Source: Fidelibacterota bacterium (lineage in GTDB: Bacteria > Fidelibacterota > UBA8477 > JABMPR01). Taken from it: DNA of 57,380 bases. Numbering within the stretch: position 1 is the stretch's first letter; each line of letters begins with the position of its first letter. The notes under the pieces were generated by a model. It did not search any database, was not told where the DNA came from, and saw nothing but the letters and a program-made list of their open reading frames with translations. The stretch lies in the NCBI GenBank assembly GCA_018673925.1, contig JABHBL010000003.1, forward strand, positions 1-57,380, written 5' to 3'. Positions 1-57,380 of this stretch are shown in pieces. Both the position numbers and the translations under genes were made by a program.

Positions 1-141
1 AAAGGAGCGAACTTCACTCAATCCCTTGGCTGCCAACACCTGTGTGATAGCTGCTGTTAATGTTGTCTTACCGTGATCAACGTGACCGATCGTTCCAACA
101 TTGACGTGCGGCTTATTACGTTCGAATTTTACTTTTGCCAT
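1..141 (-). CDS. tuf: Elongation factor Tu, N-terminal fragment (runs off the window)
   Basis: The first 47 codons of EF-Tu are read on the minus strand from ATG at 139-141. The P-loop of the GTPase domain is visible (GHVDHGKTT, residues 19-27). EF-Tu delivers aminoacyl-tRNA to the ribosome as a GTP complex. A clear ribosome site (GGAGG at 151-155) lies 9 bases upstream. The gene follows four tRNA genes, an arrangement like the E. coli thrU-tyrU-glyT-thrT-tufB operon, so it is probably co-transcribed with them. The rest of the gene lies outside the window. Identification is secure from the near-invariant N-terminus. Confidence 0.97.
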
Positions 142-195
142 ACTTCAATTCCTCCGTATCGCTTCATGTTGTTAATAATTCTATGGGGAAGCTAG

Positions 196-268
196 AGCTC
201 GAGAGCGGATTTGAACCGCTGACCTTCTCCTTACCAAGGAGGTGCTCTACCGACTGAGCTACCCGAGC
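196..268 (-). tRNA. tRNA-Thr (anticodon GGT)
   Basis: A 73-base cloverleaf on the minus strand. The acceptor stem GCTCGGG pairs with CTCGAGC (one G-T pair), with discriminator T. The D arm and T arm (GGTTCAAATCC) are intact. The anticodon loop TTGGTAA gives anticodon GGT. CCA is not encoded. It is the last tRNA before tuf. Confidence 0.95.
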
Positions 269-316
269 AGTTGACATAAAAAAGCCCCGGTCCTAGGGGC
301 AATTCACTGTCAGTTG

Positions 317-387
317 AGCGGGTGATGAGGATCGAACTCACATAACCAGCTTGGAAGGCTGGTGTTCTACCATTGAACTACACCCAC
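317..387 (-). tRNA. tRNA-Gly (anticodon TCC)
   Basis: A 71-base cloverleaf. The acceptor GTGGGTG pairs with CACCCGC, and the anticodon stem CCAGC/GCTGG encloses CTTCCAA. The T arm reads GAGTTCGATCCTC. Discriminator T (U73) is usual for bacterial tRNA-Gly. Confidence 0.95.
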
Positions 388-440
388 TGGGTTCAGACAG
401 CAACTTCTTCGAATTGCCTCCCCAATATTGTTAAAAAGCG

Positions 441-523
441 TGGGCCGAGATGGATTTGAACCACCGTACTCGATTGAGAGCAGATTTACAGTCTGCCGCC
501 TTTAACCACTCGGCCATCGACCC
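441..523 (-). tRNA. tRNA-Tyr (anticodon GTA)
   Basis: An 83-base class II tRNA with a long variable arm. The acceptor GGGTCGA pairs with TCGGCCC, with discriminator A. The anticodon stem GCAGA/TCTGC encloses CTGTAAA (anticodon GTA). Confidence 0.95.
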
Positions 524-545
524 AAATAAAAAAAACAAAAGTTCG

Positions 546-618
546 AGCCAAGGACAGGAATCGAACCTGCGACCGCCGGTTTACAAAACCGATGCTCTAC
601 CAACTGAGCTACCTTGGC
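546..618 (-). tRNA. tRNA-Thr (anticodon TGT)
   Basis: A 73-base cloverleaf. The acceptor GCCAAGG pairs with CCTTGGC, and the anticodon loop TTTGTAA gives anticodon TGT. It is the first gene of the tRNA-tuf transcription unit. Confidence 0.95.
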
Positions 619-650
619 CGTTTTTTATCTAAAATTTCTAAAAGCCGAAG

Positions 651-678
651 AATATATATGCTGGTCTTGCAGACACAA
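651..678 (-). promoter_or_regulatory. Possible promoter of the tRNA-tuf unit
   Basis: On the minus strand, a TTGTGT box (673-678) is followed after 16 bases by TATATT (651-656), about 33 bases before the first tRNA. The position is right for a stable-RNA promoter, but the -35 box is imperfect and the spacing short. This call rests on motif matching only. Confidence 0.35.
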
Positions 679-751
679 GAACTATTGAGAAAGTAATTCT
701 GAAATAATTTTGAAGGTGGAAAGTGCTACTTACTGGGTTGGTTCTAGTGGA

Positions 752-2158
752 CTACTTCATTTTCCATTTGGTACCATCAGGTGTATCAATCAACTCAACA
801 CCCAGAGCCACCAACTCATCTCGAATGGCATCACTTCTGGCGAAGTCTTTATTGGCTCGTGCTTCTTTTCTGGCTACGATTTTTGCTTCAATGAATTCAG
901 CATCAATTTCAATGTTCAACCCACTCTCCATCTCAAGCACACCCAAGACATGGTCAAACTTGTGGACCAGACTAATGAGATCAGTAGCACCGGTGGCACT
1001 TAACTGACCCTCTACCATGGATCTATTGCCCCAGCGAACCAATTCAAAAATAGCTGCCAGGCCACCTGATATATTCAGGTCATCATCCATAGCTGATGTG
1101 AACTGATCATCAGCAACACCTATCTGATCCCCGGCATCCTCTGCCCCTGAGCCATTATATGACTTCAACTTTGAGTAGAATTCTCTCAGACGATTTACAG
1201 CCTTTTGGGCTTCTTCCAGACGGGATACAGAGAAATTGAGTTTCTGGCGATAATGGGTGGTGATCAACATCCAACGAATGGCTTCAGCAGGATAACCCTG
1301 ATCCAATAGATCTCTCAACGTATAGAAATTGTTGAGCGACTTAGACATCTTCTTATTGTCAACCAGCAAATACTCGGAATGAAGCCAATAGTTGACAAAA
1401 TCTGCACCTGTAGCACAGACACTCTGAGCCAATTCATTTTCATGGTGAGGAAAAATGTTGTCAACACCACCGCAATGGATATCAAAGTGTGGACCAAGGA
1501 GTTGAGTCGACATGACGGAACATTCAATATGCCAGCCCGGACGGCCCTTTCCCCAAGGCGATTCCCACTGAACATCTCCATCCTCAGGTTTATACCCTTT
1601 CCAGAGGGCAAAATCTCGTGCTCCCTCCTTCTCATAGCTATCATCTGCGACTCTACCACCACTCAACATTTCATCTGGGTTGAGGTTGGCCAACTTTCCA
1701 TATTGCTCATACTTTTCAATATTAAAAAATACACTCCCGTCTGGAGTTGTATAAGTATAGCCTTTGGTTTCCAGGTCTGTAATCATGGTGATCATTTCCG
1801 GGATAAAGTTCGTGGCCTCAGGATAATTCTGAGCCGCTTGCATATTCAATGTTTTCAAATCTGCATGGAAGGCCGCTTTAAATTCATCGGTAAGTTTGGT
1901 GAGTGAAATATTTCTTTCCCGACTTCGGCGGATGGTATTGTCATCTACATCGGTGAGATTCATTGCCTGATTTACATCGAATCCACGAAACTCAAGATAT
2001 CGGCGCAGCAGATCCTCGAAGATAAAGGTTCTATAATTACCAATATGAGCATAATCATACACAGTAGGTCCACAGGTGTACATCTTAACCTTACCAGTTT
2101 CCAGGGATTCAAATGCTTCCTTCTGACGTGTGATTGTGTTATAAAACCGAATACTCAT
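752..2158 (-). CDS. cysS: Cysteinyl-tRNA synthetase
   Basis: 468 residues, normal for the family. Class Ia synthetase that charges tRNA-Cys in the cytoplasm. Visible hallmarks are the zinc ligand Cys29 in YTCGPTVY, the HIGH-like HIGN at residues 38-41, WHIECS with a second zinc Cys, HHENE, and the KMSKS loop (NKKMSKSLNN). The C-terminal anticodon-binding region is complete. ATG start with only a weak ribosome site. It lies 10 bases downstream of ddl and is the last gene of the ZIP-permease/ddl/cysS run. No terminator is obvious between it and the tRNA promoter. Confidence 0.97.
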   Translation of the reverse strand: MSIRFYNTITRQKEAFESLETGKVKMYTCGPTVYDYAHIGNYRTFIFEDLLRRYLEFRGFDVNQAMNLTDVDDNTIRRSRERNISLTKLTDEFKAAFHADLKTLNMQAAQNYPEATNFIPEMITMITDLETKGYTYTTPDGSVFFNIEKYEQYGKLANLNPDEMLSGGRVADDSYEKEGARDFALWKGYKPEDGDVQWESPWGKGRPGWHIECSVMSTQLLGPHFDIHCGGVDNIFPHHENELAQSVCATGADFVNYWLHSEYLLVDNKKMSKSLNNFYTLRDLLDQGYPAEAIRWMLITTHYRQKLNFSVSRLEEAQKAVNRLREFYSKLKSYNGSGAEDAGDQIGVADDQFTSAMDDDLNISGGLAAIFELVRWGNRSMVEGQLSATGATDLISLVHKFDHVLGVLEMESGLNIEIDAEFIEAKIVARKEARANKDFARSDAIRDELVALGVELIDTPDGTKWKMK

Positions 2159-2168
2159 ACTTGCTAGC

Positions 2169-3074
2169 CTAGCTATATTTATTCAAACTTAATTTTAAAA
2201 TCTCATCTATTAGTTGGGGAAAACTGAGACCAATTGCGGCAGCACCCATAGGTAGAAGTGATGTCTCTGTCATCCCAGGTAAAGTATTAATCTCAAGACA
2301 CCATGGTTTATTCTCAGGATCCAGACGAAAATCAACTCGGCCATATACCTGAACACCTACTGACTGCATTGATTTTACTGCTAAATCCTTGATATGCCTG
2401 GTCAGTGATTCACTCAGCTTAGCAGGGCACTCATAGTTACTCATGCCCTTAGTATATTTTGATTCATAATCATACAACTCATGACCCGGGAAGATTTCAA
2501 CGATGGGAAATACCTGATCTCCAAGGACACCTACCGTGAGTTCGCGCCCAGGAACGAATCGCTCAAAGATTAACCTACTGAAAGCTCCTGAAACTTGTCG
2601 AGCCTGAACCAGATCGTCAGGGTTTTCACAAACCGATAGACCAATTGTTGAGCCTTCGTTATCAGGTTTGATAACGTATGGCAATGGAAGTTTGGTTTCA
2701 GGTAGTGATTGACCCGTTTCATGAAGAAGCAGTTCCCAATCTGCAGTTGGGATACCGTGTTTCTTGAATTGGCGCTTGGAGGCATCCTTTGAGAAAGCCA
2801 ATAAGCTATCAGCAACACCAGCGCCTGTATAGGGAATCTGATTGGCCTCAAGGTTGGCCTGAAGTAGTCCATCCTCGCCTGCTCGACCGTGGAAGCCAAG
2901 GAGAACAATATCATAGGAATCATCATACTCGTGAATGATATCAAGTTCGTTTCTTAGATCCAGCCGTCGGTAGGTATATCCCAATTCCTGGAGTGCTCGC
3001 TCCATGGCTGCAGTAGATTTTAACGAGACCTCGCGTTCATGAGAGCTTCCACCACCTGCCAGCAAAATTTTCAT
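2169..3074 (-). CDS. ddl: D-alanine--D-alanine ligase
   Basis: 301 residues. ATP-grasp enzyme that makes the D-Ala-D-Ala dipeptide for peptidoglycan. Visible signatures are the N-terminal GGGSSHEREVSL, FHGRAGEDG...YTGAG, the ATP-binding segment around KPDNEGST, and the C-terminal EINTLPGMTETSLLP metal/substrate motif. I start at ATG 3072-3074, not at the TTG just before it, because GAGGA sits 7 bases upstream of the ATG. It is separated from the permease stop by 11 bases, so translation is probably coupled. Length and motifs are typical of Ddl. Confidence 0.96.
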   Translation of the reverse strand: MKILLAGGGSSHEREVSLKSTAAMERALQELGYTYRRLDLRNELDIIHEYDDSYDIVLLGFHGRAGEDGLLQANLEANQIPYTGAGVADSLLAFSKDASKRQFKKHGIPTADWELLLHETGQSLPETKLPLPYVIKPDNEGSTIGLSVCENPDDLVQARQVSGAFSRLIFERFVPGRELTVGVLGDQVFPIVEIFPGHELYDYESKYTKGMSNYECPAKLSESLTRHIKDLAVKSMQSVGVQVYGRVDFRLDPENKPWCLEINTLPGMTETSLLPMGAAAIGLSFPQLIDEILKLSLNKYS

Positions 3075-3085
3075 CAATTCATCCT

Positions 3086-4882
3086 CTAATCGTGACAGTC
3101 ATCACAACAATCGTCATCTTCTTCAGAATCTCCCAGACCCTCATAGAGATTCTCCAACATGCCTCTCGGACCAATTCTGAATAGCGAACCAGCAAAAAGC
3201 ATCAATAAGATACTGCCTGCCAGAAGATTAATCCATGAGTGATCATCACTTATTTCAGCTCCGGCTCCCACATGGGCTGAATCGCCCATGATAAAATTGA
3301 CGCCAAACCCAATGACAATGGTTAAGCCAATAATCACGAGTGGAAAAATAATTGCAACCCGCCCGCCATGGAGTTTTTTCATCACCCCGAGGGTGGTAAT
3401 ATTTGTGGCAGGTCCAGTAATCAGAAAGGCGAGTACAGCTCCAGCAGATACTCCATTCAGCAGCATGACAGCAGCGATGGGTGTTGCTCCAGTCGCACAA
3501 ACATACAGGGGCATCCCAATGAGAGCCATGATGAGGATATCAACACCATAAGGAAGCGAGCTCCAATCGAGCTTGCCCAGGAAGGGGTCTGTAATGGCTG
3601 CAATGATGAGACCCATAAGAACCCAGGGACCAAGATGATCGATCATTTCTTTATTAAGGGTAGACCAGAAGCGCTTCCAGGGATTGACTGTTGTTTTCAG
3701 TTTTTCCGGCTCAATCACAGGGATTGACAATGCCTGTTTTGCAGGTACAATCAGATCCATGATATACCCAACAAGCCAGGCAATCAAAGCAGCTGCAACC
3801 AAACGTGCCACAGTCATCTTCCAACCCAGGAGAGGTATGGAAATCATGATAGCATCGATGCCCAATTCAGGGGTGGCGATTAAAAATGCGGTTCCGGCAC
3901 CAACAGATACTCCTCTTCTGACGAGACTATGGTAAAGCGGGACAACCCCACATGAACAGATGGGTAGCGGAAGTCCAAAGAGCATCCCCTTCCCAACTCT
4001 AATGGCTCTGTTTTTTGAGTGAAGCCAATTGATTCCAGCTTCAGGAATAAAATTTTGGATGGAGGAGGCAATTAAAAAACCCAATAACAAAGCGGGTGCA
4101 CTCTCAAAAAAGAGGGAGAGGGTAAGGTTGGCAGTTGATCCAATTGAATGGGCATGTGGTAATTCGTGACCAAGCGGTAAAGCATACAAAAGACCAGCCC
4201 CGACAAATGCACCGAGAGCCGAAGGTAAGGCATTTTTTGATCTGGAATGTTTGTGCTCATGTTCATGTTCCTCTGAAGCAACGCCATGAATGTGGCGATG
4301 AAAGAGCACATGCAGGAGTGATCCAGTTACCAATGCCTGAAAATATGTAATGTAGGTTGAATGTGCCCCTGGAAATTCAGCAGTTCCCAGTGTAAAACCT
4401 GCAGCAGTTGCCAGGCTCATCAATACAAGGACACCCGCAATGACTTTTATATTGCTGAGCGGTTTTAAGGCCCACCATATCAGCAACCCGACAGGCAGAC
4501 GATGTAAGATGACTGCATACGCCAAGACCTGACCAGATCCATGGTCTCTAGAAGCCTGTGACACAGCGATGCCATCCAGGAGCGTATGCACCAGAATACC
4601 GCTAAAGGCCAGGACAAGCACACCACTATGGGTTGCTCTTTCATAGTTGTGAAAAGCACGTTCTGCGAAATAGGGTAACAAAGCCCCTAATACGACCATG
4701 AGGAGTGCCATTCCCCCGATTTCGACCACAGCTTCAGGCAAGAGATGGACGACGGCAATACCGCCAATGGAGACTAGGATGAATCCATCCAGGAATCGAT
4801 TGATGCCTGGTTGTTGCTCAAAGATCTTTGCCAGGAATGGACCTAGAAGCAGTGCCCCTATTGCAAGAACAAGCAAGGTCAC
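3086..4882 (-). CDS. Fused ZIP-like and ArsP/DUF318-like metal permease
   Basis: 598 residues, rich in membrane segments. Residues 1 to about 190 resemble ZIP metal transporters (HLLPEAVVEIGG, then HTLLDGIAVSQ). A His-rich loop follows at about 203-213 (EEHEHEHKH). From about residue 235 the protein is a DUF318/ArsP-type permease with the hallmark CSCGVVPLYHSL and TPELGIDA, and a second GATPIA/GPATN half. The tail DSEEDDDCCDDCHD looks like a soluble metal-binding site. Efflux of Cu, Zn or a related metal is an inference from the family (SO_0444-like permeases). GTG start overlaps the lgt stop by 4 bases, so the two are translationally coupled. Confidence 0.8.
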   Translation of the reverse strand: MTLLVLAIGALLLGPFLAKIFEQQPGINRFLDGFILVSIGGIAVVHLLPEAVVEIGGMALLMVVLGALLPYFAERAFHNYERATHSGVLVLAFSGILVHTLLDGIAVSQASRDHGSGQVLAYAVILHRLPVGLLIWWALKPLSNIKVIAGVLVLMSLATAAGFTLGTAEFPGAHSTYITYFQALVTGSLLHVLFHRHIHGVASEEHEHEHKHSRSKNALPSALGAFVGAGLLYALPLGHELPHAHSIGSTANLTLSLFFESAPALLLGFLIASSIQNFIPEAGINWLHSKNRAIRVGKGMLFGLPLPICSCGVVPLYHSLVRRGVSVGAGTAFLIATPELGIDAIMISIPLLGWKMTVARLVAAALIAWLVGYIMDLIVPAKQALSIPVIEPEKLKTTVNPWKRFWSTLNKEMIDHLGPWVLMGLIIAAITDPFLGKLDWSSLPYGVDILIMALIGMPLYVCATGATPIAAVMLLNGVSAGAVLAFLITGPATNITTLGVMKKLHGGRVAIIFPLVIIGLTIVIGFGVNFIMGDSAHVGAGAEISDDHSWINLLAGSILLMLFAGSLFRIGPRGMLENLYEGLGDSEEDDDCCDDCHD

Positions 4883-5742
4883 TTGGCCATTTCTCCTGCA
4901 TTCTTATGTTGGGCGTACCCAAGATACCAGACCAAGCTTGCTCCCAGCATCATTGCAAAGCTGAGGATCTGTCCCATGCTAAAGTAATCTAATAATATGA
5001 ACCCGAGGTGTTCATCTGGCTGTCTGAAAAATTCAATAAAGAATCGTGCAAACCCATATGTGAATAAAAATAAACCGGAGAGAAAACCCTGGAATGGTGC
5101 CTTCTTCCTGAAGGACCATACAATAGCAAATGAAACTATCCCTTCAAACAGTGCTTCATATAACTGGGAGGGGTGTCTAAGGAGTCCATCTCTGGCATGA
5201 GGAAAATACATTCCTATCCAGCTTTCTGTGACCCGGCCATAGAGTTCACCATTGATAAAATTCCCAAGACGTCCAAAAGTATAGCCTAATGGGATACCTA
5301 CCATGATCAAATCTGTTAATTCAAAAAACTTCACTTTATGCTTACGTGCGTATAGCCATAGCCCGATTGTTACACCAATACCACCCCCGTGATATGACAT
5401 ACCGGAGATGCCTGTAAATTTCCAATGACCATTTATTTTGGCAATTGGGGAGATGATTCTGATTGGATCCATTAGCAAATCTTCAAAACCATAGAAAAGC
5501 ACATATCCAAAACGTCCCCCAAGGATGACACCAACAATAGCATACATGATGGCATCAGCTAAAAAATCCAGGCTGTATGGTAACTTTTCGTCCTTGATAC
5601 GATATTTTGCCACGAGGTATGCTGTTCCGAAGGCGGCAATGTACATCATGCCATACCAGCGCAGCGGAAAATTTCCAATAGTGAAAATGACTGGATCCAT
5701 TTGTGATGGTAAATGCTGCCACCACTCTATAAAACGATTCAA
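4879..5742 (-). CDS. lgt: Prolipoprotein diacylglyceryl transferase
   Basis: 287 residues with about seven membrane segments. Inner-membrane enzyme that attaches diacylglycerol to the lipobox Cys of prolipoproteins. The Lgt signature is clear: GRLGNFINGELYG, preceded by SYHGGGIG and followed by RHPSQLYEA. TTG start is supported by AGGAG 8 bases upstream. The stop is TGA, which matters here as proof that TGA terminates translation in this genome. The window encodes clients for it (lipoproteins at 9497, 23389 and 37698). Confidence 0.96.
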   Translation of the reverse strand: MNRFIEWWQHLPSQMDPVIFTIGNFPLRWYGMMYIAAFGTAYLVAKYRIKDEKLPYSLDFLADAIMYAIVGVILGGRFGYVLFYGFEDLLMDPIRIISPIAKINGHWKFTGISGMSYHGGGIGVTIGLWLYARKHKVKFFELTDLIMVGIPLGYTFGRLGNFINGELYGRVTESWIGMYFPHARDGLLRHPSQLYEALFEGIVSFAIVWSFRKKAPFQGFLSGLFLFTYGFARFFIEFFRQPDEHLGFILLDYFSMGQILSFAMMLGASLVWYLGYAQHKNAGEMAK

Positions 5743-5893
5743 GGTCTCGACTCCTAATTCAAAGGTTTCATCGGCGCAAAATTAGACTAAACACATGCCA
5801 TACCAAGTAAAAGCACATGACATAACTGGGCAATCAATGAATATTTGTTTTAAAGGTGGAATGGGGAACTGCGAATATTTTCTAATCAATTGT

Positions 5894-5921
5894 CCAGACT
5901 GGGATTCGGATCCCAGCCTGG
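5894..5921. terminator. Hairpin without T-run in the lgt/DUF35 gap
   Basis: CCAG-A-CTGGGAT, loop TCGG, ATCCCAG-C-CTGG forms an 11-bp stem with one internal mismatch. It sits after the stop of the DUF35 gene in the minus direction. No T-run follows, so it may stabilise the mRNA end and not terminate. The rest of 5743-5948 shows nothing else I can support. Confidence 0.35.
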
Positions 5922-5948
5922 AGTTAATTGTTTTACATAAAACCTATG

Positions 5949-6539
5949 TTAAAAAGCAAATCCTTCAGGCAAGTCCTCAACACTTGTTCCTGCAGGTACC
6001 CAGGAAAGATCCATAATAGTGAAAGTTGGATTCTTCGTTTGGAAGATAGGCACCACTTTCATTCCAATTTCGGGTTCTCCAATTGATAAATAGCCCATGA
6101 GGATAGTGGATACACCTTCAAACTCAACATTTACAAACCGAATTGGTTTTTCCAGGGTATTGAAAGCACCTGTCCGTTCAGTTATCATAAAAGTATGTAC
6201 GCTGGCCCCTTTACGAGCTAATTCAGTGAGATCGACTTCCTCGTTACGCATAAGACAGTCTGGGCAATGAATTCGATATGGAATATAAATTGAACCATAG
6301 GTCTCACATTTGGGATTAGCACATTTAGTTCCCAGCAATTTGGCATTGCTTAGATTTTCAAAAAACGGTGCTTCACCACCATAGGCATGGATATGCGTCA
6401 TATCAGCTGGATTGGTAATACCCAGAAGTTTCCCGGATTCATCTCGGATGGGGTCATTAGGGTAGGCATAATGGAAATTACCTGTGACACGATAGCGACC
6501 ATTCTCGACCTTGACAGTTCCTCTATTTTGAGTAGTCAT
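5949..6539 (-). CDS. DUF35 zinc-ribbon/OB-fold acyl-CoA-binding protein
   Basis: 196 residues. A zinc ribbon (CANPKC and CPDC, residues about 93-116) is followed by an OB-fold (ASVHTFMITERTG...FVNVEFEG...LMGYLSIG). Proteins of this family pair with thiolase-fold enzymes and hand them acyl-CoA substrates; examples are ChsH2 with the aldolase Ltp2, BbsA with BbsB, and the archaeal thiolase/HMG-CoA synthase complex. The gene starts one base after the stop of the thiolase-like gene, with a strong ribosome site (GGGAGGGG), so the two almost certainly work as a complex. The N-terminal 85 residues before the ribbon are an extension of unknown role. Confidence 0.85.
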   Translation of the reverse strand: MTTQNRGTVKVENGRYRVTGNFHYAYPNDPIRDESGKLLGITNPADMTHIHAYGGEAPFFENLSNAKLLGTKCANPKCETYGSIYIPYRIHCPDCLMRNEEVDLTELARKGASVHTFMITERTGAFNTLEKPIRFVNVEFEGVSTILMGYLSIGEPEIGMKVVPIFQTKNPTFTIMDLSWVPAGTSVEDLPEGFAF

Positions 6540-6540
6540 C

Positions 6541-7965
6541 TTAGCCCCTCCCTTTTAATTGATGATCTGGATGAACCAGGACGGTAGCAGTTACATGAGA
6601 TCCCACACCGGCGTGACTAATTGCCAAACCTCTCTTGGCTCCCTTCACCTGCAGATCAGTCCAATCATCTGGTTTCACACGGTTAAATCGTTTCCACTTT
6701 GCTTCATCAGCGTGCATCTCTGACCATCGGCCCCAGATATGTTGAGCCACCTCAATAACTTGCATAATACCTGTGGCTCCTACGGCATGCATACAGCCAA
6801 TGAGACCTCCTGAGAGATTGGCCGGTAGTTTCCCGGGTTGACCTGTAAATGGGTTGGTATGATAGCAGTCACCTGATTCTACATAGGTGCGCCCCTCTCC
6901 ATAGGGACGGATTCCAATATCTTCATAACTTTGGATATCGCTTATGGTAAATGCATCGTGCAATTCAACAAGATCAAGATCCTCGGTGGGATCTACAATA
7001 CCGGCCATTCCATAAGCATAATAAGCAGCCATTCGAGCAGCTAAAAAGCCGGTAAAACCTGGATATCTATCCCCTCCAGGGAAACGAACCCCCAGGTCTT
7101 TGTATTGGTCTGGACTCTCATTAGGCAACAGTGGGATATCCATATCGCGACGATCAGCAACACGCAAGGTATGGGAACCAGCAGATGTATACAGGAGCAG
7201 TGGATTATCTGTCAGCTCATAGGCTGTTTTCTCATCAGCCAGAATGACACAGGATGCTCCAACGCTCATGAGACAACAATCAAGCGCTCTCAGTGGATCG
7301 GCTACAATTGGAGAATTTAGTACATCTTCCACAGTGATTTTCATAGGACTTTGGGCATGTGGATTCATGCGGGCATAGCCCTTATTTTTCACAGCAATTT
7401 CAGCTAGGGTCCGGCGGAAAGATTCTTCCTCCTTACCAAATACCTGCCAGTATTTTTGAGCCATGACAGCATAATAACCTGTATAGATATGACCCATGGG
7501 GGTTTCCCAGTCTTTATCAGCGGCTGATGCGATGTAGTGATTTCCCTCATCGGTGGGCACTTCATCCATGCGTTCCCAGCCCATGGCCAGGGCTGTATCT
7601 GAATAGCCTGAAGCAACAGCTTTGTAAGCCTCCCAAATGGTTGAGCCACCTGTGGCACCACCGGTCTTAATACCGACATTTCCAAGTGGATCCAGGCCGA
7701 GACGATCATGTATGACTGCTTCCCCTAGCAGTTGATCACCAAAATGATCTGCGAAATGACCATAATAGCAACTATGGATGTACTCTTTTAATTCTTCAGG
7801 GGATTTCTTGATAAATTCGGCTGCCTCTAAAAAGGCATCGATAACCAGCTCTTCGGTCCGCTTCTCCGGTATGGCTCTATCAAACTTTGACATGCCACCT
7901 GTTACCAGATAAACGGGCTTGCTCATCTGTGGAATTTTGAGCTGTTGTTTACTGAATTTGATCAT
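6541..7965 (-). CDS. Thiolase-fold (SCP-x type) protein without the usual catalytic Cys; possible aldolase
   Basis: 474 residues, thiolase superfamily, closest in style to SCP-2/archaeal thiolases. The segment that normally reads CASGG, carrying the acyl-accepting Cys, reads GIKTGGATGGST (about 98-109), with Gly103 at the Cys position. The His motif is kept (GCMHAVGATG) and the C-terminal region reads AISHAGVGSH, with no second catalytic Cys. Ltp2-type aldolases of steroid side-chain degradation also lack the thiolase Cys and also pair with a DUF35 protein, so retro-aldol cleavage of a beta-hydroxyacyl-CoA is a fair alternative to thiolysis. ATG start with GGGAGTG upstream. The substrate cannot be named from sequence. 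Confidence 0.8.
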   Translation of the reverse strand: MIKFSKQQLKIPQMSKPVYLVTGGMSKFDRAIPEKRTEELVIDAFLEAAEFIKKSPEELKEYIHSCYYGHFADHFGDQLLGEAVIHDRLGLDPLGNVGIKTGGATGGSTIWEAYKAVASGYSDTALAMGWERMDEVPTDEGNHYIASAADKDWETPMGHIYTGYYAVMAQKYWQVFGKEEESFRRTLAEIAVKNKGYARMNPHAQSPMKITVEDVLNSPIVADPLRALDCCLMSVGASCVILADEKTAYELTDNPLLLYTSAGSHTLRVADRRDMDIPLLPNESPDQYKDLGVRFPGGDRYPGFTGFLAARMAAYYAYGMAGIVDPTEDLDLVELHDAFTISDIQSYEDIGIRPYGEGRTYVESGDCYHTNPFTGQPGKLPANLSGGLIGCMHAVGATGIMQVIEVAQHIWGRWSEMHADEAKWKRFNRVKPDDWTDLQVKGAKRGLAISHAGVGSHVTATVLVHPDHQLKGRG

Positions 7966-8140
7966 GTTTCACTCCCATATTTGAGTTGTGTAAATGGGAT
8001 AGGCATCACTATAAGAGCTGATTCAATACCCGCACTTAAATATCCAGATTCTATTCAAAAAATGTTGAGGTGTTCGGGGATAAACTAATAGGAAGGTTTG
8101 TATTCCAAAAGGGAATCTGATTACAAACCAGTTACTTCAT

Positions 8141-8172
8141 AAAAAAAGGCGCAGTGTCACCACTACGCCTTT
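8141..8172 (-). terminator. Rho-independent terminator after the barrel gene
   Basis: Read on the minus strand: stem AAAGGCG-T-AGTG, loop GTGA, CACT-G-CGCCTTT, running into seven T. It lies 28 bases after the stop of the outer-membrane barrel gene. The rest of 7966-8140 shows no gene. Confidence 0.85.
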
Positions 8173-8199
8173 AATGTTTTGGTCAATTATTGCCTTGGT

Positions 8200-9474
8200 T
8201 TAGTACAGGTAACCCAATCCAATATATAGACCAGAATTTCCGTCTTGTTCGTCTTTGGCCATTCCATAATCCACTGCGATAATGAAATTCTCATTGAGAA
8301 CCACTCTTAAACCACCACCAAATGATAAATGCAATCCTTCCTCAGCAGCAACTGGAAGTGATTGACCTTCAACCTCGTAGGGAGTTAGGACCTGTCCAAA
8401 ATCGGAAAAACCATTAAGAGCCAGGTATAGGTTTTGACCACCTATAACGGTTTTATAGAATTTCCATCTGGCTTCCATGTTGGCCATAAAAATTGCATTA
8501 CCTACAATGCGGTTTTTCAGGATACCACGTAAGGATTTAGATCCACCTAGACCTTCAGTCATCTTGTAGCTGCTCTGATACCATGGTAGCATAAAAAAGG
8601 GAGCCTCACCAATCTGTTGTTGATAACCAAGACGGTAGGCAAACGACAGATCATTCTCAATTAGTGTAAAGTATTGTCTATGTGTTGCTGTGAGGGTGGT
8701 AAAGGGGAAATCACTTCCCATAAAGCCGGGATATGTGGTGAGCAGCGCTTCTGTCCAGATACCGCTCATAGGATTAGGTTCATTATCTCTGGTATCGTAA
8801 ACAAGACCAAGTTTAATAAAATTAGTCACTCCACCATGCTTCTCTTCGTCTCTGATTAAACCCGCACCAACATAATTATCATAGAGTGTCGCGGCATCAA
8901 GGGGTAGAAGATCTTCATCTTTTCCCTCATTGAGCCCTTCTTCATCAACTGTGTCAACTTGAGTATCGATATATCCAAAACCAGCAATGACCCTGATATT
9001 CTCATTGATAACGCTCTTTTGAAAATCGGCTGATAAGCGCAGAGTATTGCGTTCGTGTCGATAGAACATCCTAGTTACGTAGTTGCTTGAATCTGAGGCT
9101 TCAAAACCTGGTGTATAATTCGCTTCATAACCATTAAATCCATAGAACGGTAACGCCTGCTCGGTAAGGTATCCTGCGTAGGCTGTCACTCTGATATCAT
9201 TTGGCAGGAGGTATTTCGAATCGAAAAAGAGGGTATTCTCACCACTGCCCTTGGTAGTCCTGGTCCAGGTAGGCTTAATCGTATAATCATAATCGGGATA
9301 GTGAGATCCATCACCGTAATTATATGCTTCAAAAACAATTCCATATAAAAATCCAGTATCAGAATTATAGGCTACAGCCGGCACACCGCCAAAGCCCCAA
9401 CCTGTTTTAGCTTCCTGGCCAAAGGCGAAAACCATTGAAAACATCAGGATTACCACTAAGAACTTACGAGTCAT
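8200..9474 (-). CDS. Outer-membrane beta-barrel protein (Omp85/surface-antigen type)
   Basis: 424 residues from ATG 9472-9474, chosen because AGGAGG lies 8 bases upstream and a signal peptide (MTRKFLVVILMFSMVFAFG) starts there. The mature protein alternates polar and aromatic residues as in beta-barrels, contains GGSKSLRG (like the GG..RG.. loop motif of the BamA/Omp85 barrel), and ends in IGLGYLY, a barrel-type aromatic terminus. No POTRA domains are visible, so it is a barrel-only member and not BamA itself. It begins 22 bases after the TlpA-like lipoprotein gene, with which it is probably co-transcribed. Cargo or partner unknown. Confidence 0.75.
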   Translation of the reverse strand: MTRKFLVVILMFSMVFAFGQEAKTGWGFGGVPAVAYNSDTGFLYGIVFEAYNYGDGSHYPDYDYTIKPTWTRTTKGSGENTLFFDSKYLLPNDIRVTAYAGYLTEQALPFYGFNGYEANYTPGFEASDSSNYVTRMFYRHERNTLRLSADFQKSVINENIRVIAGFGYIDTQVDTVDEEGLNEGKDEDLLPLDAATLYDNYVGAGLIRDEEKHGGVTNFIKLGLVYDTRDNEPNPMSGIWTEALLTTYPGFMGSDFPFTTLTATHRQYFTLIENDLSFAYRLGYQQQIGEAPFFMLPWYQSSYKMTEGLGGSKSLRGILKNRIVGNAIFMANMEARWKFYKTVIGGQNLYLALNGFSDFGQVLTPYEVEGQSLPVAAEEGLHLSFGGGLRVVLNENFIIAVDYGMAKDEQDGNSGLYIGLGYLY

Positions 9475-9496
9475 ACCACTTTCCTCCTGTAATAGT

Positions 9497-10705
9497 TTAA
9501 CTATCAAGCAAACTCTCCAGACGCCATGTCATTTCTCTGACAAAGTCCTTGTCTGGATCAAATCCCACAATCTTATACCGGATTTTTCCTTGTGGTCCTA
9601 TTATAAACAGACTTGGGATACCTTCCACCCCAAATTTTGTAGCTGTATCTCCTGCATAAGCAATTGGAAAAGTGAATTTCATTTCATCAATATAGGGCTG
9701 AACCTTTTGTTTATCCTGGTCTGTGGATGCTGCTACAAACACAACGCGAGGGTCATCTTTGTAGAGATCATAGAATGCCTGAAACTCAGGCAATTCTCGG
9801 CGACAGGGATTGCACCAGGTAGCCCAGAAGTCAAAGAAGACCACTTTACCAAGCATATTGGTATTGTTTAATGATCGGCCATTAAAATCCGTCACTTGAA
9901 ATTCTGGAGCATCGATATTAAAAACTTCTGAGAGTACTTCTTCTTTGCGTCGTTCATCAAGACTGGTGTGGAGATCACTCATGAAATCCTGAGAATCTTT
10001 ATTAGGATTAAGTTTAGTGTAAATCTCCACCACTTTTTGGTTGATCAGAGCCTTGCCAGGTGACAGTTGCAGTGCTGCTACATAGTCTTCCAGGGCTGCT
10101 GCCAAATTTTCTTGAGTTTCATAAATGAGGCCACGGCGCAGCAAAGTTTCGGGTTGTTCCATGTACTCAAGAGCAATACCATAAGCTTCAAGGGCTTTTT
10201 CTGTCTCATCTTGTTTCTCATAAATATTGGCTTGAGTATCGAAGATCATCGCTCCCAACTCATCTTGCCACTGCAATCCTTCTTCCTCTTCCCTAAATTT
10301 CTCTATGGTATATTCCATCACAGCAGGAGCTTCGTTAAAAAGCAGCATCTGATCGGACATTACCCAGGCCAATCGATTACCAAAGGCTATCTGATCAGTA
10401 ACCTCAAGGGCACCATTTTCAGGGTAGTTTTTCAATAGATCAAAGATTTTGACAAAACGGGTTTCATCGCGTTCCATGATAGCGCGTTCTGCGGAGCGCA
10501 CCATTGCCATACCCGCGGCATATTCTTCAGGATAATTTTTGCTCAACTCATAGGTGAGGTCCATCCAGACATCATATTCCAGTTCTTGACCTACTGTATC
10601 AACCAAAACCTGAAATCTTTCAGGTGATACTTCTGCTTCTTTCTCACAAAACGTCAACATCATGGTTAGCCCGATTATGAACACCAAAAACAAACTTTTT
10701 TTCAT
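9497..10705 (-). CDS. Lipoprotein with TPR-like helices and a TlpA/ResA thioredoxin domain
   Basis: 402 residues. Lipoprotein signal peptide with lipobox LTFC (Cys20). The middle (about 140-240) has TPR-like helical repeats (ALEAYGIALEYMEQPETLLRRG). The C-terminal 140 residues are a TlpA/ResA-type thioredoxin fold with FFDFWATWCNPCRREL; the active site is CNPC and the cis-Pro region is GVEGIPSLFI. It should act as a thiol-disulfide oxidoreductase in the periplasm, anchored to a membrane. ATG start with GAGGATATA upstream. The barrel gene follows. Confidence 0.88.
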   Translation of the reverse strand: MKKSLFLVFIIGLTMMLTFCEKEAEVSPERFQVLVDTVGQELEYDVWMDLTYELSKNYPEEYAAGMAMVRSAERAIMERDETRFVKIFDLLKNYPENGALEVTDQIAFGNRLAWVMSDQMLLFNEAPAVMEYTIEKFREEEEGLQWQDELGAMIFDTQANIYEKQDETEKALEAYGIALEYMEQPETLLRRGLIYETQENLAAALEDYVAALQLSPGKALINQKVVEIYTKLNPNKDSQDFMSDLHTSLDERRKEEVLSEVFNIDAPEFQVTDFNGRSLNNTNMLGKVVFFDFWATWCNPCRRELPEFQAFYDLYKDDPRVVFVAASTDQDKQKVQPYIDEMKFTFPIAYAGDTATKFGVEGIPSLFIIGPQGKIRYKIVGFDPDKDFVREMTWRLESLLDS

Positions 10706-10737
10706 TATATCCTCTTTTCTCTATTTTGAAATTTTAC

Positions 10738-11688
10738 TTAATTCTCAGTCAAAAATTTAAAGACGGTGGGAACCATCCATGATTTCCCATATTGGTTTAC
10801 AAATCCCACATGTCCCCCTTTTTCTGTCAATACCGACGTAACCATTCCATCTGACTTCTGAGGCATGGATGCTTCTGGAACAAAAGGGTCATCCCGAGAG
10901 GCCAGATAAAGTGTAGGTACGGGGATATCCTTCAAACAGTTTTTTGAACTCATTTCAGCATAATATTGAGCTGCATCTCTGAAACCATGGATAGGTGCCG
11001 TGGCTGCATTATCCAGCTCCCAGAAGGTTTTTGCTTTGGCCAACTTTTTTGCCATGCTATCATCGCCAATGAGTTCTGATTTGAGATGGTATTTCAACAA
11101 TAGGGTATTCCGAAACCTAACTACATAATTTCTGCTAAACCCTTTGCTCATAAAATCTGCAGATGCACCCAGATCCAGGGGTGTGGATATGATTGCAGCA
11201 GCCGCTACACGTTCCAAAGAGTTCCCTTTTGCCAGGTAGTGTGCAATCTGACTTCCACCTAAGGAAACACCCAATAGGTATACCTGTTGACTCAAACCCA
11301 TTTCAGGTAGTCGCGTATCCAGGAAATATTCGATGTCTCGATAAAAACCAGCGTGGTAAAACTGCTTATGTTTATTGATGAGTCCGCCGCAGCTACGCAT
11401 ATGGAGGACTACACCATTCCAGCCCCGCTTACTGCATTCACTCATGAGCAGACGGGCATAACGGCTTTCTGAGCTTCCCTCCATCCCGTGGATAAGTACC
11501 ACCAGGGGTGTGCCAGACTCACCATCGACCCAATCTGCAGCGATGATGTCACCATCTGGAAGATCCAGGATTTCGCGACGGTAATCGGGGTGTTTCACCG
11601 ACATGAATAGCGATGCAAAAATGGATTGGAAATGACCATTGGGTAGCCATCTGGCAGCTTTAAAAGGGCGAGGTTGAAATTTTAACAT
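10738..11688 (-). CDS. Alpha/beta hydrolase of the YheT/ABHD family
   Basis: 316 residues from ATG 11686-11688; an upstream TTG-side extension to 11763 has no family match and overlaps the divergent gene. Family hallmarks are WLPNGHFQSI, VVLIHGMEGS (oxyanion region), MRSCGG, and the nucleophile elbow GVSLGG. Asp in ASRDDPFVP and His in KGGHVGF complete the triad. Relatives hydrolyse carboxylic esters or lipids; the substrate is unknown. Ribosome site weak. The 124 bases to the divergent gene at 11813 must carry both promoters. Confidence 0.85.
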   Translation of the reverse strand: MLKFQPRPFKAARWLPNGHFQSIFASLFMSVKHPDYRREILDLPDGDIIAADWVDGESGTPLVVLIHGMEGSSESRYARLLMSECSKRGWNGVVLHMRSCGGLINKHKQFYHAGFYRDIEYFLDTRLPEMGLSQQVYLLGVSLGGSQIAHYLAKGNSLERVAAAAIISTPLDLGASADFMSKGFSRNYVVRFRNTLLLKYHLKSELIGDDSMAKKLAKAKTFWELDNAATAPIHGFRDAAQYYAEMSSKNCLKDIPVPTLYLASRDDPFVPEASMPQKSDGMVTSVLTEKGGHVGFVNQYGKSWMVPTVFKFLTEN

Positions 11689-11812
11689 TGAATTGAAAAT
11701 AGTTCTAAGAGGTCCTGATGCAACCCAGTAAAATATAATAACTTTGACCCCAAAATGTAGCATCTTGCACCAATTCCTTTCAATCCATGCCTGTATGAAC
11801 TACATTTTCGCC

Positions 11813-13066
11813 ATGCTGACACCATTTTTTAAGCGCGCTATCGTTTTTCTACTACTGGTAATGCCTTTGTACCCCTGTCGTATGCTGGGTGTCATCGCTT
11901 TACCTGGTGAATCTCTGAGCAACACCTATACAGATGGTGAATGGCACCCTTTTCTCATGGGTGAGCTGGAGGAATTTCGATTACAGGGTGGCTCAGGTGA
12001 ATGGCCTTATAATAATCGTGATGGCTGGGCCATGACGAGCTATCATGTGAGTCAGGATGTGCCTGAAGCACAAACAGTTCGATCTGATGAAGAAGCTTAT
12101 TCAGATATCGATTTTTATTATGATACCTCGATGCTATTAGCTGAAAGCCAGGTACCCATCCTTATAGGGCACCTTCGACAAACCAGTTCAGGGGCAAATG
12201 ATATTGAAAATCCACACCCTTTCATTTATACCAGTGAAAGCGGTGTGAACTTCAGTTTTGGGCATAACGGTGATGTCGGAAAAGAAGGGGTTCGAGAGCT
12301 GATTGGAGATGAATGGTTGGCCCTCCATCCACCCCAAACCTATGGCGCGGGGCCGTGGGATGGATCAGGCTGGGAGAGTGTTGTAGATTCGGAGCTGTTT
12401 TTCTTCTGGATCATTAAAAATATTGAAAATTCAGATTCAGTACTTGAAGGAATTCAGCAGGCACTCATCGTACTGGAAGATCAGCAACCTTACCAATTAA
12501 AAAACTTTCTATTTTCAGATGGATCTGATTTGTACGCATATCGTCGATCCTTGATGACTGATATTCATTATTTTGATGCCAGCCAAAATGATAGTCTCCC
12601 CCCCCACCTTTCAGATAGCAATCACCGAGTTGTTATGAGTACCCCTCCCACAGATGGTGCTGCATCTGAATTGCCGTGGATTGAACTTCCAGATAGAAGT
12701 CTTTTGATATTCAAAGCAGATGGCAGCACTGAAATCCATGGTAATTTTATACCCACAGGGTTCGTTGCAGATGCCCCAAAACCAGATCAGAACAGGTTAA
12801 CCCTGGCTTACCCCAATCCTTTTAATAGTAGCACAACCATTCCTGTTCATGCCTATGGATCAGGCGCTTACACACTTCAAGTATTTAATACGAGAGGTCA
12901 GGTAGTGTTTGCGGAAACAAATTGGATCAATGATGGTGGTGTGTACAATTTTATGTGGTCTGGTATGGATGATGCGGGAAACGACTTAACTTCAGGTAGC
13001 TTTTTCTTTCAGATTAGTACGGGTTCTGAACTTGTTTCAAGTGGGAAACTTTTACTGCTTAAATAG
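11813..13066 (+). CDS. Secreted class-II glutamine amidotransferase-like Ntn hydrolase with sorting tail
   Basis: 417 residues from ATG 11813 (earlier starts at 11744 or 11795 are possible; no ribosome site decides). Residues 1-21 form a signal peptide, followed by Cys22-RMLG, which matches the N-terminal CRLLG of class-II amidotransferases (YafJ-like), where Cys is the nucleophile. Other family motifs follow in order: GHLRQTSSG...NPHPF, FGHNGDVG, DSELFFFW, FSDGSDLYAYRR. From about 330 a sorting tail reads LAYPNPFNSSTT and ends SSGKLLLLK. Exported amidotransferase-like enzymes are unusual; signal-peptide cleavage could expose the catalytic Cys. An alternative is a lipoprotein, if YPC serves as a lipobox. 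Substrate unknown. Confidence 0.78.
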   Translation: MLTPFFKRAIVFLLLVMPLYPCRMLGVIALPGESLSNTYTDGEWHPFLMGELEEFRLQGGSGEWPYNNRDGWAMTSYHVSQDVPEAQTVRSDEEAYSDIDFYYDTSMLLAESQVPILIGHLRQTSSGANDIENPHPFIYTSESGVNFSFGHNGDVGKEGVRELIGDEWLALHPPQTYGAGPWDGSGWESVVDSELFFFWIIKNIENSDSVLEGIQQALIVLEDQQPYQLKNFLFSDGSDLYAYRRSLMTDIHYFDASQNDSLPPHLSDSNHRVVMSTPPTDGAASELPWIELPDRSLLIFKADGSTEIHGNFIPTGFVADAPKPDQNRLTLAYPNPFNSSTTIPVHAYGSGAYTLQVFNTRGQVVFAETNWINDGGVYNFMWSGMDDAGNDLTSGSFFFQISTGSELVSSGKLLLLK

Positions 13067-13069
13067 GCT

Positions 13070-14557
13070 TTAGTCACCTATATACTGATCTATCGCTCCA
13101 ACAATATTAAAAATTTCTTCCTTATCAATACGGTAGGATGTATTCACATAATCATTCTCTGAATTCAGCTCATAAGCTTGGCCATATGTTTCACCGTTTT
13201 GAATAATATCCTTCAGGGCAGCGATGAGCAGAGCTACATCCTCCAGGGTTGAATACAGACCAAAACTGGCTCTCACCATCCCGGCTTTGCGCATAAACTC
13301 TGGGGACATATTACCAAAATCGATTTCCCCAAATTCAGATTCGAGATCGTCAGACATCATTTCTTTGACATAGGGGTGGGCGCAAAAGCATTGATTTCTC
13401 ACAGCAATATTGAAGTAATCATTTAATTGTGCAGCCACCAGACCATGGTCAATTCCTCTTATGTTGAAGGAAATCGAAGCAGCGCGGGGACAAGCTTTCA
13501 GGTCTGTGCCACCATAGACTAAAATCTCTGGCATTTTAGCCATCTCCCTGATGGCAACTTCCAGCACTTCGTCTTCCTCTTCCATGAGCGTTTGCATACC
13601 GATACGATCAAGAATTTCTATAGTGGTTGCCAGGGCTATAGCACCTGGAATATTGGGAGTGCCCGCTTCTTCCCGATCCGGAAAGGTATCTTTAACCTGA
13701 TACCGATCTTCCAGTACGCGATCTACCATGCCCCCACCAACTTCTTCAGGCTCAATGGCCAACAGGTGGTCCTTACGAGCTATCACAACCCCAGGTGATC
13801 CTGGCGTGTAGGTCTTATGTCCAGAGAAAACGAGGGCATCAATACAGGCTTCTGGATCATCTGGATAAAACATTTTTGTAGGGAGATGAGCAACGCTTTG
13901 GGCACCATCCACCATGAGAAGAGCTCCGTACTTGTGGGCAAGGCGGGCGATATCATGGATGGGATTAATTATCCCGGTTACATTACTCACTGCAGTAATA
14001 GAGACATAACTAACCTTACCCGCACCATCTTGAAGTGCTTGTTCCAATTTGGGTAGACTGATACACATCTGATTCTCATCCAGACCATCAACAGGTACAT
14101 GATATACATTCTGCATATGCTTGCGATGGGGCAAATCATTGGAGTGATGTTCCATGATAGAGATGATTGCTGTATCTTTTTCTGGGTGTACATCTCGAAA
14201 GACACGGGCCATCCTATTGATACCCCCAGTGGTTCCAGAGCCGGTAAAAAAGCAGGTATAAATCTCCGGATCTGCACCCACAAAGCTGAGTATCCTCTCA
14301 TGTGCCCAATCGTAGGCAGCAGTGGAAATATGGGCGGAATGGTGGAGTTTACTATGGGTATTGGAATAATGACTCATGAATTCAGCAGTAATGTGAGCTG
14401 CAGGTCTAAGCATGAGTGAGCTGGCAGTTGAGTCCAGATATATTCGTCTGGTTTTGTCCCCGCTTACCGTCTCATAGGTGGTATCTAAACCAATAAAGTC
14501 TGAACGAATTTTTTCGAGAAGTGCTTTGCCGGTTAAAGATTTTCCAGATGATCTCAT
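13070..14557 (-). CDS. Class V aminotransferase, SufS/cysteine-desulfurase-like
   Basis: 495 residues, longer than SufS (about 406). PLP fold type I. The Schiff-base Lys is in FSGHKTYTPGSPG, the PLP phosphate region is TGSGTTGGINR, and MVDGAQSVAH carries the PLP-contacting Asp. C390 and C392 lie in NQCFCAHPYV, at the site where SufS-type enzymes carry their catalytic Cys (GCHCAHP). Group II desulfurases also act as selenocysteine lyases, but nothing here proves that. It is convergent with the amidotransferase-like gene (3 bases apart), so the two stops share one short gap with no terminator. Confidence 0.82.
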   Translation of the reverse strand: MRSSGKSLTGKALLEKIRSDFIGLDTTYETVSGDKTRRIYLDSTASSLMLRPAAHITAEFMSHYSNTHSKLHHSAHISTAAYDWAHERILSFVGADPEIYTCFFTGSGTTGGINRMARVFRDVHPEKDTAIISIMEHHSNDLPHRKHMQNVYHVPVDGLDENQMCISLPKLEQALQDGAGKVSYVSITAVSNVTGIINPIHDIARLAHKYGALLMVDGAQSVAHLPTKMFYPDDPEACIDALVFSGHKTYTPGSPGVVIARKDHLLAIEPEEVGGGMVDRVLEDRYQVKDTFPDREEAGTPNIPGAIALATTIEILDRIGMQTLMEEEDEVLEVAIREMAKMPEILVYGGTDLKACPRAASISFNIRGIDHGLVAAQLNDYFNIAVRNQCFCAHPYVKEMMSDDLESEFGEIDFGNMSPEFMRKAGMVRASFGLYSTLEDVALLIAALKDIIQNGETYGQAYELNSENDYVNTSYRIDKEEIFNIVGAIDQYIGD

Positions 14558-14661
14558 GCTAAAACTCCAAATTGATTTCTTATGAATTGACTTGGAAAGT
14601 CATGCTAGAATATACTCAGGTCTATGCCTGAAAAAATATTTCTGTCTTGATGATTCGTTCC

Positions 14662-14697
14662 TAAAAAGCAGGAGGCCATCCAAATGGATGGCCCCCT
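14662..14697 (-). terminator. Rho-independent terminator after selenoprotein candidate 1
   Basis: Minus strand: GGGGGCCATCC, loop ATTT, GGATGGCCTCC, then TGCTTTTTAG. The same core (GGCCATCC/GGATGGCC) recurs in the terminator at 17478-17513, so it was duplicated with the gene. Confidence 0.85.
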
Positions 14698-14721
14698 ATT
14701 ACTCTATTTATAGTGAGATGT

Positions 14722-17316
14722 CTATTTAAGCAACATCATTTTTACTATTTGCTCTGAACCAGCAGCGTTTATGCGAGCAAAATAGATACCAGTTTCAACC
14801 GATTGGGCTGAAGCATTGGTACCATTCCACTGATAGCGGTATGTGCCAGGCACAAGTTCCGATTGTACAAGGCTGTTCACCTCTTGACCGAGAATATCAT
14901 AAATCTTCAGAGTCACGAAACTATTTTCAGGTATACCAAACTCAATGGTGGTAGTAGGATTGAAAGGGTTGGGATAATTCTGCTTCAATTGCAGCACCTC
15001 AGGCATTTCAATTCCATCAACGCTCAGGAACTGGCCAGTATAGAACCCGGTCCTCTGATAATTTCCCCGGGCTGTCGACCAGGTCGGACCAAGATCGGAG
15101 AGCATCTTAAGATTAATAACAGTCAAGTCATTATTTGTCCCAACGATGATCTCCAGGGTACCATCCTGACTTAAATCAGCCACGCTGGGAGTTCCCTGGA
15201 CAGGTCCTGACATGGTGAGTGGAAATAGATCCACGGACATGCCATCATGATGGAAAGCGTATAATTCTCCAGAGTTTGAACCAACGATGATCTCAGGCTC
15301 CCCAACACCATCAAGATTTGCAACAACTGGTGAACTATAACAGGCTCCACCTAAACTCTGGGGCCATCCAGCTATAGTATTTCCCTGATAATCAAGAACA
15401 TTGACAAGTCCAGCGAGGGTTGTGTAAATAATTTCCATAAACCCGTCACCATCAAAGTCATACACCGCGGCAGTGGTACGAATACTGGCAGAGGAAAGTC
15501 TTTGACTCCAAAGCACAGTTCCATCACTATCTATTGCATAGAAATAGCCACCATCTTGACCAGCTAAAATTTCCAGTGAACCGTCCCCATCTATGTCAGC
15601 AATGACAGGAGGAGAGGCAACATTAGAAACCAAATCTACTGGGAATCCACTTAACAATTCGCCATTAAGATTGTAAGCAAAAATGCTATCACTCCAGGTA
15701 CCCAGGACAAAATCTTTGCTTCCATCTCCATCAATATCGGCGATGGAAACGCCACCGGACATTCGTCCGCCATCAATAATGACAGGATAATTATCCAGCG
15801 CGGTACCGTCATGATGCACAGCTAATAAATCGTAACCATAACCACCGGCGACTATTTCAAGGTCTCCGTCGTTATCAAGGTCATCTAGAGCAGGTGTACC
15901 CATGAGATAGCTAGCCGCTTCTGCGATTGCGGCTCCTGATCCATCGTGTTGGACGACATGAATTTTGCGATCACGGGAAGTCACGACAACCTCCAGATCA
16001 CCATCATTGTCGATATCAGCAACAGCTGGAGCACCAATAATCACATTCCCAACGGTATATGGAAAACCGGCCAATTCATTGCCTGCAAGTGTGAAGGCAT
16101 GGACAAGACTATCTGAACCACCTACGACTACTTCATTGGTACCATCACCATCAAGATCCACAATTGCGTTTCCACCCAATATGGGTTGGGAAACAGCTAC
16201 TGGAAAATTGGCTTGAAATAGGTCAATACTCACAGTAAGAGGTAAAATGACCTCGTATGGATCTTCAGTGCTTTGATTGGCAACCATTCTCAAATTAAAT
16301 TCAAAATCAGAAATATCTGGTGCATCTTCTGAAATTGAAAATGCAAATTTGTCGTTGAAATTTGTGACAATATCGCAGGACACAATCATATTGTAAAATC
16401 CCACACTATCCGTAATGGTAACATACGGACTTGCCGTAGACAGGTAACCAGTTACATCGAAAGCGCTGACAAAATCACAGCTGTTTGTTAATGTCACAGT
16501 GTATTCAGCAGATTCACCGGGATTCAGAGTGCCATCACCATCATCATCAATAATCGCAACATTCGTGTTGGAGGCAACCAGATTGGGGATGTTGAGAGGT
16601 GCAATATCACCCACATAACCAGAAGCAGCATTTAGAACGACATGATTCGCTGCCTGGACAAAGACGACGAGTCTGCAGTTGTCAGTAATCCAACTGGGAT
16701 CGGTAGCAAAATCTACAACTTCGACATGTTGAACACCAGCTTCCAGAGATACTGTTGTACCTGAGGAACTGGGAAACATATCCCGCATGACATTTTCATG
16801 ATCCGGATAGCCATTTGATCCCATGTAATAGAGCCCATCCTCAACCATAACTACTTGAAGGGTATAGTCTCCACTCACTCCAGTCTCAGGGTCTAGGGTC
16901 ACTAATACACTTCCGATGCCACTTTGGTAATCAAAATTACCCGCTAGTCCAATTGCAAGCGGAGCTGTGGTAGCCGCATTTGCAGGAATCACACTCTGCC
17001 AGGAACTGGTATTAATTCCATCTACCTGGATGTCGGGCACGGCGTTGACCCCATAATAATTTCGCCTAGCTTCACTATCTGGCGTATTGGCGTTGTAATA
17101 TGGGTCTGTTCCCGGCCAACTTACGTGATAAGAAATTTGTGTGAACATCCCTGGATTGTTTTGTTGGAACACGTCCAACTGAGCCCCTGTTGGGCCACAG
17201 CCAGGTCAGCCAGCGTTGGTAAAATATTCTGTTAAAACCAATCGTTCGGCAGTATGTCCCAATGCGAATAGCGCAAGCAGTATCATCACTACGCTTGCGG
17301 ATCTGTTTTTGATCAT
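14722..17316 (-). CDS. Secreted thioredoxin-like/FG-GAP protein with in-frame TGA (candidate selenoprotein 1)
   Basis: 864 residues if the TGA at 17206-17208 (codon 37) is read as an amino acid. ATG 17314-17316 has GGAGAG upstream and opens a signal peptide (MIKNRSASVVMILLALFALG). Next comes EYFTNAG-U-PGCGP, a U-x-x-C redox motif where Omp28/thioredoxin-like relatives have CxxC. The fold is supported by the YHVSWPGTDP and GVNAVPDIQVDG (cis-Pro) segments. About 200-310 is CARDB-like, 330-740 an FG-GAP/VCBS propeller (repeated DIDNDGDLE), and 770-864 a sorting tail (QNYPNPFNPTTT...MMLLK). A caller that stops at TGA would begin at TTG 17178 and lose the signal peptide. Paralogous to 17532-20153. 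No selA/B/D lies in the window. Confidence 0.85.
17179..17208 (-). promoter_or_regulatory. In-frame TGA with downstream SECIS-like stem-loop (gene 1)
   Basis: Directly after TGA (17206-17208) and five spacer bases, the mRNA can fold as CUG, bulged U, GGCCC, loop AACAG, GGGCU, CAG (17179-17200): eight pairs and one bulged U. A bulged U in the upper stem recalls the E. coli fdhF SECIS bound by SelB, but the apical GU is absent. Folding was done by eye. Confidence 0.5.
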
Positions 17317-17376
17317 AATCTCTCCAAGTTGAATTGTATTATATGCCTAAGTAAAGCATCGCATAACATAGAAAAA

Positions 17377-17408
17377 CGATGAGCTTTGTGCCACCACAAA
17401 GCTCATCG
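17377..17408. promoter_or_regulatory. Leader hairpin 61 bases before candidate selenoprotein 1
   Basis: A perfect 14-bp inverted repeat, CGATGAGCTTTGTG and CACAAAGCTCATCG, with a 4-base loop. On the minus strand it runs into TTTTT. A related hairpin lies at the same distance before the paralog (20217-20244). It could be a leader attenuator or a second terminator of gene 2. Nothing else is evident in 17317-17531 apart from the terminator at 17478. Confidence 0.6.
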
Positions 17409-17477
17409 TAAAAGAAACGTTAGTAAAATTTAATTTTATGATCTAAAAATTCTGAAATTTTGACCTATGATTGGTAC

Positions 17478-17513
17478 AAAAAAGAAGGCCATCCAATGGA
17501 TGGCCTTCTTTTC
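17478..17513 (-). terminator. Rho-independent terminator after selenoprotein candidate 2
   Basis: Minus strand: AAAAGAAGGCCATCC, loop AT, GGATGGCCTTCTTTTTT. Perfect stem and T-run, 18 bases after the stop of the 17532 gene. It separates transcription of the two paralogs. Confidence 0.92.
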
Positions 17514-17531
17514 TAATGAGTGTGAGCTATC

Positions 17532-20153
17532 TTATTTTAGCAGCATCATTTTGATTAGTTGTTCTTCTCCACCCGTTTGGATCCGAGCAAAATACATACC
17601 TGCGGCAACTTGATTACCTGCATGATCTACACCTTTCCAAACTAAAGAATAATTTCCAGCTGAAAGATGTCCATCAATCAAGCGAGTCACTTCATTTCCC
17701 AATATGTCAAATACTGTTATATCTGTGACTGCGCTATTGGGAATCCCAAACTCAATGGTTGTGCTGGGATTAAAGGGGTTTGGATAATTCTGCTTTAACG
17801 TTAGGAATTCAGGCAGAATAGATTGTGAATATGAACTCGCAATGGGATTGGGGAAATAACCTGTCCGCTGGTAATCCCCACGGGATGTGTACCAAAAAGG
17901 ACCAGCTTCACTTATTGCAGGCATATCTACAACACTGAGACCTGCGTCCGTTCCGACAACAATTTCCACATTTCCATCGAGATCCAAATCTGCCACAGTG
18001 GCAGCACAATGAACTCTGTCCCCCTGTAACATTGGATAATTAGGTAGCAGAGTTCCATCTATATGAAATGCATATAGAAGATCAGAGTCATCCCCTAATA
18101 TAATTTCAGGAACATCATCTCCATCGATATCGGCAATAACGGGTTGGCTGTAGCAGGTGGTTGCCAGAGTTTGAGGCCAACCTTCCAGCATATTCCCAGC
18201 ATGATCCAGAACACTTACTCGACCATCGGGCAATATATAGACTGTCTCCATGAGACCATCTTGATCATAATCGAAAACGGAATGACCCGTCAAAACAGGT
18301 ATACCAACCAGTTGATGATTCCACAGTATGGCACCCGTGTTTGACAGGGCATAGATCATTCCACCCAATTGACCGGCAATGATTTCCAGGGTTCCATCTC
18401 CTGTCAAATCTGTAACGACAGGTGCGGTTTTGATATCAGCAGATAAATCAACTGGGAATCCAGTCAGACTATTACCACTTGCATCATAAGCATGTATAAA
18501 GTCACCAGTGGTGCCGACGATAATATCATTAAATCCATCACCGTTCAAGTCGGCAATAGCTGCTGCACCTTCCATCCTTTCACCATCTAATATTTTGGGA
18601 TAACCTGTTAGGGCTGTTCCATCATGATGAACGGCGGTGATGTCATAGGCAGTACCGGTAGTAACGATTTCTAAATCACCATCATTGTCCATGTCATCTA
18701 CGGCAGGGGTTCCCAGGATTAGCCCAGCAGCCTGGGCAATCAATTCACCACTTCCATTGGACTCTACCACGTAAATACTACCACCAAGAGTAGTAAATAC
18801 GATTTCCAGGTCACCATCATTGTCCACATCTCCGACAGCAGGTGCGGATGTAATTTTGCCATTTGAGACATAGGGAAAGCCTGACAATTCAGATCCTGAC
18901 ACAGTAATGACATGAAGGAGGCTATCAATTCCGCCAAATATTACTTCTTGAGTTCCATCACCATCAAGGTCTAGCACGGCACTTCCGCTCACGACCCCAC
19001 CCGTATAGCTAATGGGAAAATTGTTCTGGAACATGTCGATTGTCACGGTAACAATCTGATTCGTCTCATATGGAGTCTCAGAATCCTGATTGGCAACAAG
19101 ACGTAAATTGAATTCAAATTCACTGACTCGCGGTGCTTCTGCTGATACAGTGAATGTAAATTTATCGATTTCATTACTTGTTGTACTGCATGGAAGAAGT
19201 GAACTAAACACACCCACGCTATCACTTATGGTAATAAGCGGGTCTGTGCTGGATAAATAACCAGTAATTCCAGTTGCTTCAAGCCAGCCACAATTGTTCT
19301 CGATTTCGATATAATAATTTGCTGATTCACCTGGATTAAGTTTGTTGTCAGCGTTGTCATCAAACAGGTCGATATTTGTCGATAAGGTCTGGATATATGG
19401 AATGTTGATTGGGGTCAACTCAACCAAATCAAATGTAGCTGTATTCAGAATTGATTGATCAGCGGCCTCAACAAACACGACCAGGCGACAGTTGTCAATC
19501 ACAAAATCCTGAGGTATTTGGACACTGATAGTTTCAGTCATTTCCACACCGGCTACCAAATTAACAGGTGTACCAGCTGGAGTGGGGAATATATGACGCA
19601 TGACTGCTTCATGATTTGGGTAGCCATTTGATCCCATGAAGTAGATACCATCCTCAACCAGAACCACCTGGATTGTATAGTCTCCATCTGCTCCGGCCTC
19701 AGGAGTAAGGGTTACATCAATGTAGCCTTCTCCCTGATAGTTCATGTCACCAGTGGCTGAAATCGCGAGAGGTGATGTTATAGCTGCCTGTGCGAGGACA
19801 GCTGCACCCCACTGGGAAACATCCTGATTCTCGTTCAGTGTGGCATGATCACCCCCATCGACAACGAAATATGGAACCCAATTAAAGCCATAATGTGCCC
19901 TACGGGCATTCCCATCGGCACTGTTATAGCTATAAAATGGATCGCTACCAGGCCATGACATGTGGTAGTGAATAGATGTAAATGCTTCCTGGTTATTATG
20001 TTGGAACACGTCCAACTCTGCCCCTGCGGGGCCACAGCCAGGTCAGCCGGCGTTGGTAAAATACTCTGCCAGGACCAATCTTTCAGCTGAATGACCCAGG
20101 GCAAATAATGCCAGCAGGACCATCAATACTATTGTCAGTTTGTTTTTGATCAT
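17532..20153 (-). CDS. Secreted thioredoxin-like/FG-GAP protein with in-frame TGA (candidate selenoprotein 2)
   Basis: 873 residues if TGA 20043-20045 (codon 37) is decoded. ATG 20151-20153 follows GGAGATATT and opens a signal peptide (MIKNKLTIVLMVLLALFALG). Then comes EYFTNAG-U-PGCGPAGAELD, the same U-x-x-C site as its paralog. The Trx-like part continues with YHMSWPGSDP and FNWVPYFVVDGG. A CARDB-like module (about 200-320), FG-GAP repeats (about 340-750) and a sorting tail (QNYPNPFNPSTT...MMLLK) follow. The reading frame, the TGA position and the flanking residues match in both copies although much of the protein has diverged, which argues against a chance mutation. It lies downstream of the RND operon, after its own leader hairpin. 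Confidence 0.85.
20016..20045 (-). promoter_or_regulatory. In-frame TGA with downstream stem-loop (gene 2)
   Basis: After TGA (20043-20045), GCCCC, loop GCA, GGGGC forms a strong 5-bp stem (20020-20032). The flanking CUGU and AGAG can add weak pairs. The stem overlaps the position of the gene 1 structure, but the details differ. As there, no apical GU is seen. Folding was done by eye. Confidence 0.45.
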
Positions 20154-20216
20154 AATATCTCCGTATTTTTTTGAAACTGATTGATCTACAAAACTATTGA
20201 TTAAGATATATAAGCA

Positions 20217-20244
20217 AAGGGCTTTGTGCTATGACAAAGCCCTT
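20217..20244. promoter_or_regulatory. Leader hairpin 63 bases before candidate selenoprotein 2 (or RND operon terminator)
   Basis: An 11-bp stem, AAGGGCTTTGT and ACAAAGCCCTT, with a 6-base loop. It shares the core GCTTTGT/ACAAAGC with 17377-17408, while the outer pairs differ but still match. It also lies 43 bases after the acrB-like stop and could end that operon, although its T-run is poor. Confidence 0.55.
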
Positions 20245-20287
20245 CGTAAAACAATTTTAATAAATTAAAGCAAGCTTGAAAAATCGA

Positions 20288-23200
20288 CTAAGCTGCTCGC
20301 TCCAGTTTTTTTCTCTCTGCACGACTCTCAATTATGGAATACAAGACGGGAACCACGATGAGAGTCAGGAAGGAGGATACAGCCAGACCAAAGATTAAAC
20401 TGACAGCCAGAGGTCTCCAATATTCGGCTCCACCTGCCAGGTTCAAACTTAAAGGTATCATACCTGCAAGCGTCGTGACTGTGGTGAGTATGATGGGTCG
20501 CAGTCTGTTCCTACCAGCCTTAATTAGGGCTTCGCGGACACGCATTCCTTTCTTGCGCAAATCGTTGACATAAGCGATAAGTACAATGGCGTCGTTCACC
20601 ACTACTCCCATGAGTGCTACCACACCGAAAAAGGCCATTATTCCAAATGGAACTCGCGTGATCATGAGGCCAAGGATTACTCCAATAAATGATAATGGAA
20701 TAGCCAAGCCAATAATCAAAGGCTGTTTGATGGACTGGAATTGAGCACTGAGGATGATCATAATGACAATGAAACCAATCATCATTGCTCTACCGAGACT
20801 TGCAAACGATTCACTGGCTTCATCTTCAATTCCACCATACTCCACTGACACACCATTGGGAACTGCTAATTGAGCCAGGAAGGGATCCATGCGTCTCCTG
20901 ATATCTGTAGCATCAACACCCTTTGCCATATCACATGATACTGAGATATTGCGCTTAAAATCCTGATGTTTTATCAGAGTTTCACTGCTACCCAACTCCA
21001 ATGAAGCCACATTTTCAAAAGGAATCATCTGACCCATTTGATTCATAATATTCAAATTCCGAATAGCATCTACAGCATCGTCACCATCGGTCTCCAAACG
21101 AACCACAACTGGAATATCCTCAAGACCATCAGAGTAGGTCGTGGCCTCCAGACCAATCATAGCTGCTGCCAGGGTGTTGCTTACTTCCTGACTGGATAGT
21201 CCATAGCTTGCAGCTCGATCATGATCAACGACAGCTTGAAATTCGGTTCGACGAACACCCAAACTGGATTCGACATTCAAAGCTCCCTCTACAGTGGCAA
21301 GATCTCGTTTTACCTGTTCGGCAACAAAGCCGATGGCGTCCAGATCATCACCACTAACATCAATGATCACATTGCTGGCAATGGGTGGTCCTTCAACGAT
21401 TGTTTGAAGCACAATTTCAACACCTGGTATACGCGAGAGTTCTGCATCCATGAGTGCCATGAGATCATCAACAGAAATATCACGATCTTCTGCATCAACC
21501 AGATCCACATTTATCTGGGCAATTTCGGCACCTTTACCACCTCCTTGAGCCAATCGGACATTCTGTACACCACTCTCCCCAACTGTGGAGACAATTCTAT
21601 CCACTTCTTCAAACCCAATCAGATATGCTTCAATTTCCTTGACTACTGCATCGGTATAGTCCAATTGACTACCTGCAGGGGTGTTGATATCCAGAATAAT
21701 CCTGGGTTTTGCAACCTTGGGGAAAATTTCCAACTTGACAAGTTTGGTATCGCTGACAGCAGAAATTCCCACTGCTGCAATGGACATAAAGAAAACGACC
21801 GTGATTCCTAGAATAACAATGAGTCGGTTATACAAAGCCCAACCGACCATTCTTGTATATAAACGCTTACCGATCCATTCGCCACTCAGCATGCCAGCAC
21901 GTTTCGTGACCATCATCAACTTGGAGGCCAGAACTGGTATAAGAAAGTGATCAGCTAGAAATGCTCCTACCAACGTGAATATCACGACTTTAGGAATCAC
22001 AGATAAAAACTGCCCCATGGTACCGGTCATATATATTATGGGTGCAAAAGCCACCATGGTGGTCATGACAGATGTCATAATAGGTACACCCACTTCATCA
22101 AGGGCTTGTATGGCCGCGGCCTTGCGATCCAATCCTTCTTCCATATGCCGATAGGTGGATTCGGCGACAATAATGGCACCATCCACAACAATACCCAATA
22201 CGATAATGAGACCAAACATGGAGATACCAGTCCTTGCCAGATCAAAGACCGCCATCAAAGGGAAGGAAGACATGAGTGCAAAGGGCAGTGCAATGGATAC
22301 GATCAGGGCATTCTTGAAACCGATTCCAGCAAACAGCACAATAATGACAAACAGGATTCCCCAGGCTGCGTTTTGATTCAGCTGACTATTCTGTTTTTCG
22401 ATATCTGTGGCCTGTCGGGCAGTATAGGCATATTCCATTCCCTGAGGGAATTTTGCAGCGAGTTTGTCTACAACTGCTTCGATCTGCTCGGTGGCTTCAA
22501 CAATGTGAGCACCGGTGCGTTTTGAGATAAGTAGTGTCACACTATTTTGCTGCTGATATCTTGAATAACTTGATGGTATTTCAAATCCATCGGTAACCGT
22601 ACCAACATCGCGGATACGTTTGACATTTCCGGATTGATCCACACCAAGAATGGTGTTTTCTATATCATCGATTTCAGAATATTTACCTACAGTTCGAACA
22701 AAAATATCCTGTCCCTTCAGCTTGACGGTTCCTCCTGGAAAGTTCATATTGCTCTTTCTCAGAGCCATCAATACCTGTGGGATACTAAGATTATTTGCCA
22801 GGAGTAGATTTGGGTCAATTTCGATGGCAATTTCACGCTCTTCACCACCAAACATTTCAACCTGATTCACTCCAGATACTCTGGTAAGTTGATCCTTGAT
22901 GAGATCAGCTTGAATACGCAGATCATGGGGTGAGAAATCTCCATAGATATTGAGAATGCTAATGGGAGTATCTGCAAAATCGATATCCGTCACGGTCACA
23001 TTATCTATTTCTTCTCTCAGTTCAGGAATGGCCTCGTTTACTTTCTCTTTGAGATCATCAATACTTATATCCAGATCAGCTTCGGGAGAAAATTTGATGG
23101 TAATAAAACCAACGTTCTGCATGGCATAACCAGTAATATCGTCAACATCCTGTAATTGAGCCAGTTTCTCTTCAATAGGTTTGATAATCTCAGTTTCCAC

Positions 23201-23374
23201 TTCAGAAGGCGCGGCCCCGATATAGGTTGCGGAAACAAAAGCATAAGGGATTTCGATAACGGGAACTAACTCAAGAGGAAGCGAAAAATAGGCTGCAATG
23301 CTGGCAATAAAAATTCCCAGAGATGCAAATATGACGGCCATGGGATGCTGGATGGCCTGTTTTGATATTTTCAT
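20288..23374 (-). CDS. RND (HAE1/AcrB-type) efflux transporter
   Basis: 1028 residues with the AcrB layout: an N-terminal membrane helix (AIFIASIAAYFSLPLELVP), two large periplasmic loops, and twelve membrane segments. TM4 carries LGIVVDGAIIVAES, which keeps only one of the two Asp residues of AcrB (D407 D408). TM10 has GVVVNDAIVLIAY. It should exchange protons for drugs or other toxic compounds in a tripartite pump with the two downstream-of-TetR genes. It lies 14 bases after the adaptor gene, last in the TetR/TolC/adaptor/RND operon. Confidence 0.93.
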   Translation of the reverse strand: MKISKQAIQHPMAVIFASLGIFIASIAAYFSLPLELVPVIEIPYAFVSATYIGAAPSEVETEIIKPIEEKLAQLQDVDDITGYAMQNVGFITIKFSPEADLDISIDDLKEKVNEAIPELREEIDNVTVTDIDFADTPISILNIYGDFSPHDLRIQADLIKDQLTRVSGVNQVEMFGGEEREIAIEIDPNLLLANNLSIPQVLMALRKSNMNFPGGTVKLKGQDIFVRTVGKYSEIDDIENTILGVDQSGNVKRIRDVGTVTDGFEIPSSYSRYQQQNSVTLLISKRTGAHIVEATEQIEAVVDKLAAKFPQGMEYAYTARQATDIEKQNSQLNQNAAWGILFVIIVLFAGIGFKNALIVSIALPFALMSSFPLMAVFDLARTGISMFGLIIVLGIVVDGAIIVAESTYRHMEEGLDRKAAAIQALDEVGVPIMTSVMTTMVAFAPIIYMTGTMGQFLSVIPKVVIFTLVGAFLADHFLIPVLASKLMMVTKRAGMLSGEWIGKRLYTRMVGWALYNRLIVILGITVVFFMSIAAVGISAVSDTKLVKLEIFPKVAKPRIILDINTPAGSQLDYTDAVVKEIEAYLIGFEEVDRIVSTVGESGVQNVRLAQGGGKGAEIAQINVDLVDAEDRDISVDDLMALMDAELSRIPGVEIVLQTIVEGPPIASNVIIDVSGDDLDAIGFVAEQVKRDLATVEGALNVESSLGVRRTEFQAVVDHDRAASYGLSSQEVSNTLAAAMIGLEATTYSDGLEDIPVVVRLETDGDDAVDAIRNLNIMNQMGQMIPFENVASLELGSSETLIKHQDFKRNISVSCDMAKGVDATDIRRRMDPFLAQLAVPNGVSVEYGGIEDEASESFASLGRAMMIGFIVIMIILSAQFQSIKQPLIIGLAIPLSFIGVILGLMITRVPFGIMAFFGVVALMGVVVNDAIVLIAYVNDLRKKGMRVREALIKAGRNRLRPIILTTVTTLAGMIPLSLNLAGGAEYWRPLAVSLIFGLAVSSFLTLIVVPVLYSIIESRAERKKLERAA

Positions 23375-23388
23375 GAGGTGATCCTTCC

Positions 23389-24438
23389 CTACTCCACGAT
23401 ATCCAAAAGAACACCATCAGTGACATCATTGTGTCCTTTGACAATGATCATATCACCAGGGGCAATATCCGCTTCAATAAATACTTGTGATCCTGATAGA
23501 GCACGAATATTGATCTCTTTCTCAACTGCGCGACCTGCTTCCTCAAGGAAAATAAATTTCTTCTGCCCATTATCTTGAATCAGATTGAGCGGTAAAACCA
23601 GGGCTTCTTCATAATATTCCTGCACAATACGAACATCACCGACCAGCCCCAATTTCATACCCGTCATATTGCCAGACATGCGAACTTCAACATCGTAGTT
23701 ATTGGACATATTTTTGGGAGCCATTCCAATTCGCAACACGGCACCTTCAAATATCCGATCTGGGAAAGTTTTAAACTCAACCTGGGCAAACTGACCATTT
23801 CTGATCTGCCCGATGCGAGCTTCTGGTACTGGAACAATGATTTTCAAGCGATTCATATCCGCCAGAATCATGGGTGGTTGCATGGCTCCTCCAGGAGCGA
23901 CAAGATCACCTATATTCAAATTCTTGGCAACAATCCACCCACTAAATGGGGCACGTAGAATGGTATTGTCCATGGAGTTTTTAGCCTGAGTGTAGGCAGC
24001 TCTGGCATTATCGAGACCGATACGGGCCATCTCAAATTGATCAGAGGAAATCACATTGGAGTTAAAAAGGGCCTTGGAGCTTTCTAAATCGCGTTTGGAT
24101 TTTTCATACATGGATTTTGCCTGAGTGTACATGGTTGAATACACATCTGTTTCAATACTGGCCAGACGTTGATCCTTGAATACATAGTCACCAATATTGG
24201 CCCAGATTGAATCAACCTGTCCTCCTGATTGGAACAACAGACTCACTTGATTTTCAGAAACAACTCTTCCAATACTATGAAAATCAATCTGAAAGGGTTG
24301 ATATCTCACTGTATCCAGTGCAACTGGGACTTTTGTTTCAATAATTTCTTTTTGTTCAGCTTCACCACCACAATTTGCTAAGACCAAAATGCTTGAGATT
24401 AAGAGTAGTGTGGCTACCCATGTCTTTATCGATTTCAT
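23389..24438 (-). CDS. RND periplasmic adaptor (membrane fusion) lipoprotein
   Basis: 349 residues. The signal peptide ends in lipobox LANC (Cys23), so the protein is lipid-anchored. A biotinyl-lipoyl-like half (VDSIWANIGDYVFKDQRLASIE), a coiled-coil hairpin (about 95-150) and the second half (ILRAPFSGWIVAKNLNIGDLV) follow, then a beta-barrel domain. It links the inner-membrane pump to the TolC-like channel. The start codon overlaps the stop of the TolC gene by one base (TAATG). Confidence 0.92.
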   Translation of the reverse strand: MKSIKTWVATLLLISSILVLANCGGEAEQKEIIETKVPVALDTVRYQPFQIDFHSIGRVVSENQVSLLFQSGGQVDSIWANIGDYVFKDQRLASIETDVYSTMYTQAKSMYEKSKRDLESSKALFNSNVISSDQFEMARIGLDNARAAYTQAKNSMDNTILRAPFSGWIVAKNLNIGDLVAPGGAMQPPMILADMNRLKIIVPVPEARIGQIRNGQFAQVEFKTFPDRIFEGAVLRIGMAPKNMSNNYDVEVRMSGNMTGMKLGLVGDVRIVQEYYEEALVLPLNLIQDNGQKKFIFLEEAGRAVEKEINIRALSGSQVFIEADIAPGDMIIVKGHNDVTDGVLLDIVE

Positions 24439-25877
24439 TATTCTTCTCCAAGGGCACGTGCCAATGAAGCACGGGCGCTGTTATATTCAAAATATGCCTG
24501 GTAAAGACCAAGTTCAGCCTGGTCACTGGCGCTCTGGGCATCTAAAACTTGTAGCTGGCTTGCCATTCCCTGTTGAAAGAGTCTTTGGGCCATATCAACA
24601 CCTTTATGAGCTTGCTCTACACCTTTGAGCCCGGCATCAATTTTCCGTGAGGATTCTTTAATACTCAGGAAGATGCTCTTTAGCTCCAGGAGTAGATTCT
24701 CCTTCATATCATGTTGTTGATATTCAGATTTCCGATGATCAGCTTTGGCTTTCTGCACTCTGGCAGTGGATCCAAAACCATTAAAGATGGGCATATTTAT
24801 ACCCACTGCTAATGATGTGGATTCGTTAAAATTTGCATCATCAAACCCATCGTCACTATAAGACTTCATTTCCTGATATGAACCTGTCAAAGCTATGGAA
24901 GGCATAAACTCTGCCTTCACCATGAGGATATTCTCTTTCATGAGTTTAACATTGGCTTCCAGTTGATTCAGCATGGGCTGATTAGATATCATTCTCCGTT
25001 CTAAATCAACCAGATCGAGGTCATTAACAATTTCAGTTTGAAGCTCACCGTGTATTACCACATCCTGGTCAATCTGTAACCCACAGCTGCGTTTTAATCC
25101 TGCATAGGCCAGTTCTTTCATTTTGCGGGCATTGCTCACCATGGTGGTTTGGTTGGCTACCTGAACATCAGCTCGGATCACATCAAATTCTGCTGTTTTT
25201 CCCTGGGCATATAGTGCGGTTACATTTTCCAGATTCTGCCGCATGACTTCCAATGAGTTTTGCATAACAGCGACCATTTTATCAGCCAATAAGACACCAT
25301 AATAAGCCTTCTTGGTATTCTCAATTACTGATAGTCTGGTGACATCGGCAGCTGATGTTGCTAGATCCCCATAAACATTAGCACCACGGATCGCAGCAAT
25401 AACACGACCTTCAAATAGCGGTTGTGTCAAGCTGAGGCCGTAGACCATGGTATTATCTGACCCAAAGGCCAATTCCAGGGGAATCATTTGAATTCCGGTC
25501 ATTTGCAAATTCTGTCCAGGTACTGGAATGCCATCAGCCCCAATAAAGGGAACCGGATCTCCAGCTCCATCGGTTAAGCCAACAGGGTTTCCTGCTGCAT
25601 CAATAACCCCAAAGGGTACTGGAAATGCTAACGGCTGAGCACCAATGGCAAAACTGTGGGATACCTGGCCAAATGCCGATACCACAGGCAGTGCAGAGGA
25701 GAATGCTTCTTTACGTTGGGCTTTTGCTTTCAGGAGATCTTCCTGGGCATTTTGCATATTCACATTGTTGTCCAATGCGAGTTTGATAGCCTGGTTGAGC
25801 TCTAGCTCCAGGGTCTCAGCCTCCACTGAGTTAAGCAATGTGAGGCTGACTATCAATGTCAGCAAATATTTATTCAT
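24438..25877 (-). CDS. TolC-like outer-membrane efflux protein
   Basis: 479 residues. A signal peptide is followed by two OEP repeats with long helices (about 25-55 and 195-260 in the first half, 300-475 in the second). Typical endings are ASQLQVLDAQSASDQAELGLYQAYFEYNSARASLARALGE. An insert of about 80 residues (72-155), rich in Gly/Pro, sits between the first helix and the first strand. It forms the outer-membrane exit of the RND pump. Its ATG overlaps the TetR stop (ATGA). Confidence 0.92.
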   Translation of the reverse strand: MNKYLLTLIVSLTLLNSVEAETLELELNQAIKLALDNNVNMQNAQEDLLKAKAQRKEAFSSALPVVSAFGQVSHSFAIGAQPLAFPVPFGVIDAAGNPVGLTDGAGDPVPFIGADGIPVPGQNLQMTGIQMIPLELAFGSDNTMVYGLSLTQPLFEGRVIAAIRGANVYGDLATSAADVTRLSVIENTKKAYYGVLLADKMVAVMQNSLEVMRQNLENVTALYAQGKTAEFDVIRADVQVANQTTMVSNARKMKELAYAGLKRSCGLQIDQDVVIHGELQTEIVNDLDLVDLERRMISNQPMLNQLEANVKLMKENILMVKAEFMPSIALTGSYQEMKSYSDDGFDDANFNESTSLAVGINMPIFNGFGSTARVQKAKADHRKSEYQQHDMKENLLLELKSIFLSIKESSRKIDAGLKGVEQAHKGVDMAQRLFQQGMASQLQVLDAQSASDQAELGLYQAYFEYNSARASLARALGEE

Positions 25878-26491
25878 GATTTAGCTCCATTTAGAAAAAT
25901 ATCAATTATTTCATCGGCGTACATCTCATCCATTTGCATGTCCCCTACATTTAGCGAACGGACCTGTCCGTGAATCATCCCACTTAGGTAGCTGGCGTAA
26001 TGTTGAGCATTTCCAGGACGCAATTGACCTGCATCTATGGCAGCCTGCATTTCTATTACCACCAGCTTTTTTAAATCTTGAAAGCGATTAAAAACCTCTA
26101 CGCTGCAAGCGTGATTTCTCAGGACCTGATGATTTGTCATTATTACATTCATAAAATCGGTATTATCTCGATAGTAATTAAACTGAGAATTGGCAATAAG
26201 GCGAATTCGCTCGAGAGGATCCCAAACTGAAGACAATTGATCGTATAAGAAATCCAACACATTCCCTACTGCATAGTCAAATGCAGAGAGTAGCAGATCA
26301 TCCTTATTCTCAAAGTAATTGTAGAGGGTACCCTTACCAAACTCTGCCAGAGCAGCAACATCCTCGAGTTTTGTCTCAGCAAAACCCTTCTGGGCAAAAA
26401 GATGCACTGCAGCTTTCAGAATGTCTTCCTTATTGCGCAGTTTGTCTCTTTCTTTACGACTTAAAACAGTATCTTTTGAACTAGCATTCAT
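25874..26491 (-). CDS. TetR-family repressor of the efflux operon
   Basis: 205 residues. The N-terminal helix-turn-helix is clear (ILKAAVHLFAQKGFAETK...GKGTLYNYFENKDDLL). The C-terminal ligand domain is of the usual length. It is the first gene of the RND operon and has an inverted-repeat operator over its own leader, so autoregulation is likely. The stop is TGA. Ribosome site GGAG, 9 bases before ATG. Confidence 0.92.
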   Translation of the reverse strand: MNASSKDTVLSRKERDKLRNKEDILKAAVHLFAQKGFAETKLEDVAALAEFGKGTLYNYFENKDDLLLSAFDYAVGNVLDFLYDQLSSVWDPLERIRLIANSQFNYYRDNTDFMNVIMTNHQVLRNHACSVEVFNRFQDLKKLVVIEMQAAIDAGQLRPGNAQHYASYLSGMIHGQVRSLNVGDMQMDEMYADEIIDIFLNGAKS

Positions 26492-26493
26492 AA

Positions 26494-26531
26494 TATGACT
26501 CCTGGGTCACAAGTAAGTCTTGTGAGTCATA
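26494..26531. promoter_or_regulatory. TetR-type operator
   Basis: The core TCACAAG-taagt-CTTGTGA (26507-26525) is a perfect 7-5-7 inverted repeat. An outer pair TATGACTC (26494-26501) and GAGTCATA (26524-26531) adds a second, overlapping inverted repeat. It sits between the divergent tetR and HDAC-like genes and covers the tetR ribosome site, so it could control both directions. Confidence 0.78.
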
Positions 26532-26622
26532 ATAGCAAGAGAGATTGTTATTTTTTTGATTTTTTTTCAATTCTTCGGACATACATATGTACAAGGCATG
26601 AGATTTGAATATCTTTTCCGCC

Positions 26623-27540
26623 ATGATAAACATTATTACCAGCGAAAGATTTCTACAACATGATACAGGATTTGGTCACCCTGAAAGACCAGAGAGGCTA
26701 TCTGCCTGCACCGATGGAATCCGTAAAAGTGAATTACTGGACCAGATTAAGTGGATTGAGCCACGTAGAGCTGATGTTGAAGAGATCAAACTTGTTCATA
26801 CTCCAGCGCACATTTTAAATGTTCGCAACACTGCTGAACGCGGTGGTTTCAGCCTGGATCCAGATACTATGGTGAGCCCTGAGAGCTACGACATAGCTCT
26901 ACAGAGCACTGGTGCCTGGTTGGATGGAGTTGATCGTATTGTGGGACATCAGGAATCTTCATTTGTCATCTCTCGTCCACCAGGACATCATGCTGAGCGT
27001 GACACTGCTATGGGTTTCTGTCTGTTTAATAATTGTGCTATCGCAGCCAATTACGCCATGACAGTAAAGGGTGTAAATCGGGTGGCGGTTCTGGATTGGG
27101 ATGTGCATCATGGGAATGGCACTCAGCATATACTGGAGTCTGATCCAAATCTGGCCTATTGCTCACTCCATCAATGGCCATACTATCCTGGCACAGGTGC
27201 TGATCATGAAAAAGGTGATTTCAGCAATGTTCTGAACCTGCCACTTTCCATTGGTTCTGGTAAATATGAATACTTCAACGCCTTTGATAAAAAAGTTTTA
27301 CCCTTTCTAAAAAATTGGGAACCTGAGTTGCTCATTATCAGTGCCGGATTTGATGCCAGCCAAAATGATCCACTGGGAGGTATGCTGCTCCTCCCTGAGC
27401 ATTTTGCAGAATTTACCAGGTACTGCCTGGACATTACTCCCCATCTGCTGGTAGGTCTTGAAGGTGGCTATGATTTGAATGATCTTGCTGATTGTTCCAG
27501 ATCTGTTGCTGAGGCTCTAATCGAACATGAGCGAGAATAG
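26623..27540 (+). CDS. Histone-deacetylase-family (AcuC/HDAC-like) deacetylase
   Basis: 305 residues from ATG 26623 (a TTG at 26605 is less likely). Metal-dependent deacetylase of the arginase/deacetylase fold. Visible are HPERPERL near the start, RPPGHHAERD (catalytic His122-His123), LDWDVHHGNGT (Asp160 and His162 as zinc ligands), AGFDASQNDP (Asp249, third ligand) and GLEGGYDL. Substrates in bacteria are acetylated small molecules or proteins; this one is unknown. It is divergent from tetR and may share its operator. No strong ribosome site is visible. Confidence 0.9.
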   Translation: MINIITSERFLQHDTGFGHPERPERLSACTDGIRKSELLDQIKWIEPRRADVEEIKLVHTPAHILNVRNTAERGGFSLDPDTMVSPESYDIALQSTGAWLDGVDRIVGHQESSFVISRPPGHHAERDTAMGFCLFNNCAIAANYAMTVKGVNRVAVLDWDVHHGNGTQHILESDPNLAYCSLHQWPYYPGTGADHEKGDFSNVLNLPLSIGSGKYEYFNAFDKKVLPFLKNWEPELLIISAGFDASQNDPLGGMLLLPEHFAEFTRYCLDITPHLLVGLEGGYDLNDLADCSRSVAEALIEHERE

Positions 27541-27592
27541 CATGTTAAGAAAATATTGTCTGATGTTTTTCCTGGACGTTCTAAAATAAATT

Positions 27593-29008
27593 ATGCTCGA
27601 TACTAGACGACAGGCACGACGTGTACTTGGGAAATTAGAAATTTCCTCAACAAGACGCTTAGTTAAGATGATTGGGACTGCAATTTTTGCAGCGATGATC
27701 GCCTTCATCCCCTCCTATTCCGGTTTAGAACCAGCCGCTATGTGGACACTCTTTATACTCATCTTTGCAGCAGGTCTGTGGATGACTGAAGCGATTCCTG
27801 CCTTCGCCGTGGCTATACTTATCATTGGTCTGGAAATTCTCATTTTGGGTCAACCAGGTGGTGTTTATGCCACAGGTCCCAAGGATTGGCAGATGTTTGT
27901 GAATCCCTGGGCCAGTCCCATCATGTGGCTCTTTATGGGTGGTTTTGTCCTGGGTCAGGCGGCTCAAACTACTGGTCTGGATAGGATGATGGCTCGATTT
28001 GTTTTAAAATGGTTTGGATCTCGTCCATCAAATGTGCTGCTGGGAGCCATGGGATTGACCTTTGTGTTTTCCATGTTTATGTCAAACACAGCTACCACAG
28101 CTATGATGATGTCGGTGATGGCACCGGTCATTGCCGGGATCGATAAAAAAGATCCCTTTGTCAAAGCATTGTTGCTTGGGGTCCCCTTTGCAGCCAATGT
28201 GGGTGGTATGGGAACAATCATTGGAAGTCCACCTAATGCCATTGCAGCAGGTTTACTCAGTGAGACGCATGCTATCAGTTTTGTTGAATGGATGACACTG
28301 GGACTCCCCCCCGCCATCGTGTTATTTTTTATTGCCTGGCTCTATTTGCGATATGCGCATCCTTCGAATTCTGAGACGCTTGATCTCCGTGGACTGGAAT
28401 GGGAAACCAGAACAGGTTCATTGCTTCCCATGTGGAAACGTCTCCTGGTATTCCCTGTTTTCATGCTCACTGTCCTTTTGTGGATGACTGGCTCCATACA
28501 TGGCATGCCAACAGCAGTTGTCTCATTTATTCCTATCACAGTATTTGCGGTAACTGGTATTTTGAATGTGGCTGAAGTGCGCCGTCTCCAATGGGATGTA
28601 TTGATGCTCATGGCAGGTGGCCTGTCTCTCGGTGTGGCCATAAAAATAAGTGGTCTTGCCACATGGATGCTGGGTCTCATTCCCATGGATACCATGGGTC
28701 TACTGGCCATCGCTTTTGTATTGGCCTATGTCACGACCTTGCTGTCAAATTTTATGAGTAACACTGCCGCAACGAATATCCTGGCTCCCCTGGGCATTGC
28801 AGTTGCAGTTGGTTTTGAACCTATCATCGTAATTCCCCTGGCCCTGGGTGCCTCTGCAGCCATGTGTTTGCCAATTTCCACACCTCCAAATGCCATTGCA
28901 TTTGCCACTGGAAACATGAAAACCACAGACTTTGTTAGAGGAGGTTTGCTCATGGGGATACTCGGTCCTGCCCTGGCAGTACTCTGGGTGTTCTGGATGT
29001 TAGGCTAG
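27593..29008 (+). CDS. DASS/SLC13-type sodium:anion (dicarboxylate) symporter
   Basis: 471 residues and about 11 membrane segments. The two hallmark SNT motifs are present (FMSNTATTAMM and FMSNTAATNILAP), each followed by a PPNAIA segment (GSPPNAIAAG, TPPNAIAFATG). These bind Na+ and the carboxylate. Likely substrates are succinate, malate, citrate or sulfate-like anions. ATG 27593 lacks a ribosome site; ATG 27668 is an alternative start that removes a 25-residue basic tail. It follows the HDAC-like gene by 52 bases. Confidence 0.9.
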   Translation: MLDTRRQARRVLGKLEISSTRRLVKMIGTAIFAAMIAFIPSYSGLEPAAMWTLFILIFAAGLWMTEAIPAFAVAILIIGLEILILGQPGGVYATGPKDWQMFVNPWASPIMWLFMGGFVLGQAAQTTGLDRMMARFVLKWFGSRPSNVLLGAMGLTFVFSMFMSNTATTAMMMSVMAPVIAGIDKKDPFVKALLLGVPFAANVGGMGTIIGSPPNAIAAGLLSETHAISFVEWMTLGLPPAIVLFFIAWLYLRYAHPSNSETLDLRGLEWETRTGSLLPMWKRLLVFPVFMLTVLLWMTGSIHGMPTAVVSFIPITVFAVTGILNVAEVRRLQWDVLMLMAGGLSLGVAIKISGLATWMLGLIPMDTMGLLAIAFVLAYVTTLLSNFMSNTAATNILAPLGIAVAVGFEPIIVIPLALGASAAMCLPISTPPNAIAFATGNMKTTDFVRGGLLMGILGPALAVLWVFWMLG

Positions 29009-29011
29009 TGG

Positions 29012-29042
29012 AAAAAAAGCAGCCTCACAATTGCAAGGCTGC
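29012..29042 (-). terminator. Terminator between the convergent transporter and blaR-like genes
   Basis: GCAGCCT, 10-base loop, AGGCTGC. On the minus strand it runs into seven T, so it ends the blaR-like transcript. In the plus direction the stem has no T-run. Confidence 0.82.
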
Positions 29043-29077
29043 TGAACAAAATCAGATGATTCATGATTTACCAGGTG

Positions 29078-30418
29078 CTAACCGGCTCTTTCCTTAGTTA
29101 TGTCATCTGTCTTTAACCTGAATACAATGGGTATGGATATTTTCACACTGACTGGTTCACCCTTGATCTGTGCAGGAATCCATTCGGTCATTATAGCCGC
29201 GTTGACCGCTGCTGAATCCAGAGATTCATTTCCTGAACTCCTTAAGATTTCCGGGTCAGTGGCAACACCAAGTTTGTTGATGATAACCTGCAAAATAGTC
29301 GTCCCATCTATCCCGGCTTTCCTGGCTAATTCTGGATAACGAACATTTTTCTGAATTGCTGCAAAACCTCCCTTTGGTTCTGGTGGTTTGTCATAGGCCT
29401 GGAATTCTGCATCTTCGATTGTTCCAGTCGTTTTTTCCAAACCCGCGGGTTCCATAGTGCTCTGTGGTCCTTCTGAGTTACATGCAATGAGAACTGCCAT
29501 ACTTATAACGATCAGGATGAGTATTACATGATGTGGTTTTAGTGTGTTTTTCATATTTCCCCTCTTTTCTTTGATATAACGAAAACGTTTGATGATGCTG
29601 CTATCGCTCATAAAAAAACCACCGGCTAATATGGGAACTGATCTCGCTCCCTGATCTGTTGCCAGTTGTCTGAATAGTTGATCTCCATATGCGTTGCGTT
29701 CGGTTTTGGAAAGTTCAATGGCCTCATCATCGCAAATTTTCTCCCGCTCAAGATCAATTTGATCATTCACCAACCAGATGATGGGGTGAAAGAAGTAGAG
29801 CGTTCTTACTGCTGCTTGCAGGTAGATAGTTACAATATCCAAACGTCTGACATGGGTGAGTTCATGGGCCAGGACACTTTGTTGCTCCTCAATCGTCCAC
29901 GAGCTGAAGTCCAGAGGCAGGTAAATTCTGACCTTCCACAAGCCCTGCATTAAGGGACTCTGGATATGATCATCAGCAAGTAAGCTGATTTTTTGTCGAA
30001 TGCCCAATTCATCCTGCATGTCTTCGAACCAGGGTTCAGGTGTGATTGGTACTGCATTTCTTATTTTTCTACGATGTGAAGATTCCGAAGCAAAAAGTTT
30101 TATTGTCAAGAGGACAACACTTGTGAGCCACACAATGGCCAGAATGGTTTTTATGGAGAGGCTCCATGATGACTCAATGCTGGCGGTCTGTATAAATTGA
30201 CCTGAAAATACGGGTGCCAATTCAACAATAGGAAGTTGTTGAGTTGGCAATATGATATTGATGGGGATCAGTGCTTTTACGAGGATCACGACCCAGAGGA
30301 TATAGGCAAAATTCGGGTAGGCCTTTTTACTTAATCTACTTAATGGCCATACAATGAGTGACAGCATGAGGATCTGCCAGGACGACTGCATGAGCATATC
30401 TAAAATCTGATCAACCAT
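29078..30418 (-). CDS. BlaR1/MecR1-type M56 metalloprotease with C-terminal TonB domain
   Basis: 446 residues. Membrane helices at about 12-28, 37-56, 90-108 and 310-325 frame an M56 zinc peptidase with HELTH at 185-189 and a distal ERNAYGD segment. The last 90 residues form a TonB C-terminal-like domain (RYPELARKAGIDGTTILQV...WIPAQIKGEPVSVKI) in place of the penicillin-sensor domain of BlaR1. It is one base downstream of the BlaI-like repressor gene, the standard BlaI-BlaR pairing, so it probably senses an envelope signal and cleaves the repressor. The signal is unknown; no beta-lactamase is nearby. Confidence 0.88.
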   Translation of the reverse strand: MVDQILDMLMQSSWQILMLSLIVWPLSRLSKKAYPNFAYILWVVILVKALIPINIILPTQQLPIVELAPVFSGQFIQTASIESSWSLSIKTILAIVWLTSVVLLTIKLFASESSHRRKIRNAVPITPEPWFEDMQDELGIRQKISLLADDHIQSPLMQGLWKVRIYLPLDFSSWTIEEQQSVLAHELTHVRRLDIVTIYLQAAVRTLYFFHPIIWLVNDQIDLEREKICDDEAIELSKTERNAYGDQLFRQLATDQGARSVPILAGGFFMSDSSIIKRFRYIKEKRGNMKNTLKPHHVILILIVISMAVLIACNSEGPQSTMEPAGLEKTTGTIEDAEFQAYDKPPEPKGGFAAIQKNVRYPELARKAGIDGTTILQVIINKLGVATDPEILRSSGNESLDSAAVNAAIMTEWIPAQIKGEPVSVKISIPIVFRLKTDDITKERAG

Positions 30419-30419
30419 T

Positions 30420-30800
30420 TTATGCTTCCCCCTCTAGAATGTCTTTAATCTTTTCAAGATCATCTTGATTCAGTCTATTATTCTTAAGCAGATAGGCAGC
30501 AAGACTTGATCCCGACCCTTGAAACACCTTATCTATAAAGTTGCTGGTGGCTCCATCCACAGCAGATTCTCTAGCTATCTCAGTCGTGTAGAAATTTACC
30601 ATTCCAATTTTCTCTTTTGATAGATAGCCTTTGTCCACCAATCTTTCCATATAGGTCTGGATAGTCGTATATGCACGTTGGCCTTCTTCGGGCATGGATT
30701 CCATGACTTTGCGAGCGGAAGCTTTTTCCATATCCCAGAGAAAATTCATAATAAGCCACTCGAACTGGCTTAAGGCATCAAGATTTGGACTACTACTCAT
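30420..30800 (-). CDS. BlaI/MecI-type winged-helix repressor
   Basis: 126 residues. The BlaI fold is clear: LSQFEWLIMNFLWDMEKASARKV, then the recognition region RAYTTIQTYMERLVDKGYL. Its C-terminal half mediates dimers and is the cleavage target in BlaR systems. ATG start with AGGAGAG upstream. It controls its own operon through the palindrome at 30813-30824. Confidence 0.92.
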   Translation of the reverse strand: MSSSPNLDALSQFEWLIMNFLWDMEKASARKVMESMPEEGQRAYTTIQTYMERLVDKGYLSKEKIGMVNFYTTEIARESAVDGATSNFIDKVFQGSGSSLAAYLLKNNRLNQDDLEKIKDILEGEA

Positions 30801-30812
30801 ATCGTCACTCTC

Positions 30813-30853
30813 CTACATTTGTAGTAATATATATCAAAACCTCAACTCTGCAA
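30813..30853 (-). promoter_or_regulatory. Promoter and BlaI-type operator of the blaI-blaR pair
   Basis: On the minus strand, TTGCAG (30848-30853), 16 bases, TATATT (30826-30831), then CTACA-aa-TGTAG (30813-30824), which has the TACA/TGTA pattern bound by BlaI/MecI/CopY proteins. The operator abuts the -10 box and precedes the ribosome site. Confidence 0.72.
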
Positions 30854-30919
30854 ATATTTTTTTGTTGGGAGAGTGTCGAATTAGACGCCCATAGAGAATG
30901 GGGCCATCTGTGAAGCCAG

Positions 30920-33778
30920 TTAACTAAAGACTGCTTTGTGTACAAGATGAATCAAAGAGGAGTAGCTCTCATCTGTAGCATTTGACATTCCCATTTCACA
31001 GGTTCTGGATGTAGAGAAATGTCCGTTCACCCCATGATGCTGGCGCACTTCTGCTGCCTCATCACGGGTGGCATGTTCTGTGAGCTCAGGAACCAGGAAG
31101 CCCCTATCTCCTGCAAAACCACAACATCCTGTTTCCTCAGGGATGACAGTCTCCTGCGCGCAGGCCTGGCCCACTGCCAACATTTTCCCTTCCAGACCCA
31201 TTTTCCTTGATGAGCACGTTGGGTGTAAAATGATCTTGTCTGCCTTGTGTTTAATATCCAGTCGCGGGATGAGAGTATCATTCAGGTAGGCAATAATATC
31301 CACAATATTTAGGGCTTGCCACTGCTGGAGATACTCTCCCTCCAGGATGGTATCATAATGCAGCATCTTATAAGTGCATGGTGAGGTATCTACAACAATG
31401 GGGAGCTTCCCACGTTGGGAAGTTTTCCAAAGTGAACGTACCGTATTCTCTGCCATGAGTTTGTAGGCCTTATCAAATCCCTTGGATGAGTAGGGTGTGC
31501 CACAACAAAGGTCTTCCAGGTGATCCGGATAAATTGGATGTATGCCAGCCTCCTGTAGGAGTTGAATAAAAGCTTCTGCAGTACTCAGCTTGTTGGTTTC
31601 ACCTGGGGTTTTATTCATACCTCGATTGAGACAAGAAGCGAAGTAAACCATTTCCTCTTTTTCATCAGAATTCTTGATGCGGATGACAGGCATGCCTTTG
31701 CCGCCAGTGGGCATAAATTTGTGCCAGGTGGGAATTCTCCCACTACTCCAACGATATAATACTTTGGAGAAGGAAACAATTCTTTGGCTGCCAATAAGTC
31801 GAGTTATAGGAGTCATCAGGTTGAGACCAAGACGGATCATCTCCACGACAAAACTAAAATACCTTACCGTCCACCAGGCAATGCGACGACTGATGAGGCC
31901 ATGACTCTCTTTCCTGAAATGGCGGGTCAAATCCCCCGTATCAATTTTTACCGGGCATCCCAAGGCACAAAGACCATCAACTGCACAGGTGTCAACACTC
32001 TCAAAAGCATAGTCTTTCAACAGAACCTTGGCGGTTTCCCTCTCAGTAAAATCACCTCTCTGGAGGAGTTGGATTTCACGCCAGGTTGCAATACGGCGTC
32101 TTGGTGTCATACTCAAGTCCTTTGAAGGACACCAGGTTTCACAAAATCCACATTCAATACATTTATCCACGACAGCTTCAATGGTGGGAGTCGGTTTAAT
32201 GTTTTTGAGGTAAACCTCAGGGTCATCATTGACGATGACACCAGGATTCAGGAGTAAATCAGGGTCAATCAAGGCTTTGAGATCTCGCATGATCTCCACA
32301 GCAACCTCACCCCATTCCGTGGCCAGAAAGGGTGCCATGTTGCGACCCGTGCCATGTTCGGCTTTCAAAGCACCATCGTAGGTGCCTACTGTCATGTCCA
32401 CTACGTCTTTGATAAAATGTTCGTATTGATCCCTACCCGAGGCATCAGCAAAAGTTTGAGAAATGACAAAATGGAGATTGCCATCCTTGGCATGACCAAA
32501 AATAATGGCATCTCTATAACCATGTTTCTTAAACAGGTCCTGAAGTTCAAGAGTTGCATCTGCCAGATCCTTCAATCGGAAACAAATATCCTCGATAATG
32601 ACAGTTGTGCCTGACTTCCTGACAGCACCAACTGAGGGTAACAGACCTTTGCGAATTTTCCAATAGAGCAACCGGGTTGGCTCGTCTCTGGTGAAATCTG
32701 CGGGATGAATCAACTTAGCAGTTTTCAGAACTGCCAGTCCTGCATCCACCTTTGAAGAAAGACCAGTTGAGTCAGGTGCCTGAAATTCGCATAGTAGGGC
32801 TGCTGCTTTTTCAGGTAACGTTTGGATCTTTTTCGGCATACCTGGTTCATCTTGAATAGAACGCAGAGCTGCTCTATCCATGAGCTCCAATGCTTGGGCA
32901 CCAGCTTTTTCTAGAGGGAGCACGGTTTCTGTTGCGGAACGTATATCTTTAAAGAAAAGTAGAGAAGTAGATTTATGAGGGTCATCCGCTAGCGTCTTTA
33001 AGCGTACCTTGGAAATGAACCCCAGAGTGCCTTCGGAGCCGACCAGGAGATGACTTAAAATATCAATAGGCTTTTCATAATCGATGAGTGCGTTTAGTGA
33101 ATACCCCTGAGTGTTCTTGCGGGTGTATTTATCTCTCACCCGCTTATAAAGGGTTTTGTCAGCGAGTACTCGTTCCCGGAGATCAAGCAGACCCTGATAA
33201 ATTTCTGGAGACCGCTCTAGAAGTTGACCGTCACTACTTTCATCGATGGTATCGTAGGTCTGGCCATTGGGGAGGACAAACCGCACAGAATCCATGGTAT
33301 GGTAGGCGTTATCTTTTACTCCACAGCACATTCCACTGGCATTATTGGCAATAATTCCACCAACCATGCAAGCATCCAGCGAAGCTGGATCGGGACCGAT
33401 TTTGCGACCATAGCGTGCCAAGCGCTGATTCACCTGTCCTCCGATCAAGCCAGGTTCCAGTTGAATGGTGCCCCGCTCCATATCAAAGAAAAAGTCCTGC
33501 CATTTGTTGCTGACTTCTACTAGGATCCCATCTGTAATTGATTGACCTGATAGTGAGGTTCCGGCAGCTCTGAATACGAGGGGTATCTTACTTTGTTGGG
33601 AATATGCAAAAAGCTGGATGATTTCTTCTTCACTCACCGGCTGGACCACTACCTTTGGAATCAACCTGTAGAAACTGGCATCTCTGGCAAAACTATGGCG
33701 GTCAATGAGTCGCGCTTTAATCCGATCCTCTGGCAGGATAGCTTTCAAAGCATCCAGCATTGGGTTTTCAGATTGCAT
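30920..33778 (-). CDS. FAD-linked oxidase fused to Fe-S/CCG domains (GlcD-GlcF type)
   Basis: 952 residues. The N-terminal half is a VAO-type FAD domain (VFRAAGTSLSGQSITDG, the PCMH signature) with a GlcD-like C-terminal part (FGHAKDGNLHF). From about 535 a GlcF-like part has two 4Fe-4S motifs (CIECGFCETWCPSKD and CAVDGLCALGCPVK), then two CCG-type cysteine-rich segments (DLCCGTPYS and GCCGFAGDRG). Such fusions oxidise D-lactate, glycolate or other 2-hydroxy acids and pass electrons to quinones. ATG start with GGGGAT upstream. It follows the Ppx/GppA gene by 12 bases. Confidence 0.9.
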   Translation of the reverse strand: MQSENPMLDALKAILPEDRIKARLIDRHSFARDASFYRLIPKVVVQPVSEEEIIQLFAYSQQSKIPLVFRAAGTSLSGQSITDGILVEVSNKWQDFFFDMERGTIQLEPGLIGGQVNQRLARYGRKIGPDPASLDACMVGGIIANNASGMCCGVKDNAYHTMDSVRFVLPNGQTYDTIDESSDGQLLERSPEIYQGLLDLRERVLADKTLYKRVRDKYTRKNTQGYSLNALIDYEKPIDILSHLLVGSEGTLGFISKVRLKTLADDPHKSTSLLFFKDIRSATETVLPLEKAGAQALELMDRAALRSIQDEPGMPKKIQTLPEKAAALLCEFQAPDSTGLSSKVDAGLAVLKTAKLIHPADFTRDEPTRLLYWKIRKGLLPSVGAVRKSGTTVIIEDICFRLKDLADATLELQDLFKKHGYRDAIIFGHAKDGNLHFVISQTFADASGRDQYEHFIKDVVDMTVGTYDGALKAEHGTGRNMAPFLATEWGEVAVEIMRDLKALIDPDLLLNPGVIVNDDPEVYLKNIKPTPTIEAVVDKCIECGFCETWCPSKDLSMTPRRRIATWREIQLLQRGDFTERETAKVLLKDYAFESVDTCAVDGLCALGCPVKIDTGDLTRHFRKESHGLISRRIAWWTVRYFSFVVEMIRLGLNLMTPITRLIGSQRIVSFSKVLYRWSSGRIPTWHKFMPTGGKGMPVIRIKNSDEKEEMVYFASCLNRGMNKTPGETNKLSTAEAFIQLLQEAGIHPIYPDHLEDLCCGTPYSSKGFDKAYKLMAENTVRSLWKTSQRGKLPIVVDTSPCTYKMLHYDTILEGEYLQQWQALNIVDIIAYLNDTLIPRLDIKHKADKIILHPTCSSRKMGLEGKMLAVGQACAQETVIPEETGCCGFAGDRGFLVPELTEHATRDEAAEVRQHHGVNGHFSTSRTCEMGMSNATDESYSSLIHLVHKAVFS

Positions 33779-33790
33779 TGGATGAATCCC

Positions 33791-34747
33791 CTATCGATTT
33801 TTTACATATTCATCGTGCATATGGTGCACTAGTCCATCAGCCAGGCCGAATTGGGGGACAAATATTTCATCTATCTTACCCCATAGCATAATGGATTTGA
33901 ATATTTTTGAAGCATGAACAATAACATCAGCGCGGTCTGGTCGTAGATGTAATACTCTGATGCGCTCCTCAATGTTGTGTGAGTTGAGCATGGCATCAAT
34001 CTCGATTAATTCTGTAAAACTAACTGGCATATCATTTTTGCTACTGGAGAGTCTGAGGATTTTATTCATGTTACCCCCTGAGCCAATGGCACTCAGCTGG
34101 ATATCAGACGGACGGTACTCCAAGATCCAGGCTTGCATATCATCCCAGACAGACTGACTTACCTGTCGATTCAATAAACGAACTGAACCAATGGGAAATG
34201 AACGTGAAATCAAGCGCTCGCTCCTGGCAAAAAAGGTCAACTCTGTACTTCCACCGCCAACATCGATATAGAGATATGCTCTATCAGGCTGGAGTGTTTC
34301 CGCAATATGGGATGCAAAGATCATCTCTGCTTCCACGCCACCATCTATAATTTCCAGGTTTAGCTGACTTTCTTTCCGTATTCGGGCTGCTATTCTGGTT
34401 CCGTTCTGGGCTTCACGCATGGCCGAGGTTGCATAGGCCATATAGTTCCTTGGTTCATAAGCTTTTAACAGGTGCGAAAAGGCTATCAGGGTAGAAACGA
34501 GTGGTTCCTCTTTTTGGGGAGAGATGGTTTGATGCCTGAATACATCTGCACCGAGACGAATGGGCATTCTTACCAGAGATTCTTTGGCAAACACACAATG
34601 TGCCCCTGTTGTCATCACTTTGGATAGGAGCAAACGAACACCATTGGAGCCAATATCGATGGCGGCATATTTTTGTTCCGAGTCCGGGACCCAGCTGAGT
34701 TCAGGATCTCTTTTTGTGACGCGAAATTTCTTGGACGATTTTGCCAT
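33791..34747 (-). CDS. Ppx/GppA-family exopolyphosphatase/pppGpp phosphohydrolase
   Basis: 318 residues, the length of the short, single-domain family members. ASKHA-fold phosphate-binding loops are visible: YAAIDIGSNGVRLLL near residue 30 and YIDVGGGSTELTFF near 160. The family hydrolyses polyphosphate or pppGpp; sequence alone does not decide. Missing the C-terminal HD-like domain of E. coli Ppx. The gene lies 7 bases after the SixA-like gene. Confidence 0.88.
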   Translation of the reverse strand: MAKSSKKFRVTKRDPELSWVPDSEQKYAAIDIGSNGVRLLLSKVMTTGAHCVFAKESLVRMPIRLGADVFRHQTISPQKEEPLVSTLIAFSHLLKAYEPRNYMAYATSAMREAQNGTRIAARIRKESQLNLEIIDGGVEAEMIFASHIAETLQPDRAYLYIDVGGGSTELTFFARSERLISRSFPIGSVRLLNRQVSQSVWDDMQAWILEYRPSDIQLSAIGSGGNMNKILRLSSSKNDMPVSFTELIEIDAMLNSHNIEERIRVLHLRPDRADVIVHASKIFKSIMLWGKIDEIFVPQFGLADGLVHHMHDEYVKNR

Positions 34748-34754
34748 CTATAGA

Positions 34755-35252
34755 TTAATGCAGATTCTTTTTTGTGAGATAGGTATGCAGCTTACCACCC
34801 TTTTTGATTGCCTTTGGCCAGGTTTTGGTGTTGAAAGTGATACCAACAACTGATGAAGTCGGCATCGCGTCACGAAAATCTTTGCATAAGTTCCAGCTTA
34901 AAGCATTAAAAGTAGGATTGTGCCCAAAAAGCATGAGGGTTTCCACATCATCATCAACATGAGAGATAATGTCAACAGCCTGTTCAATACCACCAAAATG
35001 ATAAAGAGGCTGCAGCTGGACGATATCTGTACCAGGGTAGTTTAATTGCTCGGCAAAGATATTTGCAGTTTCAAGGGCCCGGCAGGCAGGACTTGAAAGT
35101 ATGAGATCAACATCAGAAAGATCCTGGGCAAGATGCTTGGCAATGGTGGTTGCTTTTTCTACGCCGTATTCAGCCAAACAACGGTTGAAATCTGAAAAGT
35201 CAGGCGCTGTTTCAACTGCCTTGGAATGCCTGACGATATACAATTTTTTCAT
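34755..35252 (-). CDS. SixA-type histidine phosphatase
   Basis: 165 residues from ATG 35250-35252, where the family begins (MKKLYIVRHSKAV). The catalytic RHG-like motif reads RHSKA; the second His is in LFGHNPTFN. SixA-type enzymes remove phosphate from phosphohistidine in phosphotransfer proteins (such as PTS-Ntr NPr or HPt domains). It is first in a SixA, Ppx, dehydrogenase run. 35253-35399 holds only its promoter region; I see no other feature. Confidence 0.87.
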   Translation of the reverse strand: MKKLYIVRHSKAVETAPDFSDFNRCLAEYGVEKATTIAKHLAQDLSDVDLILSSPACRALETANIFAEQLNYPGTDIVQLQPLYHFGGIEQAVDIISHVDDDVETLMLFGHNPTFNALSWNLCKDFRDAMPTSSVVGITFNTKTWPKAIKKGGKLHTYLTKKNLH

Positions 35253-35399
35253 AGTTCTGAGCCCTAACATGATAGGGTAAAACATAGCATAAACTGATAT
35301 GAACTGTTAGTGGGTTTTTCAGAGATTATCGTGGTATTTGTTGCAGTAGGATTGGGCTATTTACCGACCCTCACGATAAAAAGGGATTACAAAATGATC

Positions 35400-36581
35400 T
35401 TAAATAACCCCGAATTGCTTGCCAACTTCTGTAAAGGCTTGGATTGCCCGATCTAGATGCTCGCGGGTGTGGGCAGCGCTTATTTGAGTCCGAATTCTAG
35501 CTTCTCCTTTTGGTACTACGGGGAATGAGAATCCAATGACATAGATTCCCTTCTCCAGCATGGCGGCAGCAATATCGGCAGCCAATTTAGCATCGCCAAA
35601 CATGATGGGAACGATGGGATGTTCCCCTGCTTTAATATCGAATCCTGCGGCAGTCATTTTCTCTCTAAAGTAACGGGTATTCTCTTCCAGTTTCTGGCGT
35701 AAATCAGAAGATTCAGATAGGAGATCAATGACGGCAATACTGGCTGCTGTGATAGCAGGTGCCAATGTATTACTGAACAAATATGGTCTTGAACGTTGTC
35801 TCAGCATATCCACAATTTCCTGGCGGGCTGCTGTGAAACCTCCGCTGGCTCCACCCATGGCCTTTCCCAGGGTTGATGTGATGATATCTACACGTCCCAT
35901 GGCACCTCGAAATTCATAGGAGCCTCTGCCATTGGGTCCAAAAAATCCTGTGGCATGTGAATCGTCAACATGAACAAGGGCATCATACTTTTCTGCCAGA
36001 TCACAAATCTTATCTACCTGGGCAACATAACCATCCATTGAAAAAACACCATCCGTGGAGATAAGGCGTGTCCTGGCATCCTGGGAGTCCTTCAAAATGG
36101 CTTCCAGTTCGTCCATATTGTTATTAGCATAACGATAGCGCTTGGCTTTGCAGAGACGGACACCATCAATAATGGAGGCATGATTGAGTTGATCTGAAAT
36201 AATGGCATCCTCGGGTCCTAGAATGGTCTCAAAAAGTCCGCCATTGGCATCAAAACAAGAGGTGTAGAGGATGGTATCATCCAGACCAAGAAAATCAGAA
36301 ATTTTCATTTCCAATTCTTTGTGAATGCTCTGGGTGCCGCAGATGAATCTGACTGAGCTAAGTCCAAATCCCCAGGTAGCCAGTCCATCTTGAGCTGCCT
36401 TTATAAGGCGGGGATGATTGGCTAGACCGAGATAGTTGTTGGCGCAAAAATTCAACACAGAGGAACCACCCACCTGAATTTCGGCACTCTGTTGAGATTC
36501 AATCACACGTTCTGCTTTGAATAGTCCTGCTGATTTAATCTCGGCAAGCTCTGTCTTTAGACGTGTTTTAGTTGTGTTCAT
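35400..36581 (-). CDS. kbl: Glycine C-acetyltransferase (2-amino-3-ketobutyrate CoA ligase)
   Basis: 393 residues. PLP enzyme that cleaves 2-amino-3-ketobutyrate with CoA into glycine and acetyl-CoA. Alpha-oxoamine synthase signs are [31 protein letters not shown], and the PLP Lys in [19 protein letters not shown] lies 6 bases before ATG. Its first codons overlap the end of the threonine dehydrogenase gene by 14 bases, so the two enzymes form the complete threonine-to-glycine route. Confidence 0.95.
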
Positions 36582-37590
36582 AGCGACTCCTGATCACTGG
36601 CATTAAATATTCTGAAAAAGCCTTGTCCAGATCGTGATTGGCTGACCAACCCCAGTCTGCTCGGGCCTGATCGTCATTGATATCTGCTGGCCAGCTGTCA
36701 ATGATAGACTGGCGATTATCATTGATAACAAAATCGATGTTGGCGTCGGGATAAAAGGATTTGACCTTGGTTAAAAACTCTCCAGCTGATGGGTTAAAGG
36801 CTTTCACATTGTAAACCATTTGGGTCAAAGCGTCTTGCGGTGCTGCCATGAGCATTTCGATAGCCACAATTGCATCACTCATGGTCATAAAGGGGATGGT
36901 GGCATCTTCGCGCACAAAACAGCTGTATTGTTCACCCTTGGCAGCAGCATGGATCATTTCCGGTGCGTAGTCACTGGTCCCTCCTGCTGGAAGCGTGTGG
37001 GCGCTGATAATTCCAGGAAACCTGATACTTCTGAAATCAACCAAACCGGCTGTATCAGTCGTGGAAAGTCTTTTGTAATAATGGCTGTAGTAATCTCCCA
37101 GGCTTTCACAATAGAGTTTGTTGCACCCATACATGGTTTGGGGATGGCGGAAATCATCTTCATAAATGGCCCCGATTGAGGTCTTTTCTTTCAGCGTAGG
37201 AATTCCATAGACTGCAATTGAGCTGGGGAAGAAAAATTTGACTGGATGACCATGACTCTGGGCTTGCTCCATGGCGAGATCCAACAGATTCAGTGTCCCA
37301 TCCACATTGACTTCATGGGCAATCACGGGTGAAAACTCTGCTCTTGTACTTAATAGAGCTGCCATGTGGTAAATAGCTTCGATTTGATATTGAGCATTGA
37401 TCCGCTCCAGCAGGTTGCTATCCAGAATATTTCCTATGAGACAATCCATAGTTCTTTCCTGAACAAATTCATCTGGTGTACTTAGATCAATACCAATGAG
37501 ATTGCGGGTACCTTGATTATATAGAGAGCTAACCAGACCGTGACCGATTTCACCATTTACACCTGAAATCAAAATAATCGATTTACGCAT
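36568..37590 (-). CDS. L-threonine 3-dehydrogenase, short-chain (epimerase-like) type
   Basis: 340 residues. Extended SDR fold: nucleotide motif [11 protein letters not shown] (residues 9-19), ID at the end of beta2, and the catalytic Tyr-x3-Lys as YGCNKLYCE. It resembles the GalE-like threonine dehydrogenases of Bacteroidetes and some archaea, unrelated to the zinc enzyme Tdh of E. coli. It makes 2-amino-3-ketobutyrate for Kbl, which follows with overlap. Ribosome site GGAGAAGG. Confidence 0.9.
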
Positions 37591-37633
37591 TTACCTTCTC
37601 CAGAACTCTTGTTCACATGAATTGAGATTAAAT

Positions 37634-37667
37634 AAAAAGTCCCCTGCTGAATTCAGCGAGGGGACTT
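37634..37667 (-). terminator. Rho-independent terminator after the small lipoprotein gene
   Basis: Minus strand: GTCCCCT, inner GCTGAATTCAGC, AGGGGAC, then TTTTTATTT. It separates the lipoprotein gene from the threonine operon, which must therefore have its own start within 37591-37633. Confidence 0.88.
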
Positions 37668-37697
37668 AAAAGATATGGTTTCAAAAAAAAGAGGGAC

Positions 37698-38189
37698 TTA
37701 TTCTGTTGCAGCCTCATCCTTGGTCAAGTATTCATTAATAGCTTCATTGAAGGTTTCGAGTGCCTTCACAGGAAGATTATCAACGTTGTCATTTATACGC
37801 CGTATTACCATGCGTGTGCTACTGGCATTTGTTTTCACCGTAGTCAATTCTTTTTGCATGGTATTGATTGATTTATCTACATACATCTGGGATGAGTCCA
37901 TTTGAGCAGTGAACTCCAGCATGAGGGAATTGATTGAATCTAACTGGGCAGTCATGGCCAGTAATGCAGCCCGATCTTCCATCAGGACAGAGTCCAAAAC
38001 AGCACTCAAGCTACCGGCAAGATCTGAGACTAAAGCGTCTTTCTGTGCCTCACCCTGGGCTTGTACATACTCTACAGTAGCCAGATTAAATTTTGCTGCT
38101 CCACCTTCGGTAGGGATAAAGCTCATGGTAGAACAAGATCCTAGAAGTATTGCAGTAAGTAAAATTGTAAGTGTCATGAATTTGTTCAT
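37698..38189 (-). CDS. Small coiled-coil lipoprotein of unknown function
   Basis: 163 residues. Lipoprotein signal peptide with lipobox LLGSC (Cys19). The mature part is almost all helix-forming and polar, with heptad-like spacing (about 45-130: ALLAMTAQLDSINSLMLEF) and no Cys. I do not recognise a family. Ribosome site AAGGGG before ATG. Single-gene unit with its own terminator. Confidence 0.8.
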   Translation of the reverse strand: MNKFMTLTILLTAILLGSCSTMSFIPTEGGAAKFNLATVEYVQAQGEAQKDALVSDLAGSLSAVLDSVLMEDRAALLAMTAQLDSINSLMLEFTAQMDSSQMYVDKSINTMQKELTTVKTNASSTRMVIRRINDNVDNLPVKALETFNEAINEYLTKDEAATE

Positions 38190-38475
38190 TTTTTACCCCT
38201 TAAGTGGAAAGAGTGATGTGTGTTCTACTTGATATAGGTCACACGATATTTACTTTCGAAAAAAATAGCGATTGCCACCTGCAAGTCAAGAGAAAAGCAG
38301 AAATTATGCCAATTTCTAAAAAGTGAAAAAGTTTTCCAATTCAAAATTGAGTCGCATTGTCAAACTGAGCCCTTTCATCCGAGATCATGCATACTTTTTT
38401 CATTTCTTAGATTGGAAATTGGCAAGCTACTCTTTATTCTTTGCCCCAAATTACTTATTGAAAGAGGAATGGAAT

Positions 38476-39465
38476 ATGGAATACCGTCGTTTAGGAAGCT
38501 CAGGTTTAAAAGTAAGCACCTTGTCATTTGGTTCATGGGTCACATTTAAGGCCCAGGTTGATCTGCCCCTGGCAGTAGACATGATGAAAACTGCCTATGA
38601 TGAGGGCGTCAATTTTTTTGATAATGCAGAAGTATATGCCGATGGCGCCTCAGAAGAGATCATGGGTGACGCACTCAAGCAACTGGGCTGGGGCCGAGAT
38701 ACCTTTATTGTTTCCTCTAAGGCTTTCTGGGGCGGTCAGCTACCCACGCAGCGGGGTTTAAGCCGTAAACATCTTACAGATGCCTGTCATGCCGCTCTAG
38801 GCCGACTCAAAGTTGACTATCTCGATCTATTTTTCTGTCATAGACCTGATGAGTCCACTCCAATCGAGGAAACCGTGCGTGTCATGACCGATCTTATTCA
38901 TCAGGGTAAGGTTCTGTATTGGGGCACATCCGAATGGAGTGCTCAGCAAATCATGGAAGCATATGGTATTGCACGGCAATATGGACTTATTCCCCCTACC
39001 ATGGAACAACCTGAATACAATATGTTCCGTCGCGACTTTGTGGAATCTGATTACCGACGGCTCTATGCAGAAATAGGTCTCGGAACCACTATCTGGTCTC
39101 CCCTTGCATCAGGACTGCTCACCGGGAAATACAGTCAGGGAATCCCTGATGATGCCAGAGTTAATCTACCGGGATATGGTTGGTTGAAAAAAATGGTTGA
39201 ATCACCTGAAGGTCAGGCAAAAATTCAGAAAGCTGGAAAACTCCAGGAGATAGCCAACGATATTGGTCACTCCCTGACAAATATGTCTTTGGCCTGGTGT
39301 GCAGCCAACCCCAATGTGAGTACAGTTATTCTGGGAGCTTCAAAAATGTCCCAATTGACAGACAATTTAAAAGCATTGGATGCGTTACCGTCATTGACGC
39401 CCGAAGTCATGGATAAGATTGAAAGTGTTTTAGGTAATAAACCAGCACCGCCGCCACAATTTTAG
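38476..39465 (+). CDS. Aldo/keto reductase (Kv-beta/YghZ-like)
   Basis: 329 residues from ATG 38476, which has GAGGAA upstream and begins with the family's usual MEYRRLGSSGLKVS. Extended upstream starts would add 51 residues with no family match. TIM barrel with the catalytic tetrad: Asp and Tyr in DNAEVYADG, Lys in VSSKAFWGG, His in FFCHRPD. The C-terminal NADPH site is ASKMSQLTDNL. Reduces aldehydes or ketones with NADPH; substrate unknown. The 286 bases between it and the divergent lipoprotein gene contain no gene I can support. Confidence 0.92.
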   Translation: MEYRRLGSSGLKVSTLSFGSWVTFKAQVDLPLAVDMMKTAYDEGVNFFDNAEVYADGASEEIMGDALKQLGWGRDTFIVSSKAFWGGQLPTQRGLSRKHLTDACHAALGRLKVDYLDLFFCHRPDESTPIEETVRVMTDLIHQGKVLYWGTSEWSAQQIMEAYGIARQYGLIPPTMEQPEYNMFRRDFVESDYRRLYAEIGLGTTIWSPLASGLLTGKYSQGIPDDARVNLPGYGWLKKMVESPEGQAKIQKAGKLQEIANDIGHSLTNMSLAWCAANPNVSTVILGASKMSQLTDNLKALDALPSLTPEVMDKIESVLGNKPAPPPQF

Positions 39466-39478
39466 AAAAGGCACTGGA

Positions 39479-42079
39479 CTATTTGAGGATAAAGTCCAAA
39501 CCTTCTACAAAATCGCCGTCAGCACTTGCTGTGACTGTGAACTCAATTTTTCCAGGTTCTGAGTTTACACCAAGGAACTCAAGTTGACTTTCATCCACCC
39601 AGGCTTCGTAGTCTCCTGGGGGAATTTCCATAGAATAGTATGACCCATCAGCAAATGTCCTTAGTGTCGATTCGTAAGTGCCCTCAACAGCCTTTACATG
39701 AATTCTCAAACCAGAAATGGGGAGTAGAGTACCGTCTACCATTTTATCCACCCTACCATCAATAATTCCTGTAGTAAAAAATGGAATATCCAAAATCTTA
39801 AAACTATTGGGGTCTAGAATGACCGAAAACTCTTTGAGTTTTGGCATTAGGAGGGGATTCATGATGTTTGATTCATTAATTTCAAAGTTATAGCGACGAT
39901 AGGGTTGCAGCTGAGATAAGCGAGATATCCCAGATTTGGACAATTGACGTGCCGATGCCCGCTTAATACTTATTGCGTTTCCGGGGAGTACCTCTTCACC
40001 CTCATCATATCCACCAGAGTTGTCTTCATCTACAAACATCCGGATTGAAGCACCTGCCCGTCCAACCTGTTGACGATTATCCCAGAGGAATTCACCATTT
40101 GGTCTGTCCAAGGCTATGGATCCTCTGATGGTCTGAGTCACGGAATGAGTTTTATTGGCATGTTCAATGGAACTAATACTTCTGAATTTTTCGGCATCCC
40201 ACGAAATTCCCAACTCATAGGTGTTACTTGTGGTGATTAAATCTGCTCCTACAGCAAATTGAATCTTGAGTGATTTTGATATTTGCTTAATTATCTGAAA
40301 ATTATAGGACTCAAAATTCCCAACAACTGTGTTATAAAACAAATCACTTCTCAGGTATGTACCACGGATGAGCGCATGATATAGGGGATTTCTAGGGACC
40401 GAATAGACGACACTGAGATGGGCATCGCTGTGATTTACCTGGGATTCACCATATAAGACTCTTTCCTCTTTTAGCCCATATCGGATTCTAAATCCCTTAA
40501 TATTATTACTAAAATCAATGTTGAACCCTACTTCATCAAAATCGGAAAATTTCCTCCAGTTACCATCGAGACGTGTGATGATTGGATTGGCAAAGAGGGG
40601 AACTGGAAAGTAAATACCTGTGTTCAAGGTGTGACTATAACCAAGTGGATTCTGCTCCCCTTTTTTCTGAAAGTAGGTATAGTCAAAATTCCAGGAAGAA
40701 TTTTGCGAACCGCGTCCCTGGGTAGTAATCTTATAAAACGACCCATAGACTAGATCCAGATTGAGCAAAAAATCACCACCGACACGGCTTGAGAACTGAT
40801 TATAAAATATGGGTCTGTTTTGATTCTCTTTGCTGCCATAGTCAAGACCAAGTTTAGAGCTCAACCATTTATTGACTCCGTATGAAACTGCTAATTGACT
40901 GAGATCTCTTTGTTCAGTATCCGTTGGATCAATATTCGTCTGGACACCACTATTCAGGTGGTATCTTAATTCACCTGGAGGTAAAAAGCTAAAAGGGATA
41001 TCCACCTGCCGGTCCAATTCGATGATATGTCCCTGTTTGGCATAAATCCTAATTTTAAATCTGGATATTCCATAGTTGAGAGGAACAAAAAATCTATAAT
41101 AGCCAACATCATCCGCAATGGCGACTTCAACGAGACGATCATTTTGGTACAGCTCAATTTCTGCCTCTGGATCCGTATTTCCATCAATAATGTATTGGTC
41201 AAATGAAGTCTGGGTCACAATGGGCTCATTGGAAACACTAATCCCATGTATGCTTCTCTGATTTAGACCCTTGGAAGTCAATGCACCAATGCTGGTCCTG
41301 GTAAAATAGGGGCTCTTATCCTGAACATAACGCCATCTTACACCACTCATCTGCGCACTGGCACCAAATTCATTAGCGGTCGTGATAACCGTTCCCTGAA
41401 CATCACCGAAAAGAAGTTCACCCCCAATTGATGTGTTCAAATTCAGGTTTGCGGCATTTTTAGATGCTGTGCTAAATAGTGTGTAATCAAGAAGCCCACC
41501 ATCCAGTAGACGTTGTTCTCTCTTGTGCATTAGTGGATACCATTCATCTGATACCTGAGTATACTGCATCCTTCTCTGCTGACTTCTTCTATTCTCATAG
41601 CGGCTGATGATGGGAAGGACATCTTTGGTTTCCAGTTTTAAAATTAATCTACTCAGGTCAATGTTCAGCTTTAACCCGAAAAGTTCTTCAAAGACATTTG
41701 CTTTGACGAAAAAGTCTACATCTTTTATTAAAAAGTCTGAGGCATACAACGTCGTTTTTTGGTCCTTCAGATATGCAGAATAATTTGCAAAATCCAACAG
41801 GTAGGTATTGTCTTCATGTAGATAGTAGCCACTTACACTAAAACTTTTAGGACTTAATGTGTAATTAATTGCGAGGAGCTCGAAAAGCTCGGTAAGGGGA
41901 AAAAAGAAATCGCCATCTTTTGCGATGGCAACCATTATTTCATCAATGACACCTTGATAGCGGAAAGAGAGATAGACCTCATCTTCCCAGCTTTCAGAAG
42001 ATTCGTCTTCGGCTGCAATGGAAAAGCTTCCAGCCCATAATATGCTGAGAGCGATTAAAAATCGAGTGAGGAAATTCAA
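39479..42079 (-). CDS. Outer-membrane usher-like protein
   Basis: 866 residues, TTG start. Signal peptide, then an N-terminal domain (EVYLSFRYQGVIDEIMVAI) and a long barrel of alternating strands. The stretch YYRFFVPLNYGISRFKIRIY and FSFLPPGELRYHLNSG matches the plug/barrel edge of fimbrial ushers. The C-terminus has two beta-sandwich modules, one carboxypeptidase-regulatory-like (PISGLRIHVK...GSYYSMEIPPGDYEAWV). Ushers assemble fibre subunits delivered by a periplasmic chaperone. The chaperone-like gene ends directly upstream (TAA then TTG). Usher assignment rests on pattern and neighbours. Confidence 0.72.
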   Translation of the reverse strand: MNFLTRFLIALSILWAGSFSIAAEDESSESWEDEVYLSFRYQGVIDEIMVAIAKDGDFFFPLTELFELLAINYTLSPKSFSVSGYYLHEDNTYLLDFANYSAYLKDQKTTLYASDFLIKDVDFFVKANVFEELFGLKLNIDLSRLILKLETKDVLPIISRYENRRSQQRRMQYTQVSDEWYPLMHKREQRLLDGGLLDYTLFSTASKNAANLNLNTSIGGELLFGDVQGTVITTANEFGASAQMSGVRWRYVQDKSPYFTRTSIGALTSKGLNQRSIHGISVSNEPIVTQTSFDQYIIDGNTDPEAEIELYQNDRLVEVAIADDVGYYRFFVPLNYGISRFKIRIYAKQGHIIELDRQVDIPFSFLPPGELRYHLNSGVQTNIDPTDTEQRDLSQLAVSYGVNKWLSSKLGLDYGSKENQNRPIFYNQFSSRVGGDFLLNLDLVYGSFYKITTQGRGSQNSSWNFDYTYFQKKGEQNPLGYSHTLNTGIYFPVPLFANPIITRLDGNWRKFSDFDEVGFNIDFSNNIKGFRIRYGLKEERVLYGESQVNHSDAHLSVVYSVPRNPLYHALIRGTYLRSDLFYNTVVGNFESYNFQIIKQISKSLKIQFAVGADLITTSNTYELGISWDAEKFRSISSIEHANKTHSVTQTIRGSIALDRPNGEFLWDNRQQVGRAGASIRMFVDEDNSGGYDEGEEVLPGNAISIKRASARQLSKSGISRLSQLQPYRRYNFEINESNIMNPLLMPKLKEFSVILDPNSFKILDIPFFTTGIIDGRVDKMVDGTLLPISGLRIHVKAVEGTYESTLRTFADGSYYSMEIPPGDYEAWVDESQLEFLGVNSEPGKIEFTVTASADGDFVEGLDFILK

Positions 42080-42910
42080 TTAGATTTTGGTGAAACTGCC
42101 TCGGATCGTCTGGGGTTCGCTCGGGACAATTTCATTCGCAGGGATATCTGACCTTCCAGAGGTCACGGTTAATACGACATCATATTCACCCACGGCAAGA
42201 TCGCTGATATCCATAGTAAGACGCCTCAATCCATCATAATAGATGGATACGAATACTTTCTTTTCCTGGACAAGTTTGCCAGCACCATCAAACACTTCAG
42301 CGTGCATGGTGCCTAAGAAGGGTGCGTTACCACTTTTGGTATAATCAACAAATATGTTTGCCACCTGGTCATCGATGACGGGACGGAGTTTAAAGGGGAG
42401 AACTCCGGAAGTCAGCTCTCCAGATTTATAAAAGATTGAAGTAATCTGGTTAAACTGCATGGTGATCTGCGTGCTTATTCCAGTTTGATTTACCGCACCT
42501 ACCTCGGCGCTTACAGCACTTGATGTAGTGACCAATCTGGACCAGTACATCCCAGGCTCAATACCTCTCGGAGGTTTGGCTGTGACTCTGACGATTTGTC
42601 TTTCACCAGGTCCCAATACAAAATTCTTTGGAAAGCCTCTCAACCAACTTGTGGCTGAGTGTAATGCTTCTTCGTTTGCATCATCGTAGATTAACTCAAT
42701 ATCACCTGCATCATTTGCTTTTGGGTAGGCAAATTTAAAAGCCAGTTTGACTTCCTGAGGATCTTTGGAATTATTCATAATTAAAATAGTTTCAAAACGT
42801 TGTTTGCTGTCGAGAAAGGCGGATGTTGGTGAAATAGCTACCTGAGAAAACAGGCTGGAAAACATCATGATAAGTGTCAACACAACAAGGGTCATTCTTC
42901 TGGTAATCAT
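42080..42910 (-). CDS. Periplasmic pilus-chaperone-like protein
   Basis: 276 residues. Signal peptide to about residue 22. The Ig-like N-terminal domain follows the PapD pattern: AISPTSAFLDSKQRFETILIMNNS, then FVLGPGERQIVRVTAKPP, the strand that in PapD-type chaperones binds subunits. A second beta domain follows (GVLPFKLRPVIDD). It should hold DUF4402-type subunits in the periplasm and pass them to the usher encoded next. GAGAG before ATG. No sigma-54-type box is visible in its own leader (42911-43010). Confidence 0.75.
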   Translation of the reverse strand: MITRRMTLVVLTLIMMFSSLFSQVAISPTSAFLDSKQRFETILIMNNSKDPQEVKLAFKFAYPKANDAGDIELIYDDANEEALHSATSWLRGFPKNFVLGPGERQIVRVTAKPPRGIEPGMYWSRLVTTSSAVSAEVGAVNQTGISTQITMQFNQITSIFYKSGELTSGVLPFKLRPVIDDQVANIFVDYTKSGNAPFLGTMHAEVFDGAGKLVQEKKVFVSIYYDGLRRLTMDISDLAVGEYDVVLTVTSGRSDIPANEIVPSEPQTIRGSFTKI

Positions 42911-43012
42911 ATCAATCTCTCAATTAGGTAAAATTATTTCTCTAGTGTCTTGATATATTAATCTAGATAAAGGCAGGAAGCCAACCCGAAATGGGGTGAA
43001 AACAAACTCCAC

Positions 43013-43048
43013 AAAAAAAGAAAGGGCTGTGATAATCACAGCCCTTTC
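43013..43048 (-). terminator. Rho-independent terminator after the first DUF4402-type gene
   Basis: Minus strand: GAAAGGGCTGTGA, loop TTA, TCACAGCCCTTTC, then TTTTTTT. It ends the single-gene unit at 43075 before the chaperone-usher operon. Confidence 0.93.
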
Positions 43049-43074
43049 ATGGTCTCGTTTAGGAAATCTAAATT

Positions 43075-43644
43075 TTACTGATAAACCAGGGTCATTGACC
43101 AGGCACCACCACCATTACCACCAGTACCAGAACCATTACCTGTTGCAGTTGAGTAGGCACCAGGACTTTGGGCAGCAGCAACTACTAGGTCGCCACCAAT
43201 CCAGAAGTTATAAGTTCCTGTACCACCACCACCAGCAGTACCACTCAAGTCAACAGTGGATACACCACTAGTGAGGGAAGTAGCTGAGGCAGGTTGTGTT
43301 GTGATGTGACCAATAACGTCAGCAGTAAATGTCATGTTTTCAGTAGAGTTACCTAATACTGCTGTAGCATCAAAGGCAACTGTAACTGTAGCACCTTCTT
43401 CTCCAAGAATAGCAATGTTACCTGGAGTGGTTGTTCCACTAACATTGGCGTGTGCGGCTCCACTAAGTGGATCAACGGTAGCAGTTGTACTCTTTGTTAC
43501 ATCACCGATAGCAATGTCAGTATTAGCTGTAAAACTAAGAGCAGTTACTGCGACTGTAGCTGTGACATCAAGATTTTCATCCTGGGCAAAACTAAAACTG
43601 GCTATGAGTGTTACCATTAAAACTATAAGCGTCATCTTTTTCAT
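43075..43644 (-). CDS. DUF4402-type exported subunit (possible major fibre subunit)
   Basis: 189 residues from ATG 43642-43644 (signal peptide MKKMTLIVLMVTLIASFSFA). The mature protein is an all-beta, Thr/Ala/Gly-rich, Cys-free domain of DUF4402 style (LSFTANTDIAIGDV...GNIAILGEEGATVTVAF) ending GGAWSMTLVYQ. The final strand has the alternating hydrophobic pattern seen in donor-strand fibre subunits. It has its own sigma-54-type promoter and terminator and precedes the chaperone-usher operon, as expected of an abundant subunit. The fibre role is an inference. Confidence 0.72.
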   Translation of the reverse strand: MKKMTLIVLMVTLIASFSFAQDENLDVTATVAVTALSFTANTDIAIGDVTKSTTATVDPLSGAAHANVSGTTTPGNIAILGEEGATVTVAFDATAVLGNSTENMTFTADVIGHITTQPASATSLTSGVSTVDLSGTAGGGGTGTYNFWIGGDLVVAAAQSPGAYSTATGNGSGTGGNGGGAWSMTLVYQ

Positions 43645-43714
43645 TTTCTCTTCATCCTTATTCAATTTTCAAATTTTCAAATGTTCGTTTCTCCGTCGAA
43701 CTGGCATCAATATA

Positions 43715-43730
43715 TTCAACAATGATGCCA
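43715..43730 (-). promoter_or_regulatory. Sigma-54-type -24/-12 promoter of the DUF4402 gene
   Basis: Minus strand TGGCAT-CATTG-TTGAA, the same layout as the boxes at 51441, 52884 and 54596. GG and TTG have the exact -24/-12 spacing. The predicted transcript would start near 43704, 60 bases before ATG. Confidence 0.72.
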
Positions 43731-43837
43731 AACCTAGTGATCTATGTCTAAAACCCTGTGCTACAGCGTGTTACGGGAGTTTGAGTGATTAAAAACCAAT
43801 ATTGATTACATTTTTAGTCATGAAATGGTCAGCATTA

Positions 43838-43877
43838 TATGACAAGAGGTAGTGACAAACTGTTCTTAAAATATGAC
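43838..43877. promoter_or_regulatory. TGAC-rich direct repeats upstream of the DUF4402 promoter
   Basis: Three copies of TATGAC or AGTGAC at 43838, 43851 and 43872, 110-145 bases before the -24 box. They resemble the half-site of the activator sites elsewhere in the region, but are direct repeats, not the N17 inverted repeat. Confidence 0.35.
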
Positions 43878-43900
43878 AGGTGTGATTTGTGAAGCTTATA

Positions 43901-44485
43901 CTAATAGTATTGGACGTATAAATCTACAGTACCTGAATAGGCACCTGAAGCAATCATCCCTACATCGATGGTCCCATATACATAGAGGTAGGCAGTAACT
44001 ATTTGTGGTGTGTGGCCACTACTTGGTGGGGTTGGTGGAGCACCAGCAGGACCACTCTGTCGTTCTTTCATTTGAAATCGAGCCGTATTGCCAGTTGCAG
44101 TCTTGGCCTGGTTGATATCATTGACTCCATAATTCGCATAGGCAAATGTAAGATTGAGTGGCATTGTTTGAGCAGGGTAAGAGACATGTACCAGGTTTGT
44201 GGGAGCTACCAGCGTTACTTCAACATCCAGCTCTTCATTTCCACTAATAGCAAAGATACCCATACCCCCATCACCAAGCCCAATAGCTGTTATTCCATCC
44301 CCAGCCATTACTTGGGGGAAAGCCATATCCGCATCTTTAGTAGCATCAAGGGAACTGGCAACGTGAACACTAAAATTAATTGTCTGGCCTGACAGAGATT
44401 GTACAGACATAATCATAAGTAGAATACTCATGATGATTAAGTGTAGAATATTGTATATGCTTTTAGTCATGATTTGTTTAAACAC
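43901..44485 (-). CDS. DUF4402-like exported subunit, second
   Basis: 194 residues from GTG 44483 (ATG 44468 is possible; no good ribosome site decides). Hydrophobic N-terminus (residues 14-32). The mature part is beta-rich: INFSVHVASSLDATKDADMAFPQVMAG, then a glycine patch, and it ends in YSGTVDLYVQYY, again a hydrophobic final strand. It lies 3 bases after the third subunit gene, in the operon of the giant adhesin. Minor or tip subunit is an inference. Confidence 0.65.
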   Translation of the reverse strand: MFKQIMTKSIYNILHLIIMSILLMIMSVQSLSGQTINFSVHVASSLDATKDADMAFPQVMAGDGITAIGLGDGGMGIFAISGNEELDVEVTLVAPTNLVHVSYPAQTMPLNLTFAYANYGVNDINQAKTATGNTARFQMKERQSGPAGAPPTPPSSGHTPQIVTAYLYVYGTIDVGMIASGAYSGTVDLYVQYY

Positions 44486-44488
44486 ATC

Positions 44489-44983
44489 CTAATTGTAATC
44501 CACTTCAACAATAAAATCTCCATCGTATTGTCCAGGAACCAGACCTACCAGACTGAAACGACAGCCAACCCACATATAATAAACACCTGATGCATTCAAA
44601 ATGACATTTTCAGGATTGGCCGTGAACAGGATAGAAGCAGATTGGTTGTTTTCCGGACTCCCACTCAACATGTAGTTCATCAGCAGGGGTTGGCTTGTTT
44701 CAAGATTGGTCATGGTTACCTGTACAGAATAGGAAACCTGGATACTTGAGTTGGCCTGTCCCTCCAATCGTAATACACCTGCACCGCCATCGGTAATAGG
44801 TGAAATCACTTTTTCTTCCTGCCCAGGTAATACAATCCCGGCATCAATATCGGAAATCGTGATCACCTCGATCTGATCCATGACATTGGCCGAGATATTA
44901 AGTTCAACTGTAGATTTATTCTGTTGGCCAAAAAGACCTGATCCCAGAATGAATAAAACAAATATGTACTTGGCCAGCCTCAT
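44489..44983 (-). CDS. DUF4402-like exported subunit, third
   Basis: 164 residues. Signal peptide MRLAKYIFVLFILGSGLFG. The mature domain has the DUF4402 run of strands (STVELNISANVMDQIEVITI, DIDAGIVLPGQEEKV) and ends DGDFIVEVDYN. Overlaps the stop of the adhesin gene by 4 bases (ATGA), so it is made with it. Confidence 0.7.
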   Translation of the reverse strand: MRLAKYIFVLFILGSGLFGQQNKSTVELNISANVMDQIEVITISDIDAGIVLPGQEEKVISPITDGGAGVLRLEGQANSSIQVSYSVQVTMTNLETSQPLLMNYMLSGSPENNQSASILFTANPENVILNASGVYYMWVGCRFSLVGLVPGQYDGDFIVEVDYN

Positions 44984-47900
44984 CGTAATAATATCATCTT
45001 CTTCGTAAAGTATTTATTGTCGATTTGCATCTGACAGAAATATATGCCGCTACTGCGGCCAGTGGCAAGCCAGTTCAGTTGGTGTTGGCCAGCGAAATAA
45101 AGTTTATTTTCAACAAGTTGATCAACGACTCTTCCTTTTACATCATATATCGTTGCAGTAACCCTTCCTTCAAGAGGAATTGAAAATGGGATGATAGTGC
45201 CGTTATTGAAAGGATTTGGATAGTTCTGACCCAGGGCAAAATCCTTGGGAATCTCAGGAAATGCATTGCCGGGATCGACACTGAGTATAAACCGAGGTCC
45301 ATCTCCCCCGCTCTTTTTCAACAGTTGAAAAGGTTCAGTTCGTGTGAGCGCTTTTGAAGGAACTATTGAATCCAGAGGTCTTTTGGAGAGACTGGCATAG
45401 TCAAATTCGTAGTAATCATTTTCAATCAGATCAATTGATTCTCCGGTTTCTAGATCCTCCAGTGTCAGGGTCCATTCCGGATGCATGCCCTCGAAACGAG
45501 GCCATGAGATTCGATAGATACCTGAGAGCGGATTGCTGTCTACATGTCCATCCACGTAGATAGGAATTTCCAGGGGGCGACCAAATCTGTATGGATGGGA
45601 TTGGATGGCGAGATAACTATTATCGTAACTCTTTGTGTAGAGGTCTAGATAGGTATCAGTTGGGGGAACAAGATAATAGGCATCCCTAATGTCTTTATGT
45701 ATTGATCCAGTCTCATTGAATTGTATGTGAGTCGAAGCGCTTAGCGTATCGGACTCTAGCAAAAACATAATCAACGGATCTGGGTCACTATTCTGTTTAT
45801 AAAAGACCCCACCAGTGGTCTTAGAAGACTTAGGAACTTTTAATGATGGACCAGCGGCATTGGCTTTAACCCAGAATCCCTGAAAAGGTGGGATAAGACC
45901 ATCACCAAGAGATCCTGATGAGCCATTCCACGTCAGGTATGCCCCTGCCCCTGAATTGGCCGTATGATCCCAGATGTAAATCACGTTGTCCATGTTTGTC
46001 TTGGTCCAACCTGCATCATCCCAGTCAATGGCAGCAGCGAAGGGGTTACCCACCAAATTCCAACCCGTATCGGCTAATGCTGTATAAGTCACGCCGAAAT
46101 CGAATATGCCTGCAGTGCCTTCTTCCTCATCACCGCTTACATCCAGGGTGATAGGAAGCGGATCCGAATAGGCTGCATCCCCTCCAATGGAACCAAAGAC
46201 ATAAACAAAAAGACCTCGACCTGCTGTTGTAGCATTTGTAGAATTGGTGGGTTTTCGCCATCTCTGATTGTCTGTCCCTGTATAGGATTCATCGTAATAT
46301 AAGATTGAGGGTGAGCCAGTAGCAGAATCTGATCCTGTGTAGCCCTGGGTGAAAATATTGTTAAACAAATCACCATAGGTGGAAGCTACTGGTGAAGCAA
46401 GCAAACGCCAGCCAGTGGTACCTGTAATTTCTCGTTCAGACCGAATAGTTCCTGATGTAATTGATTTCGTGTTGGCGATGAGAGAAGAGCCTGAAGGAAC
46501 AATCAGACTGCCCGTGGTTAATGTGAGGGTACTGGTTATTTCAGTATTTCCATCAAGACGAACGCCAGAGGAATTATCAACAGTTAAATTATAAAGGGTC
46601 AGTGGACTGCTCAAAACCTGCTGAGATGAACCATCCATCTCATAATACTTAATACTACTGGCTGCTATTCCCAGGTTACCGCTGACACGAACCGTGTCAT
46701 TGGCTCCACCTAAAATGGTGCCTGCGCCTAGTAAATCACCTAGGATATCAAAACTGATACTGCCACTCAGGCTTACATCTGCACCTGATTCGATGGTGAG
46801 AGAAGCCACCTGTTGATTATCTGTATTAATGAGTGGGTATCTAGTACCGTCTGCGGGGTTGGCAGGTATTAAAACTGCATCTGTCAAAACGGGTATGGTA
46901 TTAGCATCCCAATTGACAATTGTATCCCATCTGGTTGTATAGGAATCATTGCCTGGATCACTTTCCCAAATATTGGTGTAGGCATTAAATTGAACCGTGG
47001 CTACATCGGTCATGGCATTTCCATTGAGGACACCACTAATGGTCGCTTCTTCCACGGTAGAAGAAGATTGAAGCAGCTGAGTGTAGGTTCCATTCCCGTT
47101 ATCTGTAACTGATCCCAAAAGCGTACCAGCAGTCGTGATCAAATTAACTGTTTCTCCCCCACTGGAATGGTTATTACCTCCAGCGTCCTTTATTTGGACT
47201 GTAATTGTGGAAGTACTGACAGCATCATTTTCTAATACTGTTGGATTAGCTGAGATGGTTGATAATCCTGCGCTGGCAGGTCCAGATTCAACAGTAAAGG
47301 TATTACTCGTTCCATAAATATTTCCCGATGTATCAGTAGCAGTAATGGTGTAGTTTCCAATACTGCTAATGGCCATTGTATAAGAAGAGAGCACTCCAGC
47401 TATGAAGTTTGAGGTCACGCCGCCACCATTACTGAGTGTTCCCGTAGAAGTGATGGTCGCAGAGGTATCAAAATTCGCATCCGCGGTTTGGGTACCATCT
47501 ACTGCTGATATCTTGATATTGAAGTCCACACCAGCAGTTTGAGTCAGAATATTACCCCCACTAAGTTTCTCAACAAGAAAAGTGGTGTATTGACCCGCCA
47601 CACTGGTAGAAAAGGTGCTACTCACTGCCAATGTTAGTCCTGAGCTGTTTGCAGTAAGGATAAAATCGTCAGCAGCATTGATAGCTAAATCGCTGAATGA
47701 AACTTGACCTGCGGCATCGGTGTTTAAGCTCGTTGTACCTGAAAGCGTACCAGTGCCAGTAGTGATAGCAATGGAAACAGAGGTTCCAGCGATCTCCATT
47801 GTATTTCCATTGGTATCCTGAATTTCTGCAATAACACTGGGGAGTAACTCATTTACTGTCCCATTGGTAGGCTCTTGAGTATAGACAACTTTAGTCGGTG

Positions 47901-50900
47901 TTCCTGCAACCATAGTCATCGTTCCAAAATTCGTCACACTATTGGGGCCTGTTGTTCCTGAATTGGAGATGTCTCCTGTATTAGGTACAGTTCCAGTTGT
48001 TGGTCTAATCTGCAAACCACTGAATGTGAGCTCACCGGGCTGGCTAGCCACCGTAGAAATGGCATCAATGGTAAAAGTGACAGCTGAACTTGTCCGTGAT
48101 GTATAGGAGGCTGCCAGTAAGGTTGAAGTACCATAGGCTTCTTGGGCAGTAACGGAAGGTAGTGTCCCGGCTGTATCCCATTCATATCCGGTGGGAGCGG
48201 TGAAAACAATGGTTCCGCCCAAAGTCAAATCACCTGCAACATCTTCAGTGATACGCGGTCCGGTAAGTGTAGTATATGTGGTGTTAGCATCATCAGCGGA
48301 TATCGCTTCCCCGCCCGTGGCCTTGGCAAGCAAATGTACACTTATTGCATATTTGTCTGAAAAATAGTGCTCAATACTTTCTCTCTCTGATTCACTAATA
48401 TGACGGCCATAATGTACCACCTCGGCAATCATGCCATCCCAACCGCCACCAGCACTTTGACCCAAAAGGGCTCTTGTCGCTTCTGTAATGGCACCATTCG
48501 GGGCAGGACCTGCAAAGGATGGATTATTTAGAACACCATCGATGTAGAGATTCCATATCTCATCATCCTTCCAATCTACACAAACTATTTGTGCCACGGT
48601 ACTTTGCTGATCAGCAGAGCTTTCTAACTCATTTTCGGCAACATCTTCTTTTACTGCGGCCTTAATCACATTCAGCCCAGACGCATTGTCTCCAACGGCA
48701 TCATATCGTAATGAGAAGGAATAGTCTCCATTTGCTGCCAATCTTGTAGCCCAGATTCCCTTGTCCGTAGATGTAATGTCTGATTTTACTACAAAAAATG
48801 TTGTGAACTCAGTCAGGCCATCAATGTATAGTTCCCCATCACCATCTGTTAGAGCCTCACCACCACCAGACCACTCAATGGCACTCTCTCCATTTAGACC
48901 TGCCACACTTTGTCGCCAAAGAGGTGCTCCTGATGAATTGATAAAATCTCGACCATTGCCACTCTGATCCTTCCACACTTGTACGTCATCGCCATCTACT
49001 GCAAGAGCATCCCCTGCATTGTTGGTGTAAACGCCCTCGTTCGAATTAAGCCATAGATCGAGCCCCGAGATTGTGGCGGGCTCACCTGAGGCTATTGAAC
49101 GGGTTTGTGTATTGCTTTCAGCAGCTGCCAAATCGTAGGCTTTGTAGGTGATCACTCGAGTGGGTGTATGTGGAGTACCTATTAGATTTTCGTAGATCAC
49201 AGTGCGCACCGCAGTTTGATAAGTACTAAGTGCCTTATTTCCTGCTAGGACTAACTTTCCGCTACCACCATACCAGGTGCCGGTAATCCCATAAATGCTA
49301 GAATAACCAAGACTATCTTCGCCCGTGTGGTAATTAGTGGTAATTTGGATGGTGATGCTATCTAGCTTGGTATGGTCACCATCACTGATGGTAAGGGAAT
49401 CGGTAATGGCGATTGCGCCATCCCCGGCGAAATAGACAAGCCCGGCTCCTTCAATATCTGCCAGCACGGGTGCGTCGTTCACCGCAGTAACACTCACATT
49501 TCGTGACTGAACATTGCTCTGGGCAAGGCCATCACTCACCTTAAATGAAATCGTCCTGGTAGATTCATCGGGGTCAGGATCCAAATTATCATACGTCACC
49601 GATCTGAGCGCAATCTGATAATCTGTTTTTGTTGCGCTTCCCACAAGAAGTAACTCCCCACTCACACTACTCCAGGTCGGTGTGATGCCATAAGCAGAAG
49701 TAAAGTCCAACTTATCCTCACCACTTATATAATTGGAGGAAATCGTGACCCAGGCACTATCCAAATAATAATCATCTATATCTGATATTGCTAAGGCGGT
49801 GGTCAGGATGGTATCGGGATCACCGTCGGTATAGGCCAGTGTTGTTCCTTCAATGCTAGCCAAGACGGGAGCATTGTTGGTTGCTCCTATGGTAATGTCT
49901 CTGGTTACGGTTGAACTAAAGCCAGACCCATCGTTGATTTTAAAACTGAGTGTTCTCGTAGATGTGGATGGTACGGCGTTTGAGTTCTGATAATAAACTT
50001 CCTGAAGGGCAGAAGAATAATCGGTCAGAGAGGCATTACCCGTAAGTCTGAGTGTCCCTATACTTTCATTCCAGGTTCCTGAAATACCATATGCAGTAGT
50101 AAAAGTAAGTGTATCCTCGCTACTTAAATAATTAGTGCTTATCCAGACATTGGCACTGTCCAGATTGAACTCGCTGTAGTCGTGGCAGTCCAGGCTGTTT
50201 GTGATAAGTGTGGCAGCATCATTTGCCTGGTAGGAAAGCGCGATGGTTTCAAGATCAGAAATATATGGGAGCTCGTTGGTGGTAGATACAGTCAGGAACG
50301 ACCCAGGGGCTGTCATGTTGTTGTACTCTGTGGTGATCCAATCTGCGCTTAATTCTACACTGGAAATCCTGACTTCATCGATAAGTCCATCCCAGGAACT
50401 GGTTGCACCATCCTTAGAACCTTTACCTATGAGTAATTTAGTGCTTTTATTTGTGGTTCCAGATCTTGAATTGGACCATGAAGGGGTATCCAGACTGCCA
50501 TCTATATAAAAGTTAGTCACTACTCCACTAGATTGGGCCATGGTGAGGTATTGCCAATTGAGTGTTGCCGAACCATTACTTGATTCATGTCGTTGTTTAC
50601 TGTTCGTTCCCAGTAGTGAGGAAGTTCGAAACACATTCGTTCCACCTCCTTTTTCACCGGCTGCATCTTGGCGGATCATCATCCTTCTATCAAGCGCGTC
50701 CGGGTCTGTTCCGTATATCAAACCCTTATCAGTTCCAAGCGCATCGGCTTTGGCCCAGAGTGAGATGGTAAATGCTCCTAAACCATCAAGATAGCTTCCA
50801 CCTTTCAATTCTTCGAGATCATCACCATCACCATCAAACTCCCTGGCGTTACCCAGATACCCGCTGCTGTTTGCGGCTGTATTGTGATCTGTGAGTGTAT

Positions 50901-51375
50901 AAGCGCCAGCAGCATCGCTGAGGTCTTCTAAATGCCAGACTCCCAGATAATTGCTATTCCAAGTCAGGGTGTCTGATTGATCGGTATATATAGCTGGTTT
51001 TCCAAAGTAGAGATAGATGGTACTGTCTACCGTGGGTGTCAAAGTTGGAAGATTAACCCAACACAGTAAATCTCCCGTGGATGCAGTATAATTTTGTAAT
51101 TCGTGTTTCAATAAGGTTGATCCGTCAGATTGAGTAAAAACGATATCATAGCCAGAAGGATTTACCACACCACCACCATTTGAGGTAGATTTTAAATCAG
51201 CTTCGGTAACCTTGATCATAACGGGAAAATTCGCATGATCAGTAGATCCGCTGATCTGTGTACCATTAAGCGTGATTAATTTGCGATGCTCATATCCTGC
51301 AGGTTGAGCTAGCAGACCTGAATTAAATAGCAGAAATACCAATACTACCCAGAGCTGACTCTGCCTGTATCTCAT
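44980..51375 (-). CDS. Giant secreted multidomain adhesin-like protein with sorting tail
   Basis: 2131 residues from ATG 51373-51375; the longer TTG start at 51429 would fall at the predicted transcript start. Domains in order: signal peptide (to about 25); DUF2341 (about 30-135); a LamG/concanavalin-like lectin (150-355); three cadherin-like repeats of about 130 residues (375-775), each starting NAPVLA; a second LamG (790-990); Ig-like/invasin repeats (1010-1500); a beta-solenoid-like part (about 1520-1680); and a C-terminal QNYPNPFNNGT...KKMILLR sorting tail. It should be exported and displayed on the cell surface to bind glycans or other cells. It heads the operon with two DUF4402-like subunits. 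Confidence 0.82.
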   Translation of the reverse strand: MRYRQSQLWVVLVFLLFNSGLLAQPAGYEHRKLITLNGTQISGSTDHANFPVMIKVTEADLKSTSNGGGVVNPSGYDIVFTQSDGSTLLKHELQNYTASTGDLLCWVNLPTLTPTVDSTIYLYFGKPAIYTDQSDTLTWNSNYLGVWHLEDLSDAAGAYTLTDHNTAANSSGYLGNAREFDGDGDDLEELKGGSYLDGLGAFTISLWAKADALGTDKGLIYGTDPDALDRRMMIRQDAAGEKGGGTNVFRTSSLLGTNSKQRHESSNGSATLNWQYLTMAQSSGVVTNFYIDGSLDTPSWSNSRSGTTNKSTKLLIGKGSKDGATSSWDGLIDEVRISSVELSADWITTEYNNMTAPGSFLTVSTTNELPYISDLETIALSYQANDAATLITNSLDCHDYSEFNLDSANVWISTNYLSSEDTLTFTTAYGISGTWNESIGTLRLTGNASLTDYSSALQEVYYQNSNAVPSTSTRTLSFKINDGSGFSSTVTRDITIGATNNAPVLASIEGTTLAYTDGDPDTILTTALAISDIDDYYLDSAWVTISSNYISGEDKLDFTSAYGITPTWSSVSGELLLVGSATKTDYQIALRSVTYDNLDPDPDESTRTISFKVSDGLAQSNVQSRNVSVTAVNDAPVLADIEGAGLVYFAGDGAIAITDSLTISDGDHTKLDSITIQITTNYHTGEDSLGYSSIYGITGTWYGGSGKLVLAGNKALSTYQTAVRTVIYENLIGTPHTPTRVITYKAYDLAAAESNTQTRSIASGEPATISGLDLWLNSNEGVYTNNAGDALAVDGDDVQVWKDQSGNGRDFINSSGAPLWRQSVAGLNGESAIEWSGGGEALTDGDGELYIDGLTEFTTFFVVKSDITSTDKGIWATRLAANGDYSFSLRYDAVGDNASGLNVIKAAVKEDVAENELESSADQQSTVAQIVCVDWKDDEIWNLYIDGVLNNPSFAGPAPNGAITEATRALLGQSAGGGWDGMIAEVVHYGRHISESERESIEHYFSDKYAISVHLLAKATGGEAISADDANTTYTTLTGPRITEDVAGDLTLGGTIVFTAPTGYEWDTAGTLPSVTAQEAYGTSTLLAASYTSRTSSAVTFTIDAISTVASQPGELTFSGLQIRPTTGTVPNTGDISNSGTTGPNSVTNFGTMTMVAGTPTKVVYTQEPTNGTVNELLPSVIAEIQDTNGNTMEIAGTSVSIAITTGTGTLSGTTSLNTDAAGQVSFSDLAINAADDFILTANSSGLTLAVSSTFSTSVAGQYTTFLVEKLSGGNILTQTAGVDFNIKISAVDGTQTADANFDTSATITSTGTLSNGGGVTSNFIAGVLSSYTMAISSIGNYTITATDTSGNIYGTSNTFTVESGPASAGLSTISANPTVLENDAVSTSTITVQIKDAGGNNHSSGGETVNLITTAGTLLGSVTDNGNGTYTQLLQSSSTVEEATISGVLNGNAMTDVATVQFNAYTNIWESDPGNDSYTTRWDTIVNWDANTIPVLTDAVLIPANPADGTRYPLINTDNQQVASLTIESGADVSLSGSISFDILGDLLGAGTILGGANDTVRVSGNLGIAASSIKYYEMDGSSQQVLSSPLTLYNLTVDNSSGVRLDGNTEITSTLTLTTGSLIVPSGSSLIANTKSITSGTIRSEREITGTTGWRLLASPVASTYGDLFNNIFTQGYTGSDSATGSPSILYYDESYTGTDNQRWRKPTNSTNATTAGRGLFVYVFGSIGGDAAYSDPLPITLDVSGDEEEGTAGIFDFGVTYTALADTGWNLVGNPFAAAIDWDDAGWTKTNMDNVIYIWDHTANSGAGAYLTWNGSSGSLGDGLIPPFQGFWVKANAAGPSLKVPKSSKTTGGVFYKQNSDPDPLIMFLLESDTLSASTHIQFNETGSIHKDIRDAYYLVPPTDTYLDLYTKSYDNSYLAIQSHPYRFGRPLEIPIYVDGHVDSNPLSGIYRISWPRFEGMHPEWTLTLEDLETGESIDLIENDYYEFDYASLSKRPLDSIVPSKALTRTEPFQLLKKSGGDGPRFILSVDPGNAFPEIPKDFALGQNYPNPFNNGTIIPFSIPLEGRVTATIYDVKGRVVDQLVENKLYFAGQHQLNWLATGRSSGIYFCQMQIDNKYFTKKMILLR

Positions 51376-51440
51376 GCTACTTAATATATTCAAATTGCTA
51401 ATGTGCTCATTCCTTACGATTTGGGCCAACCCCTTTTATA

Positions 51441-51456
51441 GACAACATATATGCCA
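51441..51456 (-). promoter_or_regulatory. Sigma-54-type -24/-12 promoter of the adhesin operon
   Basis: Minus strand TGGCAT-ATATG-TTGTC, followed by TATAAAAGGGG. Exact -24/-12 spacing. The predicted start near 51430 gives a 55-base leader before ATG 51375. Confidence 0.7.
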
Positions 51457-51629
51457 AAATATGGCATGTTCAGAAAGGAAGTATTCCAAGTATCGTAGAG
51501 TTGTCATAAATAATACATATCTCATTATTTTTATTATACTTATAATACATAACAATTCTCAGGTCATATAGCATTATTACTGATACGCTGTCCTCTATAA
51601 AGCCCCATAACATAACACATTCATAATTA

Positions 51630-51658
51630 TGTGACAGCACTCATTGATCTGCGTCACA
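51630..51658. promoter_or_regulatory. Activator-site candidate TGTGAC-N17-GTCACA (adhesin operon, site 1)
   Basis: A perfect inverted repeat with a 17-base spacer, about 175 bases upstream of the -24 box, where enhancer-binding proteins usually bind. Matching sites stand at 52997 and 54708. Confidence 0.6.
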
Positions 51659-51662
51659 TTTT

Positions 51663-51691
51663 CATGACAATTTCTGTCCGAATTTGTCGTA
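51663..51691. promoter_or_regulatory. Activator-site candidate, imperfect (adhesin operon, site 2)
   Basis: CATGAC-N17-GTCGTA, 33 bases (about three helical turns) from the perfect site. Tandem sites on one DNA face are usual for oligomeric activators. Confidence 0.45.
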
Positions 51692-51714
51692 CAACTTTAT
51701 TATTGCTTGAGAAC

Positions 51715-51726
51715 GTGGATATCCAC
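51715..51726. other. Short palindrome GTGGATATCCAC
   Basis: A perfect 12-base palindrome, flanked by AACGTG and CACGTT, between the terminator at 51767 and the activator sites. The role is unknown. Confidence 0.3.
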
Positions 51727-51766
51727 ACGTTCGTTTTCAGATGGATATATGTCAAAAGAAGAGAAA

Positions 51767-51791
51767 TAAAAAAAGCCCTGAAACAGGGCTT
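51767..51791 (-). terminator. Rho-independent terminator of PilX-like copy A
   Basis: Minus strand AGCCCTG, loop TTT, CAGGGCT, then TTTTTT. Identical stem at 53556-53578 behind copy B. Confidence 0.9.
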
Positions 51792-51821
51792 CTAAAAGTT
51801 TGAATATAAGTGGAGCGGGGA

Positions 51822-52742
51822 TTAATCGATGCGAGCCCATTCCTGAATTTGCTTGGGCCAGTCATAATCTTCATAGTTGCCAAATCCCAGATTCCAGGCG
51901 TAATATTTACTACCATCATCATCAAGCATGTCAATATCTCTACAGATACGGGCAGTCTTTGCGATCACAGGACCGGTAAACTCACCTTCATGCAATCTTA
52001 CGTGACCGGCTGAGTAGATGGCACCTTCTATATGAATTTCATCTCCGTAACCTTGATCAAAATGTGTATCGTTGTATGGATTGGTCATAATAATTGCAGG
52101 TAGTGGAACTCCATTGATAAGTGAAGCCTTCAGTTTGACATCATCTTTGGGCTGGATATCGTAGCCAGTAAAAACCAGGGTAACATTCTCTTTGTCAACA
52201 TTGTGAATATCAAGATAACTGCCATGAAATATATTAATACCCTCAACCACATCCTCGTCGTGAATATGATCATTCCATAACCACACTTCCTGGGCAGCAT
52301 TGGCTACAAGATAGGCCATATCAACTTGGGGTAGAAATTCCATATCATGTCTTAACTGGTGGATTGGTTCTTCGCTGATGGTCTTGCCACCATTAAAATC
52401 AATCCCATATTTCGTAGCAACGGCGCGCTTGAAGTGTGAATCTTCTGATAGATCAAGGATAAGACCGTTGGTCTCATCATCAGTAGTCTTGATTACTGTA
52501 AGTCTTTGCAAAGCGCTATCATATGCTGCGGTGACATTGCCCACTGTGAAATTTCCTAGGTTGTCACCCCCTGCATTCACACGCCATAGAGCCACATTGG
52601 CAAATGATTCAACCTCAACCTGATCCTGTACTGTTTCTACAGCTGCCTGTGTATCCAGGTTAACTACAGTAGCTAGATTAAGAACACCCAGACCAGTGGC
52701 ACTGAAGATGACGGCGGTGATCATGATAGCGACGATATACAT
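51822..52742 (-). CDS. PilX-like type IV pilus-associated protein, copy A
   Basis: 306 residues, with one N-terminal membrane helix (MYIVAIMITAVIFSATGLGVL) and no prepilin G/E site. The rest is a soluble, Asp/His-rich domain (DMEFLPQVDMAYLVANAAQEVWLW; HIEGAIYSAGHVRLHEGE, which is bactofilin-like in part). The form recalls PilX-type minor pilin partners, but no family is certain. ATG start (52742); no upstream in-frame start is available. 9 residues differ from copy B. Driven by the sigma-54-type box at 52884. Confidence 0.6.
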   Translation of the reverse strand: MYIVAIMITAVIFSATGLGVLNLATVVNLDTQAAVETVQDQVEVESFANVALWRVNAGGDNLGNFTVGNVTAAYDSALQRLTVIKTTDDETNGLILDLSEDSHFKRAVATKYGIDFNGGKTISEEPIHQLRHDMEFLPQVDMAYLVANAAQEVWLWNDHIHDEDVVEGINIFHGSYLDIHNVDKENVTLVFTGYDIQPKDDVKLKASLINGVPLPAIIMTNPYNDTHFDQGYGDEIHIEGAIYSAGHVRLHEGEFTGPVIAKTARICRDIDMLDDDGSKYYAWNLGFGNYEDYDWPKQIQEWARID

Positions 52743-52883
52743 TAGACCGCTCTCATGATAGGTTCTGATTTCTCATTGACATAGCTTGCTAATATAAACT
52801 TATTTCCAGGCTTAGGTGAATAAAGCGACGAAATAGAGTGTGTAAATAATATTGAAAAGTGCTTTCGCATAGTCCCTATATAG

Positions 52884-52899
52884 TTCAAAAGTTATGCCA
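52884..52899 (-). promoter_or_regulatory. Sigma-54-type -24/-12 promoter of PilX-like copy A
   Basis: Minus strand TGGCAT-AACTT-TTGAA, then CTATATAGGG. Predicted start near 52873, so the leader is about 130 bases. Confidence 0.65.
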
Positions 52900-52996
52900 T
52901 TTTTTTTCGATTTAACTAACTGCCTATCCCTCAGAGCTTTGCCGTATATGAACTAAACGAATAATTGATCAAATCACCGTAAATTTTGATGCATAA

Positions 52997-53025
52997 TGTG
53001 ACAATTTTAGGCGATTTGTGTCATA
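52997..53025. promoter_or_regulatory. Activator-site candidate TGTGAC-N17-GTCATA (copy A)
   Basis: Inverted repeat with the same 17-base spacer, about 100 bases upstream of the -24 box; one half-site base differs from perfect. Confidence 0.58.
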
Positions 53026-53432
53026 TTATCCGAACATTTGCTAAAAGTTAACTAATTATTTGCTCATGATTTTACTCAATATCAAGTTTAATCATGGTTC
53101 AATATCGGCATATTAATATAATATATACACTTACTTACGGACTCCACTTGAATTGATAATTTGAAATATTCATCGCTTTTATTCAAGCAAACAAAAACAG
53201 GATTAAACTGCAATTCGTATTAAATATATTACACTTTTCGATCATCTTGAGAAAATCAATATATTTTTAAAGTGACTTATAATGCTAGTTCTAGGATGAT
53301 ATTATCTGCTAAAAAGAGAATTAGTACATAATAATATTTTTTTAGTGCAAGGGACCTGAGAATAAGGCTTGGTGAAGCGAATGAATAAGAACACCCATTT
53401 ATGAAACAGCTATTCTCTATACTACATATTGA

Positions 53433-53610
53433 GATTCAAAATCAAACTACCACTACCCCTGCCGATTCGACCATGGCCAGAACTGGGAAGCTTTTGCTTA
53501 TTACGGCCAATTGGATCTACTGTATCGTGAAGGAGAAGATTTATTCATAGACAAGAAAAAAGCCCTGAAACAGGGCTTCTATAATTTTGAATATAAGTGG
53601 AGCGGGGATT
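53433..53610 (+). other. Coding-like remnant between the duplicated genes
   Basis: 53341-53555 has no counterpart I see in the other copy. A plus-strand open stretch from 53433 contains 26 codons (53481-53552) that look like real protein (NWEAFAYYGQLDLLYREGED) and then runs into the terminator. It has no good start or ribosome site, so it may be the end of a lost gene. Confidence 0.25.
53556..53578 (-). terminator. Rho-independent terminator of PilX-like copy B
   Basis: Same stem as at 51767 (AGCCCTG/CAGGGCT), followed by TTTTTTC on the minus strand. Confidence 0.9.
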
Positions 53611-54529
53611 AATCGATACGAGCCCATTCCTGAATTTGCTTGGGCCAGTCATAATCTTCATAGTTGCCAAATCCCAGATTCCAGGCGTAATATTTACTAC
53701 CATCATCATCAAGCATGTCAATATCTCTACAGATACGGGCTGTCTTTGCGATCACAGGACCGGTAAACTCACCTTCATGCAATCTCACATGTCCAGCGGA
53801 ATAGATGGCACCCTCTATATGAATCTCGTCATTATAACCCTGATCAAAATGAGTATCGTTGTATGGATTGGTCATAATTATTGCAGGTAGTGGAACTCCA
53901 TTGATAAGTGGAGCTTTCAGTTTCACATCATCTTTGGGCTGGATATCGTAGCCAGTGAAAACCAGAGTAACATTCTCTTTGTCAACATTGTGAATATCAA
54001 GATAGTTGCCATGAAATATATTAATCCCTTCAACCACATCCTCGTCGTGAATATGATCATCCCAAAGCCATACCTCTTGAGCAGCATTTGCTACAAGATA
54101 GGCCATGTCAACTTGGGGTAGAAATTCCATATCATGTCTTAACTGGTGGATTGGTTCTTCGCTGATGGTTTTGTCGCCATTGAAATCAATACCATTTTGT
54201 GTAGCAACGGCGCGCTTAAAGTGTGAATCTTCTGATAGATCAAGGATAAGACCGTTGGTCTCATCATCAGTAGTCTTGATTACTGTAAGTCTTTTTAAAG
54301 TACTATCATATGCTGCGGTGACATTGCCAACTGTGAAATTTCCTAGGTTGTCCCCTCCTGCATTCACACGCCATAGAGCCACATTGGCAAATGATTCAAC
54401 CTCAACCTGATCCTGTACTGTTTCTACAGCTGCCTGTGTATCCAGGTTAACTACAGTAGCAAGATTAAGAACACCCAGACCAGTGGCACTGAAGATGACA
54501 GCAGTAATCATAATGGCAACGATATACAT
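53609..54529 (-). CDS. PilX-like type IV pilus-associated protein, copy B
   Basis: 306 residues, the same architecture as copy A: N-terminal membrane helix, then a soluble Asp/His-rich domain. The copies differ at nine positions (for example KYG to QNG near residue 110, WNDH to WDDH, KAS to KAP). An in-frame TAA just upstream fixes the start at ATG 54529, since it excludes any longer form. Own sigma-54-type promoter at 54596. It lies after the two prepilin genes in the transcription direction, though 650 bases apart. Confidence 0.6.
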   Translation of the reverse strand: MYIVAIMITAVIFSATGLGVLNLATVVNLDTQAAVETVQDQVEVESFANVALWRVNAGGDNLGNFTVGNVTAAYDSTLKRLTVIKTTDDETNGLILDLSEDSHFKRAVATQNGIDFNGDKTISEEPIHQLRHDMEFLPQVDMAYLVANAAQEVWLWDDHIHDEDVVEGINIFHGNYLDIHNVDKENVTLVFTGYDIQPKDDVKLKAPLINGVPLPAIIMTNPYNDTHFDQGYNDEIHIEGAIYSAGHVRLHEGEFTGPVIAKTARICRDIDMLDDDGSKYYAWNLGFGNYEDYDWPKQIQEWARID

Positions 54530-54595
54530 GTGTTATACCACTCTCATGGTTTTAATTGGGCTGGTTATGATTTGATTTCGCATGCCCCCTTATAG

Positions 54596-54611
54596 TTCAA
54601 CAATTGTGCCA
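54596..54611 (-). promoter_or_regulatory. Sigma-54-type -24/-12 promoter of PilX-like copy B
   Basis: Minus strand TGGCAC-AATTG-TTGAA, then CTATAAGGGG. This is the closest of the four to the consensus. Predicted start near 54585, leader about 56 bases. Confidence 0.75.
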
Positions 54612-54707
54612 CATTTTATCATCTTTAGTAACCTTCTATGCATCAGGGGCTTACACCTATTCACTCAATGCATTTTCCATAAAATATTGAAACATTTTTA
54701 TAGTTAA

Positions 54708-54736
54708 TGTGACACTTTTTTGCAAATTTTGTCACT
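54708..54736. promoter_or_regulatory. Activator-site candidate TGTGAC-N17-GTCACT (copy B)
   Basis: Inverted repeat with a 17-base spacer, about 100 bases upstream of the -24 box, as in copy A. The remainder of 54737-55181 contains no gene I can support. Confidence 0.6.
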
Positions 54737-55181
54737 TTATTACAACAATAACCATTATTCTCGAGCCATTAGATTTGGTTTTTACCTGGAATCAGGCCAT
54801 ATCTCAAGTAAGTAAGCTGACATTAATTCCTAATATACAGTCACTTATGGATATTGTTTATTAATTGGAGTATGAATTGATGTCGCTTTTACGCTAGGTC
54901 CTGGAAACGACCAATTACCTGCAATTGTACTAAATATATTACACATTTTAGCTTTTATCCAACACGCTATCCCTTAGCTAATATGATACAATATACTAGT
55001 TATGGGATGATAATACTGAATATGAGCTTAGTATTAGCTGGAAATAGATATTTCTATGTGTGGATTATAAAAAATATCGGCGATAATAGATGCTACCCCA
55101 TAAGATTGAATTATTGTAGAGATGCAGAACGTACTATTGTGGTTTTAATACAGGGTTGGCAACAACGATTGGAGCGGGGGC

Positions 55182-55682
55182 CTAATTACGAATGGCTACT
55201 ATCCATTCCAATTCGATACTATCACCCTCTTCCGAGAGCACCATGGTAACATCCAACATCTTTTTGCTGTAGCCAGTTCTTTCTGTAAAGAGTATTTCAG
55301 AAATATCTGAATCAATGGGGCTGTGTATCAAGCTGTCAATTTTCCATTCTAAGTTCAGCCCATTCGCCGAGAGATGATCTACAGTCCCATCCATTCGAAC
55401 TGAACGTAGGATAATGCCCGATGTTGATGTGATCTCTGAGCTCTCGTCACTGGCACTTGCGAAGATTTGAAGTGAATCAGAAACCTGGCTGGTGAGTTTG
55501 GTTCTTACATATTGATCCACCACAAAAGCATCCTGGCTCAACTGGGATCGCACCATTGTATCATTATACATATTACGGGTAAACATGAGAACCGATGAGA
55601 AGCCAATGGCTACAATACTAGAGATCACAGTAGCTATCATGAGCTCTACCAGGGTAGTTCCTCTGGAGTTATGGTTATACAC
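55182..55682 (-). CDS. Type IV prepilin-like protein (PilW/PulJ-like)
   Basis: 166 residues, GTG start. Prepilin signature SRG-TTLVELMIATVISSIVA with Glu5 and a hydrophobic helix. The soluble domain is typical of minor pseudopilins. It shares one base with the preceding prepilin gene (stop TAG, start GTG), so translation is coupled. Needs a prepilin peptidase encoded elsewhere. Confidence 0.82.
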   Translation of the reverse strand: MYNHNSRGTTLVELMIATVISSIVAIGFSSVLMFTRNMYNDTMVRSQLSQDAFVVDQYVRTKLTSQVSDSLQIFASASDESSEITSTSGIILRSVRMDGTVDHLSANGLNLEWKIDSLIHSPIDSDISEILFTERTGYSKKMLDVTMVLSEEGDSIELEWIVAIRN

Positions 55683-56149
55683 TAATAATCCCAGGCCATT
55701 TCTGCAGAGATGTAGGCAGTCAGGCTATCACTTACATTACCAGTCGTAAACCAGGAGATCTTTATCTCAATCATATAATAGTCAGGTATATCTGTATCCG
55801 TTGGTGATAAACCATCTGTGGTATCATCGATTCCAAAGACCTCGGTGGTTCTATAAGCAGTGAGATTGTTGGCAGTAATCAATTGATTGGTTTCAGGAAG
55901 ACTATCAGGTAGAGCATCGAAACCCCAATCAACGGCCTCCTCCATCCGGGAAGCCATATTGATCCAGGCAAGCTGTCTCCGTATGCCTCTATCTATATCC
56001 CAGCGCGAATAAACCATATACTGGGCAGTACCCATGGCCACTATGGACAGGAGTGTCACAGAAAAAATAATTTCGATAAGTGTAAACCCCTTACTTGGAA
56101 GCAGGGCTCTAATCTTTCTAATTATAGGATTTGTTGGGAACTTCTTCAA
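55682..56149 (-). CDS. Type IV prepilin-like protein (PilV/PulI-like)
   Basis: 155 residues, TTG start with GGTGAG upstream. Prepilin signature SKG-FTLIEIIFSVTLLSIVA with Glu5, after a basic leader. The soluble part ends in SAEMAWDY. First gene of the minor-pilin pair. No sigma-54-type box is visible in 56150-56271. Confidence 0.82.
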   Translation of the reverse strand: MKKFPTNPIIRKIRALLPSKGFTLIEIIFSVTLLSIVAMGTAQYMVYSRWDIDRGIRRQLAWINMASRMEEAVDWGFDALPDSLPETNQLITANNLTAYRTTEVFGIDDTTDGLSPTDTDIPDYYMIEIKISWFTTGNVSDSLTAYISAEMAWDY

Positions 56150-56271
56150 TTCTCACCCGAGTTGGGAATCCTTTATAAAGGTAATAATTACTGGCTTTTA
56201 AATTAGACTCACCAATGAGCCATGGTTAGCGAAATTATCCATCCTGATTTCACCAATTTACTCTCCCCTTT

Positions 56272-57018
56272 TCAGATAATATTAAAACCCATATCCTCCA
56301 GGGTAACTTTGAGATTTGGACGGAGGGGTCGACTGAGATTTCTGGCAATGACGCCAGACCAGGCTGCGTCATCCTGATTTTTGCCCAGGGATACATAGTG
56401 TTGTGCTAACTCCTGGTTGTGAGCCTCAATCCTGGATTGCGGGTTAGATACGTCATATTTTTCTTCATGAATTACCAGCTCTGCCGGTAGACGTGGTTTC
56501 TGGGGCGGGATATTGTCCTTTTCAGGCCAACCGAGACACATCCCAAAGCTTACGTAGACATGCTTTGGTAACCCAAGTAACTCAGCAACTTCTCGTGGAT
56601 GATTACGCATAGCACCAATCATCACGGCTCCCAAACCCATGGATTCTGCCCCGGTCTGCACGGACATCCCAACCAGAGATGCATCAATGGTTGAGATGAT
56701 GAAGGTCTCCAGATTGTTGGTCATCTCTTTATCATGTAACTCACAAACAGTTTTTAGACGATGCAGGTCGGCACAGAATGCCAGAAAAACCGGGCACGTC
56801 CCCACATGTTTCTGATTCCCCGCCAAAGCGGCCAATTCCCGTTTAACATCGGGGTTCTTGACCACAATAACACTATAGGCCTGCAGATTGCTACTGGTTG
56901 GTGATCTTCTGGCTGCTTCGAGTATTTGAGTAAGCATCTCTTCTGAGATATCTTCCTGAGTAAACGACCTGATAGTGACGTGTTGATTTTGAACTGTGAG
57001 TGTTGGGGATGCTTTCAT
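56272..57018 (-). CDS. Nitroreductase-family NAD(P)H:FMN oxidoreductase (NfsA-like)
   Basis: 248 residues. FMN-binding N-terminus ARRSPTSSNLQAYSVIVV, then the FMN/dimer region (GMSVQTGAESMGLGAVMIGAMRNHP) and FGMCLGWPEKD. The C-terminal tail (about 190-248) is that of NfsA/Frp-type enzymes. It reduces nitroaromatics, quinones or flavins with NAD(P)H. The start at ATG 57016-57018 is supported only by family length. Confidence 0.9.
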   Translation of the reverse strand: MKASPTLTVQNQHVTIRSFTQEDISEEMLTQILEAARRSPTSSNLQAYSVIVVKNPDVKRELAALAGNQKHVGTCPVFLAFCADLHRLKTVCELHDKEMTNNLETFIISTIDASLVGMSVQTGAESMGLGAVMIGAMRNHPREVAELLGLPKHVYVSFGMCLGWPEKDNIPPQKPRLPAELVIHEEKYDVSNPQSRIEAHNQELAQHYVSLGKNQDDAAWSGVIARNLSRPLRPNLKVTLEDMGFNII

Positions 57019-57075
57019 GAAAGACCTTTATCTGTATTTAAATATTTCTGTCAGTTCAATATACAAAACAGATAA

Positions 57076-57111
57076 GAAAACGGAAGCCCCCGAGTGTGGG
57101 CGGGGGCTTCG
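57076..57111 (-). terminator. Terminator after the sorting-tail protein
   Basis: GAAGCCCCCG, 8-base loop, CGGGGGCTTC. In the minus direction it is followed by CGTTTTCTT. It lies 45 bases after the 57157 stop and before the nitroreductase gene. Confidence 0.82.
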
Positions 57112-57156
57112 TCATGCTATTGGCCAAAGGAGGAAAGTGTGTTTTAGCCAATAATC

Positions 57157-57380
57157 CTATTTTAGATAAAGCATCTTTATGACATCTACATTGCGACCAG
57201 CTTCAAGCCGAGCAAAATAGACTCCTGTGCTCACCTGCCTACCTTGTTGGTCGAGACCGTACCAGGTCGTCTCATAATTGCCTACACTTCTGAAGTCATT
57301 CACCAGCTCAAGCACCTCCCTACCCAGGAGATCATAAATGACCAAACGCATATCTCCGTTCTCAGGTAACGAGTACCTGA
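57157..57380 (-). CDS. C-terminal sorting tail of a secreted protein (partial)
   Basis: The last 74 codons of a gene that enters from beyond the window edge. The sequence is a type A sorting domain (RLVIYDLLGREVLELV...GVYFARLEAG...MLYLK). The function of the missing part is unknown. An internal ATG at 57351 is not the start, because the frame stays open to the edge. Confidence 0.85.
   Translation of the reverse strand, partial: RYSLPENGDMRLVIYDLLGREVLELVNDFRSVGNYETTWYGLDQQGRQVSTGVYFARLEAGRNVDVIKMLYLK

Follow-up and report, generated by a model that had tools for sequence, protein, structure and literature searches.

Predicted selenocysteine in two large, putatively surface-anchored thioredoxin-like proteins with FG-GAP propellers from Candidatus Neomarinimicrobiota

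In the window (the whole stretch of 57,380 nucleotides that was analysed), two adjacent genes on the minus strand each carry a TGA at codon 37, which very probably encodes selenocysteine (Sec) as the first residue of a UxxC motif in the predicted thioredoxin-like domain of large proteins predicted to be exported and surface-anchored. Since an in-frame TGA accompanied by a predicted hairpin lies in a predicted active-site motif, the products are likely selenium-containing redox proteins. The Sec reading had been proposed in an initial annotation made from the sequence alone, and it is strongly supported by the Sec machinery of the host genome, by a Sec/Cys column among homologues and by a covarying SECIS-like hairpin 3′ of the TGA.

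The in-frame TGA codons and the downstream hairpin

Gene G2 (17532..20153, minus strand) starts with an ATG at 20153 and comprises 873 codons ending in TAA. Based on its read-through translation, Pfam and NCBIfam matches and an AlphaFold model, it is predicted to encode a Sec-containing protein with a thioredoxin-like part, an Omp28 domain, an FG-GAP propeller and a type IX sorting tail. Its tandem paralogue G1 (14722..17316, minus strand; ATG at 17316, 864 codons, TAG end) shows the same architecture and shares 59% identity with G2 across the first 240 residues. Both frames are intact and free of stops apart from a single internal TGA, the predicted Sec codon (20043..20045 in G2 and 17206..17208 in G1, minus strand). 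Read-through translation confirmed its position and the context common to both genes, FTNAG-U-PGCGP(T/A)GA, as initially described. Translation of the plus strand with U for TGA produced only noise, because both genes sit on the minus strand.

TGA-containing copies were detected in 17 of 23 genomes of the same order. Among 28 TGA places in the order, 26 were used, the remaining two being a place without a locus (G010:C208:16291) and a 74-residue fragment (G009:C80:36586). TGA occupies the same codon in all 26 loci and in 25/25 rows of the codon alignment; one locus (L035, genome G014) carries a further in-frame TAG and was therefore excluded from protein alignments, tree and codon analysis. 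Across 56 loci, the corresponding column holds Sec in 41 and Cys in 15, with a further Cys three residues on; this agrees with the Cys homologues that the initial annotation had suggested looking for, although this pattern is to some extent predetermined, because in 16 loci the motif itself served to find the column (the TGA did so in 26 and alignment in 14). Two of the alignment-located loci (L109, L111) showed Asn at first and were then shifted by three residues into the motif.

Downstream of the TGA, a bSECIS hairpin with the sequence GUUGGA-CGUGU-UCCAAC is predicted from its fixed position and covariation at 20000..20016 in G2 and, with identical letters, at 17163..17179 in G1 (minus strand). 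A hairpin of 6 bp with a loop of 5 nt begins at nt 30 (T of TGA = 1) in 26/26 loci, while such hairpins begin at 228 of 46,913 positions of the same genes, these 26 included. The stem shows double compensatory changes among the 26 loci, and a G at loop position 2 is invariant (26/26). With a loop of 5 nt, a stem of 6 bp and a UGA-to-loop spacing of 32 nt, the geometry lies within published bSECIS criteria (loop 3–9 nt, stem 4–16 bp, G in loop positions 1–2, UGA-to-loop 16–37 nt; PMC13188914). The folding energy of the surrounding 54-nt stretch ranges between −15.5 and −20.1 kcal/mol in all 26 loci; the hairpin by itself reaches the bSECIS energy threshold of −7.5 kcal/mol in 7/26 loci only. 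Single-sequence folds of the 54-nt stretch contain the hairpin in 23/26 cases, the exceptions being L035, L041 and G1 of the window (L024), whose minimum-energy fold is another structure.

Two of five covariation measures were unremarkable: 50 of 500 shuffles were equally high for pairs with a double change, and 495 of 500 for further pair types. An Rfam scan of positions 14000–21000 with E values up to 1 gave no SECIS and no match. From 19 places without a stop in the order, five were used for hairpin comparison, and the nt-30 hairpin was absent from all five of these Cys homologues (L025, L042–L044, L053); 9 of the 15 Cys loci do contain stems of at least 5 bp with loops of 3–7 nt, at scattered positions. 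A small G+C-rich hairpin between the TGA and the predicted SECIS hairpin (20020..20032 in G2, 17183..17195 in G1, minus strand) is a weaker candidate, for which 92.5% of cells pair and one pair is double-changed.

Domain architecture and relation to known selenoproteins

Both proteins match Omp28 (PF11551) with 59.9 and 63.8 bits, above the gathering cut-off of 34.9, and P0002 alone gave a match to DUF1223 (PF06764), which stayed below the cut-off (25.1 vs 30.7 bits). The UxxC motif (Sec37/Cys40) had initially been assigned to the redox site of an Omp28/thioredoxin-like domain. Its placement in a predicted thioredoxin-like, Omp28-related domain holds for both proteins, but the Pfam Omp28 match itself (residues 85–235 in P0001) excludes the motif, which lies in the preceding thioredoxin-like part. 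The full-length AlphaFold model has low confidence near residue 37 (blocks 55–62). Because propellers filled the full-length structure-match list, the N-terminal domain was folded alone, which yielded good confidence (91.3).

In structure, this domain comes nearest to HBP35 (PDB 5y1a), a surface thioredoxin from Porphyromonas gingivalis, which shares the fold predicted here and has C48/C51 at the position of the redox pair; below rank 1, Foldseek returned mostly unrelated beta-rich chains. HBP35, for which thioredoxin activity and hemin binding have been reported (PMC2907840), differs in having Cys instead of Sec and, with 344 residues, is too short for a propeller, as are the solved chains of Omp28 (PDB 2r2c, 270 residues) and DUF1223 (PDB 2axo, 183 residues). 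The FG-GAP propeller is predicted to be eight-bladed like those of the designed Cake8 and of BamB, whose likeness to G1 and G2 is limited to this part; the eight-bladed propeller is a common scaffold and carries little functional information.

The redox domain is not wholly new, as the Omp28-related selenoprotein GOS_C has been known since 2008, when it was described as a hypothetical protein by Zhang and Gladyshev (PMC2398784). It corresponds to NF045500 (Omp28_seleno), is included in a review (PMC13188914) and likewise has UxxC in a thioredoxin-like, Omp28-related domain; two NF045500 relatives from the same phylum (L072, L077) carry a type IX tail too. The window proteins might be ordinary members of this family with nothing added, which we regard as rather unlikely. 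They share the same kind of N-terminal domain with U near the same profile column, and the order also has three short forms with Sec, which score 45–73 bits. However, the window proteins reach only 36.8 and 22.1 bits, far short of the curated 200-bit cut-off, while two loci of another family in the phylum reach 171–176. In the tree, the window group (25 Sec rows and one Cys, support 93/92) is placed apart from a 10-row clade (100/100) holding two loci close to NF045500, with weak branches between the groups. Moreover, the long group of the window adds the FG-GAP propeller and has its hairpin at nt 30, whereas 6 of the 10 Sec loci in the neighbouring clade show a different hairpin at nt 13. Among the matches in other families of the phylum, eleven loci were examined. 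L100 was excluded as the same place as L053. Thus, the initial idea of a new selenoprotein family does not extend to the redox domain; what seems new is a sister group with a propeller and its own SECIS position, together with the prediction of a selenoprotein as type IX cargo.

Literature searches combining selenoprotein with Omp28, or with cell surface and Neomarinimicrobi, found nothing. Those combining it with FG-GAP or with type IX secretion returned work that is unrelated to judge by the listings, with no FG-GAP selenoprotein and no type IX selenoprotein cargo, and a search for NF045500 returned the review PMC13188914 alone.

Alternative readings of the TGA codon

Translation could also begin at the TTG of codon 47, which opens ORFs of 818 and 827 amino acids 3′ of the TGA, or at a later ATG; the TGA would then be a true terminator, and the frame ahead of it either a relic or a short leader. 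Starts of this kind were assigned by gene callers in relatives: in a protein database search (7,996 candidates scored, 388 matches), none of the 120 relatives listed covers the Sec site, because the start lies after it or the domain is absent, and the 46 of these that share the architecture all start downstream of the Sec codon at query residues 44–185, most frequently residues 65 (21/46), 49 (8/46) and 47 (6/46). Nevertheless, we consider a downstream start very improbable. A GGAG-type ribosome site precedes the upstream ATG in both genes, and the upstream part is signal-like and conserved as protein sequence, with a crude pN/pS of 0.26 over the 14 codons 5′ of the TGA (codon alignment of 25 loci, L035 left out), a value used as a sign of conservation only, given 0.49–1.64 in surely coding downstream segments. 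As the initial annotation had argued for the signal peptide and the catalytic residue, starting at the TTG would omit the export signal, although the C-terminus is an export domain, and also the entire UxxC motif; in addition, the TGA is unchanged in 26 loci, and the covarying hairpin would be left without explanation.

The crude pS of codons +1 to +8 past the TGA (0.268) is the lowest among nine segments. This synonymous dip is not relied on, because codons +9 to +15 are unremarkable (0.343, with several later segments as low or lower) and because of the downstream pN/pS values given above. Unaligned leaders were compared as a noncoding control, and this comparison was not used.

A non-Sec reading of the TGA as Trp or Cys, brought about by a code change or by suppression, is highly improbable. 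While the frame would be open whichever residue is encoded, four ORFs in a selection of 39 from the 58 listed for the window end in TGA, including those at 4879, 25874 and 44980 that had initially been cited as genuine stops. A search for the Sec machinery, the check proposed at the outset, found selA, selB, selD and tRNA-Sec (anticodon TCA) in the host genome, all above cut-off, and the host selD has its own in-frame TGA. The Cys found at the column in the 15 non-Sec loci and the lack of the hairpin in the five tested ones also speak against another amino acid. Counting against the Sec reading itself, within the order TGA copies are present in G003 without selA being found in this 86%-complete draft, and in 6/23 genomes selA was found and no TGA copy seen, the selA of G018 being a below-cut-off fragment only.

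Finally, an assembly error, named initially as a possible refutation, is very unlikely because TGA copies recur in 17 genomes, and we give next to no weight to error or to gene decay, for which the additional TAG of L035 could be cited, as relatives keep long open frames and both window paralogues are otherwise intact.

Export and proposed function at the cell surface

By inspection, residues 1–23 form a putative N-terminal export signal in G2 (20085..20153, minus strand; charged start, hydrophobic core and GHSAE) and in G1 (17248..17316, minus strand). At the other end, both proteins match the type A sorting domain (TIGR04183) with 34.8 and 36.3 bits at a cut-off of 23. The host genome encodes SprA (580.5 bits, cut-off 200) and PorU (679 bits, cut-off 420), the two genes searched for and from which a type IX system is deduced. 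Judged by homology, the products of G1 and G2 are most likely surface-anchored selenol/disulfide oxidoreductases.

In the proposed mechanism, the hairpin, with its loop beginning 32 nt past the UGA, would cause SelB and Sec-tRNA(UCA) to decode this codon. The signal peptide would then direct the polypeptide to export by the Sec translocon, after which the C-terminal domain would target it to the type IX system (SprA, PorU) for delivery to the cell surface. At this location, the Sec37/Cys40 selenol/thiol pair may carry out disulfide exchange or peroxide reduction, and a partner or substrate could be bound by the eight-bladed propeller.

In the protein database, the active end of this family is lacking from the 46 listed relatives of the same architecture, all of which begin past the Sec codon; the 26 covarying hairpins could feed a curated model leading to correct calls by annotation pipelines. 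More broadly, we consider it fairly likely that Neomarinimicrobiota, and probably other phyla, perform extracellular selenium chemistry via type IX-exported selenoproteins, of which the window pair would represent the propeller branch, a Sec-x-x-Cys surface oxidoreductase on an eight-bladed scaffold for binding a partner or substrate. If true, selenocysteine would act on the outer surface of bacteria in a large uncultured phylum, remote from the reductants of the cytoplasm by which sites of this kind are usually recharged, and this would raise the question of the electron donor.

Probable selenocysteine decoding in G1 and G2, and the Sec machinery of their genome

The tandem paralogues G1 (14722-17316, minus strand) and G2 (17532-20153, minus strand) each run from an ATG, preceded by a GGAG stretch resembling a ribosome-binding site, to a TAA or TAG stop. 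Read-through translation placed a single TGA at codon 37 of an otherwise open frame in both genes, exactly as the initial annotation had stated, and both N-termini are signal-like (G2: MIKNKLTIVLMVLLALFALGHSAE). The annotation's statement that TGA is an ordinary stop elsewhere in the window was also confirmed: among 39 ORFs picked from 58, four terminate at TGA, 18 at TAA and 17 at TAG.

Approximately 60-95 nt upstream of the two ATGs lie leader hairpins (17376-17409 and 20215-20246, minus strand), which have the inner part in common (GCTTTGT..ACAAAGC) and differ in their outer stems, each complementary in itself. Similar hairpins were found in seven relatives (L026-L032). They are a putative terminator, attenuator or operator, and because they sit between the window's genes, G1 and G2 may be transcribed separately.

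As contig 49, the window belongs to a 3.41-Mb draft genome; the named relatives that are 85-91% identical across the domain are Candidatus Neomarinimicrobiota MAGs. The Sec machinery, a check put forward with the initial annotation, is complete for the four genes sought: selA, selB, selD and tRNA-Sec (anticodon TCA) all score above their own family cut-offs, with selA and selB less than 5 kb apart on the same contig. Moreover, selD has a TGA of its own (context KAAGUAGK), at the Sec position of SelD from other bacteria. Across the order, selA exceeded its cut-off in 21/23 genomes and gave any match in 22/23; the sole genome without a match (G003, an 86% complete draft) yet has TGA copies, and the absence is probably a gap in the assembly.

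Conservation of the Sec/Cys column and a downstream hairpin

A six-frame search of the 23 genomes yielded 47 places in 20 genomes, of which 28 (17 genomes) contain a single TGA and 19 none. The latter are open frames of 327-522 codons, and all five used further carry CxxC. The TGA column is identical in all 26 TGA places with loci, and Cys follows three residues later in 25/25 aligned loci. As the initial annotation had suggested looking for, Cys occupies this column in 15 of the 56 loci examined and Sec in the other 41, the column having been located by the TGA in 26 loci, by alignment in 14 and by the motif itself in 16, where Sec or Cys is partly built in. Sec-type relatives outside Neomarinimicrobiota belong to TA06, Zixibacteria and Eisenbacteria (L102, L103, L110, L112, L114), and Cys-type relatives outside the phylum to WOR-3, Cloacimonetes, Zixibacteria, Eisenbacteria and others; by eye, the C-terminus of L103, at least, resembles a sorting tail. 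A tree of 55 loci requires at least four Sec/Cys changes, of which well-supported branches force only one. One locus (L035, genome G014) has an extra in-frame TAG ~57 codons downstream of the TGA, which may represent decay, an error or another recoding.

Counting the T of TGA as 1, a hairpin (6-bp stem, 5-nt loop) occupies nt 30-46 in 26/26 loci, and pairing is intact in 144/144 cells (24 distinct sequences). Pair 30:46 is GC, CG or UA, 31:45 is UA or CG, and 34:42 is GC or AU. Both-side changes occur in 22 cells versus a shuffled mean of 6.9 (0/500 shuffles as high), and shifting the partner by 1-3 columns leaves pairing of only 17-64%. Of the five covariation measures, two were unremarkable: the number of double-change pairs was equalled or exceeded in 50/500 shuffles, and that of further pair types in 495/500. 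With an invariant G at loop position 2 and a UGA-to-loop spacing of 32 nt, the hairpin conforms in loop, stem, G and spacing to the rules for bacterial Sec insertion hairpins (bSECIS), as given in a 2026 review (PMC13188914).

Hairpins of such shape start at 228 of 46,913 positions of the same genes; offset +30 is common to all 26 loci, and any other offset from -120 to +300 occurs in at most four. No such hairpin was found within the equivalent 60 nt of the five Cys homologues tested, and looser stems (at least 5 bp, loops of 3-7) lie at scattered places in 9/15 Cys loci. Against this reading, the hairpin is missing from 3/26 single-sequence folds, including that of G1, and alone is weaker than -7.5 kcal/mol in 19/26 loci. 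A second small hairpin (nt 14-26) has modest support, with 92.5% of cells pairing and one covarying pair.

Relation to known selenoproteins

The proposal of a new selenoprotein family has to be narrowed, as the kind is already known: the NCBIfam Omp28-related selenoprotein, NF045500, is listed in the review as GOS_C (PMC13188914), a protein detected in 2008 as 74 sequences from ocean reads (PMC2398784) that has a UxxC motif and a Trx-like fold. However, since the window proteins fall far below the NF045500 cut-off (36.8 and 22.1 against 200 bits) and differ in architecture and SECIS position, the pair is a distinct variant of this kind. Two loci from another family of the phylum nearly reach the cut-off (171-176 of 200). 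The whole text of the review does not mention Omp28, FG-GAP or type IX. Searching 5.8 billion proteins (7,996 candidates scored) returned 388 relatives; none of the 120 matches listed covers residue 37, and the 46 among them that share the architecture of the window proteins start at residues 44-185, under names such as 'VCBS repeat-containing protein' and 'FG-GAP-like repeat-containing protein' (one each).

Genomic neighbourhood and proposed role

The locus is present in 15 of 18 fetched stretches (13 genomes). Both flanks are visible in 11/15, with an RND efflux set on one side (TetR, OEP, HlyD and AcrB families in the window) and a SufS-like PLP enzyme on the other; four (L127-L130) lose one flank at a contig end, and the remaining 3/18 (L125, L131, L132) are without the conserved neighbourhood. 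Seven genomes have a single copy at the locus and six a second or partial second copy. In G010 (L117, L130), a third copy lies next to a second SufS-like neighbourhood; the assembly perhaps comprises two strains, because its estimated contamination is 5%. Short Sec forms elsewhere in genomes of the order (L050, L051, L038, L040, L041) continue for only ~270 codons beyond the TGA, and their C-termini carry a dockerin-like repeat, named by eye, in place of the propeller and sorting tail.

The SufS/CsdB-like enzyme (13070-14557, minus strand; TIGR01979 246.2 bits, under the cut-off of 475.1) has a candidate active-site Cys in RNQCFCA and adjoins the Sec gene in the stretches that include that flank. 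One of its PDB relatives carries the name selenocysteine lyase. The conserved stretch also encodes a protein resembling lipoproteins (9497-10705, minus strand), whose thioredoxin domain (WCNPC) is of the ResA/TlpA type. By neighbourhood only, this protein and the SufS/CsdB-like enzyme are candidate partners. Beyond the directly observed sequence, conservation, covariation, machinery genes and domains, the fold and export of the window proteins are predicted. Sec would be inserted at the codon 37 TGA, and the G1 and G2 proteins would be displayed on the cell surface, where the Sec site may perform selenol/disulfide exchange and the propeller may bind a partner.
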